The notes under the pieces are model-generated. The model did no database searches and was not told where the DNA came from. It saw nothing but the letters and a program-made list of their open reading frames with translations. Position numbers and translations under genes: made by a program. DNA of 64,000 bases, taken from the NCBI RefSeq assembly GCF_964355755.1, contig NC_092680.1, positions 21,863,001-21,927,000 on the forward strand, given 5' to 3'. Each line of letters opens with the position of its first letter. The stretch's first letter is position 1. Positions 1 to 64,000 of this stretch are shown here, piece by piece. This DNA comes from Antedon mediterranea. Its lineage: Eukaryota; Echinodermata; Crinoidea; Comatulida; Antedonidae.

Positions 1-3000
1 CGGTCCATGCCGTCTAGCTGTCATTTGACGCCATTTTAAAACGTTACTACAATTTAAGGTTTTCATAAAAAATGTAATGTAAACGTATGATTTATAGGGC
101 TATAATTACGTTATAAACGGCATGGACCGGGATGACGATACATGGGTTGGGGCAAGTAGGGTCCAGTCAATTCATAAAAATACCACTTGCCCCGGTCCAT
201 GCCGTCTAGCTATCATTTTACGCCATTTTAAAAGGTTACTACAATTTAACGTTTTTTTTAATAAAAAATGCAATATAACCGAATGATTTATAGGGCTATA
301 ATTACGTTATAAACGGCATGGACCGGGATGACGATACATGGGTTGGGGCTAGTAGGGTCCAGTCATTTCAGAAAAATACCACTTGCCCCGGTCCATGCCG
401 TCTAGCTGTCATTTTAAGCCATTTTAAAACGTTACCGGTACTACAATTTTTTTTTTTTAAATACAAAATGCAATATAACCGAATGATTTATAGGGCTATT
501 ATAATGACGTTATAAACGGCATGGACCGGGATGACGATACATGGGTTGGGGCGAGTAGGGTCCAGTCATTTCAGAAATATACCTCTTACCCCGATCCATG
601 CCGTCTAGCTGTCATTTTACGCCATTTTAAAACGTTACTACAATTTAAGGTTTTCATAAAAAATGCAATGTAAACGTATGATTTATAGGGCTATAATTAC
701 GTTATAAACGGCATGGACCGGGATGACGATACATGGGTTGGGGCAAGTAGGGTCCAGTCAATTCAGAAAAATACCACTTGCCCCGGTCCATGCCGTCTAG
801 CTATCATTTTACGCCATTTTAAAACGTTACTACAATTTAACGGTTTTTTTAAAATAAAAAATGCAATATAACCGAATGATTATAGGGCTATAATTACGTT
901 ATAAACGGCATGGACCGGGATGACGATACATGGGTTAGGGCTAGTAGGGTCCAGTCGTTTCAGAAATATACCACTTGCCCCGGTCCATGCCGTCTAGCTG
1001 CCATTTCACGCCATTTTAAAACCTTACTACAATTTAACGTTTTTATAAAAAATGCAATATAACCGGATGATATATAGGGCTATAATTACGTTATAAACGG
1101 CATAGACCGGGATGACGATACATGGGTGGGTTGGGGCGAGTAGGGTCCAGTCATTTCAGAAATATACCTCTTACCCCGATCCATGTCGTCTAGCTGTCAT
1201 TTTACGCCATTTTAAAACGTTACTACAATTTAACGTTTTTTTAAATAAAAAATGCAATATAACCGGATGAAATATAGGGCTATAATTAGGTTATAAACGG
1301 CATGGACCGGGATGACGATACATGGGTTGGGGCGAGTAAGGTCCAGTCATTTAAGAAAAATACCTCTTACCCCGGTCCATGCCGTCTAGCTGTCATTTGA
1401 CGCCATTTTAAAACGTTACTACAATTTAAGGTTTTCATAAAAAATGTAATGTAAACGTATGATTTATAGGGCTATAATTACGTTATAAACGGCATGGACC
1501 GGGATGACGATACATGGGTTGGGGCAAGTAGGGTCCAGTCAATTCATAAAAATACCACTTGCCCCGGTCCATGCCGTCTAGCTATCATTTTACGTCATTT
1601 TAAAAGGTTACTACAATTTAACGTTTTTTTTAATAAAAAAATGCAATATAACCGAATGATTTATAGGGCTATAATTACGTTATAAACGGCATGGACCGGG
1701 AATGACGATACATGGGTTGGGGCTAGTAGGGTCCAGTCATTTCAGAAAAATACCACTTGCCCCGGTCCATGCCGTCTAGCTGTCATTTTAAGCCATTTTA
1801 AAACGTTACCGGTACTACAATTTTTTTTTTAAAATACAAAATGCAATATAACCGAATGATTTATAGGGCTATTATAATGACGTTATAAACGGCATGGACC
1901 GGGATGACGATACATGGGTTGGGGCGAGTAGGGTCCAGTCATTTCAGAAATATACCTCTTACCCCGATCCATGCCGTCTAGCTGTCATTTTACGCCATTT
2001 TAAAACGTTACTACAATTTAAGATTTTCATAAAAAATGCAATGTAAACGTATGATGTATAGGGCTATAATTACGTTATAAACGGCATGGACCGGGATAAC
2101 GATACATGGGTTGGGGCGAGTAGGGTCCAGTCATTTCAGAAAAATACAACTTGCCCCGGTCCATGCCGTCTAGCTGTCATTTTACGCCATTTTAAAACGT
2201 TATTACAATTTAAGGTTTTCATAAAAAATGCAATGTAAACGTATGATTTATAGGGCTATAATTACGTTATAAACGGTATGGACCGGGATGACGATACATG
2301 GGTTGGGCTAGTAGGGTCCAGTCGTTTCAGAAAAATACCACTTGACCCGGTCCATGCCGTCTAGCGGCCATTTCACGCCATTTTAAAACGTTACTACAAT
2401 TTAACTTTTTTTATAAAAAATGCAATATAACCGGATGATATATAGGGCTATAATTACGTTATAAACGTCATGGACCGGGATGACGATGCATGGGTTTGGA
2501 CGAGTAGTGTCTAGTCATTTCGGAAAAATACCACTTGCCCCGGTCCATGCCGTCTAGCTGTCATTTTACGCAATTTTAAAACGTTACTACAATTTTACGT
2601 TTTTAAAAATAAAAAATGCAATATATATGCATGATATAATAGGGCTATAATTACGTTATAAACGGCATGGACCGGGATGACGATACATAGGTTGAGGCGA
2701 GTATGTTCGAGTGATTTTATAAAAATACCACTTGCCCCGGTCTATGCCGTCTAGCTGCCATTTTACGCCATTTTAAAATGTTACTACAATTTAACTTTTT
2801 TTTAAATAAAAAATAAAATATAAACGCATGATTTATAGGGCTATAATTACGTTATAAACGGCATGGACCGGGATGACGATACATTGATTGGGGCAAGTAG
2901 GGTCCAGTCATTTCACCCACGTATCGTCATCCCGGTCCATGCCGTTTATAACGTAATTATAGCCCTATAAATCATGCGTTTATATTGCATTTTTTTTTAA

Positions 3001-6000
3001 AGTTCAATTGTAGTAACGTTTTAAAATGGCGTAAAATGACAGCTAGACGACATGGACCAGGGCAAGTGGTATTTTTCTGAAATGACTGGACCCTACTCGC
3101 CCCAACCCATGTATCGTCATCCCGGTCCATGCCGTTTATAACGTAATTATAGCCCTATATATCTTCCGGTTATATTGCATTTTTTATAAAAAAAAAAATT
3201 AAATTGTAGTAACCTTTTAAAATGGCGTAAAATGGCAGCTAGACGGCATGGACCGGGGCAAGTGGTATTTTTCTGAAATGACTGGACCCTACTCGCCCCA
3301 ACCCATGTATCGTTATCCCGGTCCATGCCGTTTATAACGTAATTATCGCCCTATATATCATCCGGTTATATTACATTTTTTATTTAAAAAAAACGTAAAT
3401 TGTAGTAACGTTTTAAAATGGCGTAAAATGGCAGCTAGACGTCATGGACCGGGACAAGTGGTATGTTTCTGTAATGACTGGACCCTACTCGCTCCAACCC
3501 ATGTATCGTCATCCCGGTCCATGCCGTTTATAACGTAATTATAGCCCTATATATCATCCGGTTATATTGCATTTTTTATAAAAACGTTAAATTGTAGTAA
3601 GGTTTTAAAATGACGTGAAAAGGCAGCTAGACGGCATGGACCGGGTCAAGTGGTATTTTTCTAAAACTACTGGACCCTACTAGCCCCAACCCATGTATTG
3701 TCATCCCGGTCCATGCCGTTTATAACGTAATTATAGCCCTATAAATCATTCGGTTATATTGCATTTTTTATTTTAAAAAATTAAATTGTAGTACCGGTAA
3801 CGTTTTAAAATGGCGTAAAATGACAGCTAGACGGCATGGACCGGGGCAAGTGGTATTTTTCTGAAATGACTGGACCCTACTCGCTCCAACCCATGTATCG
3901 TCATCCCGGTCCATGCCGTTTATAACGTAATTATAGCCCTATATATCATCCGGTTATATTCTATTTTTCTTTAAAAAAAAACTTAAATTGTAGTAACGTT
4001 TTAAAATGGCGTAAAATGGCAGCTAGACGGCATGGACCGGGGCAAGTGGTATTTTTCTGAAACGACAGGACCCTACTAGCCCCAACTCATGTATCGTCAT
4101 CCCGGTCCATGCCGTTTATAACGTAATTATAGCCCTATATATCTTCCGGTTATATTGCATTTTTTATAAAAAAAATTAAATTGTAGTACCGGTAACGTTT
4201 TAAAATGGCGTAAAATGACAGCTAGACGGCATGGACCGGGGCAAATGGTATTTTTCTGAAATGACTGGACCCTACTCGCCCCAACCCATGTATCGTCATC
4301 CCGGTCCATGCCGTTTATAACGTAATTATAGCCCTATATATCATCCTGTTATATTGCATTTTTTATTTTAAAAAACGTTAAATTGTAGTAACGTTTTAAA
4401 ATGGCGTAAAATGACAGCTAGACGGCATGGACCGGGGCAAGTGGTATTTTTCTGAAATGACTGGACCCTACTCGCCCCAACCCATGTATCGTCATCCCGG
4501 TCCATGCCGTTTATAACGTAATTATAGCCCTATATATCATCCGGTTATATTACATTTTTTATAAAAAAAAAAAATTAAATTGTAGTAACGTTTAAAATGG
4601 CGTAAAATGACAGTTAGACGGCATAGACCGGGGCAAGTTGTATATTTCTGAAACGACTGGACCCTACTAGCCCCAACCCATCTATCGTCATCCCGGTCCA
4701 TGCCGTTTATAACGTATTTATAGCCCTATAAATCATTCAATTATATTGCATTTTTTATAAAAAAAAACGTTAAATTGTAGTAACGTTTCAAAATGGCGTA
4801 AAATGATAGCTAGACGGCATGGACCGGGGCAAGTGGTATTTTTCTGAATTGACTGGACCCTAGTTGCCCCAACCCATGTATCGTCTTCCCGGTCCATGCC
4901 GTTTATAATGTAATTATAGCCCTATATATCATCCGGTTTTATTACATTTTTTATAAAAAAAATACAATAAATTGTAGTAACGTATAAAATTGCGTAAAAT
5001 GACAGCTAGACGGCATGGACCGGGGCAAGTGGTATATTTCTGAAACGACTGGACCCTACTAGCCCCAACCCATGTATCGTCATCCCGGTCCATGCCGTTT
5101 ATAACGTAATTATAGCCCTATAAATCATTCGGTTATATTGCATTTTTTATAAAAAAAAACGTTAAATTGTAGTAACGTTTTAAAATGGCGTAAAATGATA
5201 GCTAGACGGCATGGACCGGGGCAAGTGGTATTTTTCTGAATTGACTGGACCCTACTTGCCCCAACCCATGTATCGTCTTCCCGGTCCATGCCGTTTATAA
5301 CGTAATTATAGCCCTATAAATCATACGTTTACATTGCATTTTTTATGAAAACCTTAAATTTTAGTAACGTTTTAAAATGGCGTAAAATGACAGCTAGACG
5401 GCATGGACCGGGGTAAGAGGTATTTTTCTTAAATGACTGAACCCTACTAGCCCCAACCCATGTATCGTCATCCCGGTCCATGCCGTTTATAACGTAATTA
5501 TAGCCCTATATATCATCCAGTTATATTGCAATTTTTATAAAAACGTTAAATTGTAGTAAGGTTTTAAAATGGCGTGAAATGGCAGCTAGACGGCATGAAC
5601 CGGGGCAAGTGGTATATTTCTGAAACGACTGGACCCTACTAGCCCCAACCCATGTATCGTCATCCCGGTCCATGCCGTTTATAACGTAATTATAGCCCTA
5701 TAAATCATACGTTTACATTGCATTTTTTATGAAAACCTTAAATTGTAGTAACGTTTTAAAATGGCGTAAAATGACAGCTAGATGGCATGGACCGGGGTAA
5801 GAGGTATTTTTCTGAAATGACTGGACCCTACTCGCCCCAACCCATGTATCGTCATCCCGGTCCATGCCGTTTATAACGTAATTATAGCCCTATAAATCAT
5901 TCGGTTATATTGCATTTTTTATAAAAAAAAAACGTTAAATTGTAGTAACGTTTTAAAATGGCGTAAAATGATAGCTAGACGGCATGGACCGGGGCAAGTG

Positions 6001-9000
6001 GTATTTTTCTGAATTGACTGGACCCTACTTGCTCCAACCCATGTATCGTCTTCCCGGTCCATGCCGTTTATAACGTAATTATAGCCCTATAAATCATACG
6101 TTTACATTGCATTTTTTATGAAAACCTTAAATTTTAGTAACGTTTTAAAATGGCGTAAAATGACAGCTAGACGGCATGGACCGGGGTAAGAGGTATTTTT
6201 CTTAAATGACTGGACCCTACTAGCCCCAACCCATGTATCGTCATCCCGGTCCATGCCGTTTATAACGTAATTATAGCCCTATATATCATCCAGTTATATT
6301 GCAATTTTTATAAAAACGTTAAATTGTAGTAAGGTTTTAAAATGGCGTGAAATGGCAGCTAGACGGCATGAACCGGGGCAAGTGGTATATTTTTTAAACG
6401 ACTGGACCCTACTAGCCCCAACCCATGTATCGTCATCCCGGTCCATGCCGTTTATAACGTAATTATAGCCCTATAAATCATACGTTTACATTGCATTTTT
6501 TATGAAAACCTTAAATTGTAGTAACGTTTTAAAATGGCGTAAAATGACAGCTAGATGGCATGGACCGGGGTAAGAGGTATTTTTCTGAAATGACTGGACC
6601 CTACTCGCCCCAACCCATGTATCGTCATCCCGGTCCATGCCGTTTATAACGTAATTATAGCCCTATAAATCATTGGTAATGTTGCATTTTTTATTTAAAA
6701 AAATTAAATTGTAGTACCGGTAACGTTTTAAAATGGCTTAAAATGACAGCTAGACTGGACCCTACTCGCCCCAACCCATGTTTCGTCATCCCGGTCCATG
6801 CCGCTTATAACGTAATTATAGCCCTATATATCATCCTGTTATATTGCATTTTTTATTTAAAAAAACGTTATATTGTAGTAACGTTTTAAAATGGCATAAA
6901 ATGATAGCTAGACGGCATGGACCGGGGCAAGTGGTATTTTTCTGAATTGACTGGACCCTACTTGCCCCAACCCATGTATCGTCATCCCGGTCCATGCCGT
7001 TTGTAACGTAATTATAGCCCTATAAATCATACGTTTACATTGCATTTTTTATGAAAACCTTAAATTGTGGTAACGTTTTAAAATGGCGTAAAACGCTAGC
7101 TAGACGGCATGGACCGGGGCAAGTGGTATTTTTCTGAAATGACTGGACCCAACTCGCCCCAAACTATGTATCGTAATCCCGATCCATGCCGTTTATAACG
7201 TAATTATAGCCCTATATATCATCCGGTAATATTACATTTTTTATTTAAAAAAAACTTAAATTGTAGTAATGTTTTAAAATGGCGTAAAATGGCAGCTAGA
7301 CGGCATGGACCGGGGCAATTGGTATTTTTCTGAAACGACTGGACCCTACTAGCCCCAACCCATGTATCGTCATCGCGGTCCATGCCGTTTATAACGTAAT
7401 TATAGCCCTATAAATCATACGGTTATATTGCATTTTTTATAAAAAAAAACTTAAATTGTAGTAACGTTTTAAAATGGCGTAAAATGACAGCTAGACGGCA
7501 TGGACCGGGGTAAGAGGTATTTTTCTGAAATGACTGGACCCTCCTCGCCCCAACCCATGTATCGTCATCCCGGTCCATGTCGTTTATAACGTAATTATAG
7601 CCCTATATTTCATCCGGTTATATTGCAATTTTTATAAAAACGTTAATTTGTAGTAAGGTTTTAAAATGGCGTGAAATGGCAGCTAGACGGCATGGACCGG
7701 GTCAAGTGGTATTTTTCTGAAACTACTGGACCTTACTAGCCCCAACCCATGTATCGTCATCCCGGTCCATGCCGTTTATAACGTAATTATAGCCCTATAA
7801 ATCATTCGGTTATATTGCATTTTTTATTTAAAAAAATTAAATTGTAGTACCGGTAACGTTTTAAAATGGCGTAAAATTACAGCTAGACGGCATGGACCGG
7901 GGCAAGTGGTATTTTTCTGAAATGACTGGACCCTACTCGCCCCAACCCATGTATCGTCATCCCGGTCTATGCCGTTTATAACGTAATTATAGCCCTATAT
8001 ATTATCCTGTTGTATTGCATTTTTTATTTAAAAAAACGTTAAATTGTAGTAACGTTTTAAAATGGCGTAAAATGACAGCTAGACGGCATGGACCGGGGCA
8101 AGTGGTATTTTTCTGAAACGACTGGACTCTACTAGCCCCAACCCATGTATCGTCATCCCGGTCCATGCCGTTCATAACGTAATTATAGCCCTATAAATCA
8201 TTCGGTTATATTTCATTTTTTTATAAAAAAAAAACGTTAAATTGTGGTAACGTTTTAAAATGGCGTAAAATGCTAGCTAGACGGCATGGACCGGGGCAAG
8301 TGGTATTTTTCTGAAATGACTGGACCCTACTCGCCCCAACTCATGTATCGTCATCCCGGTCCATGCCGTTTATAACGTAATTATAGCCCTATATATCATC
8401 CGGTAATATTACATTTTTCATTTAAAAAAAACTTAAATTGTAGTAACGTTTTAAAATGGCGTAAAATGGCAGCTAGACGGCATGGACCGGGGCAAGTGGT
8501 ATTTTTCTGAAACGACTGGACCCTACTAGCCCCAACCCATGTATCGTCATCCCGGTCCATGCCGTTTATAACGTAATTATAGCCCTATAAATCATACGGT
8601 TATATTGCATTTTTTATAAAAAAAAAACTTAAATTGTGGTAACGTTTTAAAATGGCGTAAAATGGCAGCTAGACGGCATGGACCGGGGCAAGTGGTATTT
8701 TTCTGAAATGACTAGATCCTACTCGCCCCAATCCATGTATCGTCATCCCGGTCCATGCCGTTTATCACGTAATTATAGCCCTATATTTCATCCGGTTATA
8801 TTGCAATTTTTATTTAAAAAAACGTTAAATTGTAGTAACGTTTTAAAATGGCGTAAAATGACAGCTAGACGGCATGGACCGGGGCAAGTGGTATTTTTCT
8901 GAAACGACTGGACCCTACTAGCCCCAACCCATGTATCGTCATCCCGGTCCATGCCGTTCATAACGTAATTATAGCCCTATAAATCATTCGGTTATATTTC

Positions 9001-11337
9001 ATTTTTTTATAAAAAAACCCCGTTAAATTGTGGTAACGTTTTAAAATGGCGTAAAATGCTAGCTAGACGGCATGGACCGGGGCAAGTGGTATTTTTCTGA
9101 AATGACTGGACCCTACTCGCCCCAACCCATGTATCTTCATCCCGGTCCATGCCGTTTATAACGTAATTATAGCCCTATATATCATCCGGTAATATTACAT
9201 TTTTCATTAAAAAAAAACTTAAATTGTAGTAACGTTTTAAAATGGCGTAAAATGGCAGCTAGACGGCATGGACCGGGGCAAGTGGTATTTTTCTGAAACG
9301 ACAGGACCATACTAGCCCCAACCCATGTATCGTCATCCCGGTCCATGCCGTTTATAACGTAATTATAGCCCTATAAATCATACGGTTATATTGCATTTTT
9401 TATAAAAAAAAAACTTAAATTGTGGTAACGTTTTAAAATGGCGTAAAATGGCAGCTAGACGGCATGGACCGGGGCAAGTGGTATTTTTCTGAAATGACTA
9501 GATCCTACTCGCCCCAATCCATGTATCGTCATCCCGGTCCATGCCGTTTATCACGTAATTATAGCCGTATATTTCATCCGGTTATATTGCAATTTTTATT
9601 TAAAAAAACGTTAAATTGTAGTAACGTTTTAAAATGGCGTAAAATGACAGCTAGACGGCATGGACCGGGGCAAGTGGTATTTTTCTGAAATGACTGGACC
9701 CAACTAGCCCCAACCCATGTATCGTCATCCCGGTCCATGCCGTTCATAACGTAATTATAGCCCTATAAATCATTCGGTTATATTTCATTTTTTTATAAAA
9801 AAAAACGTTAAATTGTGGTATCGTTTTAAAATGGCGTAAAATGCTAGCTAGACGGCATGGACCGGGGCAAGTGGTATTTTTCTGAAATGACTGGACCCTA
9901 CTCGCCCCAACCCATGTATCGTCATCCCGGTCCATGCCGTTTATAACGTAATTATAGCCCTATATATCATCCGGTAATATTACATTTTTCCTTTAAAAAA
10001 AACTTAAATTGTAGTAACGTTTTAAAATGGCGAAAAATGGCAGCTAGACGGCATGGACCGGGGCAAGTGGTATTTTTCTGAAACGACAGGACCCTACTAG
10101 CCCCAACCCATGTATCGTCATCCCGGTCCATGCCGTTTATAACGTAATTATAGCCCTATAAATCATACGGTTGTATTGCATTTTTTATAAAAAAAAAAAC
10201 TTAAATTGTGGTAACGTTTTAAAATGGCGTAAAATGGCAGCTAGACGGCATGGACCGGGGCAAGTGGTATTTTTCTGAAATGACTAGATCCTACTCGCCC
10301 CAATCCATGTATCGTCATCCCGGTCCATGCCGTTTATCACGTAATTATAGCCCTATATTTCATCCGGTTATATTGCAATTTTTATTTAAAAAAACGTTAA
10401 ATTGTAGTAACGTTTTAAAATGGCGTAAAATGACAGCTAGACGGCATGGACCGGGGCAAGTGGTATTTTTCTGAAACGACTGGACCCTACTAGCCCCAAC
10501 CCATGTATCGTCATCCCGGTCCATGCCGTTCATAACGTAATTATAGCCCTATAAATCATTCGGTTATATTTCATTTTTTTATAAAAAAAACGTTAAATTG
10601 TGGTAACGTTTTAAAATGGCGTAAAATGCTAGCTAGACGGCATGGACCGGGGCAAGTGGTATTTTTCTGAAATGACTGGACCCTTCTCGCCCCAACCCAT
10701 GTATCGTCATCCCGGTCCATGCCGTTTATAACGTAATTATAGCCCTATATATCATCCGGTAATATTACATTTTTCATTTAAAAAAAACTTAAATTGTAGT
10801 AACGTTTTAAAATGGCGTAAAATGGCAGCTAGACGGCAGGGACCGGGGCAAGTGGTATTTTTCTGAAACGACAGGACCCTACTAGCCCCAACCCATGTAT
10901 CGTCATCCCGGTCCATGCCGTTTATAACGTAATTATAGCCCTATAAATCATACGGTTATATTGCATTTTTTATTTAAAAAAAACTTAAATTGTGGTAACG
11001 TTTTAAAATGGCGTAAAATGGCAGCTAGACGGCATGGACCGGGGCAAGTGGTATTTTTCTGAAATGACTAGATCCTACTCGCCCCAATCCATGTATCGTC
11101 ATCCCGGTCCATGCCGTTTATCACGTAATTATAGCCCTATAAATCATCCGGTATATTGCATTTTTTATTTAAAAAAACATTAAATTGTAGTAAGGTTTTA
11201 AAATGGCGTAAAATGACAGCTAGACGGCATGGACCGGGGCAAGTGGTATTTTTCTGAAACGACTGGACCCTACTAGCCCCAACCCATGTATCGTCATCCC
11301 GGTCCATGCTGTTTATAACGAAGTTATAGCCCTATAA
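1..11337. repeat. Satellite array of ~196-bp monomers with an internal inversion
   Basis: About 57 tandem monomers of roughly 196 bp fill this stretch. Each monomer carries the arm CGGCATGGACCGGG and, about 65 bp further on, its reverse complement CCCGGTCCATGCCG, so every unit can form a stem. The rest of the unit is AT-rich, with a variable A/T homopolymer. Monomers run in one orientation up to about 2918 and in the opposite orientation from there to 11337. Higher-order periods are visible: a block near 8678 recurs at 9464 and 10250 (exactly 786 bp, four monomers), and the start of the window recurs near 1373 (seven monomers). Short open frames of 60-74 codons recur in it, but they simply repeat with the satellite and are not genes. 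The array probably continues to the left of the window. Confidence 0.97.
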
Positions 11338-11551
11338 ATCATAACCCTAGTTAATCTAAGCCGTAAGTATAAAATCATTTAATTAAAATATTACACATAT
11401 TGCGCCCCATACATGTGAATGTGAATGTCGAATAAGGATCCAACTTCACAAAAAAAATTGAATATCGAATAAGGAATAAGTAACCAACTTCACGCCGGTC
11501 GATAAATGGCGCTCTCGATCCCCATATTTGAGCATTATTGACGATCGAGTC
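11338..11551. other. AT-rich spacer between satellite and foldback element
   Basis: Single-copy-looking AT-rich sequence with no gene recognised. It includes two similar stretches containing 'aataagga' and 'aacttcac' (about 11430-11495). Confidence 0.5.
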
Positions 11552-13041
11552 GAGCATTCTCTACTTCTACGGAGCGCCATTTATGCCTTTATTTATTTCC
11601 GAAATAGAAATAGTACTACAACGGTAACTGGTTCAGTGGACCAAATTTAGCACCAGTGGAACACAGTGATATAAAATAGAAATAAGTCACTCATTTTAAT
11701 ATCTTTTCGTATGTTAATACACTGGGCTCAAGTGGACACAATTTGGAGCCAGTGGAGCACAGTGATATAATAGAAACAAGTCATTGAATGTTAATATCTT
11801 TTCGTATGCTACGGGGTATGCTAGTCTAGTACTGTGCTCAAGTGGACACAATTTTGCGCCAGTGGAGCACAGTGATATAAAATAGAAATAAGTCACTGAA
11901 TTTTAATATCTTTTCGTATTTTAATACACTTTACTCAATTGAACCCTATTTGGAGCCGGGGAGCACAGTGATATAAAATAGAAATAAGTCACTGAATGTT
12001 AATATCTTTTCGTATTTTAATACACTGTGCTCAAGTGGACCCAATTAGTATCCCTAAATTAGCCATATATTGAGCAAATCTGTGACAAAATTTAAAAGAA
12101 GCTAATTTCAACTGATTTTGGTAGGTATGGGTATGGACAACTACCAAAAAAAAGAAGGGAAGATATAGGGGCTGGGGAAAATCGGAGGTCAAAGTTCATT
12201 GACCGTTGCCAAATAGCTATAATAGTATGAATCATATTTCGTCACTATTTAATTTTATATTCCAATTTTATTGAAGCATATATAAAGTCGAGTTTTTTTT
12301 AAACCCAACCTAAAATTCGCCTCTGGATAGTTGAAATTTAACATTATAATTATCAATGTGATATGATAAATCTAATTGATGCCGATTTCCAGACCAATTT
12401 CGAAGCTTAGACTAATTCCGCCGCCAGGCTAGGCCATGCGCATATACGAAGTCGAGTTTTTAGACTAGAAAACCCCACCTAAAATGTTGACGTCGCATCT
12501 GGAGATAGTTAAATCATAGGTGACTATGTATATTAATAAGTATAAATAAGTGCATTTCTGGGCTCTATTTTCATTGCTCTGCCTCAACCATGGATGGGCT
12601 AGTACTGGAGACTTAATATTTAATTTAATTTTATATTTCAATTAATAGGTGCACTTTCCGGGAACAAGCTCATATTGTCCTGGTGAGTCTTATATAGTTT
12701 GTTTCATTCAAATCATGTAACACCATTTTTTCGGGCGGGAACCTACTGTATACAGCTCTTTTTTTTCAAAATTGTCTTTGCTCAGCCCCACAAGCATGGT
12801 GGGGTACTGAAGATTCTTATGTTGTTTGAAAACATAAAAGATAAATTTGAATCAATGTGAATGCCAAGATGGTTCTGTTTGTCAGTTTGTGATATGGGTA
12901 TTAAAAGTAGTGACTTTTTTTCTATTTTATATCACTGTGCTCCACTGGTGCTAAATTGGGTCCACTTGAGCAGTTACCGTTAGTACTATTTCTATTACTG
13001 AAGTTAATAAAGGCATAAATGGCGCTCCGTAGAGAATGCTC
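11552..13041. mobile_element. Non-autonomous foldback-type DNA element with subterminal tandem repeats
   Basis: Long inverted termini enclose about 1.5 kb. The left arm begins GAGCATTCTCTAC at 11552 and the right arm ends GAGAATGCTC at 13041. The arms then match, with small gaps, through GGAGCGCCATTTATGCC, an 'aatagaaatagtacta' block and a 'cagtggagcacagtgatat' block, for about 130 bp. Inside the left arm four to five copies of a ~100-bp unit (ctcaagtggacacaattt ... gatataaaatagaaataag ... aatatcttttcgtat) run from about 11640 to 12050. The middle holds two diverged copies of a block containing 'aagtcgagttttt' (about 12285 and 12448). No transposase coding is visible, so it must be moved in trans if it moves at all. 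The superfamily is not assigned because no clean target duplication was found. Confidence 0.7.
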
Positions 13042-13469
13042 CAGTCGTCAGAATGACGCTCTGATCTGAATCTTTGTTAGTTGAGAGATAGACGTACACA
13101 TATCTTTTGATACCTGGGAAGAACTTATATTATATTATTATATTAATATACTAAATACATAGCTTATACAACACACTATATTGTAATTGAAACAAAAAAT
13201 AAAAGAACACTTTCATACAATTCATGATCTTTTATTATAAAATGAATAATACAATCAGAAAATGGAGGAGACCATTAAAAGTAAAAATCACATTCTGTTT
13301 TAAACACACAACAGTGTATGTATAATAGACATATAGTTAATAGTGACTATGATTTAGATAAGCAAATACTATATTAATATATAGGTAAATTAGGCCAAAT
13401 TGAAAAAAGCAATCTTTGTTAACTAAACACAAAACAACTCTTAATATATTAAAAGTAGAGTTGTTTTTG
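13042..13469. other. AT-rich intergenic sequence
   Basis: No gene, RNA or clear repeat was recognised here. Confidence 0.4.
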
Positions 13470-13865
13470 ATATGGTTTTTTTATACAACTCATTCAATTC
13501 TGTTTATGATTGTCCTCTTGTTGCTTTGTTTAAGTTGCATATTCCAACTCGTACTCGCAGCAAGTGTTTGCTTCACGTTCCTTGTGGTCGTGTTGAATGC
13601 ACAAAACGAGGTGTTTTTCAGCGGTTACCTAACACATTTAATAGGTTACTTGTTTGGATATTGATTTATTTTATGATAGTTTAAATGTATTTAAGGGTAA
13701 AATTGTTAAATCTCTATAATGTTCCAATCTTTGTTTATGTTTTTGTTGCTTATTTGAATACATTTTTATAGTTTATTATTATGTTAGATTCAACCTGTTA
13801 GTGGCGGTTTCATCGCTGTTGGTTGACAACTGAATAAAATAAGTAAAATAAAATATTAAATCGTA
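13470..13865 (+). pseudogene. 3' remnant of a LINE (ORF2 C-terminus and tail)
   Basis: The plus-strand frame from 13472 to 13684 reads NSFNSVYDCPLVALFKLHIP, then a segment with LLHVPCGRVEC and VFQRLPNTFN. This pattern (basic/aromatic, 'VP.ARV', 'R.P..FN') resembles the extreme C-terminus of non-LTR retrotransposon reverse transcriptases. About 180 bp downstream the sequence ends in an A-rich tail of the type 'aataaaataagtaaaataaaat', as LINE 3' ends do. There is no upstream RT domain, so it is a dead, 5'-truncated copy. The LINE clade cannot be named from this fragment. Confidence 0.5.
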
Positions 13866-14057
13866 TTACCACCGTCATTCTAGATCAATTTACTACTTTT
13901 AGTATATTTTACTATTGCCATATTATTAATTATTCTAATGGAATGTCTAAAAATAAATAACAGCAGTAAAAATATTTTTTCAAATTTATATAAAAGAACA
14001 ACAACTATAGAACATGAATAATAAAGCATAATAACATAAAGCAACCATTAATGTTTC
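13866..14057. other. AT-rich spacer
   Basis: Nothing recognised. Confidence 0.3.
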
Positions 14058-14729
14058 CTAGTTAGACCATCATGTGACCAGATAATCTAGTTAGACCATC
14101 ATGTGACCAGATAATCTAGTTAGACCATCATGTGACCAGATAATCTAGTTAGACCATCATGTGACCAGATAATCTAGTTAGACCATCATGTGACCAGATA
14201 ATCTAGTTAGACCATCATGTGACCAGATAATCTAGTTAGGCCATCATGTGACCAGATAATCTAGTTAGACCATCATGTGACCAGATAATCTAGTTAGACC
14301 ATCATGTGACCAGATAATCTAGTTAGGCCATTATGTGACCAGATAATCTAGTTAGACCATCATGTGACCAGATAATCTAGTAAGGCCATCATGTGACCAG
14401 ATAATCTAGTTAGGCCATCATGTGACCAGATAATCTAGTTAGGCCATCATGTGACCAGATAATCTAGTTAGGCCATCATGTGACCAGATAATCTAGTTAG
14501 GCCATCATGTGACCAGATAATCTAGTTAGGCCATCATGTGACCAGATAATCTAGTTAGGCCATCATGTGACCAGATAATCTAGTTAGGCAATCATGTGAC
14601 CCAGTAATCGAATTAAGCCATCATGTGACCCGGTAATATAGTAAGGCCATCATGTGACCTGGTAATCTTTTAGTTAGGCCATCATGTGACCCAGTAATCT
14701 TTTAGTTAGTCCATCATATGACCTGTTAA
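14058..14729. repeat. 29-bp minisatellite, about 23 copies
   Basis: The unit is CTAGTTAGACCATCATGTGA followed by CCAGATAAT. Most units are nearly identical and differ by a GAC/GGC change; the last four or five (from about 14590) are more diverged and some carry a 3-4 nt insertion. It lies just 3' of the BLCAP coding region, possibly within its 3' UTR or downstream flank. Confidence 0.95.
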
Positions 14730-14945
14730 CTTTGCTTTTAACTGTGCATCATTGAATACTTGTTTATACAGTACTTTACATACTTAAATGTGTTATAACT
14801 AAACTGTCACATTGTATGCAAAGGTTCTTTATGATTCTGCAATGTTTTTGTGTGTCTTAACTTGATTTCTCATCTCGTCATGTTTCCTTTTTTCACCATA
14901 ATGTTGATATTCATGATCGTCATTACATGCTGACTGGTGATAATG

Positions 14946-15212
14946 TTACAAACTTTCCATAGCATCACAGCTACCACTTTCATTACAACAAAAGAACACA
15001 CAATTTCCTAAGCAGTTATAACAGACCAGGCCCAAAGCAACGCTAAAGACTATTGTACATATGGTGCAAGGACGCCTCTCTAGAAAGAAACCTGTTAGAT
15101 AGAGAATGATGAACATTGCATGGCTGTGAAGCAAACCAATATTGACGAAGCCTAGCCCAGTTTTTGGCAAAGGCATTAGAAGTACGGGCAGAAGCCATTG
15201 TAAACAGTACAT
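14946..15212 (-). CDS. BLCAP: BLCAP, bladder cancer-associated protein homologue
   Basis: An 88-residue single-exon reading frame begins [14 protein letters not shown], which matches the start of vertebrate BLCAP almost residue for residue. It keeps the family hallmarks: [17 protein letters not shown] in the form [15 protein letters not shown], then a second hydrophobic stretch and a cysteine-rich end ([16 protein letters not shown]). Length is within one or two residues of the vertebrate protein (87 aa), and the intronless CDS is typical of the family. Two hydrophobic segments (about residues 3-14 and 33-75, with a charged break) suggest a small membrane protein. BLCAP is linked to growth control and apoptosis in mammals, but its molecular activity is unsettled. 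Tyr2 and Gln5, two sites recoded by A-to-I editing in mammals, are encoded here. The start is the first Met and aligns with the conserved N-terminus. Identification is secure. Confidence 0.95.
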
Positions 15213-16160
15213 GATGAAGGCTTCCAGTTAGATACTCATATCTAGAGTTATTTGAATGATAATGAATTCATGAAGAGTACGTTCATCATTGAGTAGTTAC
15301 AGGGTTAGATAACCTCTCTAATTTTAATCCACTTGGTATATTCCATTAGTTTGAGATAACTGTATGTATTATTATCTGTAATAAAAAAAGAAATAATTAT
15401 GATTTAATTTATTTATGATTAGTTAGTATGATATTGATATGACCTACTAAATAAACACGCTAAAGCTACCCTTTCATTCCAATCAATTTAATATTAACAT
15501 ATCGGATCCAATACAATACAATACTAACTACTAACAGTAACAATGACAACTTGCTTGGGCGAAACGACCATTTGTATGTCCAGACATAGCCTAGCCTACC
15601 TACACTTCTCCACTACTACTAGCTAGGCCTAGCATTACTTAGAGGCCTAGGCCTAGACTAGTAGTAGTAGTAGGCTACATACTAGGCCTAGCTAGGCCTA
15701 CCTACTAGAGGCTAGCTAGTAGGCCCTGGGCCTAGCCTCTACTATGCTAGCTAGGCCTACTTAGTACTAACATTTTTATTAGCTAGGTCCAGGGCCTTAG
15801 CTAAGCCTACTGGCGCTAATGCAGTTTCGTACACAATCATTTATGTAGGCCTGAACCACTATCAGACCCTACCTCCACACCCCTGTCCACCCTGTTGTGT
15901 ATGTGCTCTCATAACAGAACGAACCGACCACGCACGTATCATATCCCCGAACAACAAAAATCATCGGTAATCCATCACACAACCACCACCACCAACGAAC
16001 GACGACCAAATTAATGATTATTGTCGGCCTGTCATTGGTCGAACGTTACCATCTAGCCTATTATGATGACGAAATAGACTCGCTCACTCAGTCTCAAGGT
16101 GCGAGCCAGCGAGGCATGCAATTCCCTCAGGGCCTTTACGGTAATTTATAAACATAAACA
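15213..16160 (-). promoter_or_regulatory. BLCAP upstream region with likely 5' exon and promoter
   Basis: This is the sequence upstream of BLCAP on its strand. Immediately before the ATG there is no in-frame extension of the conserved protein, and BLCAP genes usually have a separate non-coding first exon, so a 5' UTR intron is expected here. The part from about 15840 to 16160 is richer in CG dinucleotides than its surroundings (gaccacgcacg, gcgcgcgcagcggcgc) and is the best promoter candidate. 15590-15800 is dominated by short CTAGGCCTAG/GCTAGGCCTA palindromic words. No exact start site can be fixed from sequence alone. Confidence 0.35.
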
Positions 16161-16307
16161 GCGCGCGCAGCGGCGCAACACATACAAGAGCTTAACTACT
16201 AATGTTAATATTCCTAAACAATAAAATATCAGTGATAATAAATAGGATTTAGTTTAGGGCTACCACTGTGCGCTACAATACCCATTGGTTAAAGCTATTA
16301 ACTGTCT

Positions 16308-16452
16308 ACACTATCAAACTAGTATGACAAAAAAAGTGTGGTGTGTCCAAATATGGTAGTGATATGTTTAAATATGGTAGTGATATGACATCAATTATGT
16401 CCATATATAGGCACATCACATTGTCACATAAAGCTTGATAGTGTAGACAGAG
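16308..16452. mobile_element. MITE, copy 1 of a family with CACTATCAAAC termini
   Basis: Inverted termini TCTACACTATCAAACTAG at the left and CTTGATAGTGTAGA at the right enclose about 145 bp with internal 'atatggtagtgatatg' repeats. Related copies lie at 22025-22135 and 30971-31146, so this is a dispersed non-autonomous DNA-transposon family. Confidence 0.7.
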
Positions 16453-16925
16453 CTAATTACTTTCACTCTTGCAATTGAGCCAAAGCTAATTTTGTGCATT
16501 TATAAACAAGCACGAATGTGCAATACTCAGGGTACAGCGAAAGAAGCTGTAATGACGTCATAAGACCGGATGTAACGTCACATAGGCCTACACATAACCT
16601 CGCTACGGTACCATCTTCGAGACGTGATATGGCTGCATCCGGTTTGAAATTTAAAAATCCAGCTCTATAGCTTTGAGGACATGTCCCTGTAGTATATTCA
16701 AGCCAAATCCCAGCTCAATACTACAGCGAATAAGGGATCAGTAGTACTTTATAAATCGCACTTTTTACTCAATAGTGTTCGGATGGAAGAAGAAGAGGAA
16801 AAGATGCGAGAGTCCCAGACTCAAGTACCCCATGGAGGTATGAGTACCCCGAGTAATAAAACGAAATATACTCTATATCATATTACGTATACAGTATATT
16901 TCACCATAAAATTTAAGAAAAAATA

Positions 16926-17004
16926 GGTTTCGCCAATGCTCGAAAATCGGGGACCTTCTGCGTGTTAAGCAGACTTGATAACCACTGGGCCTACACTACG
17001 AAAC
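16926..17004 (-). pseudogene. tRNA-Val(AAC) pseudogene
   Basis: The minus strand reads GTTTCGTAGTGTAG, then GTGGTTATCA, a TTAACAC anticodon loop with CTGC/GCAG stem, and GGCGAAACC at the end. The acceptor stem is good, but the D arm has about five inserted bases and the T stem no longer pairs around an expanded TTTTCGAG. It is therefore likely a decayed copy. Confidence 0.65.
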
Positions 17005-17213
17005 ATCTTACACCAAAAATGTGGATTACACAAAGTTTTTTAATCCATTTAAATTACAAATAAATATGGTAATAAGCACAAAGTAAAATAAACATGTGTA
17101 AAAGTGATAACTACCGATTACACAAAATAAGTATTTAAAAAAATAATAAAAATCTGATATATGTACATATTGCGTATAAAGTACTTTTCACACTAAAGTT
17201 AAAAAAAAGAAAA

Positions 17214-17285
17214 GGTTTCACCCGGTCTCGAACCGAGGACCTTCTGCGTGTTAAGCAGGCGTGATAACCACTACGCCAAGAAGCC
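17214..17285 (-). tRNA. tRNA-Val(AAC)-like gene
   Basis: On the minus strand this 72-nt sequence has box A-like GGCGTAGTGGTTATCAC, an anticodon loop TTAACAC (AAC, valine) on a CTGC/GCAG stem, a paired T arm (CTCGG/CCGGG) with loop TTCGAGA, and a downstream TTTTC run for pol III termination. It closely resembles animal tRNA-Val(AAC). The acceptor stem has two mismatches (C-A at pair 3 and T-T at pair 7), so activity is uncertain. It is the best preserved of three copies in the cluster. Confidence 0.65.
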
Positions 17286-17482
17286 GCATATAAGTACATA
17301 ACGCTGTGGTGTGTGTCACACATTGTGGCTTCTTAATAAACAAATTAATTAACAAACAAGCACGAATGTGCGATACTCGGGGTACAGCAAAAGAGGTTAG
17401 GTACCCCGAGTAATAAAACGAGATATACGCTATATCATAATTACGTATACAGTATATTTCACCATAAAGTTTAAGAAAAATA

Positions 17483-17547
17483 GGTTTCGCCAGGGCTCGA
17501 ACCTTCTGCGTGTTAATCAAACCTGATAACCACTACACTCCGAAACC
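17483..17547 (-). pseudogene. tRNA-Val(AAC) pseudogene, internally deleted
   Basis: The minus strand starts GGTTTCGGAGTGTAGTGGTTATCA and keeps GATTAACACG, but the variable loop and the 5' half of the T stem are missing, leaving only about 65 nt. The anticodon stem is also mutated. Confidence 0.65.
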
Positions 17548-17837
17548 TCTTTGTGGGTTACACAAAGTTTTTTAATCCATACAATGAATGGCAAGAGACA
17601 TCCTCTATAATAGATAGCGATCTGTAAAACGATAGATTGTGATTATATTTTAATGTAAGGGGTGCACGAAGACGCATTTATGACGGTTGAACCATAAAGA
17701 TCGCAAATTTGGCCACTTTTTTTATGGCATCATGCATGGCTAATGTTATAATTCAATATATATATAGATGATGTAAAATCATTTATTATTTTTTTATATT
17801 CAGATACTTCTCAGAATACATTTTATTTATTTTCGTT

Positions 17838-17876
17838 ATGTATATAGTATATGTTATGTATATAGTATATGTTATG
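17838..17876. repeat. 18-bp minisatellite (left fragment)
   Basis: About two copies of TATGTTATGTATATAGTA. The same unit resumes at 19866 on the other side of the Penelope-like element, so the element sits inside this array. Confidence 0.85.
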
Positions 17877-17913
17877 ATCAAATAAGTTAAAACTGCCTCA
17901 ATATAGATTTATT

Positions 17914-17951
17914 TTAACGACATGTTTCGGACATAGCCCATCATCAGGTGA
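17914..17951 (-). ncRNA. Hammerhead ribozyme motif at the 3' end of Penelope-like copy 1
   Basis: Read on the minus strand: CTGATGA core (17947-17941), stem II GGGC-TAT-GTCC closed with one G-U wobble, GAAA core (17928-17925), a minimal two-base-pair stem III (A-C / G-T around a 2-nt loop), cleavage triplet end TC, then GTTAAAA that pairs back to TTTTCAC as stem I with one mismatch. Very short stem III hammerheads are known from Penelope-like elements. Confidence 0.6.
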
Positions 17952-18175
17952 AAAGAATTGTAACAAAGGATAACATATATAAGTCACAAAATTACATAAT
18001 AAAACAAATCAGCCAATCAAAGATGTTAACAAACAAAAGGCATAGTTATAAAGGCACGCCTCCAAAAGCTATGGTGTACAAAGCAGGAACGGTTGCTTAT
18101 AAAGCAGGAAATTTAAAACAAAGACAAAAGCTTCAAGTGTAAATAAATGTTAATATGTGAATGTCTCTGGCAAAA

Positions 18176-19865
18176 TTAATGTTTAAAGGATCTAAATTGT
18201 ACATTTATGCCGGTAGGGGCAAGAGTGCCAAGCTTTACAATTATTCTTTCTTCTATAATTCTACGAGATGTCTCAGAACCATTACATACTTTAACACCAG
18301 AAATAGTAATATCCGAAAGGGAATGCTCATTATTACAAAAATGGGTGGCTACAGGTAATCCGGGAGTCTTTAGTTTAATAGACCTTAAATGTTCTACAAA
18401 CCTATCACCTAACCTGCGTTTAGTTTCACCAATATAAAGCATATTACATTTAGTACACGAAATACAATAAACTAGATTTCTAGTGGTGCACGTAATACGA
18501 TCTGTGATAACATAATTACCAGAAGGTCCTACTATTTGGTTTGAACATGAAACGTAATTACATGTCGAACATCTATTTCTATTACATTTGAATGTTCCAG
18601 TTGATTCATTACCGTACCTTTGTTTTGTAATTTAGATTTAACTAAAGTGTCTTTAATGCTTTGATCACGTCTGTAAGCTATCATGGGTGGTTCTTGAAAA
18701 ATATCTTTTGTCGCGGATTTATCTTCAGTCAAAATTGAAAAGTTATCGCGGACAATGTTAATAACCTTCTTATTCATAGGATGATACGTGAGGACTAGAG
18801 GTATGCGGTCACAAGCATTTGTATTATGTATAGGTTGCAATGTGTCCTCGTGCGTTAACTGGCAAACTTTTCTTAGAGATTTCACAGTAGTATCAGATGG
18901 ATATTCGCGTGCATTGAAAAAATCGATCATCTCAGATGCTTTGATGTTAAAGTCATCATCATCGCTACATAAACGTCGAAGTCTAACAAGTTGCGAATAC
19001 GGTATAGCATTCTTACAAAGCTGGAGGATGCGAAGAGTTGTAATTTAGATAAGTGTGCGCGTCAGTATCTTTGTAGTGGACGGATGTAGAAAGACCAGGT
19101 TTATCAATAGATAAACTAATATCAAGGAAAGGCACACACTTGTCAGAAATTTCATGAGTAGGCCTAAACTTTATAGCAGGATGAAAATTGTTCACAAAGT
19201 TAATGAACTCATTAAGTTCATCTAAAGTTCCCGACATAACACCAACACAATCATCAATATACCGTTTGAATAAATCTGGTTTCTTCCCCTTATAATCTCG
19301 TAACACATTCTGCTCAAAATACCCCATAAAGAGGCAAGCAAAGTTAGGTCCCATTTTTGTACCCATGCTTATCCCAGAAACTTGCCGAAAAAACTTTCCA
19401 TTGAAGTTGAAGGCTGTAGTATTAAGTACAAGTTCAGCGAGACGTAGTATTGTCGATGCGGGATATTTAATTGAATTATCTAGTTCAATAAAATGTCTCA
19501 TTGCGCTAAGTCCATCTTGAATAGGAATTGATGTGTATAAGGCCGTAACATTCATTGTAAAAAGATAAGCACTCTCAGATGAAAATGTATAATCTTTAAA
19601 CAAAACTACAGCTTCTTTGCTATCTTTGATGTGGGTTGGCAGATTTTGTACAATTGGCTTCAAGATTCCATCCAAGAACTCGCTAATAACAACTGTAGGC
19701 GCGTTACAAGCGGAAACAATAGGTCTACCAGGACTGTTAGTCTTGTGTATTTTAGGTAACATGTAAAAGCTAGGACAAGTGGCGTCAGAATTAATCAATA
19801 TATGGGCTGTAGAAGGAAGCTCTTTCTTCTTAATCATACTATTTACAGTCTTCTTAACAATACCA
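18176..19865 (-). pseudogene. Broken reverse transcriptase/GIY-YIG gene of Penelope-like copy 1
   Basis: Three reading-frame pieces cover the C-terminal two thirds of the element's protein: RT fingers/palm (19013-19865), a thumb/linker segment (18532-18930) and the GIY-YIG nuclease (18176-18442). The middle piece keeps CDRIPLVLTYHPMNKKVI; the nuclease piece keeps YIGET, R and H positions of the family. The frame breaks listed for the element separate the pieces, and the N-terminal third is absent because the copy is 5'-truncated. It cannot make an intact protein. Confidence 0.85.
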
Positions 19866-19962
19866 GTATATGTTATGTATATAGTATAATATGTTATGTA
19901 TATAGTATATGTTATGTATATAGTATATGTTATGTATATAGTATATGTTATGTATATAGTAT
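19866..19962. repeat. 18-bp minisatellite (right fragment)
   Basis: Five to six copies of TATGTTATGTATATAGTA continue the array interrupted by the Penelope-like element. Further patches are at 20108-20143 and 20456-20622. Confidence 0.9.
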
Positions 19963-20143
19963 ACAAATAATGAATGTTTATGAGTGCAATGGTACAAATA
20001 ATGGCACGAGGTGAATGATGAAAGGTTATATCAACGAGGCAAAGCCGAGTTGATATAACCTTTCATCATTCACCAAGTGCCATTATTTGTACCATTACAC
20101 GAATACAATGTTATGTATATAGTATATGTTGTGTATATAGTAT
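19963..20143. mobile_element. Hairpin MITE, copy A, with minisatellite tail
   Basis: A near-perfect palindrome: ACAAATAATGAATGTTTATG ... GTTATATCAA-CGAGGCAAAGCCGAG-TTGATATAAC ... back towards CATTATTTGT. In this copy the last ~35 bp of the right arm are replaced by two 18-bp minisatellite units. Copy B follows 181 bp later, so MITE plus minisatellite were duplicated as one unit. Confidence 0.8.
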
Positions 20144-20305
20144 ACAAATAATGAATGTTTATGAGTGCAATGGTACAAATAATGGCACGAGGTGAATGAT
20201 GAAAGGTTATATCAACGAGGCAAAGCCGAGTTGATATAACCTTTCATCATTCACCAAGTGCCATTATTTGTACCATTACACGAATACAAAACATTCATTA
20301 TTTGT
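20144..20305. mobile_element. Hairpin MITE, copy B (full length, 162 bp)
   Basis: Complete palindromic element whose ends are ACAAATAATGAATGTTT and AACATTCATTATTTGT. Almost the entire length folds on itself around the central CGAGGCAAAGCCGAG. It has no coding capacity. Superfamily not determined. Confidence 0.8.
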
Positions 20306-20306
20306 T

Positions 20307-20454
20307 TTATATAACATCTAGACGTTTTTTTTTCGTACACAAAAATGTTTCAAAAAGTACTATTTAACGATCGTTGAATAGTGCGTACTATTGCACGCCA
20401 TGTGACCCACATTCGTCCAATCAAATGACAGGAATTTATATAGGTGTTATATAA
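20307..20454. mobile_element. Small MITE with TTATATAACAYCTA termini
   Basis: Inverted termini TTATATAACATCTA (20307-20320) and TAGGTGTTATATAA (20441-20454) enclose 148 bp with no coding potential. It abuts hairpin MITE copy B. Confidence 0.6.
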
Positions 20455-20455
20455 T

Positions 20456-20622
20456 ATATGTTATGTATATAGTATATGTTATGTATATAGTATATGTTAT
20501 GTATATAGTATATGTTATGTATATAGTATATGTTATGTATATAGTATATGTTATGTATATAGTATATGTTATGTATATAGTATATGTTATGTATATAGTA
20601 TATGTTATGTATATAGTATATG
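20456..20622. repeat. 18-bp minisatellite, about nine copies
   Basis: Further tandem units of TATGTTATGTATATAGTA. Because 18 is a multiple of three, all frames stay open through it; these are not genes. Confidence 0.95.
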
Positions 20623-20667
20623 TTCTCTCTGTGGATATTTATCTGACATAAAAGAATAAATGAATTT

Positions 20668-20932
20668 ATCTTTTCTTCTGCTTGTCTTTGGAATGATCTG
20701 CCACAATTTATTAAAGATCTTCTGCTCGTCTTTGGAATGATCTGCCACAAGTTATTAAAGATCTTCTGCTCGTCTTTGGAATGATCTGCCACAAGTTATT
20801 AAAGATCTTCTGCTCGTCTTTGGAATGATCTGCCACAAGTTATTAAAGATCTTCTGCTCGTCTTTGGAATGATCTGCCACAAGTTATTAAAGAGCGGCGA
20901 CATCAATCGGTATTTTTAAAAACAGTCATAAA
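20668..20932 (+). pseudogene. LINE ORF2 C-terminal tail expanded as a 44-bp tandem repeat
   Basis: Five tandem units each read, in one plus-strand frame, ARLWNDLPQVIK, a motif typical of the very end of CR1/jockey-like LINE reverse-transcriptase proteins. The last unit continues ERRHQSVFLKTVINE and a stop at about 20934, as an intact LINE C-terminus does. Unit length (44) shifts frame, so only one unit at a time is readable. No other LINE domain is present nearby. Confidence 0.55.
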
Positions 20933-20934
20933 TG

Positions 20935-21386
20935 AATAAAGGATGTGTAAAATGGTTCCTCTGCTTCTTCTAGGATTGTTTGGATCATTTTGTGTGTGTT
21001 TAAAGCGATTAGAAACATTCTATTAGGCGCTATATTAGACTACATTATGATTACTATTTATTGAATTAATTTAACCTCCTTAGTATAAATATAATATTTC
21101 AAAATATATATGTTATATATTTCTAAAGAAAAATGATATTGATTTTGCATAAAAAAAGCTGTAGAGATTTGAACCGTACCTTCGGGTAAAACCGTGAATA
21201 CTCAAAGTAGATCATTATCCGTTGCGCCACAGAAGTACACGACTGAACAGCTAACAATTGACATTCTATTTATACGTGCCTATATTACGTAATTCATCGT
21301 TACGTCATAAATATACATATTCATGACCGTCGTCTTGAGGGAACAAAACTAGTGCTGTATTAGTTTTTCCTGGTAATGCATCAGAG
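20935..21386. other. AT-rich intergenic sequence with a decayed tRNA-like stretch
   Basis: No gene recognised. The minus strand of about 21160-21232 has box A-like TGGCGCAACGG and box B-like GGTTCAAATC spacing, but the arms do not fold as a tRNA. Confidence 0.4.
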
Positions 21387-21640
21387 GGCCGGATAGCTCA
21401 GTTGGTAGAGCGTCGTGGAACACGTTTGTCGTGGGTTCAAACCCCATGCCGGTCTCGGTGGAAAAGAGTTAAAGCTATGCGAGCTTCTGTGTTTGGGGTT
21501 CACAGATTTAAACGTCCCCCATTCCACCACACATCATGAGGCGATAACATCACGGCATCTGATGTGTACCCAAGGCTGTGAGAGGGCCTTACTGTGCTAG
21601 AGGCAAGGGAGCACAACACATTTTTTTTCTTCTGAGGCTA
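21387..21640 (+). mobile_element. tRNA-derived SINE
   Basis: The first 68 nt are tRNA-like: box A TAGCTCAGTTGG, D stem GCTC/GAGC, box B GGTTCAAACCC and near-complementary ends (GGCCGGA ... GCCGGTC). No acceptable anticodon arm forms, so it is not a tRNA gene. A tRNA-unrelated body of about 150 bp follows, ending before a T-rich run at about 21620. This layout is that of a pol III-transcribed SINE. Confidence 0.65.
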
Positions 21641-22024
21641 ACCACCTTTTTCGATCTCGTAAATTCTATGTTTAGCGCCCTCAATTTTAAGAATAGCCGC
21701 GTTATATGTCAAAACAAATATAACATTTGTAAAGATGCCGCGGATCCTTGTCATGGCATGAAGCTGACCTAAAATCTGAACTCACCTAAAACCTGTCATA
21801 TCTGGATGGCTAAAATTAATTATCGTAGGCGATTCATTATTGTAAATGTTGTTTGTGGCGCGCTGTTTGTACGTTATAATTTTGTTCTGTTGAATTACCG
21901 TCGTGACCGCATGAATTGCATGCCTCGCTGGCTCGCACTTTGGCAACATTATGGTTACTCCCTTGGGTTCAAACCTAATATTTAGCATTCAAACTTTATG
22001 TAACAAAAAAATGATATTTGCATA
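21641..22024. other. Intergenic sequence
   Basis: No gene recognised. Mixed composition, including a few GC-richer patches. Confidence 0.3.
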
Positions 22025-22135
22025 TATATGGACGTGATAATGTCATATCACTGCCATAATTGGGCATATCAATACCATATTTGAGCACATCACACTTTTT
22101 TGTCAAACTAGTTTGATAGTGTAGATAGAGCTCAA
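22025..22135. mobile_element. MITE, copy 2 of the CACTATCAAAC family
   Basis: Contains 'tatatatggacgtgataatg', 'tttgagcacatcacactttt' and the right terminus GTTTGATAGTGTAGA, matching copies at 16308 and 30971. The left terminus is eroded. Confidence 0.6.
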
Positions 22136-23176
22136 GTACCAATTTAGTGAAGCAGATACAATACAGACATAAAATGATTTATAATATTTATTTATTTTTT
22201 ATTCAACACAGCAACATGGTTATACATAGTTGTAAGTTGTACTTACAGTTACTGCCACACAATTAGTAAAGCATATCAATGCTTTGCAAGACAATTCCAC
22301 AAATTATTAACTTAGACTTTTGTTAGTGTTTAAGGTTTGTGAGATACATGTTATACAATACAGGACTTATACAATTGAAAACCCAAATATGAGTATGTTT
22401 CATTTCAGTTTTCTCATAACAATTACTTTGTTATTTGTAGGAGAATGATTTGTATTTGAACCCATCTGCTCCCAAGACCTCACTGTCTGATCCAGCATAT
22501 ATACTAATACTGTATTATCATCAAGTCATGTAGTATAACTTTCTCTCTTATCAGTCAAAATATTAAAACTCCAATGTTTCCTCGCTACACACGGCTAAAT
22601 AAGCCACACATCCATCATTAATTAGCACCACTGGTACAAAATATATTTTTTCACCAACAAATTGCAATTTTTAAAAAGTTGAATTACAACTAGAAATATT
22701 TATATTTTTAATAGTACAACAATAACTCGGTCAATACCGGACTCACTGAAAACAAGAAAGGTTCCTGTTTTTAGGTCTTATTCTTTTTTACCATTAAAAA
22801 CACATTCAGAAAACCAGACATAATTATTAGCCCAGCCCAAGGGTGTCCGGTATTGGGAGTGTTGAATGTAGTACAAATTAATCTGTATTAACAGATGTTA
22901 TGAAAAGATTTCATTCAGTAATAAAATTCTAAGCTAATTCCTTAGGCTTGAATCTAACCTTAGCTATAGCAGTATAACTATAAGCTTGGCCGCTTAGATA
23001 TATGAGCTAGGTCATGAGAAAAACACAAGAATAACTGTTACAAAATGTTCTCAAAGTACATTCAGCACAACCAAACCATCTGAGTCAAATGATGTTATTT
23101 GGTTTATTTACTCAATCACATCAATGTTTGTATTCATCTCACGTTTCTTCAAATACAATAATGTTCTATGTTATCA
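22136..23176 (-). other. CHCHD7 3' flank and probable 3' UTR
   Basis: AT-rich sequence downstream of the CHCHD7 stop on its strand. Several minus-strand AATAAA words occur around 22180-22205, any of which could serve polyadenylation. No coding region was recognised. Confidence 0.35.
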
Positions 23177-26100
23177 TCATTTCACTGATATGTTTTCTAA
23201 AATCTTGTCTCTTTCTTCTTTATTTGGAAGTGCTGGTACAAGTCCTTTGCCTTTCCGTTCTCTAATTAGACTCCCCTGTAAAATAAAATAGATACCAAAG
23301 ATAAACTTTAAAAAACATTATTAATACCTTTGTTTACTTTGTGGTTGTTGGGCTTGACACTTCAAAACCTTTGTTTACTTTGTGGTTGGGCTTGACACTT
23401 CAAAGCTTCTACTAAAGCCCCTCTTACTAATAAAATTAAATTATTGGTGTAGATTTATATCAAATACAAGGTATTAACTGTATAATCCTATGTTTGAGTA
23501 TAATCCCACCTCTTAATTTAGGCTAAATTTGGATGCAAGACTTTGGACGATTCCTTTGCTAATGCAATCTGAATATAATGCCACACTATAGGACTATACT
23601 GTATGCGGTATATACTCAAGTTTTATACACATATTATTACATAACACCAACAAACAAAAATCCAAATATTGGTAATTATGATTCATGAAGTCTACTGGCT
23701 AAACAAAATATTGAATATTGGTTAAAATTTGAAATGGCAAGAATTCATTTAATTTCATATACCCTCACTTACAGGGAATTTCAACCTTTCTAAGATCAAG
23801 ACATTCATTTCAATGTAGGTCTATGTAACATGAGAACTAAATTTGTAAAATTATATTAATTTCCGTTTTATAAAAAACTATAGTTTGCCTACAGCCAAAG
23901 TTTGAAAAACGTGTGCCAGTGCCAAGCATTGTGTTGTTAATGATGACTAATATTACTGTAGCAATAAGTACCACTATCTCTACATACAAAAATCCCTAAG
24001 TTTGATTATTCATTAGATATTATAAACTATAGAGGGCAGTATCCAAATAATATTTATTCCACATTAGCATGATTAGATTAGAATCATGTCATATTGAAAA
24101 TAATGGTATTTTTGGATTTATAGTTCTGCAGCGGAACTCCAGCAAGGTAATTCTATTTCCTTTTTCTCGTAAAGTTTAACTAAAAAAGTTGGGAGTGTAT
24201 TTAATGCAACTTCTGAGGTAATAAATGCACTGTAAACTGTAAAATGATAGTACAGAAACTGCACAAATAATAGTCAACTTCACATGTAACAACTGTTACA
24301 AAAATTAAAATATTCTTTCTTAAAATACATAATTATCAAAATCCTAAATTAATTATGTAATTATGTTTGCATGGCCAAGCAATCAAGGCAGGGGTGGTCT
24401 TACCATGGACCCGAATTTATAGGTCCATGGTCTTACATATATGTTTGCATGGTCAAGCAATCAAGGCAGGGGTGGTCTTACCATGGACCCTAATTTATAG
24501 GTCCATGGTCTTACATATATGTTTGCATGGCCAAGCAATCAACCATGGACCCTAATTTATAGGTCCATAGTCTTACATATATGTTTGCATGGCCAAGCAA
24601 TCAACCATGGACCCTAATTTATAGGTCCATAGTCTTACATATATGTTTTCATGGCCAAGCAATCAACTATGGACCCTAATTTATAGGTCCATAGTCTTAC
24701 ATATATGTTTGCATGGCCAAGCAATCAAGGCAGGGGTGGTCTTACCATGGACCCTAATTTATAGGTGTATGGTCTTACATATTGCATAACATTAGTATGC
24801 AGATACACGCCACACAATGGAGGACAAGTGGTCTCAGAAAAGAAGAACCATAAATGTTGGCCCAGAGTGCAAAATTTATGAAAATGTATGGTTTATTATA
24901 GTAGTATAGTTTAAAATTTTATTTTGTATTTAAACTAAATTAAAAATTTTATACAAATTACTTGGTATTTTATTATTAAGTAAAATTTGTAATTACATTA
25001 TTCAAACGTAATTGGATTATGCTTCATCTAGTTATTCAATAAGTTTATAAAGCATTGTATTAAAATGTCACCACAATTCTAACCAATAAGGTATGTTAAA
25101 CATTTCTTACTAATTACCTTTAGTTGAGGTCCTGTATGATTGACATTACAACTAGTAGCATGTTTCAATAGCCGTTATATTGGAAGTTTGCAACATGGAA
25201 GTTTTCAAACAACGCCGACCACCTTGAAAACCACAAGGTTTTAGCCATGTTGCCCTTAATAGCATGCAAATCAAACATTATGTAACAGGCCTGTTTATGA
25301 ATCTAATCTTGTATTGATGACAAATTACTATTTATTAGCCAACTACGGTACTTCTTGGAGATCGCGCTTCTAATAAGGTCAAGGCAAGTTAGTAATTAGC
25401 TGGATACAGTCTGAGTAATTCAACCAGGAAATATCTAATTCATTAGTTGATTTGAACCAAGTTTTGCACCAACTTATGCATGGTACCATCTTTAAAATAC
25501 CATCTTTTATTATCTATATTTCTTCCATATATGGACAAAAAACAACAATAGAATAAAAGCACATTTAATAAAAAATAAAATACATTTTTGGATTATATAT
25601 TTTTATCTATATTTTCTATTTACTGCAGTAACAATACAAAACCTTAAAACCAGATAGCATAGATCATATTTTATTATGAAATTCTCCTGTGTAATGTTTT
25701 TGTTATCAATTAAATGACACTAGTCTAAAAATAAAGTACTTACCCAAAATTTGCGGCAGTTTTTATAATTCAGGAAGTACTTGGTACATGAATCGCGATC
25801 AAAATTATTTTGATGGAGACAACGGTACGAGGCATTAGCTTCCTGAAGACAAACAAGACAAAAAAAGGAGATATTCATGAATTTATCAACCATTTTAGTA
25901 TAAATATTAAAACAAATGAAAGTAACTCATTGTATACTTAAGTCCCTACTCAATTTGTCTGGGTAGTCATCACTTTAATATTTTGGTCACATGAGCTAGT
26001 TTGTAATACAAGTCAGATTGGAGCCAACTGTATAAAATATGCCAAGTTCTTATGAGCATACCACCACTCACTAAGCATGAGCAACGGTAGTCAGTGCTAA

Positions 26101-27334
26101 TAATTCAATCATCCCCAGAAAACAAAATTATTGGGTTATTGAGAATCAGTTATTTATTAGGTTTTAAAAACGTTTATTTGGCTAGCTTTTATCTGCATTT
26201 AATAGATTTTTTTTAAATTTACTAAAATTATTAATTGAATTTTCAATTAGATATAAACTGTATATGTATAAATATAGTTAATCAACTTTTATAACCTGTA
26301 TGAATTGTATTTATAATACTGAGTCACATTGCATAATGTTAGGCCTACTAGGTATCCACATCTGGCAGGATAAATACCACTCACTGACAGTTACTAGGTT
26401 TTCACAATCTGCTCCTACTTAATTTAAATATAAACAATCTGTCTCGTGAATATTTATAAACATGAACTATGAGGAGGCAATTAATTGCATTAAAAGTTGC
26501 ATACAGAATTCTCTGAATAAAGATTTGTGAAATTAATTCATTTTCTATCTTCCATTTTTTATTAATAATTATTTTTTATTTAAATTTACAGTCAGTGTAA
26601 AATCAGTGTAAGTAGGATAGGTATTTTATGAAATTTCAAATGAAAGCCGACATTTGTAGTTTTTTTTTATTATGCAAACAAATAAGTAAAGTAACAACTA
26701 GTAGTAGTAGGGCATAGATATTTGAGTTGTTTTTAATAATACTGTACTACTACTTACTTTTTATTTAAAAAATGTTTAACATTATTATTATGTTCATTTT
26801 AATTGATTATTAGTATAGTTAACACTTTTAAGTATTGCACAACAAATTTCATTTTTAATTTGCTTTTATATACCTATTTATCTAATTATTTACCTGGAAA
26901 CAAAAGCCTCTTATATTTCTTTATTATTTACTTAAATATTTTAATATAAGTTTAATAATTAGTTATTTTAATTTACAAATTTTGTATTCTATGAATGTCA
27001 CAACTTTTGGTGAAGTGCTGCCAACATGATTCCATCAGCTGAGCCATGGATAACATCGAGGTGTCCTTCCCCCTCCGCACCCAAAATAGGTTAGTAGTAG
27101 TTAGGCTAGACCAGATAGATGGGCCACACAGTACTACTAAGGTCTACTTACTAGGCCTATACTTACTAGCTAGCCTGCCGACTATACCTAGCTAGATAGA
27201 GGCTACAGAATTTAAATACAAACCTCAAGACAAGGGTTATTATTAATATCGTCTAGTTTTTGTCTATCGGAACCAGAGTTCCTTTTTCTTCGAATATTGT
27301 CTGCTTCAATTTCAGAACCACTTTTCGTTTCCAT
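23177..27334 (-). CDS. CHCHD7: CHCHD7, twin-CX9C mitochondrial protein (three coding exons)
   Basis: Coding exons on the minus strand: 27334-27224 (37 codons, starting METKSGSEIE), 25842-25744 (33 codons) and 23275-23177 (32 codons plus stop), all phase 0 with GT/AG borders, for 102 residues. The joined protein has a CHCH domain: CLEEANASYRC and CTKYFLNYKNC are two C-x9-C motifs (residues 35-45 and 56-66), followed by RKFW and a C-terminal 'PALPNKEERDKIL' segment. The match to vertebrate CHCHD7 covers the whole length (human has SDASTRCLDENNYDRERC at the equivalent place), with a somewhat longer N-terminus here. Twin-CX9C proteins are oxidised in the mitochondrial intermembrane space by the MIA40 pathway; CHCHD7's own role is poorly known. 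The start is the only Met upstream of the first exon's acidic/basic leader. It is head to head with the PR-PLAG gene. Confidence 0.93.
23312..23408. repeat. Short tandem duplication in CHCHD7 intron 2
   Basis: Two copies of about 40 bp built on 'cctttgtttactttgtggtt' and 'gggcttgacacttcaaa'. Confidence 0.7.
24363..24785. repeat. Tandem repeat of 78/61-bp units in CHCHD7 intron 2
   Basis: Six units each start ATGTTTGCATGGCCAAGCAA and contain the dyad CCATGGACCC-TAATTTATA-GGTCCATGG. Units 1, 2 and 6 are 78 bp and carry a 17-bp block around 'ggcaggggtggtctta'; units 3-5 are 61 bp and lack it. Confidence 0.9.
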
Positions 27335-27430
27335 TTTGCAGAAATCAGATTAAAATTGCAAGTACTGTACCAATAAAATGTCATATGAAGGAGGCAGACA
27401 TCTTGGAACAGCTCATTATACAAACAGGTA
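27335..27430. promoter_or_regulatory. Candidate bidirectional promoter, CHCHD7 / PR-PLAG
   Basis: The CHCHD7 ATG lies at 27334. Within 100 bp on the opposite strand, the plus strand reads GGAGGCAGACATCTTGGAAC and then a good donor, ACAAACAG|GTAAAA at 27427/27428. This could end a short non-coding first exon of the divergent PR-PLAG gene, whose first coding exon starts with a splice acceptor and so needs an upstream exon. The reverse complement CCAAGATGTCTGCC resembles an AAGATG-type initiator site. Head-to-head arrangement is also known for human CHCHD7 and PLAG1. Transcript evidence is lacking. Confidence 0.4.
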
Positions 27431-28685
27431 AAACCTTCACACCTTTATAAATGTTATTGGTATTTTATCTACTTATTTGTAAAAAAACTAATACTATACC
27501 TTACAGTTGCTACTTGAAAAAATCTATGTGCATACAGGTTTCAACTGAAAATTTAATAGTGTGAAAAACGATGTTTGAAACTTTGTGGTTTTCTGTCATT
27601 TTCCGCTTGAACTGCAAAAACTTGCCCACAGTTCATTTCGTCAAAACATTGGAATAATTGGCCGGGCGGTCCCATCTGCTTGCGGAGAAATGTCATCCCT
27701 GTTTGGACCCAAAATTGATGAAATTTGTAGAAAATGCCAACTGATAGATTTTAGGAATGTCTTAACAGAAGAAAGGCACTTACAGAGGTGTGTATGCATT
27801 TTTTCATATCTTTGAAACATATTGGGATTTGTGTAAAAAAGCTGTGTAATAAAAAGACCATCCGTGTGTGTGTTGAACAACCAGCAACCCTGGATTGTAT
27901 AAATTCGTTGCTGGCTGACTGCTATATCTATTCTGGGCTGGTCCCTTTTCATCATGTACACTACTATATTGCTAATTATACTAGCCATGGCTGCGTAAAT
28001 GAATATGGTATCTCAGCTATTTTAACTTCCATTCATTACATTGCATTTTAGATGTAACATTTTATAAAACACTGATATGCATACTAACTGTACTATATAA
28101 ATATAGTACTATAGCCTGGCCTACATACAGTTTTAAAGTGACAATCTTTTTATTCTATCCAAACTGAGAGGAGTGTTTGGTTTGACAGATCTGTTTTATT
28201 CTAGACTGCTGTTACTAGAAAGCCTAGATTTATGTTTTGTTTCATGATTACGATACTAAATGATTTCATGACACATGTTGTCAAGTATTATTAAAAAAAG
28301 GCGTTGTCTAATTTAAGTAATAATGGTAATAATTTTAAGGTTAGGCTATCGCAAATAACTTGATTTCGCGAGGAACGTCATTGCACAATGCATGATGGGA
28401 AGGGTTTGGGAGCAAATTTCACGATGCGTACTTACAAACAACAAATAACGTACATATGCGTATTCCTTCCCACTATTCGTCGTGCACGCTATTACGATAA
28501 ACCTTATTTAACAATTGTAGGTAAGGCAGGCTATACATTTAGTGTCACTTTTTAAAGTCACAAATCTATTCCATGTGCATAGTCTCTGTAGTCACATTGT
28601 CAATTAGTTTTATGTGGTGTCACTTAAGTGGAAATGTGTGATGTTATTTTTTACTTAATGGACATTTTTTAATTTGACATTGCAA
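27431..28685. other. Non-coding sequence downstream of the CHCHD7 promoter
   Basis: Mostly AT-rich, presumed first intron of the PR-PLAG gene. An open frame at 27585-27815 (plus) has an acceptor-like and a donor-like context but matches nothing recognised. A CG-containing patch at 28370-28500 might be regulatory. Confidence 0.3.
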
Positions 28686-29552
28686 GATGTTCTCTTTCCT
28701 TTATTTCATCATCATTTCAGCCATTGTCGCCCCATTGCACAGTCATTTATGTGATGTTCTCTTTCCTTTATTTCATCATCATTTCAGCCGTTGTCGCCCC
28801 ATTGCACAGTCATTTATGTGATGTTCTCTTTCCTTTATTTCATCATCATTTCAGCCGTTGTCGCCCCATTGCACAGTCATTTATGTGATGTTCTCTTTCC
28901 TTTATTTCATCATCATTTCAGCCGTTGTCGCCCCATTGCACAGTCATTTATGTGATGTTCTCTTTCCTTTATTTCATCATCATTTCAGCCGTTGTCGCCC
29001 CATTGCACAGTCATTTATGTGATATGCTACAAGATGTTCTCTTTCCTTTATTTCATCATCATTTAAGCCATTGTCGCCCCATTGCACAGTCATTTATGTG
29101 ATGTTCTCTTTCCTTTATTTCATCATCATTTCAGCCGTTGTCGCCCCATTGCACAGTCATTTATGTGATATGCTACAAGATGTTCTCTTTCCTTTATTTC
29201 ATCATCATTTAAGCCATTGTCGTCCCATTACACAGTCATTTATGTGATATGCTACAAGATGTTCTCTTTCCTTTATTTCATCATCATTTCAGCCGTTGTC
29301 GCCCCATTACACAGTCATTTATGTGATATGCTACAAGATGTTCTCTTTCCTTTATTTCATCATCATTTCAGCCGTTGTCGCCTCATTGCACAGTCATTTA
29401 TGTGATGTTCTCTTTCCTTTATTTCATCATCATTTCAGCCGTTGTCGCCCCATTACACAGTCATTTATGTGATATGCTACAAGATGTTCTCTTTCCTTTA
29501 TTTCATCATCATTTCAGCCATTGTCGCCTCATTGCACAGTCATTTATGTGAC
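28686..29552. repeat. 67/79-bp minisatellite, 12 copies, in the presumed PR-PLAG first intron
   Basis: The unit starts GATGTTCTCTTTCCTTTATT and ends GCACAGTCATTTATGT. Some units have a 12-bp addition, GATATGCTACAA. Each unit contains a pyrimidine-rich run ending in TTTCAG or TTTAAG, i.e. a splice-acceptor-like site. Confidence 0.95.
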
Positions 29553-30970
29553 ATGCTACTACTGACATAATTTCACCACAATTGTCCCACCTTAAATCCT
29601 CTAAATAATCATTCTTTTCCACTTAATAAAATTTAAACCCAGTTTTACAACATGGCTTGTAAAAACCATGATACTGTTGTGAAATTTCAACATTCTTGTT
29701 CATTTATCCTGAACAAGTCATACTTTTATTCATAATGACATTATTTTATTCATCATTTATTTTGTGTACATGTCATTTATTTAGACATCATTTCTACAGT
29801 TATTATGCATATTATTATTGTCAATTAAGAAACTGGCCTACTACATATGTAAACTGAAGCTATTTAATAAACAATTTCTGAACTTGAATGGTTTTGTCCC
29901 CATGAAAACATTGAAATATTATATTTGGTTTTAAATTTTAGAATTAAAAACAAGGCCTGTTTAAACAATAAAAGTATAATTTTTCAGTGAATATTTTGTG
30001 TTTTCCATAACTCTGTTAATAATTGACATGTCCTTTGTAAAGTGTCGACTGACATGATGGTAGAATAAATAATTCCTGGCTGTGCAGCTGATTCCTAGAC
30101 AAACTGTCATCTGTATTTCGCTAACATTTCTTGATCTGTGCTAGGATCGCAGTAGAAAAGTGTACCATAATGATTGAAACTATGCAGTAGAGGTCTTTGT
30201 CATCCACTTTTGTAAAAGTGGAAGTTGATCTCAATAGGCATGTAGTTGCTTTTTATCGCCTTCTTTTTGTCCATATTTTACTTAATATTTTGGTATTTTT
30301 ATGCTTTTTACGATTTTTTTTATATGGATGAATAAAACTAAATGAAACTTAGTATTAGAAGTAGAAGTATTAATTTTTATTATGCAAGTTCTAATCAAAT
30401 ATCTATTTCTTGCCTGTCTTACCTAGATAAACCTAAAACAATAACTGTACTCTTCTTGAAGAGCGAGATATAACTAAAAAAGTAGACCTTATATTTATGA
30501 CCCCTCTCCACAAATGGTATATTCCATGAACTATTTAGATATATTTTTAAAAATGTCAGTTTAATTCCACTTATATAGTTTAGGTCTTGAGGGGTCATGA
30601 AGGTTTATATTTCAAGTTGGTTAAAACTTGACACTTTGGAAGAACTTAGATCAGGATAAATTGTCCTCATTGCCAGCTGCATTGTTTTCACACCATTACA
30701 GAACTTTGCATTAAAAAACATAGCATTTTAATTTACTTTTTATTATAAATGATTATTACAATGAATCTGATTACAAACAATTTTTTAAAGATATTGTAGC
30801 ACTAAAATCGTTTGTCTCCAAAAAAGTATTTCAATCTAATAATTTAGAATATGTTTGACTATTTCTAAAGAATCTTCAGAGAGCTCTAGGTCATCAGAGA
30901 TTGGTCACATTAATAACAACTTGGGTTTGGTTAAAAACACTAAATCAAAAACGAAACGTTGCCTTGTCTT
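29553..30970. other. Presumed intronic AT-rich sequence
   Basis: No exon, RNA gene or clear repeat recognised. Confidence 0.35.
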
Positions 30971-31146
30971 CACTATCAAACTTCATGTGACAAAAAAATG
31001 TGATGTGCCCATATATAGACATGATGATGTTATACAGTATCACTACCATATTTGGGAATATCACTACCGTATTTGGGAATATCACTACCATATTTTGGCA
31101 AATCACACTTTTTTTGTCAAACTACTGTAGTTTGATAGTGTAGACT
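30971..31146. mobile_element. MITE, copy 3 of the CACTATCAAAC family
   Basis: Left terminus CACTATCAAACTTCATGTGA with a following run of A, right terminus GTTTGATAGTGTAGAC, and three internal 'tatcactaccatatttggga'-like units. It lies directly beside the piggyBac-like element that begins at 31152. Confidence 0.75.
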
Positions 31147-31151
31147 CTTAA

Positions 31152-32197
31152 CACTTTGACTGCCAGAGGTTTTTCCAGTTAGAAACTGCCACCGCCAGCG
31201 TTTTTAGCCCAATTCGATGTTTTTATTAAAGCTGATTGAAACCATGTATGTGATCTGATTTATATGTAATTTAGACTAAAATAATCATAAAGATTTTAGC
31301 TTTACAATGGTACCAAGAACGATTTTTAAAGCGCAATATGTAAATCGTAATAGTAAAATGAAAGTAACACACTTTTTGAGTTTTTCGTAGTTTCGCGCAA
31401 GAAAGTCGAGATATTCGCGATTTTGTGCAAGACATCACAGTATGAAAATATCGCCCGGTGAGATCAACAAACAACAAAAAAGTTACTTACACGGCACCGA
31501 TAGGCCTATAAAAACAAGTTATCACTATCGAAAAATGTATTACATTTTATAAATCATAAATCTTACATCAATGTTTCGCCAAAATCCACATAGTAAAGAC
31601 ACCAGGCCTAGTTAACCAGGCCTAAAGTTGGTCCGGAACCGTTTTACGACTAGGCCTAGGCTAGGCTAGCCTTGTACTACTAGCCTAGATAGTAAACTGA
31701 TGATAATATCCATACCATTTCAAAACAAGTTTGTTGCGTGAAACTCGGTCACTTTAAGTAAAACACCAAAACAATTAGGGTATACATACAATAATAAAAT
31801 TAAAGACTTCGTATTGAAAATGACTCCATTATCTTTTATTCAGATAACAAACAAACATGTCAATCCACAAAAACGTTTGTAATGCTTCGGCGGCATAGCT
31901 AGCGCGCGACCGATACACAATGCGCCAAGCCATCGCTGTACGCGCTACTGTGATGCGCGGTGTTTGTTATTTCGACAGGTACCATTTTGACAGTCGTTCC
32001 TAACCAGATTAGTTACTTTCAAATTGTAAAATATTTACGGTCCAGACCGAATATAGTGTTCATATTTATAGTATATACCAATAATTAACCTATCTACCGG
32101 ATTTCGTAAAAAAACGCGAAAAACGAAGATCTTCGTGTTTGGCAGTCAAGCGTTGTGTTTCCAAAAACGAAGATCTTCGTGTTTGGCAGTCAAAGTG
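31152..32197. mobile_element. Non-autonomous piggyBac-like element with TTAA target duplication
   Basis: Termini CACTTTGACTGCCA and TGGCAGTCAAAGTG are perfect inverted repeats, each flanked by TTAA (31148-31151 and 32198-32201), the target signature of the piggyBac superfamily. The right end has two copies of AAAACGAAGATCTTCGTGTT followed by TGGCAGTCAA. The ~1.05-kb interior has no transposase frame. An internal 68-codon frame on the minus strand is not recognised and is probably chance. Confidence 0.8.
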
Positions 32198-32201
32198 TTA
32201 A

Positions 32202-33147
32202 GTAATTGGTTAAATTAGATTATATCCATGGAAATTTTGATGGGACTTTTTGCTAAATCTCAACCCTCATTTACATTGCATGTTATTTTTCTTTGATGAA
32301 TTCTTTAAACAGCATTTAATTGTGTCTTGTTATTAAACCAGATGTATAAAGTAAAGTAAACTATCACCGACATGACAGTACAGTAGTCTAGGTTTGTGTC
32401 AATGCTGCCATACTGTTAGTAATAATTGATATTAAAGTTTTATAACTCTACCGGTATATGTTCTAAAATATGACATTTTTGGTTACTACAGGTGCCATTA
32501 TATGTATGAGACATTCTAAGGCCATGTGACACGATCAGCTGATATATTAAAATAACTGTCATTTTAAAATATATTTAAGAACCATCCTAAACCTGTACCT
32601 TCAAATAGTGTTTTAATAAACCTTTACTTCTGACATACAAATGCCTAAGTCATTTCTTCTGCTCTTACTGGAGGTTAGTTATTTTTTTTATTATTGTTCC
32701 ATATTTTAATATCATTATTTATTCTATGGTCAGTATACTGTACTGTTTGCATTAAATGCCATTCAAAGAATAAAAAGGTAATTTCATCAAAATCCCTTTA
32801 GTAGAGTTAGTGTACTTAAAAACGGTTACATTAGTAGATTAAGTTTATCTTTTAATAGTTTTAGTCAAGGCCCATCCCCATATTGACATTTTTAATTCCA
32901 ATCTTCATCTGTTTCGTCGTTGAATTTAAGTGTTTTTGATTTGTTGTAATTATCTGTTAGATTTGTTTCTTCTGCTGTTTCTGGTTTTAAAAATAAAATA
33001 AATGAAAAATAAAATATCAATTCTACCAGACACACCCAGGCTTATAAGAAGTTAGTTTGACTTGACTAGTGAATATTGAGCCTGGCCTCTGGGTTAACCT
33101 AGTAATACATTGCCTGGTTGGAAATACTAACACTATTCATACTGCAA
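32202..33147. other. Presumed intronic AT-rich sequence
   Basis: No exon or repeat family recognised. Confidence 0.3.
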
Positions 33148-33155
33148 ATACCTTG

Positions 33156-33315
33156 CAGTAGCGTAACAGCTATGCACGACGCTCACTGGCTAAACCCAGG
33201 GGCCCAGAGCTTAAGGTGCCCCAGAGCATGAGCAGCCTCAATTCAACTACCCTGTGTTAGAGGGCCCCTTAGGAGTGCTAAACCAGGGGCCTTTGCCCTG
33301 TTCGCTATGCCACTG
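33156..33315. mobile_element. hAT-type MITE with 8-bp target site duplication
   Basis: A 160-bp element with imperfect termini CAGTAGCGTAAC and TATGCCACTG and GC-rich subterminal arms (CCAGGGGCCC). It is flanked by exact 8-bp direct repeats ATACCTTG at 33148-33155 and 33316-33323, the size expected of hAT elements. Confidence 0.8.
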
Positions 33316-33323
33316 ATACCTTG

Positions 33324-34905
33324 AATTGCTTGCTTCAAAAATTTTTCTTATGGTTTTGCACATTGTACATGAGTGATTTTTGGTACTCAAAATGAGCTCA
33401 TTACTCACCTTACAATCGGTATTGAGTACCCTGACAGTAGGGTAACATTGATTTATGGCAACAACTTGTTTTAATGGCTTCAGTTTGATAAACTACAAAA
33501 AATACATACTGTAAAATTATTGCTTCTTACTACTTGGCATTGCAGATTCAAGGACTAACTAGTCTTGTGATCCTAAATTGATTTTTATTTTAATTTCATG
33601 TTTATTATTTTCATTATTTTGCAAATAAATGATATATAAATTCTACTGCTATCCTATCAGAGTTCTGTACCTACTGTTTAGTGTGTCGTTTGACCTCATA
33701 GATAAAACCGAATGATTGTCTTGTAAAAATAATTACTGTAGTCTGGTAATTTTAATAGAAAAGTTCTTATTAAGATAATTGCTTAAGTTGTTATTAAGAT
33801 ACCATCAAAGTTTGTTTAAGAATGAACTTAGTATCCTGTGTGTATAATGCTTGAATTCAGTTTGTAATATCATGTCTGTATTTTTACCACCTGCAACATT
33901 TTTACATGTTGAATTTTTTGACATTTGTAATTTAATTATTTCATGTTGATTGATTTTTATTATTTTACAGGTATTTATTTTTGTTATTACGTATTTTATG
34001 GTATCAAAAACAAAACAAAAACAGGACCGATGCAGCTGTAACACACACACACACACAACATATTATGTAATTAACAATTCAAGTAATGTACCATCTAAGT
34101 ACTGTACATTGTTCTTAATAATTTAAACATCTTACAGTACCACCTAAATATTTTAAAAACTATCTAAAAAAGAAACAAAAATCCACACTTTCTGTATAGA
34201 TCACTATTTAGACTTTCTTGTTATATTTAACATTTTTGTCTCCACATGTGATAAGTTCTGCTATTTTATTTTTAACAAATAATAGATATATTTAGTTTTC
34301 TTCAAGATTGATGTGTTTGTAGTTTTTAGTGATGAGTGATGTCAAATCATTAAACCTACACATTTCTATTCATTTTTATAGAGAGAAAGCTGACACATAA
34401 TTTTCATTTAGATTTTTTTAAATTTATAACATGTCTGTAATAACTAGAAATTCAGCTATAGAGGTGTACAGGTAGTTTTTTTAATCTTGTTACTTAATTA
34501 ACAAGTAAATTAAGGCTAAGCAAAACTAGTGTCTCATCGTGAACACAAAATCCATTTCACATGCGTATTGTCTTTCAGTGTTACTGACGATGGATATGGA
34601 GTAGATGAGTTGATAAGATGTAAAAAATGAAAGAAAAGACCAATTCAGGCAAAAGTGACAGTTTAACTCATCACTGAGTGTTCTGAGCGGAAAAATACTT
34701 ATTTATAATTCTAATTAGCATCATTTCTCTTTCTTGGCAACTCACAGAAATGCACAGATTGACAATTAAAAAAAATAATAATTGAAATGAAAATGACAAA
34801 TTATTAATCTCTATTAGGATTATTCTGTTTACAATTAAAACAAATTGTTTCCTGTTTTAGATAAATTGAGATAAAATATCAATTGTTGTTAATGTTTGTT
34901 TTCAG
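33324..34905. other. Presumed intronic AT-rich sequence before first coding exon of PR-PLAG
   Basis: No exon recognised. Contains a short CA/TG microsatellite at about 34040-34057. The stretch ends in the acceptor TTGTTTTCAG at 34905. Confidence 0.35.
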
Positions 34906-34933
34906 ACGGATTTATACTGGCTTGTAGTAGGCA

Positions 34934-37900
34934 ATGGCCAAAGATCCCTTGTGTAAGTACATACTTGATTTATTTAAAATTACATCATATTCATACATAA
35001 CATTTTCAGTATTCAATTTTTTGTTCAGATGATAGGGTTTTACCCGATTTTATTTATGCGAACATAGTACAGTAGTAGCATACTGTAAATTATTTTTTAG
35101 TTGTCACTTTATTTTTTTAAAGTGAAGTCAATAGAAACATTTTTCTTAGTTTTGAGAGTGACGTAAAATACAGCAAGTTGTTTAGTTTTGAGAGTGACGT
35201 AAAATACAGCAAGTTGTTTAGTTTTGAGAATGACGTAAACTAAAATACAGCAAGTTGCTTGATTAAAACTGTTAAATACCATTTTGATAATTTTTACAGT
35301 TACTTACAGTAGGCATGTTGACACAGATGCAGTTAAAGTATGTCATATTATTGTGCAAAAGTGATAGCAAAGTAAAATTGTGAACTGCAGAGCAAAACTT
35401 TATTGGTACAGTGCAACTTTCGGTCCTTAACAAACATTGTGTTACCATCATAAGAATTGTTTTAAATGGATATACTGTAGTACGAATGAAAACGTTAAAA
35501 TGGTTCACTCAACCGGTTTCTTTTATTCGGTTGCAGAATGGAAGATACAAAGACATAAAATTTGACAAAGTTGTACGTTAACACAGTGTAACTTCATGGT
35601 GTGAACAGGGTCTTAGACAATTGTTAGATAGATTTTAGTTGTTTTTTAACAGGGTGTGAAGAATGTGGAAAGAGTCATATAGGGGATTGTCCAGTTCATG
35701 GTTCGTTAACTAGAGTGAGAGATAAAGTAATACCGTCTCACGCTAGACTCACACTACCACATCACATGGTTTTAAAAGAGTTGGAACTTAGAACTGGAAA
35801 CCAACAAAGTAAGTATCACATTTATTTATACAAAGTAAGTCTTACATTTATTTATACTGTATAGTCCAAATGATGTGCTGCCTTGTGTAACCCAAACAGT
35901 TTGAAGGTTTTGACAGCAATATGCTACTGTACATCATATCATAATTAGATATTACATGTAGTAACATACATTATCAGTCATTAATGAGGCAAACAACATT
36001 ATTCCTGAATCATACACAATTATTTTATACCAGCAACATCATACAAAGAAAGAAGTACAGTTTGCAATGTCTTGTTATAGCTAGCATGATCCTGGTAGTA
36101 ACTGTAAAGGATAGTACTGACTTGTGTAAGTTCACTATCAACCCAAATAGTTTAAAGATGTTTAAAGCAACACACTATAGTATCATTATCATGATTAGAT
36201 AATATTAATATTTAATGTAAGTACTAATATTTGTCATTAAGAGGCAAACAACACCCACGCAATTAATAACAGCAACATGATATGAAAGAACTACAATGTT
36301 TTTTATTAATACAGCAGCTAGCATGTTATTAACTGTAAAGTAATATAGTAAATATAATATAAATATTTTTAATAAGTGTTAAATACAAAATTTACAAATA
36401 TACATACAGAAGGAGAGCAGAAAACTAAGGTAGAAGTTCCTGTGTTTTTACCGGGGTCATGCCCAGTTGAAGGGTGTTTTGACCAGTTGAAGAGTGTTTT
36501 GGCCAGTTATAGGGTCATGTCCGGGTCAGTTAAAGAGTATTTTGGGAAGTTTTCTATCCAATATTCCCATAAAGCTTGCATACAGTTATTATGTATAACA
36601 TTGTGTAAGTGATTGTAACTCACCACTAGTTTTGTCTTTGGTCAAATATGAAGAGTGAAATAATTTGGATCGTGAAACTTTGTGTTAAACACAACTTTGC
36701 AATAAAATACCCAATGTACAGAGTTTTGATTTAAACCTGTACAGTGCCAACTACAGCATTTGTAGTCTTTATTTTTGCCAGGTTTCGTGTAGACATATAG
36801 GCAGCATGCAATGATAATATAATACTTGAATCTAAATGAGTAATCACAATTTATTTAAATTATCCTTTGCCTATTTCCAATGTTTTGTTTCATTATCAAC
36901 GTTGGCTGGATTCCGACCTATGTTCACCGTGCAACGATACAGAACGCGCACCAAGGCTATTTTATTTATCGTTATCGTGATTATTGTTGATTTATTTGTT
37001 GTAATCTATATTTGTGTTTTAATTAATGTATTAATGTACCACTTACAGATAGTACTGTGACCCATCAGTTAGTACTGTGACCCATCAGTTACTACTGTGA
37101 CCCATCAGTTAGTACTGTGACCCATCAGTTAGTACTGTGACCCATCAGTTAGTACTGTGACCCATCAGTTAGTACTGTGACCCATCAGTTAGTTTTTAAC
37201 AATAAACAGAAATGTAAAGAAATTCTAAAGCACCTGGTTGTGTACTGATAAATGATAAAGATGACGAAATCTGTGAGAATGAGTAAAAACTATCCAAACC
37301 TTTTTAATAACAAATTTTTTCTAATCCGTAAATTACTAATTTTCATTTAGATGATGTTTTTTGGGTTTATTTTGAGCCCTTTTTTCAATGACAAAAGAGC
37401 TGTAGAGACTCATTGATGTTGACTTTTGGTACCTACCTATATTACATTATATAACATATTTCATAGAATCACAGTTTTTTTTAAATAAAATAACTATTTT
37501 GAATAAAATGGTTTAGCTTTTGCTAAATAAAAGGTTTTGTTTAATGTTTTATCGCATAAATGACAGACTTGTTTAATAAAAAATGTCACAGAATTTTAGA
37601 AATTTACCAAAATTCTACTAATTGTGATCTATTCATCTTAAAGAATTAGCGCCTTTTAAAGAGAATATTGTCAGTTGGTTTTTTTGTTAATTAAACATAT
37701 TTTTACTTGATTGTATCAGATTGCTAGAATTGAGACACATTTGAAAATTACTACGGTAAACCATATTAAACATTTTATTGATAATAATTGAAAAGTATTT
37801 CCATTTAGGAAATCGCTAATAACACATTAATTTAAAACTTGATTGATGTTTGGAAATTTGCCAAGATACAAAAAACCCTCAAACAATAGATTTATTTGTA

Positions 37901-40900
37901 AGATTAAGAAATAAAATTTCTCTATCTATTATACAAATCTGTAACAAAAATTGAAATTAATTTTCATAATTATGACAAAATTGATGTCTTCATTTCAAAT
38001 TAGTAAAAGTTGTAAAATATTAACAAATTTCGCATTTCTTAGAGCTGTTTTCTGTCTACAGTATCTCTGTAGTATTTATTACAATCACAAGTATGTAACA
38101 AACAGTACAATATATCCTACGTGTTGGAAACCTAAAATGAAAAATGTTGCAACCCTTTCATCCATTTTAAGACTTGTGTTTTAGTTTGTGCCCAATCCTA
38201 GCTCAACCAAGTTTAGCACCATAAATTAACATGTGGTTGCTAGTTTTGTGCCTTTTATTTATGTCACTATACATCCCACACAGCTTGAGATTGATGGACA
38301 CCTTTAATTGTGTTTTATACTTAAACTAAAATACTTGTAATCTGGTTGAATGGTGAACGATAACCCAAAGTTTGTTAGTTACAAGTAGATTTTAACAATT
38401 GTCAATTGGTTTGATTTCAAACAAAACAAAGTATATTACATGTATATATTTATTTATCCCAAGTCCCAGCTAACAGTCATAAGATTTGAACCAGGATTGT
38501 ATGACTAAAGGTTCAGCATCTCACATATTAATTTATATAAAGTTTTTATAGAGTAGTTTGATGTGTTACTCATCTGACTATATATAGATAATTTGAACGT
38601 CGTCGTACAGTTTGTCCCAAGTCCTGGCTAACGCGTCATCGTAGCTTGTGTCATAACGTGCCATTCTCTTATCACATGGGGTGTCACATGTAGAATTAAA
38701 AGGTCTACTGATGAGTAAAAATTACAAATATTTTATTAATTGTAAAATATCTGTAATTACTGTCCATAACTGGGAATTTATTAGCGTTATTATAAATTGA
38801 TTACAATAATCTTTTTCTGAAAACAACAAATAAGTGTAACGTTATTGTTATTTATATAATGAATAACTTTACATTGTATGATCTTAATTTTTTTGGTCAG
38901 GTATAATTCATTTTTCTTTTGAGTCGTGGTACTTTTGGCTATTTCTTGCCTACCTAGTAGTTTACCTCTCTCTGAAGTAAGAATAATTGTGAAAAGAAGA
39001 AATTCCATTGAGCACCCCTATTGGATAATGTTATCATCCGTGTACTGGGGCTCAAGTGGGCGCCATCCCACCTTGTAGTAGTAGTAGTAGTTAGTATCAT
39101 CATTTCTTTTCGTAACGCCTTATAATTTTGTTTATACCTTTTTTCTTTTAATTTATATTGTTTTATTTTATATCAATTTATCAAATGATCCATTTCCATA
39201 TTTATTTGAATAGAATTGTAATATCTTGCATAATTAATTCATATAAACAAATGGTTTATATCTGACAGGCATCAGCTGGTAACCTTCACAACCATCAAGG
39301 TTGTCAAGTGTGAACTTGACCTTCCAACAGAAAGGTCAAGTTAAGTAGAAGGGATGACTATAGGTTCAATATCTAATATATAATTACAGTATTTATAATA
39401 TAATATCCTTTTTTTTCATCTACACTGATGATTATAAATAACAGTAACACATTGATTAATGTTTATGATGAATACTATACTGTTGCTGGTGTTGTTGTAC
39501 AAAGTGCTGGTGTCTTTTAGTCTCCTCACTTCTTGCTTAATACTAATAATATGATGACTTATAGTAGTATTATCAAATACCTATTTTGTATACCACTACC
39601 AGTATATCATATTATACTGGTATATTATATTTATTTTTATATACCTGAGTGTGAGTGATTTATAAATAAAAAAAAAAATTCTTCTTGCCAGTTGTAATGA
39701 TTAAAGGTAACAATAAAATATCAAACACTGTGTACAGTATGTTTCTACAAAACTTCATTACAGATCTTGGAGCATCTTGGTGTTTTACAGGAATTTACCT
39801 TAAAACCTAACTTACCTTTTCCTTGAGTGACACAATTCTTAAGTGGCACTTGTAAGCAATTACCATGTCTCCAGTTTTTATTAACTGCAATCAAATTGTA
39901 CAGTGATCATAGCATTAATTTAACATGTTTCGAGTGATCTAAAAAAAACTGTCAACTAAATTTTACAAAAGATTATAGAATTCGTTTTGGAATTTATTTG
40001 ACAGGTCCTGTTTTTAAATTATGTAACAGATCTAACTTGAATAAATTATAAACGTTTTACAAACTGTTTTCTGTTCTTTTACCCTATCTAGAGCCAGGGA
40101 GAAATTGCAATTGTAAACTCTCGCGACTATAGAGAGTGGGATTTCTGATATAAAATAGTAGTTCATTGTTTATTGAAGATGATTTATGTATTTACAGTAT
40201 AATAAACAATCTGTTTTTGTTTTGTCATTTCCAACAGTCCTTGGTGTTTTTGCCCGGAAGCTAATACAACGTCGAACTCAGTTTGGTCCCTTCATAGCAC
40301 CCAGATCTCTGACAAAGGTGGAAACAAACAACAATGATACTCACAGACCTTCTTTTAAGGTAGGAATATTGTCCCCCTGAAAAAAATAATTTTTGTTGTT
40401 GAATATACCATTTTAATGTCACATAATACAGTAGTTATCCACTTTGACCAAAAGTTGGATAAAAAAAAAATGTACACAAAAAAAATGTAATTTAAAGCAA
40501 AAAATAGTCAAATTGACTGGAAGTCAATGGGGTTTTGGTTGAATTTAACAGTTTATTTTGTCTTTTCATTTATTTTTTACATTTTTTATGAAAACTGAAA
40601 AATGGCATATTCAAAGACTAATTTTTTTTAAACTTTTTATGTTTTTGGGGGACAATACATCTTTAATAAATCTTATCTTATTATAAAACATGAGACAGAA
40701 CAATCAAACATTGCTGATGCCTATTCTATGCATCAGAGTGACATCTCTGGCGCTTAACAATAGAGGCGTGATTAAGCATGTGTGCTCATCTCTATCTTTA
40801 AGTTCATTGTTCTAGTCCCTGGATTTTTTTTTCTATGTCATCTATAAGTTGACACTTAGAATGGCATAATAATATTCTGGAGGTGTTGAGAAGTTTATTA

Positions 40901-43900
40901 AAATAAGCACATCTTTACTACTTAACTCATCATTATCTTTAGTTACGTTAATAATGAGTATTGCCTCTCATGATCTGTGAGAATGTTTACTGCGACTGCA
41001 TTTGCAAACGTATGTGGTATGGTTGCAATGAAAATGGCCAGATATCAGATGTCAAAAAATACAATTAAAATATGCAAATTTAACAAGGATTTTTCAACTA
41101 TATATTTAAGATGTAGATCTCCCAACATCCTCCCTAGCTTATTATTTCATAATATTAATTCATATTTGTCAGATTTTTCAAAATAATATGCAGCAGTCGA
41201 TCCTTGACACTAGTAGTGAGGATGTGTGTAATTGGATGATGTTTGTAAGACCTGCAGAAGAATATTTTGAACAGAATGTAGTAGCGTATCAGTGGAACAA
41301 TGACGTTTACTTTACGACATCAAAGGTAAGAATTAAGAATCGCAGGAAAATACTTTAAACAGAATGTAGTTGCTTACTAATAAAATAGTGATGTTTTCTT
41401 TACGACATCAAAGGTAAGTCTACGTTCTTTGTAAGAATCGCAGGAGAATACTTTAAACAGAATGTAGTTGCTTAAATCAATAAAATAATAATGTTTATTT
41501 GACGACATCAGGTACAGTAAGTCTGTTAGGCCTACCTTCAGATGAATATTCTTAACAGAATTTTGTTGCTTATTATCATTTTATTGCTAGTACAGTAACT
41601 GTTAAGCTGTATGTCCGTTATGGGCATGTGTGTGGTATACTAAAGCATATCAGTCCAATAATGTACTCATTTACAGTAGTATATTCAATTATTATTTGTG
41701 TTTTGTTTTCAGGCAATTCCACCGCACACAGAATTAAAGGTCTGGTATGCGGCAGAGTACTCCAAAAATATGCAGACAAAACTATTATACAACCCTTTAA
41801 GTACAACCAAAACAGGTAAGGATTACTGATAAGTATTAATTAGATAATTTATTTCATTACTTTACTCATTGTGTTCATCCCTTCATTCAATCTCTCTCTT
41901 ATTAGTTAATTTATTCACTATTTCATTACTTCATTTATTAGTTACTGTAATTCCTTCATTCATATGTTAATTCATCCTTCACTTTTTTAGTCAACCATTC
42001 ATTCCTTCATTCATATGTTAATTCATCCTTCACTTTTTTAGTCAACCATTCATTCCTTCATTCATATGTTAATTCATCCTTCACTTTTTTAGTCAACCAT
42101 TCATTCCTTCATTCATATGTTGATATTCCTTCACTTTTTTAGTCAACCATTCATTCCTTCATTCATATGTTGATTCATCCTTCACTTTTTTAGTCAACCA
42201 TTCATTCCTTCATTCATATGTTAATTCATCCTTCACTTTTTTAGTCAACCATTCATTCCTTCATTCATATGTTAATTCATCCTTCACTTTTTTAGTCAAC
42301 CATTCATTCCTTCATTCATATGTTAATTCATCCTTCACTTTTTTAGTCAACCATTCATTCCTTCATTCATATGTTGATTCATCCTTCACTTTTTTAGTCA
42401 ACCATTCATTCCTTCATTCATATGTTAATTCATCCTTCACTTTTTTAGTCAACCATTCATTCCTTCATTCATATGTTGATTCATCCTTCACTTTTTTAGT
42501 CAACCATTCATTCCTTCATTCATATGTTAATTCATCCTTCACTTTTTTAGTCAACCATTCATTCCTTCATTCATATGTTGATATTCCTTCACTTTTTTAG
42601 TCAACCATTCATTCCTTCATTCATATGTTGATTCATCCTTCACTTTTTTAGTCAACCATTCATTCCTTCATTCATATGTTGATTCATCCTTCACTTTTTT
42701 AGTCAACCATTCATTCCTTCATTCATATGTTAATTCATCCTTCACTTTTTTAGTCAACCATTCATTCCTTCATTCATATGTTAATTCATCCTTCACTTTT
42801 TTAGTCAACCATTCATTCCTTAATTCATATGTTAATTCATCCTTCACTTTTTTAGTCAACCATTCATTCCTTAATTCATATGTTGATTCATCCTTCACTT
42901 TTTTAGTCAACCATTCATTCCTTCATTCATATGTTAATTCATCCTTCACTTTTTTAGTCAACCATTCATTCCTTCATTCATATGTTAATTCATCCTTCAC
43001 TTTTTTAGTCAACCATTCATTCCTTAATTCATATGTTGATTCATCCTTCACTTTTTTAGTCAACCATTCAATCCTTCATTCATATGTTGATATTCCTTCC
43101 TGTCGTGAGTCAACCATTCATACCTTCATTCATATGTTGATATTCCTTTCTGTCGTGAGTCAACCATTTACTAATTCATTAATTAAAATTAATTCAAACA
43201 TCATAAAAAGTTAGATGTTTATAATTAGCAATATTTTAAACTGAAAAAAATTTACTATATATCCTCGGGTATAATCCCACTTCAGGTCTAATCCCACCCC
43301 TTACTTTATGTTTGATTTCACAAACAGGATAGAGCCCAGTATTGACTTTTGGTCTACAGATGTAGGCCTTTTTTTCAGATGAGGTTTTACCGATCCTACT
43401 TCCTAAAGCCGGCCCAATTTCATGTTCTAGGAAGGTGGGATTATACCAGAGATATTATATGTTGTATATTTTAATAATACATACATATTTGCTTGTTTTG
43501 AAATCTATATACATTACTTTTGGTAAATGAACTAATGCATTATTTGATCCATTTGGTCACTCTTGTAACAACATAGTGTATTGGTGTAACATCACCTAAT
43601 GCATTTGATTTTGTTTTTTTTCAGAATCACCTAATTTTTCTCGACAATCAACGTCTCAGATGGGTGGAAGCCACTTATCAACACCAGAGTATGATTTTAC
43701 TGACCTCAATGAGTTACCTCAAGAACCAGAATTCAAACCTGAAATATCACTATTACAATCTAATTTGAATGTGCACCAGGTACTGTACTTTATCTTTTCC
43801 ATCAAATGTTTTCATTTATTTGATCAAAGAACTTATAACACAAGAATCTCCTGTTTGTCCGAAGCGCGTAACAATTTCGAAAGGCATTGTGGGATAGAAT

Positions 43901-46057
43901 AGAGCTATGGGTGGCGCCATTGTGAGCCATGGAGTAGGGCGCCCGCATCAAATTAGGAAGTCAAAATCATAGAGGGGATCTGCTAATACTCTTAATACTC
44001 TAGGGGGGGTAGAGTAATTGACTGAGGAGTAGGGAGCCCGCATCAAATTAGAAAGTCAAAATCATAGAGGTGATCTGCTAATACTCTAAGGGGGGGGGGG
44101 GGGTTAGAGTAATTGACTTCCTAGTTTGGAGGGGGCGCTGCTCCATGCTGTGAAATGGCGTCGCCCAGTTTGACCTTTTAACCCTGTACATCCGATACTG
44201 TGTTTTGAATGCAAATTGAAGAACAGGAGATTCTTGTGTTATAAGTTCTTTGATTTGATACAATCACCAATTTCAGTGGTAGAACTTGAAAGTAAACTTA
44301 ATTAAACTTTCTTCACATTATTATTGTTTTAAAGCAAAAAACACAAAGTTGGTGGTCTTCATTTTATGCTTTGTATTATTTGTATGCCATTGGATGAAAT
44401 AAATGTTTGTTGAATTGAATTGAAAGTACAGTTTGACAAGAACTCATTTGATTTCTAAAGTTTTAAACTGTGTTTTCTGTCCCTCTGTTTGTAGGCATCG
44501 GCTAGTTTGCAATCCCCTACACTTTCAGACCCTTGGAAATGTTCAACCTGTAATCGAGGATTTGGAACTTTTTCACTTCTTGAAGTACACACATGTGAAA
44601 CGGCAACAAAGGTTAGACGTGGACGAAAACCAAAGTCAAAGAAATTAATAGACACATCCACGAGTCGAGAAGGACCGCTTACACGTGCAAGCAAACAGAT
44701 TATACTAAAGACGGGTAAAGATAAGTTGATTGGTCGCCATGGCAAAGGACGTAAACACAAGGAACAAGTTACGTACTCGTGTGATCACTGTTCAAAAATT
44801 TTTTTGAGTATGGAGAAATTAAGAACTCACAGTTATACACATTCTGGTGAACGGCCATTTGTTTGCACAAAACCTGATTGTAAAAAAGCATTTATCTCAA
44901 GTTATAAGTTATCACGTCACATGGCAACTCATTCACCTGATAAAATTCATCAATGCCAATATTGCGACAAGAAATTTCACCGTAAAGATCATTTAAAAAA
45001 TCACCTGCAGACACACGACCCGAACAAGGAATCATTTCGATGTGAAAATTGTAGCAAAGTTTATAACACAAAACCAGGCTTCAAAAAGCACATAGCAATG
45101 CATGCTGCAGACGCAGGTGAACTCACTTGTAAAGTTTGCGACAGAGACTTTGATAGTACGGAAATGCTCATAGAACATATTAAGGTGCATTCTGGGAAGA
45201 GTAATGGTGCAAAAGAGAAGAAACATAAATGCGATGAATGTGATCGTAAATTCTACACGCGGAAAGATGTGCGGAGGCACACGGTGGTACATACGGGTCA
45301 GAAGAACTTCCTGTGTCAAACGTGTGGTCAAAGGTTTGGACGTAAAGATCATTTGGTGAGACACACGCGCAAGAGTCACAATGGAGAACAACTTGGGATG
45401 AAGATGGGTGAACATTTAAGAGCAGTTGGCACGGCAACGGTTCATCAGATACTTCAACAGCATCTGGATGACCTTCCTCCGCTAACGATATCAAACTACG
45501 GGTCAAATACAGCATCTTCGTCGCTCGGTCAACCTCCGCTTAACGAGGTTGACCTTATCAAAGTTCCACCCATTCCTCAAGTTAGATCTCACAACCGAAC
45601 GATGACACGACCTCATACAGAAACAAGATTATCACCAAAGATCGGAACGCAGGTGAAAGAAGCTTCTGGGATGGCAATGGAAATGAGCATGATGGAAACG
45701 GATAGAGATAAAGATATGCAAGATTTGTCTGACACTTTGAATCCTAATAGCTATGATCTTGGTCGGTTACTAGGATTTTTACCGACAAACCACCCAATGC
45801 AGCAAGCTGGTAATCCCCCTCACCCGTCACGCGAGCAACTGCCGCCGCCAATGAAACAGTCTCCTAGCACTTTACCTCAGACCTCAACTTATGTAACGCA
45901 GTCGGATCTACCTCATTCACAGCCTATGGCTATTCCTAATCCAGGAATTCAACCACAGACAATCCGATACCCCTCTAATCAAAGTGGTATGAGCCAGGGT
46001 CAGTATAACCATCCAATGATTCAAGGGCTTCCACGCTTTCACCAAGCTTTTCAGTGA
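34934..46057 (+). CDS. PLAG1: PR/SET-domain PLAG-type zinc finger transcription factor (seven coding exons)
   Basis: Coding exons: 34934-34952, 35653-35808, 40238-40359, 41173-41325, 41713-41815, 43625-43779, 44495-46057. All have GT/AG borders and compatible phases (1,1,0,0,1,0), giving 756 residues. The start is the first Met after in-frame TAG codons in exon 1. Residues 7-21 form a zinc knuckle ([17 protein letters not shown]). About 22-182 is a PR/SET domain of PRDM10/PRDM15 type, with [24 protein letters not shown]...VYFTTS and [15 protein letters not shown]. An acidic linker (exon 6) follows, then one C2HC finger (about 252-270), a basic [10 protein letters not shown] stretch (likely NLS) and seven C2H2 fingers (about 330-531) that match PLAG1/PLAGL2 finger by finger ([54 protein letters not shown]). 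The C-terminus LPRFHQAFQ is the PLAG1 terminus. It should be a nuclear DNA-binding regulator. PR-domain methyltransferase activity is not implied. Vertebrate PLAG proteins lack the PR part. Confidence 0.87.
35138..35263. repeat. Three ~40-bp tandem units in PR-PLAG intron 1
   Basis: Units carry TTTTGAGAGTGACGTAAA and ATACAGCAAGTTG. Each has a TGACGTAA word resembling a half CRE/bZIP site; function unknown. Confidence 0.75.
35855..36345. repeat. Diverged ~260-bp tandem duplication in PR-PLAG intron 2
   Basis: Two copies share in order 'cttgtgtaa', 'acccaaa.agtttgaa', 'gaggcaaacaaca', 'cagcaacat' and 'gctagcatg...taactgtaaag'. Old, noncoding. Confidence 0.6.
37049..37192. repeat. 20-bp minisatellite, seven copies, PR-PLAG intron 2
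   Basis: Unit TAGTACTGTGACCCATCAGT, almost identical between copies. Confidence 0.95.
37193..40237. other. PR-PLAG intron 2, remaining part
   Basis: AT-rich intron sequence with no recognised exon. Splicing of exon 2 to exon 3 is in phase without anything from this region. Ends in the acceptor CATTTCCAACAG. Confidence 0.4.
41340..41590. repeat. Decayed partial copies of PR-PLAG exon 4 in the following intron
   Basis: 41340-41415 and 41439-41518 repeat the last ~75 bp of exon 4 and its donor (actttaaacagaatgtagtt ... tttacgacatcaaaggtaag). A third, weaker copy may lie at 41538-41590. The copies contain in-frame stops in the exon's phase, so they are not alternative coding exons. Confidence 0.75.
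41957..43168. repeat. 51-bp minisatellite, about 23 copies, PR-PLAG intron 5
   Basis: Units run TTCATATGTTAATTCATCC, then TTCACTTTTTTAGTCAACC and ATTCATTCC. Variants change TTAAT to TTGAT or lose a few bases; the last two units are more diverged (ctgtcgtgagtcaacc). Confidence 0.97.
43824..44253. mobile_element. MITE in PR-PLAG intron 6
   Basis: Inverted arms TCAAAGAACTTATAACACAA... at 43824 and ...TTGTGTTATAAGTTCTTTGA ending at 44253 pair over about 32 bp, and the flanking TTTGA (43819-43823 and 44254-44258) is a likely 5-bp target duplication. Inside is a tandem pair of about 100 bp ('cgcatcaaattag.aagtcaaaatcatag') and a 13-nt G run near 44091. The element lies 44 bp after the exon 6 donor. 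No coding capacity. Confidence 0.75.
44495..46057 (+). CDS. PLAG1: Terminal exon of PR-PLAG: complete PLAG zinc finger region and C-terminus
   Basis: This 1563-nt exon (acceptor TTTGTAG at 44494, stop TGA 46055-46057) codes 520 residues with no intron. It holds a C2HC finger (CSTC...HTC), a basic NLS-like stretch, then seven C2H2 fingers matching PLAG1/PLAGL2 in order and spacing, including the diagnostic [16 protein letters not shown] in finger 3, the [11 protein letters not shown] start of finger 5 and YTRKDVRRH in finger 6. The following ~230 residues are low complexity (Met/Pro/Gln rich) with two conserved islands: [13 protein letters not shown] and the terminal LPRFHQAFQ. In vertebrates, fingers 3, 6 and 7 bind the GRGGC core plus G-cluster sites; those fingers are well conserved here, so a similar site is expected. 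It has no ATG at its 5' end, which supports it being a 3' exon rather than a separate gene. Confidence 0.93.
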   Translation, partial: ASASLQSPTLSDPWKCSTCNRGFGTFSLLEVHTCETATKVRRGRKPKSKKLIDTSTSREGPLTRASKQIILKTGKDKLIGRHGKGRKHKEQVTYSCDHCSKIFLSMEKLRTHSYTHSGERPFVCTKPDCKKAFISSYKLSRHMATHSPDKIHQCQYCDKKFHRKDHLKNHLQTHDPNKESFRCENCSKVYNTKPGFKKHIAMHAADAGELTCKVCDRDFDSTEMLIEHIKVHSGKSNGAKEKKHKCDECDRKFYTRKDVRRHTVVHTGQKNFLCQTCGQRFGRKDHLVRHTRKSHNGEQLGMKMGEHLRAVGTATVHQILQQHLDDLPPLTISNYGSNTASSSLGQPPLNEVDLIKVPPIPQVRSHNRTMTRPHTETRLSPKIGTQVKEASGMAMEMSMMETDRDKDMQDLSDTLNPNSYDLGRLLGFLPTNHPMQQAGNPPHPSREQLPPPMKQSPSTLPQTSTYVTQSDLPHSQPMAIPNPGIQPQTIRYPSNQSGMSQGQYNHPMIQGLPRFHQAFQ

Positions 46058-46750
46058 AACATTATTCATGTCAAAACATTATTTTGTTGATCATAGCGTT
46101 ATCTACAGTAGTAGTATCAGAATAAAAATAACATGGTTAATATAATATATGGTACACTAAAGTAGCTACAGTATTAGCGGTTCATTTTACTTCTCAATTC
46201 AATAGAGGGCGTTCTTTATAGCAGCTATCATGTGCAATCAGGTAACTAGGTGTGAGTCATCCTTAGCAACGCTATTTAGCAATGCTGATAGGTACAGTAA
46301 TAAATTTTGGTGCCAATGTATGTGTTTAAATATACAAAACTTTTTTACTAAATAATAATTTATGTTATGTATAGTCTCCTAAAACATTTTAGAAACTCTG
46401 CCAAACTGCCGGGAAATGTTTGTAATTCTGTCCTGCCATGTAAAATGGAATTGAATGAGTGAAAACAGGCAATTTGGGCCAGCTTAAATGCTGTCCAGTG
46501 TTGGCAGAGTTTATCTTTTTTTTAAATAATTTTTGGTATGATATAAATATATAGATATAATCAATGAATATTCAAAACCTTGTTATTACTAAGAAAACTG
46601 AAACTAATCCAAATATATAGTTAGATTTAGAATATATGACTTTATAATTATTGGCGAGCTATTTTGTCAAGTTTTTTGTATTCTCTTAAATTATAATCAC
46701 ATTGCAAGTAATAATGTTAAAGTGTAAATATATATTAAGTATTTGAGTGT
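46058..46750 (+). other. Probable PR-PLAG 3' UTR
   Basis: AT-rich sequence directly after the stop codon, with AATAAA at 46122. No coding region. The true 3' end is not determinable; PLAG 3' UTRs can be several kilobases. Confidence 0.4.
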
Positions 46751-46901
46751 GTGAGGGGGTGGGGTATATTATGGCTGGGAAGTTTGCGTGAGGGGGTTGG
46801 GTATATTATGGCTGGGAAGTTTGCGTGAGGGGGTGGGGTATTTTATGGCTGGGAAGTTTGCGTGAGGGGGTGGGGTATATTATGGCTGGGAAGTTTGCGA
46901 T
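46751..46901. repeat. 37-bp minisatellite, four copies
   Basis: Unit GTGAGGGGGTGGGGTATATT then ATGGCTGGGAAGTTTGC. The G-runs could form G-quadruplex structures. Confidence 0.9.
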
Positions 46902-47353
46902 GGATGGGTATAGTAGCCTGGGTCTACCATTATGGGTGGGGTTTTGTGTGAGTGGGTTTAGGAGGAATTTTTTAAATATAAATTGTTTCCCTTCATTTAA
47001 ACCTTAAACTTTTTAGTATACTATTATGTTTTAACAAATTTTACTTCCCTTTTCCTTCCTTCCTTAAATTATTTTTACCAGATGTAACTCTTTTTAACCA
47101 TATTTAATAATTGCTAATTGTGTTACGCTAAATTTATTTGAATGAGTTTTCGGAAAGAATTCAAAGCCAAAAAGTGTGTAAGCTGGTATAATTGTCTGGT
47201 TTTTTGTGCCAAAATTCATTCTTGGTTGTTTCACTGTCTCTTTATAGCTTTATATTAACAGTGCCTTTATCATATCTTTTTAAACTGAATTAATTAAGTA
47301 ACATTGTCATATTTTCTTATTAAAGTGTAAAGCAATTGTGTTCTTCTGAAGGT
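46902..47353. other. AT-rich spacer
   Basis: Nothing recognised. Confidence 0.3.
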
Positions 47354-47537
47354 GTAAGTCCAACTCTTGGTAGGCCATACTTAGATGCATGTAAGTCCAA
47401 CTCTTGGTAGGCCATACTTAGATGCATGTAAGTCCAACTCTTGGTAGGCCATACTTAGATGCATGTAAGTCCAACTCTTGGTAGGCCATACTTAGATGCA
47501 TGTAAGTCCAACTCTTGGTAGGCCATACTTAGATGCA
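47354..47537. repeat. 37-bp minisatellite, five copies
   Basis: Unit GTAAGTCCAACTCTTGGTAG then GCCATACTTAGATGCAT, practically identical between copies. Followed by several 'aataggggtgtccc' copies at 47625-47710. Confidence 0.95.
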
Positions 47538-47739
47538 TTTTAAGTTTGATATACAATAGATCCCCTTTGGGTTGGCCATAGTTTCAGAATGAATACGTCT
47601 TCTGCAGTAGTTTCTTTCATGGGAAATTGTCCCCTTAATAGGGGTGTCCCAAATTAGGGGTGTCCCCATTAATAGGGGTGTCCCCAAAATAAAGGTGTCC
47701 TAAAGGAGGGGCGTTCTACTAATTTAAGTATTATGATAC

Positions 47740-48537
47740 TATATTCAGTTATTTTGATGTTTTATCTCCCAATACTAAGTTCAGTTATTTTGATCTTTTG
47801 TCTCCCATACTATATTCAGTTATTTTGATGTTTTATCTCCCAATACTAAGTTCAGTGATTTTGATCTTTTGTCTCCCAATACTATATTCAGTTATTTTGA
47901 TCTTTTGTCTCCCAATACTATATTCAGTTATTTTGATGTTTTATCTCCCAATACTAAGTTCAGTGATTTTGATCTTTTGTCTCCCAATACTATATTCAGT
48001 TATTTTGATGTTTTATCTCCCAATACTATATTCAGTTATTTTGATCTTTTGTCTCCCAATACTATATTCAGTTATTTTGATGTTTTATCTCCCAATACTA
48101 TATTCAGTTATTTTGATCTTTTGTCTCCCAATACTGTATTCAGTTATTATGATCTTTTGTCTCCCAATACTGTATTCAGTTATTTTGATCTTTTGTCTCC
48201 CAATACTATATTCAGTTATTTTGATCTTTTGTCTCCCAATACTATATTCAGTTATTTTGATGTTTTATCTCCCAACACTGTATTCAGTTATTTTGATCTT
48301 TTGTCTCCCAATACTGTATTCAGTTATTTTGATCTTTTGTCTCCCAATACTATATTCAGTTATTTTGATGTTTTATCTCCCAATACTATATTCAGTTATT
48401 TTGATCTTTTGTCTCCCAATACTATATTCAGTTATTTTGATGTTTTATCTCCCAATACTGTATTCAGTTATTTTGATCTTTTGTCTCCCAATACTGTATT
48501 CAGTTATTTTGATCTTTTGTCTCCCAATACTGTATTC
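47740..48537. repeat. 36-bp minisatellite, about 22 copies
   Basis: Units alternate between TATATTCAGTTATTTTGATC and TTTTGTCTCCCAATAC, with variant GATGTTTTATCTCCC. Because 36 is divisible by three, two frames stay open for about 250 codons (for example repeated SPNTIFSYFDLL). This is repeat translation, not a supported gene. Confidence 0.97.
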
Positions 48538-51276
48538 AAAATTAATACCAAAACTAAACGTGTTCTATGCACTACTTTACTGTATTTAATTTTAGATTTA
48601 ATGGAAATCTGACTCATCTGTGTTTCATATATTGTACTACATAATATGCATTGCCCTTATATACTCTGGATTTAGTTTTTTTCTCATCTTCTACTACCTC
48701 TTAGAGCTGTGCAATTTTTAATACCTAGGTATTTTCAAACTACTTAATCGATAGATTATAGTAGTCTATGTTGTAAATATTATTTTGATATGCAACTGCT
48801 TGCTGTGGTTTTAACTTGATTACTGTTACCTCATTATAACCTGCTCTTCCTCTTCATATTAAATACATTTACTTTTACATTTATTTGATAGTAAATGGTA
48901 TTATACATCCGCCTTTTTCAAGTTAAAAAATAAATGAAACAATACATATAAACTAGGTTTAATGATTTTAATTGGTATAAAACAGATTCCGCACAGTATT
49001 TAATCAAATAATGTTAACAAAATTTTCTGCTGATTTCAATATGTTCAAGACGTAAAGATTATATTCTGTAAAACTCTTCAATCTGCTCCAATTGTGTAGG
49101 TTATGAATACACTAATATATGTGCTATTACAAATAATCAACAAGTTGATATATAGTATGGTACCTCAGTCATTTAGCCCTTGCATGGGCCATTTTACTAT
49201 TTTATGTCATTAATAAAATAGAATCTGACTATTCTCATATTTAACATATTTTAATTGAAACATATAATTCCCATTCAAGATAATTAGATATTTTGAAGAA
49301 AACTTCTAATTTATTTGAAATGGTATTTTTAATATTTGCAATTTAATAACACTTTATTTTGGTAAAACTAATAATTCAGCTTTTCAGTGGAATATGTAAA
49401 TGGTGTTAAATTTAAGAAGCAGTGTGATAAATAAAAGTGTTTAAAAGTGTAATTGTATTTAAAACAATCAGTAATGAATATATTGAATTAATATTAATCT
49501 CTGTGTTATATCACCTAACTTTATTAAATGATAATGCTATATGTCTTTATATTAAACACTAGGATAAATATATCCAAGCATAATAATTGGTGTAATGTTG
49601 AATAAACAAACTGTCAGATTTTAAAATTATTATATATGATTAAAAACTAAACCAATGCTGTACATCATAGAATGTCATTAAACATTATACGGTATTTCTG
49701 AGTATTTACAATATTATTCGTTGCAATTGAACATAGTGGTACAACCAAATATGTAACCCTCCCTCCTCCGCCGCCGGCACCTCCATTATCATTATAAAAC
49801 TGGTTATTAATGAGATTAAGATAATGATGTTAAGACAAGTTAATGATATTACTGTGAAATGAAGATGGTATCATGTGGCTTATCATAATCATTACATTTT
49901 GATTGATTTCCACATTCATGTTATCAAATGTTTATATCAAATGTTACCACCAATTCTTTAGCTTTTTACAATGTTTACAATTACTCTTTGGCTGTTATAC
50001 TGTCTCTTACAACTGTGGATTTAATGTTTAATTAAATTTTTTTAAATTTCTTATTTGCATGTGTATTTACATTTCTATTGTTTTACAATAATATGTATTG
50101 TTATGTTATCATTTATATTTACTAGATACATAGACCTATTGTTATGTTATCATTTGTATTTACTAGAGACATAGACCTATTGTTAATATAGTGTGTGTTT
50201 TATTATTGGTATTATTATATATTCTGTTTAATTACATGACCTCGGCATTGACCTCCGCATATTACAGTGTTTGTTTTGGGTACCCGCTGTAATACAAATT
50301 GTCATATTAATTTTGATATTCACTCTTTTCAAAATATTGAAATTAAGTTGTGTCAAATGATGTATCATGCTTACTACTGGTGGTAACCAGTTAAATTAAA
50401 GTATTTTATTTGACGTTTATTTCTTTTCTCTTAAAATTTAATCTAGCATGCTTTGGATTTACAGACTTTTATTTCTGTATCACAGAACCGTAGCTGGTAT
50501 CACAAATCTGCAGTTGAATTTAAAAAATTGTATTAAGCCACTTCTCATCAAATGTAGTATTAAGCCAGTTCTCATCAAATGTAGTATTAAGAACACTGTT
50601 TCCGGGTGACACACCTTGTGTTCTGCTGGTATACCCTTAATTAATACTACCGTTTCAGATAGAATAACTTTAATGTTTTTATAGTTTGTTTTTTAATTTT
50701 GTTTTTATATTGTATCAGTATTAACAGCTCTATAGTAGTATCTGTGTATTTAGACTATATCATATATTATATATATTTATGAATTTTAAGAATAGCAGGA
50801 AGTATAGTGGTATATCCTTATGTACAGATATATAATAGTATTGTAAATTGAATTATTTTTCTTTAGGTTATATATTAATAATGTACATAATGTACATGAA
50901 ACATAATATTCAATAATTATAGGCATTTCATATTTATAAGTAGTATAAAATACCAGACTGATTGTAATATATCCATTTTTATACATTTTGCCAATATTAT
51001 AAAACAAACTGTAAATCTAGTATTTAATATTTTTTGCATAATTAATTAGCATGAGGTAGTTAGCATGAGATAACAAGATTGAAGTAAAGTATTCATATTT
51101 ACAGATTGTTAGATTTTTTACAATCATTAAAAAAGACCCAGTGTTTAATTTCACACAAATTACACTGTATTGATGCTGATTAGTGGGGATAATTCTTTAT
51201 TAACACTATAGTTGTTTTTACTTGCTTCCAGAAGACAGTAAGCCAAATACTGATAGATAAAAATGCTAATACCTTG
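48538..51276. other. AT-rich intergenic sequence
   Basis: No gene recognised over about 2.7 kb. A 39-bp duplication containing 'catagacctattgtta' lies at 50100-50185. Confidence 0.35.
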
Positions 51277-51546
51277 TGTGTGAACAGGGAACATTGACAT
51301 CATTCTGTGTTCAATTGTGTGTGAACAGGGAACATTGACATCATTCTGTGTTCTTGTGTGTGAACAGGGAGCATTGACATCATTCTGTGTTCTTTTGTGT
51401 GAACAGAGAACATTGTCATCATTTTGTGTTCTTGTGTGTGAACAGGGAACATTATCATCATTCTGTGTTCTTGTGTGTGAACAGGGAACATTGACATCAT
51501 TCTTTGTTCTTGTGTGTGAACAGGGAACATTGGCATCATTCTGTGT
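51277..51546. repeat. 38/39-bp minisatellite, seven copies
   Basis: Unit TGTGTGAACAGGGAACATTG then ACATCATTCTGTGTTCT. Open frames of about 80 codons across it on both strands are repeat artefacts. Confidence 0.95.
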
Positions 51547-52430
51547 TTCTTGTATGTTTAACTAGTTTACATAAATGTGGTAATCGTTTAATGCATGTAC
51601 AAATGCTTGGATTTAAATTCAGACGTTACTACGTTTAAAGCTCACCTATATGTAAATTGATAAATCAACTCCCTGCAAGTTTCAATAAATTTGGAAAATA
51701 TTGTGTAATAATATAGGCACTATCCCTTTGCTGCCAATTACAAGATGATATATGTACATATGCTATTAACTGGTGTTAGAACATGTTCTTAACTTTTGTA
51801 CCATGCATGGAGGAATTCCTCTATGATTTTACTGGGGGTCTCAGCACATGTGTAAATTAATTCATAAGTAGATACTCAAGTCTACCTATTGCCAATTTAT
51901 TATACATTTTGGTTCCAAGCTATCCCATTACTATTTGTATGCAAACTTCTTCCTGTGGATAAATGACCATAATTATTGTCACTCTCTGTACAATTTTAGC
52001 TATTCTATGAACTTGTCACTGCTGCTTGGCTGTAGCACTCTCTCTACCATTTTAGCTATTCTATGAACTTGTCACTGCCGCTTGGCTGTAGCATCCCTGT
52101 CAATATCCAAGAACTATCTTCCAGTGAAAAGTAATGACAGTGTTGCGTTAATCTTGTTATCTCCATATATATATTTTTTTGCTGCATATGCAATAATGCC
52201 AAGGAATAATAAACACTTCTCCAAAATATACAAGTTGTTTCTGAGTTTTTGTTTGAAAATTATAAACCAAATCCAAATTGCCCAATTAAGTAGGTAATCA
52301 GTTATCAGCAATTTTCTGGATCGTCTTTCTAAACATTTGCTGTGATTCGCTCCGCATTGCAGCAGTTTGTGAGATAATCTCAGATGCGCGCATATATATA
52401 CTAAGTCGATGAAAGGGCCTGAGAACAGTA
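51547..52430. other. Intergenic sequence
   Basis: No gene recognised. A ~60-bp tandem duplication built on 'attttagctattctatgaac' and 'cttggctgtagca' spans 51985-52095. Confidence 0.35.
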
Positions 52431-52686
<256 letters not shown>

Positions 52687-52726
52687 GATCAAATAAGTTA
52701 AAACTGCCTCAATATAGATTTATTTT

Positions 52727-52763
52727 AACGACATGTTTCGGGCATAGCCCATCATCAGGTGAA
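52727..52763 (-). ncRNA. Hammerhead ribozyme motif at the 3' end of Penelope-like copy 2
   Basis: Same fold as in copy 1, but stem II is fully Watson-Crick here (GGGC-TAT-GCCC) where copy 1 has GTCC. Core CTGATGA at 52758-52752 and GAAA at 52739-52736 on the minus strand, minimal stem III, cleavage after TC, stem I of GTTAAAA with TTTTCAC. Confidence 0.6.
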
Positions 52764-52985
52764 AAGAATTGTAACAAAGGATAACATATATAAGTCACAA
52801 AATTACATAATAAAACAAATCAGCCAATCAAAGATGTTAACAAACAAAAGGCATAGTTATAAAGGCACGCCTCCAAAAGCTATGGTGTACAAAGCAGGAA
52901 TGGTTGCTTATAAAGCAGGAAATTTAAAACAAAGACAAAAGCTCAAGTGTAAATAATTGTTAATATGTGAATGTCTCTGGCAAAA

Positions 52986-55724
52986 TTAATGTTTAAAGGA
53001 TCTAAATTGTACAGTTATGCCGGTAGGGGCAAGAGTGCCAAGCTTTACAATTATTCTTTCTTCTATAATTCTACGAGATGTCTCAGAACCATTACATACT
53101 TTAACACCAGAAATAGTAATATCTGAAAGGGAATGCTCATTATTACAAAAATGGGTGGCTACAGGTAATCCGGGAGTCTTTAGTTTAATAGACCTTAAAT
53201 GTTCTACAAACCTATCACCTAACCTGCGTTTAGTTTCACCAATATAAAGCATATTACATTTACGGGTACATTTAGTACACGAAATACAATAAACTAGATT
53301 TCTAGTGGTGCACGTAATACGATCTGTGATAACATAATTACCAGAAGGTCCTACTATTTGGTTTGAACATGAAACGTAATTACATGTCGAACATCTATTT
53401 CTATTACATTTGAATGTTCCAGTTGATTCATTACCTTTGTTTTGTAATTTAGATTTAACTAAAGTGTCTTTAATGCTTTGATCACGTCTGTAAGCTATCA
53501 TGGGTGGTTCTTGAAAAATATCTTTTGTAGCGGATTTATTTATCTTCAGTCAAAATTGAAAAGTTATCGCGGACAATGTTAATAACCTTCTTATTCATAG
53601 GATGATACGTGAGGACTAGAGGTATGCGGTCACAAGCATTTGTATTATGTGTAGGTTGTAATGTGTCCTCGTGCGTTAACTGGCAAACTTTTCTTAGAGA
53701 TTTCACAGTAATGTCAGATGGATATTCGCGTGCATTGAAAAAATCGATCATCTCAGATGCTTTGATGTTAAAGTCATCATCATCGCTACATAAACGTCGA
53801 AGTCTAACAAGTTGCGAATACGGTATAGCATTCTTACAAGCTGGAGGATGCGAAGAGTTGTAATTTAGATAAGTGTGCGCGTCAGTATCTTTGTAGTGGA
53901 CGGATGTAGAAAGACCAGGTTTATCAATAGATAAACTAATATCAAGGAAAGGCACACACTTGTCAGAAATTTCATGAGTAAACTTTATAGCAGGATGAAA
54001 ATTGTTCACAAAGTTAATGAACTCATTAAGTTCATCTAAAGTTCCCGACATAACACCAACACAATCATCAATATACCGTTTGAATAAATCTGGTTTCTTT
54101 CCCTTATAATCTCGTAACACATTCTGTTCAAAATACCCCATAAAGAGGCAAGCAAAGTTAGGTCCCATTTTTGTACCCATGCTTATCCCAGAAACTTGCC
54201 GAAAAAACTTCCCATTGAAGTTGAAGGCTGTAGTATTAAGTACAAGTTCAGCGAGACGTAGTATTGTCGATGCGGGATATTTAATTGAATTATCTAGTTC
54301 AATAAAATGTCTCATTGCGCTAAGTCCATCTTGAATAGGAATTGATGTGTATAAGGCCGTAACATCCATTGTAAAAAGATAAGCACTCGCAGATGAAAAT
54401 GTATAATCTTTAAACAAAACTACAGCTTCTTTGCTATCCTTGATGTAGGTTGGCAGATTTTGTACAATTGGCTTCAAGATTCCATCCAAGAACTCGCTAA
54501 TAACAACTGTAGGCGCGTTACAAGCGGAAACAATAGGTCTACCAGGACTGTTAGTCTTGTGTATTTTAGGTAACATGTAAAAGCTAGGACAAGTGGCGTC
54601 AGAATTAATCAATATATGGGCTGTAGAAGGAGCTCTTTCTTCTTAATCATACTATTTACAGTCTTCTTAACAATACCAATATCAGAATCAGTAGGGTCGG
54701 CATCAAGTGGCTGATATACGTCAAGATTAGAAAGTTGTCTTTCTCCCTCTGTAATATATAGGTCCCTTCTCCAAACCACAGTAGCACCACCTTTATCTGC
54801 TCGTTTAATAACGTAGTCATGATTACCTTTAAGTGATCTAATGGCAGCTTGCTCTCCTTTTGACAAATTACAAATATTCTTTGGTTGTTTTAACTTAAGC
54901 TTGTTAATCTCTCGTTTGCAAGTATTGACATACAGATCAAGTTCAGCGAACATACCTTGTGGCAGTGTCCAGCTAGATGGCTTCTTATTCAGCAACTGTA
55001 ATTCATCTTTTGTTGTTACATTTGTCTGATTCTTGCCGTGAAAGTTTGCTTTGAGTCGTAAACGTCTGTAATATTGATCCATGTCTTGTTTAAGCTGGAA
55101 ATCATCAATCTCTTTCCTAATAGGAATAAAAGATAGACCCTTAGAAAGAACAGAGCGTTCTTCATCTTTAAGAGGCAAATCGTCAGGTATAGTCACAACT
55201 AGTTTAGACGTATCAGGGTGTGCTCTCGTTGGTCCTACCTCACCAATGGAATACTCTCTACAAACACGATTAGCTTTAAGTAATTTAGCTTCTGTCAATG
55301 ACTTGTAATACCATTTGTTTAATCCATGGACGATACTTCGTATTTTGTCAAATTCGTAGTTGGTACAAGCTGCTCGTAGGTTGGTCTTATGATGTACCAT
55401 TTGTTCATCATGATACGCAACTTTCTTTAAGTTCATCTGAATGCTCATACGCATAAACCGTCTGGAAACAGCATTGATACTATCAGATATGAACTTCTTA
55501 TCAAAATAAGCAAAGGACGGTGACCAGGTAGATCTAAATGACTTGGGTATGACGTTCCATCTTAGACAAGTGGACAGAAAATAAACATTACTAGAACATC
55601 TTGCCTTACTGAACGTTGAGGTTCCAAAGCAAAAACCAAATGTCTTCACACATGGAGAATACAGGCTTAAGTCGTTGTTGAGAATCCGACGCGCTTGTTG
55701 TAAAACTTGCTTGGAATTGGCCAT
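52986..55724 (-). pseudogene. Penelope-type reverse transcriptase with GIY-YIG endonuclease (two frameshifts)
   Basis: Three consecutive frames make up about 900 residues. 55724-54609 (371 codons, start MANSKQVLQQ) covers the N-terminal domain with the conserved RADKGGATVV. 54612-53536 (358 codons) covers the RT core: ATCPSFYMLPKIHK, GRPIVSACNAP, TMDVTALYTSIP, GTKMGPNFACLFM and the catalytic RYIDDCVGV with its two aspartates. 53501-52986 (171 codons) covers the zinc motif and GIY-YIG nuclease (CNMLYIGETKRRLGDRFVEH). The first break is a single missing base near 54632 relative to copy 1; the second is a 4-nt tandem insertion near 53540. Otherwise the catalytic residues are intact, so decay is very recent. 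The product would reverse-transcribe and insert the element. Confidence 0.92.
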
Positions 55725-55725
55725 A

Positions 55726-55916
55726 CTTGTTATAAAACAAACAGGTATAGCTATATATATATATATATAGCCTATATAGACTAATTTTCACTTCACTCAA
55801 TCAATAACAATAAAACAGATGGTATTAAAAAAATTAAAGAAAGTGCGAATTTCAAATAATACATTTCATAAATATATATATATATATATAGCCTATATAG
55901 ACTAATTTTCACTTCC
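55726..55916. repeat. Duplicated flank right of Penelope-like copy 2
   Basis: 'gcctatatagactaatttt' preceded by (TA)n occurs at 55756-55795 and again at 55870-55916. Together with the flank at 52479 this shows a ~115-bp tandem duplication whose first (TA)n was hit by the element. Confidence 0.7.
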
Positions 55917-58049
55917 TTTTTCCTTTTTTTCAAATAAACCATATAAACAGCAACATGTAGAAAGAAAGATGGCAAAGCCTGTGATGTGGAAGCCCACACA
56001 AAGAAGTAATAAATAAGTTAGACACTACACAAACAGTGACACACAGGTACAGAAACAAACTTACAGGACACGAATCACAACACAAACAGACATCTCATAC
56101 AGAACATGCACAAGCACACACATACACGAACACACATCACCAGGGGGAAACATTAATATTTAGAAATGAGGAAAGATTTGAATGTTTTATTAAATAAAAA
56201 TTTAGTAGCCAAATGTTTAATTTGTAAAGGAATTTTATTCCAATTTATGGGACCAGTATATCTGATTAAATGACATAAGATTGTGAATCATATGAATTGC
56301 AGTGATAATTATGTTTGTAGATGGAACTATTAATATAATAAAGTTCCTGTACAAGTTAATTATTTGCAACACCTTTAGACATTATGATTTGTACATTTTA
56401 CTTTTATTATACAAAGTTCTCTATTCTTTTTTTTTTCATATCTGGACCTGGCAAACGTATATTTATTTTAAAAGTATACAGTCAACAGTGATTACTCACT
56501 GTTAGTTTTTTTTTTAAAGATATTTAATTCTCAAAATTAATTTCATTATGCCAAGTGAAGCATCAGGCTGCATGCTGCATGATGAGAGTACATCATATCA
56601 TCGTATGGTGGCGTGCTTTTGTTTTGATGATATGATGAAAAGTCCAAAAAAGATAATGTCGTCGTTTTTTTATTTTTACACAGTTGGAATTTCCGTAAGA
56701 TTGCATTATCGATTTTTGTATTGTTTTGTGGTGTGTGTCAATCAAATTATGATGATGACATGAAAATGTATAGATAGATCTAGGTATTTTAGATACTACC
56801 TAGGACCTGCTTGATTAATCAATTTGCTAGAGTCTAGGCTGGGCTTGTTGTACAAGAGAGCAGTAGCAGCAAAAGAAAGGACGTTCCATTGTTCTTCTTT
56901 TGTGCCCACACAGTATTCTGCGGATAACGCAACAAAACATAGGGCCTAGAGTAGTAGGGATGGTATTCGTAGGGATAGTCCCATGTAATAGACAGTGTCA
57001 GAAGTTCAACTGACAATAATTTTTTTTTACTAATGTAGGCGCGGCCTAATAAATAATAGAACAATAAATACTGTTACAGTACTGTTTTCATTTTCTGATA
57101 TTGATAAATCAATAAATGTTTTCATACTCTAGAAAAGAAAGAGTCTCAATCAGTCAATGACAATGACAATGTTAAATAGGCCTAGTTAGGCCTAGTTGTA
57201 ATTTTGCTGGTCTAAAAATAGGAATTGTTTCTTGTTCTCAAAAAAATTTATTTAGGCAGACATTTCAGATAGAGAGACAGATATTTCAGGTTTGTTCATT
57301 TTACTTCTTAAAAAATGCTTTTTATGCATCTGTCATCTTTTTGTTCGTTTATATTGTCTATTATTGATAGTATGATTGATTGTATTATGACAGTAATTAA
57401 ACTTTTATACAAATATTATATTACATGTAAATATATTCTTTCTACCTAGTTTAGAATTTTTTTTCTTATTAAATATTTTTAGATAAAATATGTTTTATTT
57501 GTAAGTGTATCCTAATAGTACACTTTTTTTATTTGTGCGAAATGAAGAATAAATGAAATGAAATTTATTTGCAATGGATAAATATTTATTTTTTTAAATC
57601 AATACCGTTTTGATAATAAATAAGACACCAGGATAAAGAATTGTTTTTATTATTTCAAATTTTGCAATTAAGAAATTCTGATTTTATTTTTAGATAAATT
57701 GTGAACTTTAGATTAGGTAATTTAATTTATTATTGTATGAAAAATTATTTACAGAAATTTTACTTTTGGAGACAATTTTGAAAATATTGGAATTTCCACT
57801 TTAAGGTTGAATTACTATCTACAGTAAGTATTTGAGCATATTTATAACAATGATGTAACTAACAACGTATTCTGGAATCATTATCAACGAACAATACCAT
57901 ACTACAGTACTTTACTACTACAAATGTGTAAATCTTTCAATTTATAGGAAACTTATAATGATAATGTATAGTATATTATACATACACAAGTCAAGTGAAC
58001 TTTGACATCTTGTGAAAATTATGTGTTGTTGAACAATCAAAGGACCAAG
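55917..58049. other. Upstream region of RB1CC1
   Basis: AT-rich, with no other gene recognised. A plausible 3' acceptor for the exon with the RB1CC1 start codon is CTTTCAATTTATAG at 57947. A non-coding first exon and promoter probably lie upstream, but I cannot place them. Confidence 0.35.
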
Positions 58050-59660
58050 ATGTTGCATATATTCGTTGTGAATACTGGTACGATGGTTACCATGGACATG
58101 AGCCACACAATGCGCAGGTAAGTATCTTTTAAACTATTCAGCGAACTTATTTATTTCTTTAAACAGATTCTGCACTCACTCCATACAATAGAAACAGATT
58201 CTGCACTTATTCCATACAATAGAAACAGATTCTGTACTCACTCCATACAATACAAACAGATTCTGCACTCACTCCATACAATACAAACAGATTCTGCACT
58301 CACTCCATACAATAGAAACAGATTCTACACTCATTCCATACAATACAAACAGATTCTGCACTCACTCCATACAATAGAAACAGATTCTGCACTCACTCCA
58401 TATAATACAAACAGATTCTGCACTCACTCCATACAATACAAACAGATTCTGCACTCACTCCATACAATAGAAACAGATTCTACACTCACTCCATACAATA
58501 CAAACAAATTCTGCACTCACTCCATACAATAGAAACAGATTCTACACTCATTCCATACAATAGAAACATATTCTGCACTCACTCCATACAATAAAAACAG
58601 ATTCTGCACTCACTCCATACAATAGAAACAGATTCTGCACTCACTCCATACAATAGAAAAAGATTCTGCACTCATTCCATACAATACAAATAGATTCTGC
58701 ACTCCATACAATAGAAACAGATTCTGCACTCACTCCATACAATAGAAACAGATTCTGCACTCACTCCATACAATAGAAACAGATTCTGGACTCACTCTAT
58801 ACAATAGAAACAGATTCTGCACTCACTCCATACAATAGAAACAGATTCTGCACTCACTCCATACAATAGAAACAGATTCTGCACTCACTCCATACAATAG
58901 AAACAGATTCTGCACTCACTCCATACAATAGAAACATATTCTGCACTCACTCCATACAATAGAAACAGATTCTGCACTCACTCTATACAATAGAAACAGA
59001 TTCTACACTCACTCCATACAATAGAAACAGATTCTGCACTCACTCCATACAATAGAAACAGATTCTGCACTCACTCCATACAATAGAAACAGATTCTGCA
59101 CTCACTCTATACAATAGAAACAGATTCTGCACTCACTCCATACAATAGAAACAGATTCTGCACTCACTCCATACAATAGAAACAGATTCTGCACTCACTC
59201 CATACAATAGAAACAGATTCTGCACTCACTCCATACAATAGAAACAGATTCTGCACTCACTCCATACAATAGAAACAGATTCTGCACTCACTCTATACAA
59301 TAGAAACAGTTAAAATAAAACAAGGAAACAATTGTTTACAATTCTCAATCAATGATCAAACAAATTCAGTAGTAGTGTGCATCTTTTAATAACATCATTT
59401 TCATAGACAATTTCTTGCTTTTATTGATATCTATCATGGTGGTAGTTCTTTGTTGTGAGATTTATATTAAAATGATTAAAGTGAGTAGAGGCAAAAACTA
59501 AATCTTGTTGTTCGTTGGTTTTCTTTCTCTTAGTGTGCTCGATCTACAACATGCTATTCATAAAGAGTATGGCATTGCAGTTGATAAACAAGTTCTTCTT
59601 GTGAGTGGAGGTCAGAGTTTAGATGTACAGCAGAGAGTTTGTACGTTCAATGCTGGCACT
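58050..59660 (+). CDS. RB1CC1: RB1CC1 (FIP200), first two coding exons; gene continues beyond window
   Basis: Exon 58050-58117 (ATG to donor GCGCAG|GTAAGT, phase 2) joins exon 59534-59660 (acceptor TTTCTCTTAG, donor GCACT|GTAAGT) to give 65 codons: MLHIFVVNTGTMVTMDM..., then LQHAIHKEYGIAVDKQVLL, VSGGQSLDV and RVCTFNAGT. This matches the N-terminal ubiquitin-like part of human RB1CC1 (MKLYVFLVNTGTTLTFD..., QHQVLVVNGGE, RRVCTYSAGT) including exon-end position. RB1CC1/FIP200 is the scaffold of the ULK1/ATG13/ATG101 complex that starts autophagosome formation. The remaining ~1,500 residues, coiled coil and C-terminal Claw are not in the window. The intron between the two exons is mostly a 31-bp minisatellite. 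Confidence 0.88.
58161..59309. repeat. 31-bp minisatellite, about 37 copies, RB1CC1 intron
   Basis: Unit AAACAGATTCTGCACTCACT then CCATACAATAG, with single-base variants (ATAC/ATAG, TCT/CCA). It fills most of the 1.4-kb intron. Confidence 0.97.
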
Positions 59661-60292
59661 GTAAGTTCACTTCAAAGTCATTGAAATGATTATAACTTTA
59701 TGCAACTTCTGACGAAAACAGGTTTTACCTGTACCCATGCAAACTTGTACCCAAATGTTTGCTTACTCGTACACATCAAGGGCGGGCTGATAGTGATACC
59801 CAAGTTCAATAATGCTGAACAATAACTAAATAAACTACTTTGTTAAAAAGTATATAATATGTACAGACTCTTATGAAAAAAAAAACAAAGCTATCTAGCT
59901 TTATACTGTGGTTTTGTACAGAATGTTCACGTATGACAAGTTCAATTAATTTGTGCTTTATTTACAATACATCTGTCCTATTACAATAGCATAACATATT
60001 GTACGGTCTGTACCTGCCAGACACTGATCCATCTTAGTACACTATCACACTTTTTCCTCTCCTTCAAGAATTTATGGCAGCAATTCCACAATAATATTAA
60101 TACAATAATGAGAACAAAAATTATATTATTACGTATAGCTACTAAATAGTTAACATGATGCGTTAGTCAGAGTATTACTCTCAGTGTTAAATCTCAGGGT
60201 TAACATCATATATTGGTGCGTTGAGTTTACAGAACCTGATAACCTTATATACAATATACAGTACTGTACAGTACAATTTATTATTGTGCAAT
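59661..60292. other. RB1CC1 intron and 3' flank of the Ig receptor gene
   Basis: No RB1CC1 exon recognised. It begins with the donor of exon 2 and ends at the stop codon of the minus-strand Ig gene, so includes that gene's 3' UTR. Confidence 0.35.
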
Positions 60293-61708
60293 TTATTTAT
60301 CCCATTGGAGTTCTTTGTACTGATTGGGCATTTTGGATAATGTTTCCATATAACCATCTTCATCAAGTGTTATTTTATCTTGATGTTTTTGATTTGAAAT
60401 AGTATAATAGCATGGTTCCATTGATGTTTCTCCTACATTTGGTTTTATATACCCATCGTCATCAAGTGTTATTTTATCTTGATGTTTTTGATTTGGGATA
60501 GTATAATAGCATGGTTCCATTGCTATTTCTTCTACATTTGGTTTCATATAACCATCTTCAACCTCATTTGGCATTTGGCTAGTAGTACTCTGGCCTACTA
60601 TATTGGTTACACAGTAAGACCCAGTTGGTCTGTCTGTTGCATTGGGCCATTTCTTTCTTATTTTGTTTAGAAGAGTGTAGCTTGAAAATACCAATATGAC
60701 TAATAGGCTTATACCTAGAATGACAGACAATGCCATGACAGCAATATCTGCTGATGTTGTTTCATGTCTTGAAGCCACGTCAGTTTCTGATGTTTCATGC
60801 CTTGCTGTACCTCGTATATCTTCAGAGGTATTTAGTGTGTTTGAAGCCATGTCAGTTGCTGATGTATTATGTCTTGTTGTAACTCGTATCTCTTCAATTA
60901 TGAATGAAGCCATGTCAATTTCATCCTTTGTTGTAAATTTCTCATTAGCTGTAGGTGACACAGACTGACCTGTAAACTTATTTGTTAATGACACTGCTGC
61001 TTGTTCAGTTGTCATTGGAATCCGATTGCCAACGACACATTCGTTTGAATCTGTTGATCCTTCTTGTGTAGCTCTACATATAAACCATTGCTTACTTGTG
61101 ACAGATGCTATAGACACATCATGTATCAATGTGTTTGCTTCAAATGCCATCTGACTCTTTGATGTCAAGTAAGTACCTGTATGATCTATCCAGTGGAGTG
61201 TTATTAGGGGATTGCCTGGTGAACATGTACAAATCAATCTCAATTGTGAATCAGTTATTGTAATGTCAAAACAAGTAAGTTGAGGAATTGAGTTTCTAAT
61301 TACCAATGCTACATCTGAGGTAGATGGAAGTGGTATTGGTATTGAAGGACCTTCTGACATAAAAAGCAAATAACAAGTATATGTTCCACTGTCACTTTCA
61401 TCAATGTTATTAACCTGTAGAGTCTGATTATAATCAATGTTGCTAAGAGATGATACTCCATATACACTATACTTGGCTGGATCACTCAATACCATGTCAT
61501 TATCTACAATTCGAATAGTGTCTTTCCACCATATTATCCAATGGCCATGCACTGCTTCATAAGTCTCCAGTTGTACATTGCAGGTAAAGTTGACAGAATC
61601 AGTCCCAACATCAGTAATAATGTAATTTGGAGTAACTGACACATTGGAGGCTATTGCCATTTGTATGAGTGTGTAGATTATAATGAAAATAATCATAAAT
61701 TTTGCCAT
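60293..61708 (-). CDS. Two-Ig-domain type I membrane receptor, intronless
   Basis: A 471-residue uninterrupted frame. Residues 1-20 are a signal peptide (MAKFMIIFIIIYTLIQMAIA). Ig-like domain 1 spans about 22-137, with Cys43, WIIWW and the DSGTYTC motif ending at Cys112. Ig-like domain 2 spans about 140-226 (Cys146, Cys160/162, LHWID, WFICRA with Cys211). A Ser/Thr-rich stalk (230-320) has repeated ARHETSE/SRHETTSA units. Residues 322-347 form one transmembrane helix, followed by KIRKKW. The cytoplasmic tail has a duplicated ~34-residue block with DGYMKPN / DGYIKPN and EPCYYTIPNQ / EPCYYTISNQ and a final DGYMETL: several YxxP and YxxI/L tyrosine motifs that could dock SH2 proteins. It is likely a cell-surface recognition or immune-type receptor; no orthologue is recognised. 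It lies antisense inside the presumed RB1CC1 intron. Confidence 0.85.
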   Translation of the reverse strand: MAKFMIIFIIIYTLIQMAIASNVSVTPNYIITDVGTDSVNFTCNVQLETYEAVHGHWIIWWKDTIRIVDNDMVLSDPAKYSVYGVSSLSNIDYNQTLQVNNIDESDSGTYTCYLLFMSEGPSIPIPLPSTSDVALVIRNSIPQLTCFDITITDSQLRLICTCSPGNPLITLHWIDHTGTYLTSKSQMAFEANTLIHDVSIASVTSKQWFICRATQEGSTDSNECVVGNRIPMTTEQAAVSLTNKFTGQSVSPTANEKFTTKDEIDMASFIIEEIRVTTRHNTSATDMASNTLNTSEDIRGTARHETSETDVASRHETTSADIAVMALSVILGISLLVILVFSSYTLLNKIRKKWPNATDRPTGSYCVTNIVGQSTTSQMPNEVEDGYMKPNVEEIAMEPCYYTIPNQKHQDKITLDDDGYIKPNVGETSMEPCYYTISNQKHQDKITLDEDGYMETLSKMPNQYKELQWDK

Positions 61709-62207
61709 AATTTCCTTATTACTCTGAAAGATGAATTTATATTTTGATATGATATTTTACACGCATTGTTTGGTATTCATAAACTGAAAAAGTATATTTC
61801 TTGAAAATAACATTTGTTTACTTATTATAATGTTAAAACAGATTCTATAGGCTTGTATTTTAATTCAATCTTAAATTATTTAAATGCTGTTTACAAGTTA
61901 AAGTTGGACATTTTTAAAGTACAAAAAACCTAAACAAAGCAAACTTCACATATAAATATAATTTAAAAAACAAAACAAATCATACTGTACCCTGTGTGGT
62001 TTTTAGAAAGTTGTCATCTTTCAATACTTCCTTGTATCGTTCCAGGTGAATGCATTTCTACCAAATTGTTGTAATTACATTTATTATTATCCAATGATGC
62101 GTTTACTCAATTTGATATTAGGTCAGAGGTGATGAGTACATTCTATCAATCAATAGTTGAAAGTGTTGTTACTTTATCCTTAATGATAATATTGTATGGT
62201 ACAATGG
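61709..62207. other. Upstream region of the Ig receptor gene
   Basis: AT-rich; presumed promoter/5' UTR of the minus-strand gene, without a recognisable core promoter. No other feature. Confidence 0.3.
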
Positions 62208-62700
62208 CTGTTCCAATGAAGATAAACACAAGTTACACAAGGTTGTTAAACGTCCCTCAAAAATCATAGGCATACCCCAACGTTCTATTGTTACTTTGTA
62301 TGCTGAATGTTTACTCAGAAAGGCAACATTGATCATAAATGATCAATACCATCCTGGCAACCATCATTTCCAAATTATGTCTCACTTACAGTCACAAATT
62401 GAGATCGATACTTGCAAAAACTAATAGGTCAGTTTCTTCCTTCTACCCAACAGCAATCCGTGCAATTAATGACACACGTTAAGTTTATACTTCCCCGAAA
62501 CTTTGAAATACTGGAATGGGATTTAGTTTTTTACCAACCCCGAAACAAGTTCTAGAAATGCCGGGATGGTGTCCAGCGGGGGATAGTTTCACCCTGTAGT
62601 TTAAGTTCTATATTTGTTGTTAGCCGAAACTATTCAAATTTATTTCAATGTAAATGTGTTTTATATGTTTATAAATGACAATACATTGACTTGACTCTCT
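62208..62700 (+). pseudogene. LINE ORF2 C-terminal remnant with 3' tail
   Basis: One frame reads KLHKVVKRPSKIIGIPQRS... LYAECLLRKATLIIND..HPGNHHF, then after a frameshift HKLRSILAKTNRSVSSFYPT and AIRAINDTR with a stop at about 62481. This is the usual C-terminal pattern of many animal non-LTR elements (paired basic segment, 'R....L....HP', 'R......T.R...SF.P.AI..LN'). The region ends in a LINE-like tail 'tataaatgacaatacattga' at about 62670. 5'-truncated and frameshifted. Confidence 0.6.
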
Positions 62701-62819
62701 TTATTTGTTTAGGTAACAAAGGCTAGCACACGGTGCTGGAATGGTGTAATAATATGTAACTTAGAAACGTTTGTGAATATGATTAAGAAAGCCCTACCTA
62801 CCTATATATATAATAATAA

Positions 62820-62960
62820 TAATACCACATTTATATAGCGCCCTTTTCATGAGTAATCATGCTCAAAGGCGCTTTACAAGCATTATTACCCCAGTATTTT
62901 TTGGGATCAAACACGTATGGAAACATACTCCCATAATGCAGCCGGTAACCAGCGCAATAT
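62820..62960. mobile_element. Dispersed repeat fragment with ATTTATATAGCGCC motif
   Basis: 'catttatatagcgcccttttcatgagtaa' followed by 'gctcaaaggcgctttacaa' is a conserved word pair seen at the ends of dispersed repeats in many marine animals. I take it as a SINE/LINE fragment. Confidence 0.45.
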
Positions 62961-63086
62961 ATATAAATCCAAAGGCAAATTACTGAAAAAAATGACAATG
63001 CTGTGGGTATCAGTGGCTGGATCTCAATGGAGATACAAAAATAAAAAGCGAAAAGCTAAATCAAAACGATAAAGTAAACAGCCAGA

Positions 63087-63135
63087 AAAGTTAGTAGAGC
63101 TTTCGGGCAACACTAGCCCTTCATCAGTGCAAGAA
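63087..63135 (-). ncRNA. Hammerhead ribozyme-like motif
   Basis: Minus strand: CTGATGA (63127-63121), stem II GGGC-TAGTGTT-GCCC, GAAA (63104-63101), then GCTC giving a one-pair stem III and a possible cleavage after TC. The core is intact, but stem I pairing is weak. Probably the remains of a different Penelope-like family; followed by 'atatatatat'. Confidence 0.45.
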
Positions 63136-63244
63136 TATATATATATTCAGGTTGAAATTATCAGACCGTTAGGATAGAGTGCTCAATACCAAGGTAGAGC
63201 ATAAATAAATAAAATAACAGCAGAAAACTTGGTTACTTCATTGT

Positions 63245-63312
63245 TTTAATCACTACAAATTTGTTTCGTACGACCAGCATGTAGCTGGCCGCACTCTTCA
63301 GGTGAAATATAA
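63245..63312 (-). ncRNA. Hammerhead ribozyme, well-formed type I
   Basis: Minus strand: CTGAAGA core (63301-63295; position 7 is free in the consensus), an 11-bp stem II GTGCGGCCAGC / GCTGGTCGTAC with two G-U pairs around loop TACAT, GAAA core (63267-63264), stem III A-CAA-AT-TTG-T of four pairs, cleavage after TA, and stem I GTGA with TCAC continuing weakly. All conserved core positions are present. Confidence 0.65.
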
Positions 63313-63425
63313 AACATAAGTGACACAGTTGTCTCATAGTGCTTAATAGAAGTGAGTCATCAGGAAGTCGTATACAATAGCCTATTGTTTTAGATAAACT
63401 ATTTGGATCTGCAATTTAGTAAGAA

Positions 63426-63608
63426 TTTGGTTAGGACATCTGCATATCAAGCAGGCGGTCCGAGTTCGAGTCTCGGTTGGGGCGACTTTTTCTCATTCTC
63501 ACAGATTTCCTCATCTTTATCGTTTCAAATTAATTAATTAAATTTCAGTATATCACCGGGCGGTTTAGAATTAATGTTCTTTGCCTGATTTGTTTATATA
63601 TATAAAAG
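63426..63608 (+). mobile_element. tRNA-derived SINE, copy 1 (5'-truncated)
   Basis: Starts within the tRNA-like head (TTGGTTAGGACATCTGCATA), has a good T arm (CCGAG-TTCGAGT-CTCGG) and the acceptor strand TTGGGGC. It then shares with copy 2 a ~120-bp body (ttttctcattctcacagatt ... gtatatcaccgggcggttta) ending in (TA)n. Confidence 0.7.
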
Positions 63609-63776
63609 TATCTCTTCGGAGATCCCGCCTCGTGAATAGAAATACTGTAAGATGAGGGTGTATCAATTTGATCTCTGGTGCGCGTGCGTTCAACTGAGGA
63701 CTAGTGCTGTTCCGCCGTACCACGCCGAGAGTGTTAAAGAGTCGCTATCCAATCGAGTTCGAACAATACCATGAAA

Positions 63777-63955
63777 GCCCCAGTGGTCTAATGGTTAGGA
63801 CATCTGCATATCAAGCAGGCGGTCTGAGTTCGAGTCTCGGTTGGGGCGACTTTTTCTCATTCTCACAGATTTCATCATCTTTATCGTTTCAAATTAATTA
63901 ATTAAATTTCAGTATATCACCGGGCGGTTTAGAATTAATGTTCTTTGCCTGATTT

Positions 63956-63993
<38 letters not shown>

Positions 63994-63995
63994 CA
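63777..63995 (+). mobile_element. tRNA-derived SINE, copy 2, with complete tRNA-like head
   Basis: The head 63777-63848 folds as a full cloverleaf: acceptor GCCCCAG/TTGGGGC, D arm GTCT...GGAC, anticodon stem TCTGC/GCAGG with loop ATATCAA (anticodon ATC), T arm CTGAG/CTCGG. The unusual anticodon and the shared tail with the copy 350 bp upstream argue for a SINE rather than a working tRNA-Asp gene. The copy ends in a (TA)n run at about 63960-63990. Confidence 0.65.
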
Positions 63996-64000
63996 AATAG

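What the first reader, a model, noticed from the sequence alone, without database searches (positions are those of the whole stretch)
34934..46057. A PR/SET domain joined to a complete PLAG zinc finger protein
Seen: seven exons with clean GT/AG sites and matching phases link a PRDM10/15-type zinc knuckle and PR domain ([32 protein letters not shown]) to all seven PLAG fingers and the exact PLAG1 terminus LPRFHQAFQ. The PLAG exon has no start codon of its own at its 5' end. Known: vertebrate PLAG1, PLAGL1 and PLAGL2 have no PR domain, and PRDM proteins are classified by PR domain plus other zinc fingers. Inference: either PLAG factors descend from a PRDM gene and lost the PR exons in vertebrates, or this lineage gained them. 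Both would change how the PLAG family is classified.
Basis: partly seen in the sequence, partly recalled or inferred. Interest (0 to 1): 0.93.

Follow-up and report, generated by a model that had tools for sequence, protein, structure and literature searches.

The report
PR domain on a lone PLAG gene
In this invertebrate the only PLAG growth-control gene that was found carries an extra chromatin-type (PR/SET) domain that known vertebrate PLAG proteins lack, which suggests that PLAG genes may be stripped-down members of the PRDM family.

Summary
Confirmed: seven exons (34934-46057, + strand), GT/AG borders, matching phases, encode 756 residues: zinc knuckle, PR domain (116 bits), a degenerate finger, an AT-hook-like stretch, seven PLAG fingers and the end LPRFHQAFQ. 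No second PLAG gene was found; the next array is 36% identical (capped search).

New: the PLAG exon itself opens with a PRDM10-like post-PR finger and basic hook. Among 249 other held fingers the best match to that finger is finger 1 of the genome's own PRDM10-like gene. PRDM4-, PRDM10- and PRDM15-like genes exist separately. One PR intron, absent from those three, sits at the same place in two other PRDM genes, which argues against a recent copy.

Against: no transcript and no other animal genome could be searched; the PLAG fingers show no specific link to PRDM10 fingers; PR tree support is moderate (89/85), PRDM4 is not excluded, and one search scores the PRDM4-like gene higher. Hox genes suggest an ambulacrarian host. 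The joined gene is very probably real; whether vertebrates lost the PR domain or this lineage gained it is open.

The parts
34906..34952 (+). exon 1; possible acceptor at 34905, in-frame stop TAG at 34928, ATG at 34934; donor GTAAGT
   Evidence: 5' part read by eye; coding part 34934-34952
35653..35808 (+). exon 2: zinc knuckle [15 protein letters not shown] (35655-35699) and start of PR region
   Evidence: (PF18445 below cut-off)
40238..40359 (+). exon 3: PR domain, GVFARK...RTQFGPF; phase 1 intron before, phase 0 after
41173..41325 (+). exon 4: PR domain core, [12 protein letters not shown]...QNVVAYQ
41713..41815 (+). exon 5: end of PR domain, [12 protein letters not shown]; leaves in phase 1 like the own PRDM4-, PRDM10- and PRDM15-like genes
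43625..43779 (+). exon 6: linker without known domain, bridges phase 1 to phase 0
44495..46057 (+). exon 7: degenerate finger, basic hook, seven PLAG fingers, C-terminal region, stop TGA
44534..44596 (+). post-PR finger [25 protein letters not shown]10 finger-1-like
44618..44644 (+). AT-hook-like basic stretch RGRKPKSKK
   Evidence: compared with KRGRPRK of the PRDM10-like gene
44774..45382 (+). seven C2H2 fingers of PLAG type
46028..46054 (+). C-terminal LPRFHQAFQ (named as the PLAG1 end from memory)

Best explanation
This is one gene for a PRDM-PLAG transcription factor. Shown from sequence: an intact knuckle and PR domain of the PRDM10/PRDM4 branch can be spliced in frame to a large terminal exon that starts with a PRDM10-like finger and basic hook and runs without a break into the seven PLAG fingers and PLAG C-terminus; no other PLAG gene was found in the genome. 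Inferred mechanism: the PLAG fingers bring the protein to GC-rich PLAG sites (the finger stretches [18 protein letters not shown] and FGRKDHL agree with the recalled human PLAG1), and the PR domain acts as an effector, most likely for activation, as the PR end of PRDM10 does in a reporter assay. Inferred history: the PR module is old, not a recent copy of the present PRDM10-like gene.
For: Gene model and phases. PR domain above the Pfam cut-off. One PLAG locus, next hit 36% (150 of 1039 candidates scored). PRDM4-, PRDM10- and PRDM15-like genes elsewhere. PR intron positions shared with PRDM genes; the one at SK|AIPP is shared with C3:2478 (both borders) and C4:2767 (donor seen, acceptor not checked) and is absent from the own PRDM4-, 10- and 15-like genes (read by eye). 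PR exon leaves in phase 1 as in those three. PR tree groups it with PRDM10, 89/85. Exon-7 first finger ranks PRDM10 finger 1 first of 249; 152 of 200,000 shuffles reach the masked score. No C2H2-like pattern between exons 5 and 7 on either strand, so a separate PR gene ending there would have no fingers; 0 of 14 ATG candidates in introns 5-6 and 1 of 143 in all six introns has a good phase-0 donor. PR end plus fingers of PRDM10 activates a reporter (PMC7368010, passages seen).
Against: No RNA evidence. PR tree support is not strong; grouping with PRDM4 is not rejected (AU p 0.148), and in the genome search the PRDM4-like exon scores above the PRDM10-like one (76.4 and 72.5 bits). A genome search with the first finger and hook found only itself; the first fingers of the PRDM15- and PRDM4-like genes rank only 93rd and 28th of 249. 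Vertebrate PLAG proteins lack a PR domain (recalled), and a bivalve survey lists 11 PRDMs, none with seven or eight fingers.
Confidence: 0.82

Rival explanations
1. Lineage-specific fusion: a PRDM10/4-like duplicate (knuckle, PR, first finger, hook) was joined within an exon to a PLAG gene that never had a PR domain before.
For: PLAG fingers show no order-specific match to PRDM10 fingers (best z 0.67 over 8 windows), and the PRDM10 finger pair is only the 54th listed hit, the query itself counted, to the last two PLAG fingers. Known vertebrate PLAGs lack PR (recalled).
Against: The intron at SK|AIPP, absent from the own PRDM4-, 10- and 15-like genes but at the same place in two other PRDM genes, argues for an old PR module; no PR-less PLAG copy was found in this genome.
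Confidence: 0.4
2. Two neighbouring genes wrongly joined: a PR-only gene and a PLAG gene with its own unseen first exon.
For: Poly-A-like words lie in the introns, including ATTAAA at 44301 and AATAAA at 44398 in intron 6; one short ATG exon candidate with a good phase-0 donor lies in intron 2 at 38859-38900; no transcript was seen.
Against: Exon 7 itself carries the PRDM10-like finger and has no ATG before finger 1; introns 5 and 6 hold 0 of 14 ATG candidates with a good phase-0 donor and no C2H2-like pattern; such poly-A words are frequent in these A+T-rich introns.
Confidence: 0.06
3. The joined gene is real, but an internal promoter also gives a short PLAG-only form, so the PR domain is optional. 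Not exclusive with the others.
For: Long introns leave room, and intron 2 holds one 14-codon ATG exon candidate with a good phase-0 donor, 1 of 96 candidates there. A PR-lacking form of another PRDM gene, MEL1S, is in a reference title shown.
Against: No in-frame ATG upstream of the fingers in exon 7; a 14-codon candidate among 143 is no more than chance may give.
Confidence: 0.25

Closest known systems
PLAG family (PLAG1, PLAGL1, PLAGL2)
   Different: Adds knuckle, PR domain, an eighth degenerate finger and a hook; vertebrate PLAGs lack the PR domain (recalled)
PRDM10 (PR/SET domain 10)
   Same: PR domain 45% identical to the own PRDM10-like gene and 41% to the PDB chain of PRDM10; first finger and following basic hook alike; large finger exon
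   Different: PRDM10 has its own long finger array (14 in the own copy; ten in mouse) and a Q-rich end; one PR intron differs; finger arrays not specifically alike
PRDM4
   Same: PR 43% identical to the own PRDM4-like gene; phase 1 exit; best bit score by a hair
   Different: Different finger array; the own copy lacks the SK|AIPP intron

Membership tests
PRDM family | PR domain at the N-terminal side | tested here: met
   PF21549 116 bits against cut-off 27; PRDM4 and PRDM10 best in PDB
PRDM family | C2H2 fingers behind the PR domain | tested here: met
   seven Pfam-called fingers plus a degenerate one
PRDM family | zinc knuckle before PR (part of the family only) | tested here: inconclusive
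   PF18445 20.9 bits at best, cut-off 25.8
PRDM family | histone methyltransferase activity (some members) | not testable with these tools
   needs an assay
PRDM10 orthology group | PR domain nested in a PRDM10 clade | tested here: inconclusive
   89/85, not starred; PRDM4 grouping not rejected; a separate own PRDM10-like gene exists
PRDM10 orthology group | PRDM10 finger array | tested here: not met
   no order-specific match; rank 54
PLAG family | seven PLAG fingers with characteristic linkers | tested here: met
PLAG family | conserved C-terminal end | tested here: met
   LPRFHQAFQ present; the label is recalled
PLAG family | binding to the PLAG consensus site | not testable with these tools
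   inferred from finger residues only

The most novel reading that the evidence does not exclude
PLAG transcription factors are a branch of the PRDM family: the ancestral PLAG carried knuckle, PR, first finger and hook like PRDM10, this animal keeps that state in its only found PLAG gene, and vertebrate PLAG1, PLAGL1 and PLAGL2 lost the PR exons.
Probability: 0.48. Interest if true: 0.8.

Novelty: new variant of a known kind. Interest (0 to 1): 0.66.

Why it matters
PLAG1 and PLAGL1 are growth and tumour genes that are classified apart from PRDM (recalled). If their forebear carried a PR domain, the family needs reclassification, and vertebrate PLAGs would be PRDM proteins that lost an effector domain, a loss that can be tested with existing animal genomes. 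If instead this lineage gained the PR domain, it is a clear case of a regulator acquiring an effector domain with no PR-less copy found in the genome.

Tried and rejected
PLAG fingers as derived PRDM10 fingers: with the last two PLAG fingers as query the PRDM10 pair is the 54th row, the query itself counted (150 of 2635 candidates scored). The order-specific permutation test gives z 0.67 at best for PRDM10 over 8 windows. A PRDM15 window gives z 2.73, p 0.005, but it is the best of 172 windows (some from overlapping loci), so chance is enough. Not claimed.

The first finger and hook as a genome-wide query found only itself, so the PRDM10 link rests on the finger-by-finger comparison. Its set of 250 fingers comes from the loci I held and is rich in PRDM genes and PLAG-like hits, not a sample of the genome.

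Viral contigs: no match to exon 7. The COX1 search for the host found nothing. A bacterial promoter scan of 101 bases is uninformative for an animal gene. No structure prediction was run.

Literature: ten searches; in the listings shown and the passages opened I saw no report of a PR domain on PLAG. The listings were capped. The main PRDM survey (Vervoort 2016) is not held, so prior notice there cannot be excluded.

Rows dropped: the tree used 11 of the 12 own PR places over the Pfam cut-off (C3:7990958 left out as a fragment) and 5 of the 11 PRDM proteins seen in PDB. Several own rows are partial. That the PDB chains are human, save PRDM9, is recalled; the output names no species.

Full report
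Observation. Pfam finds a PR domain at residues 52-171 (116 bits) and seven C2H2 fingers. The closest solved chains to the PR part are PRDM4 and PRDM10, then PRDM1, PRDM9 and PRDM11. Exon 7 is one open frame that begins at its acceptor and has no ATG before residue 106, inside the first PLAG finger. Exon 6 has no known domain but bridges the phases; its codon score is reached by 3 of 83 open non-coding windows. Between exons 5 and 7 no C2H2-like pattern occurs on either strand, and 0 of 14 ATG candidates there has a good phase-0 donor; over all six introns it is 1 of 143, a 14-codon candidate in intron 2.

PLAG identity. In the own genome the next best of 205 matches is 36% identical (150 of 1039 candidates were scored). 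So only one PLAG gene was found, and it is the one with PR exons.

Exon 7 opens with [21 protein letters not shown] and a basic hook, RGRKPKSKK. The own PRDM10-like gene on C8 has WPCFECNRKFRTSDLLQRH and KRGRPRK in the exon behind its PR exons. Among 249 other fingers from the loci held, that PRDM10 finger is the best match to the window's finger, with or without the consensus positions; the first fingers of the PRDM4- and PRDM15-like genes rank 28th and 93rd. 152 of 200,000 shuffles reach the masked score. The reverse comparison ranks the window finger second, behind another PRDM10 finger. The join of PRDM-type and PLAG-type sequence is therefore visible inside one exon, if this finger match is accepted. 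Against it, a genome search with this stretch returned only itself.

PR history. Fifteen rows at twelve places pass the Pfam cut-off in the genome. The PRDM10-like gene is named by its PR domain (105.5 bits to PRDM10, 79.0 to PRDM4). The PRDM4-like gene is named by a narrow margin (91.7 to PRDM4, 90.0 to PRDM10). The PRDM15 name is from finger number and is recalled: no PRDM15 chain is in the list, and the best hit is PRDM11. In a 16-row tree the window PR joins the two PRDM10 rows (89/85, not starred); PRDM4 instead is not rejected (p 0.148). In the genome search the PRDM4-like exon scores slightly above the PRDM10-like one (51% and 48% identity, 76.4 and 72.5 bits). Introns, read by eye: the phase 0 intron in front of IFQNN is at the like place in the PRDM4-, 10- and 15-like genes, C11:1924 and C1:3287, while C4:2767 reads through it; the phase 1 intron before GVF is in the PRDM4- and 10-like genes and C3:2478, two residues off, and not in the PRDM15-like gene; the phase 0 intron at SK|AIPP is in C3:2478 (both borders) and C4:2767 (donor only checked), and the PRDM4-, 10- and 15-like genes read through it. 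The PR exon leaves in phase 1 in all four genes. Retention of an old intron is simpler than independent gain at the same base, so the PR module here is unlikely to be a recent copy of the PRDM10-like gene.

Finger history. The seven PLAG fingers show no order-specific kinship with PRDM10 and no special rank in the genome search. The data do not say whether PLAG fingers arose within a PRDM gene or were joined to one.

Host. Twelve of the 14 homeodomain matches lie in a row on C2 (7.83-8.21 Mb), one of them on the other strand; the posterior ones look like Hox9/10 and three Hox11/13 genes, which suggests an ambulacrarian (the labels are recalled). About eleven large chromosomes are inferred from ten contig lengths seen and the total; the length of C10 was not seen. 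The species is not known.

Mechanism. Mouse PRDM10 uses its fingers for DNA binding, and its PR end together with the fingers activates a reporter (PMC7368010, passages seen). By analogy the window protein should use PLAG fingers for targeting and the PR domain as effector; this is inference.

Literature. Fumasoni 2007 reports 7 putative PRDM orthologs in a sea urchin (PMC2082429, outline and one section seen). A bivalve survey lists 11 PRDMs, none with seven or eight fingers (PMC10451705, passages). In two C2H2 family surveys the word search found no 'PLAG' in the main text (PMC3701560, PMC2889900). The main PRDM survey was not available.

Verdict. A real PRDM-PLAG gene is very likely; the direction of the evolutionary change is undecided.

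Noticed in passing
own genome C8:4021361-4035934 (-), loci L054-L056: PRDM10-like and PRDM15-like genes lie next to each other on one strand, about 6 kb between the exons found, which suggests an old tandem pair.
   Followed up: partly
own genome C1:38035792-38037587, L057/L058: A PRDM9-like PR exon is followed by an exon with eleven near-identical C2H2 fingers (loose pattern count), as in recombination-hotspot PRDM9 genes (the likeness is recalled).
   Followed up: no
window 43823-44254: Intron 6 holds an element with perfect 33-base terminal inverted repeats, MITE-like; a 20-base core of the repeat occurs twice in the window and six times in the loci held, some of which overlap the window.
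   Followed up: partly
window 18179-20062 (-) and 52989-55787 (-): Two copies of a reverse-transcriptase element with a GIY-YIG-like end, Penelope-like by eye.
   Followed up: no
window 41850-43200 and 47723-48612: Two long tandem repeat arrays, the first inside intron 5, with long open frames through the repeats.
   Followed up: no
own genome C8:11175124-11176287 (-), L064: A C2H2 gene whose finger pair is the nearest scored match in the genome to the last two PLAG fingers (54%).
   Followed up: partly
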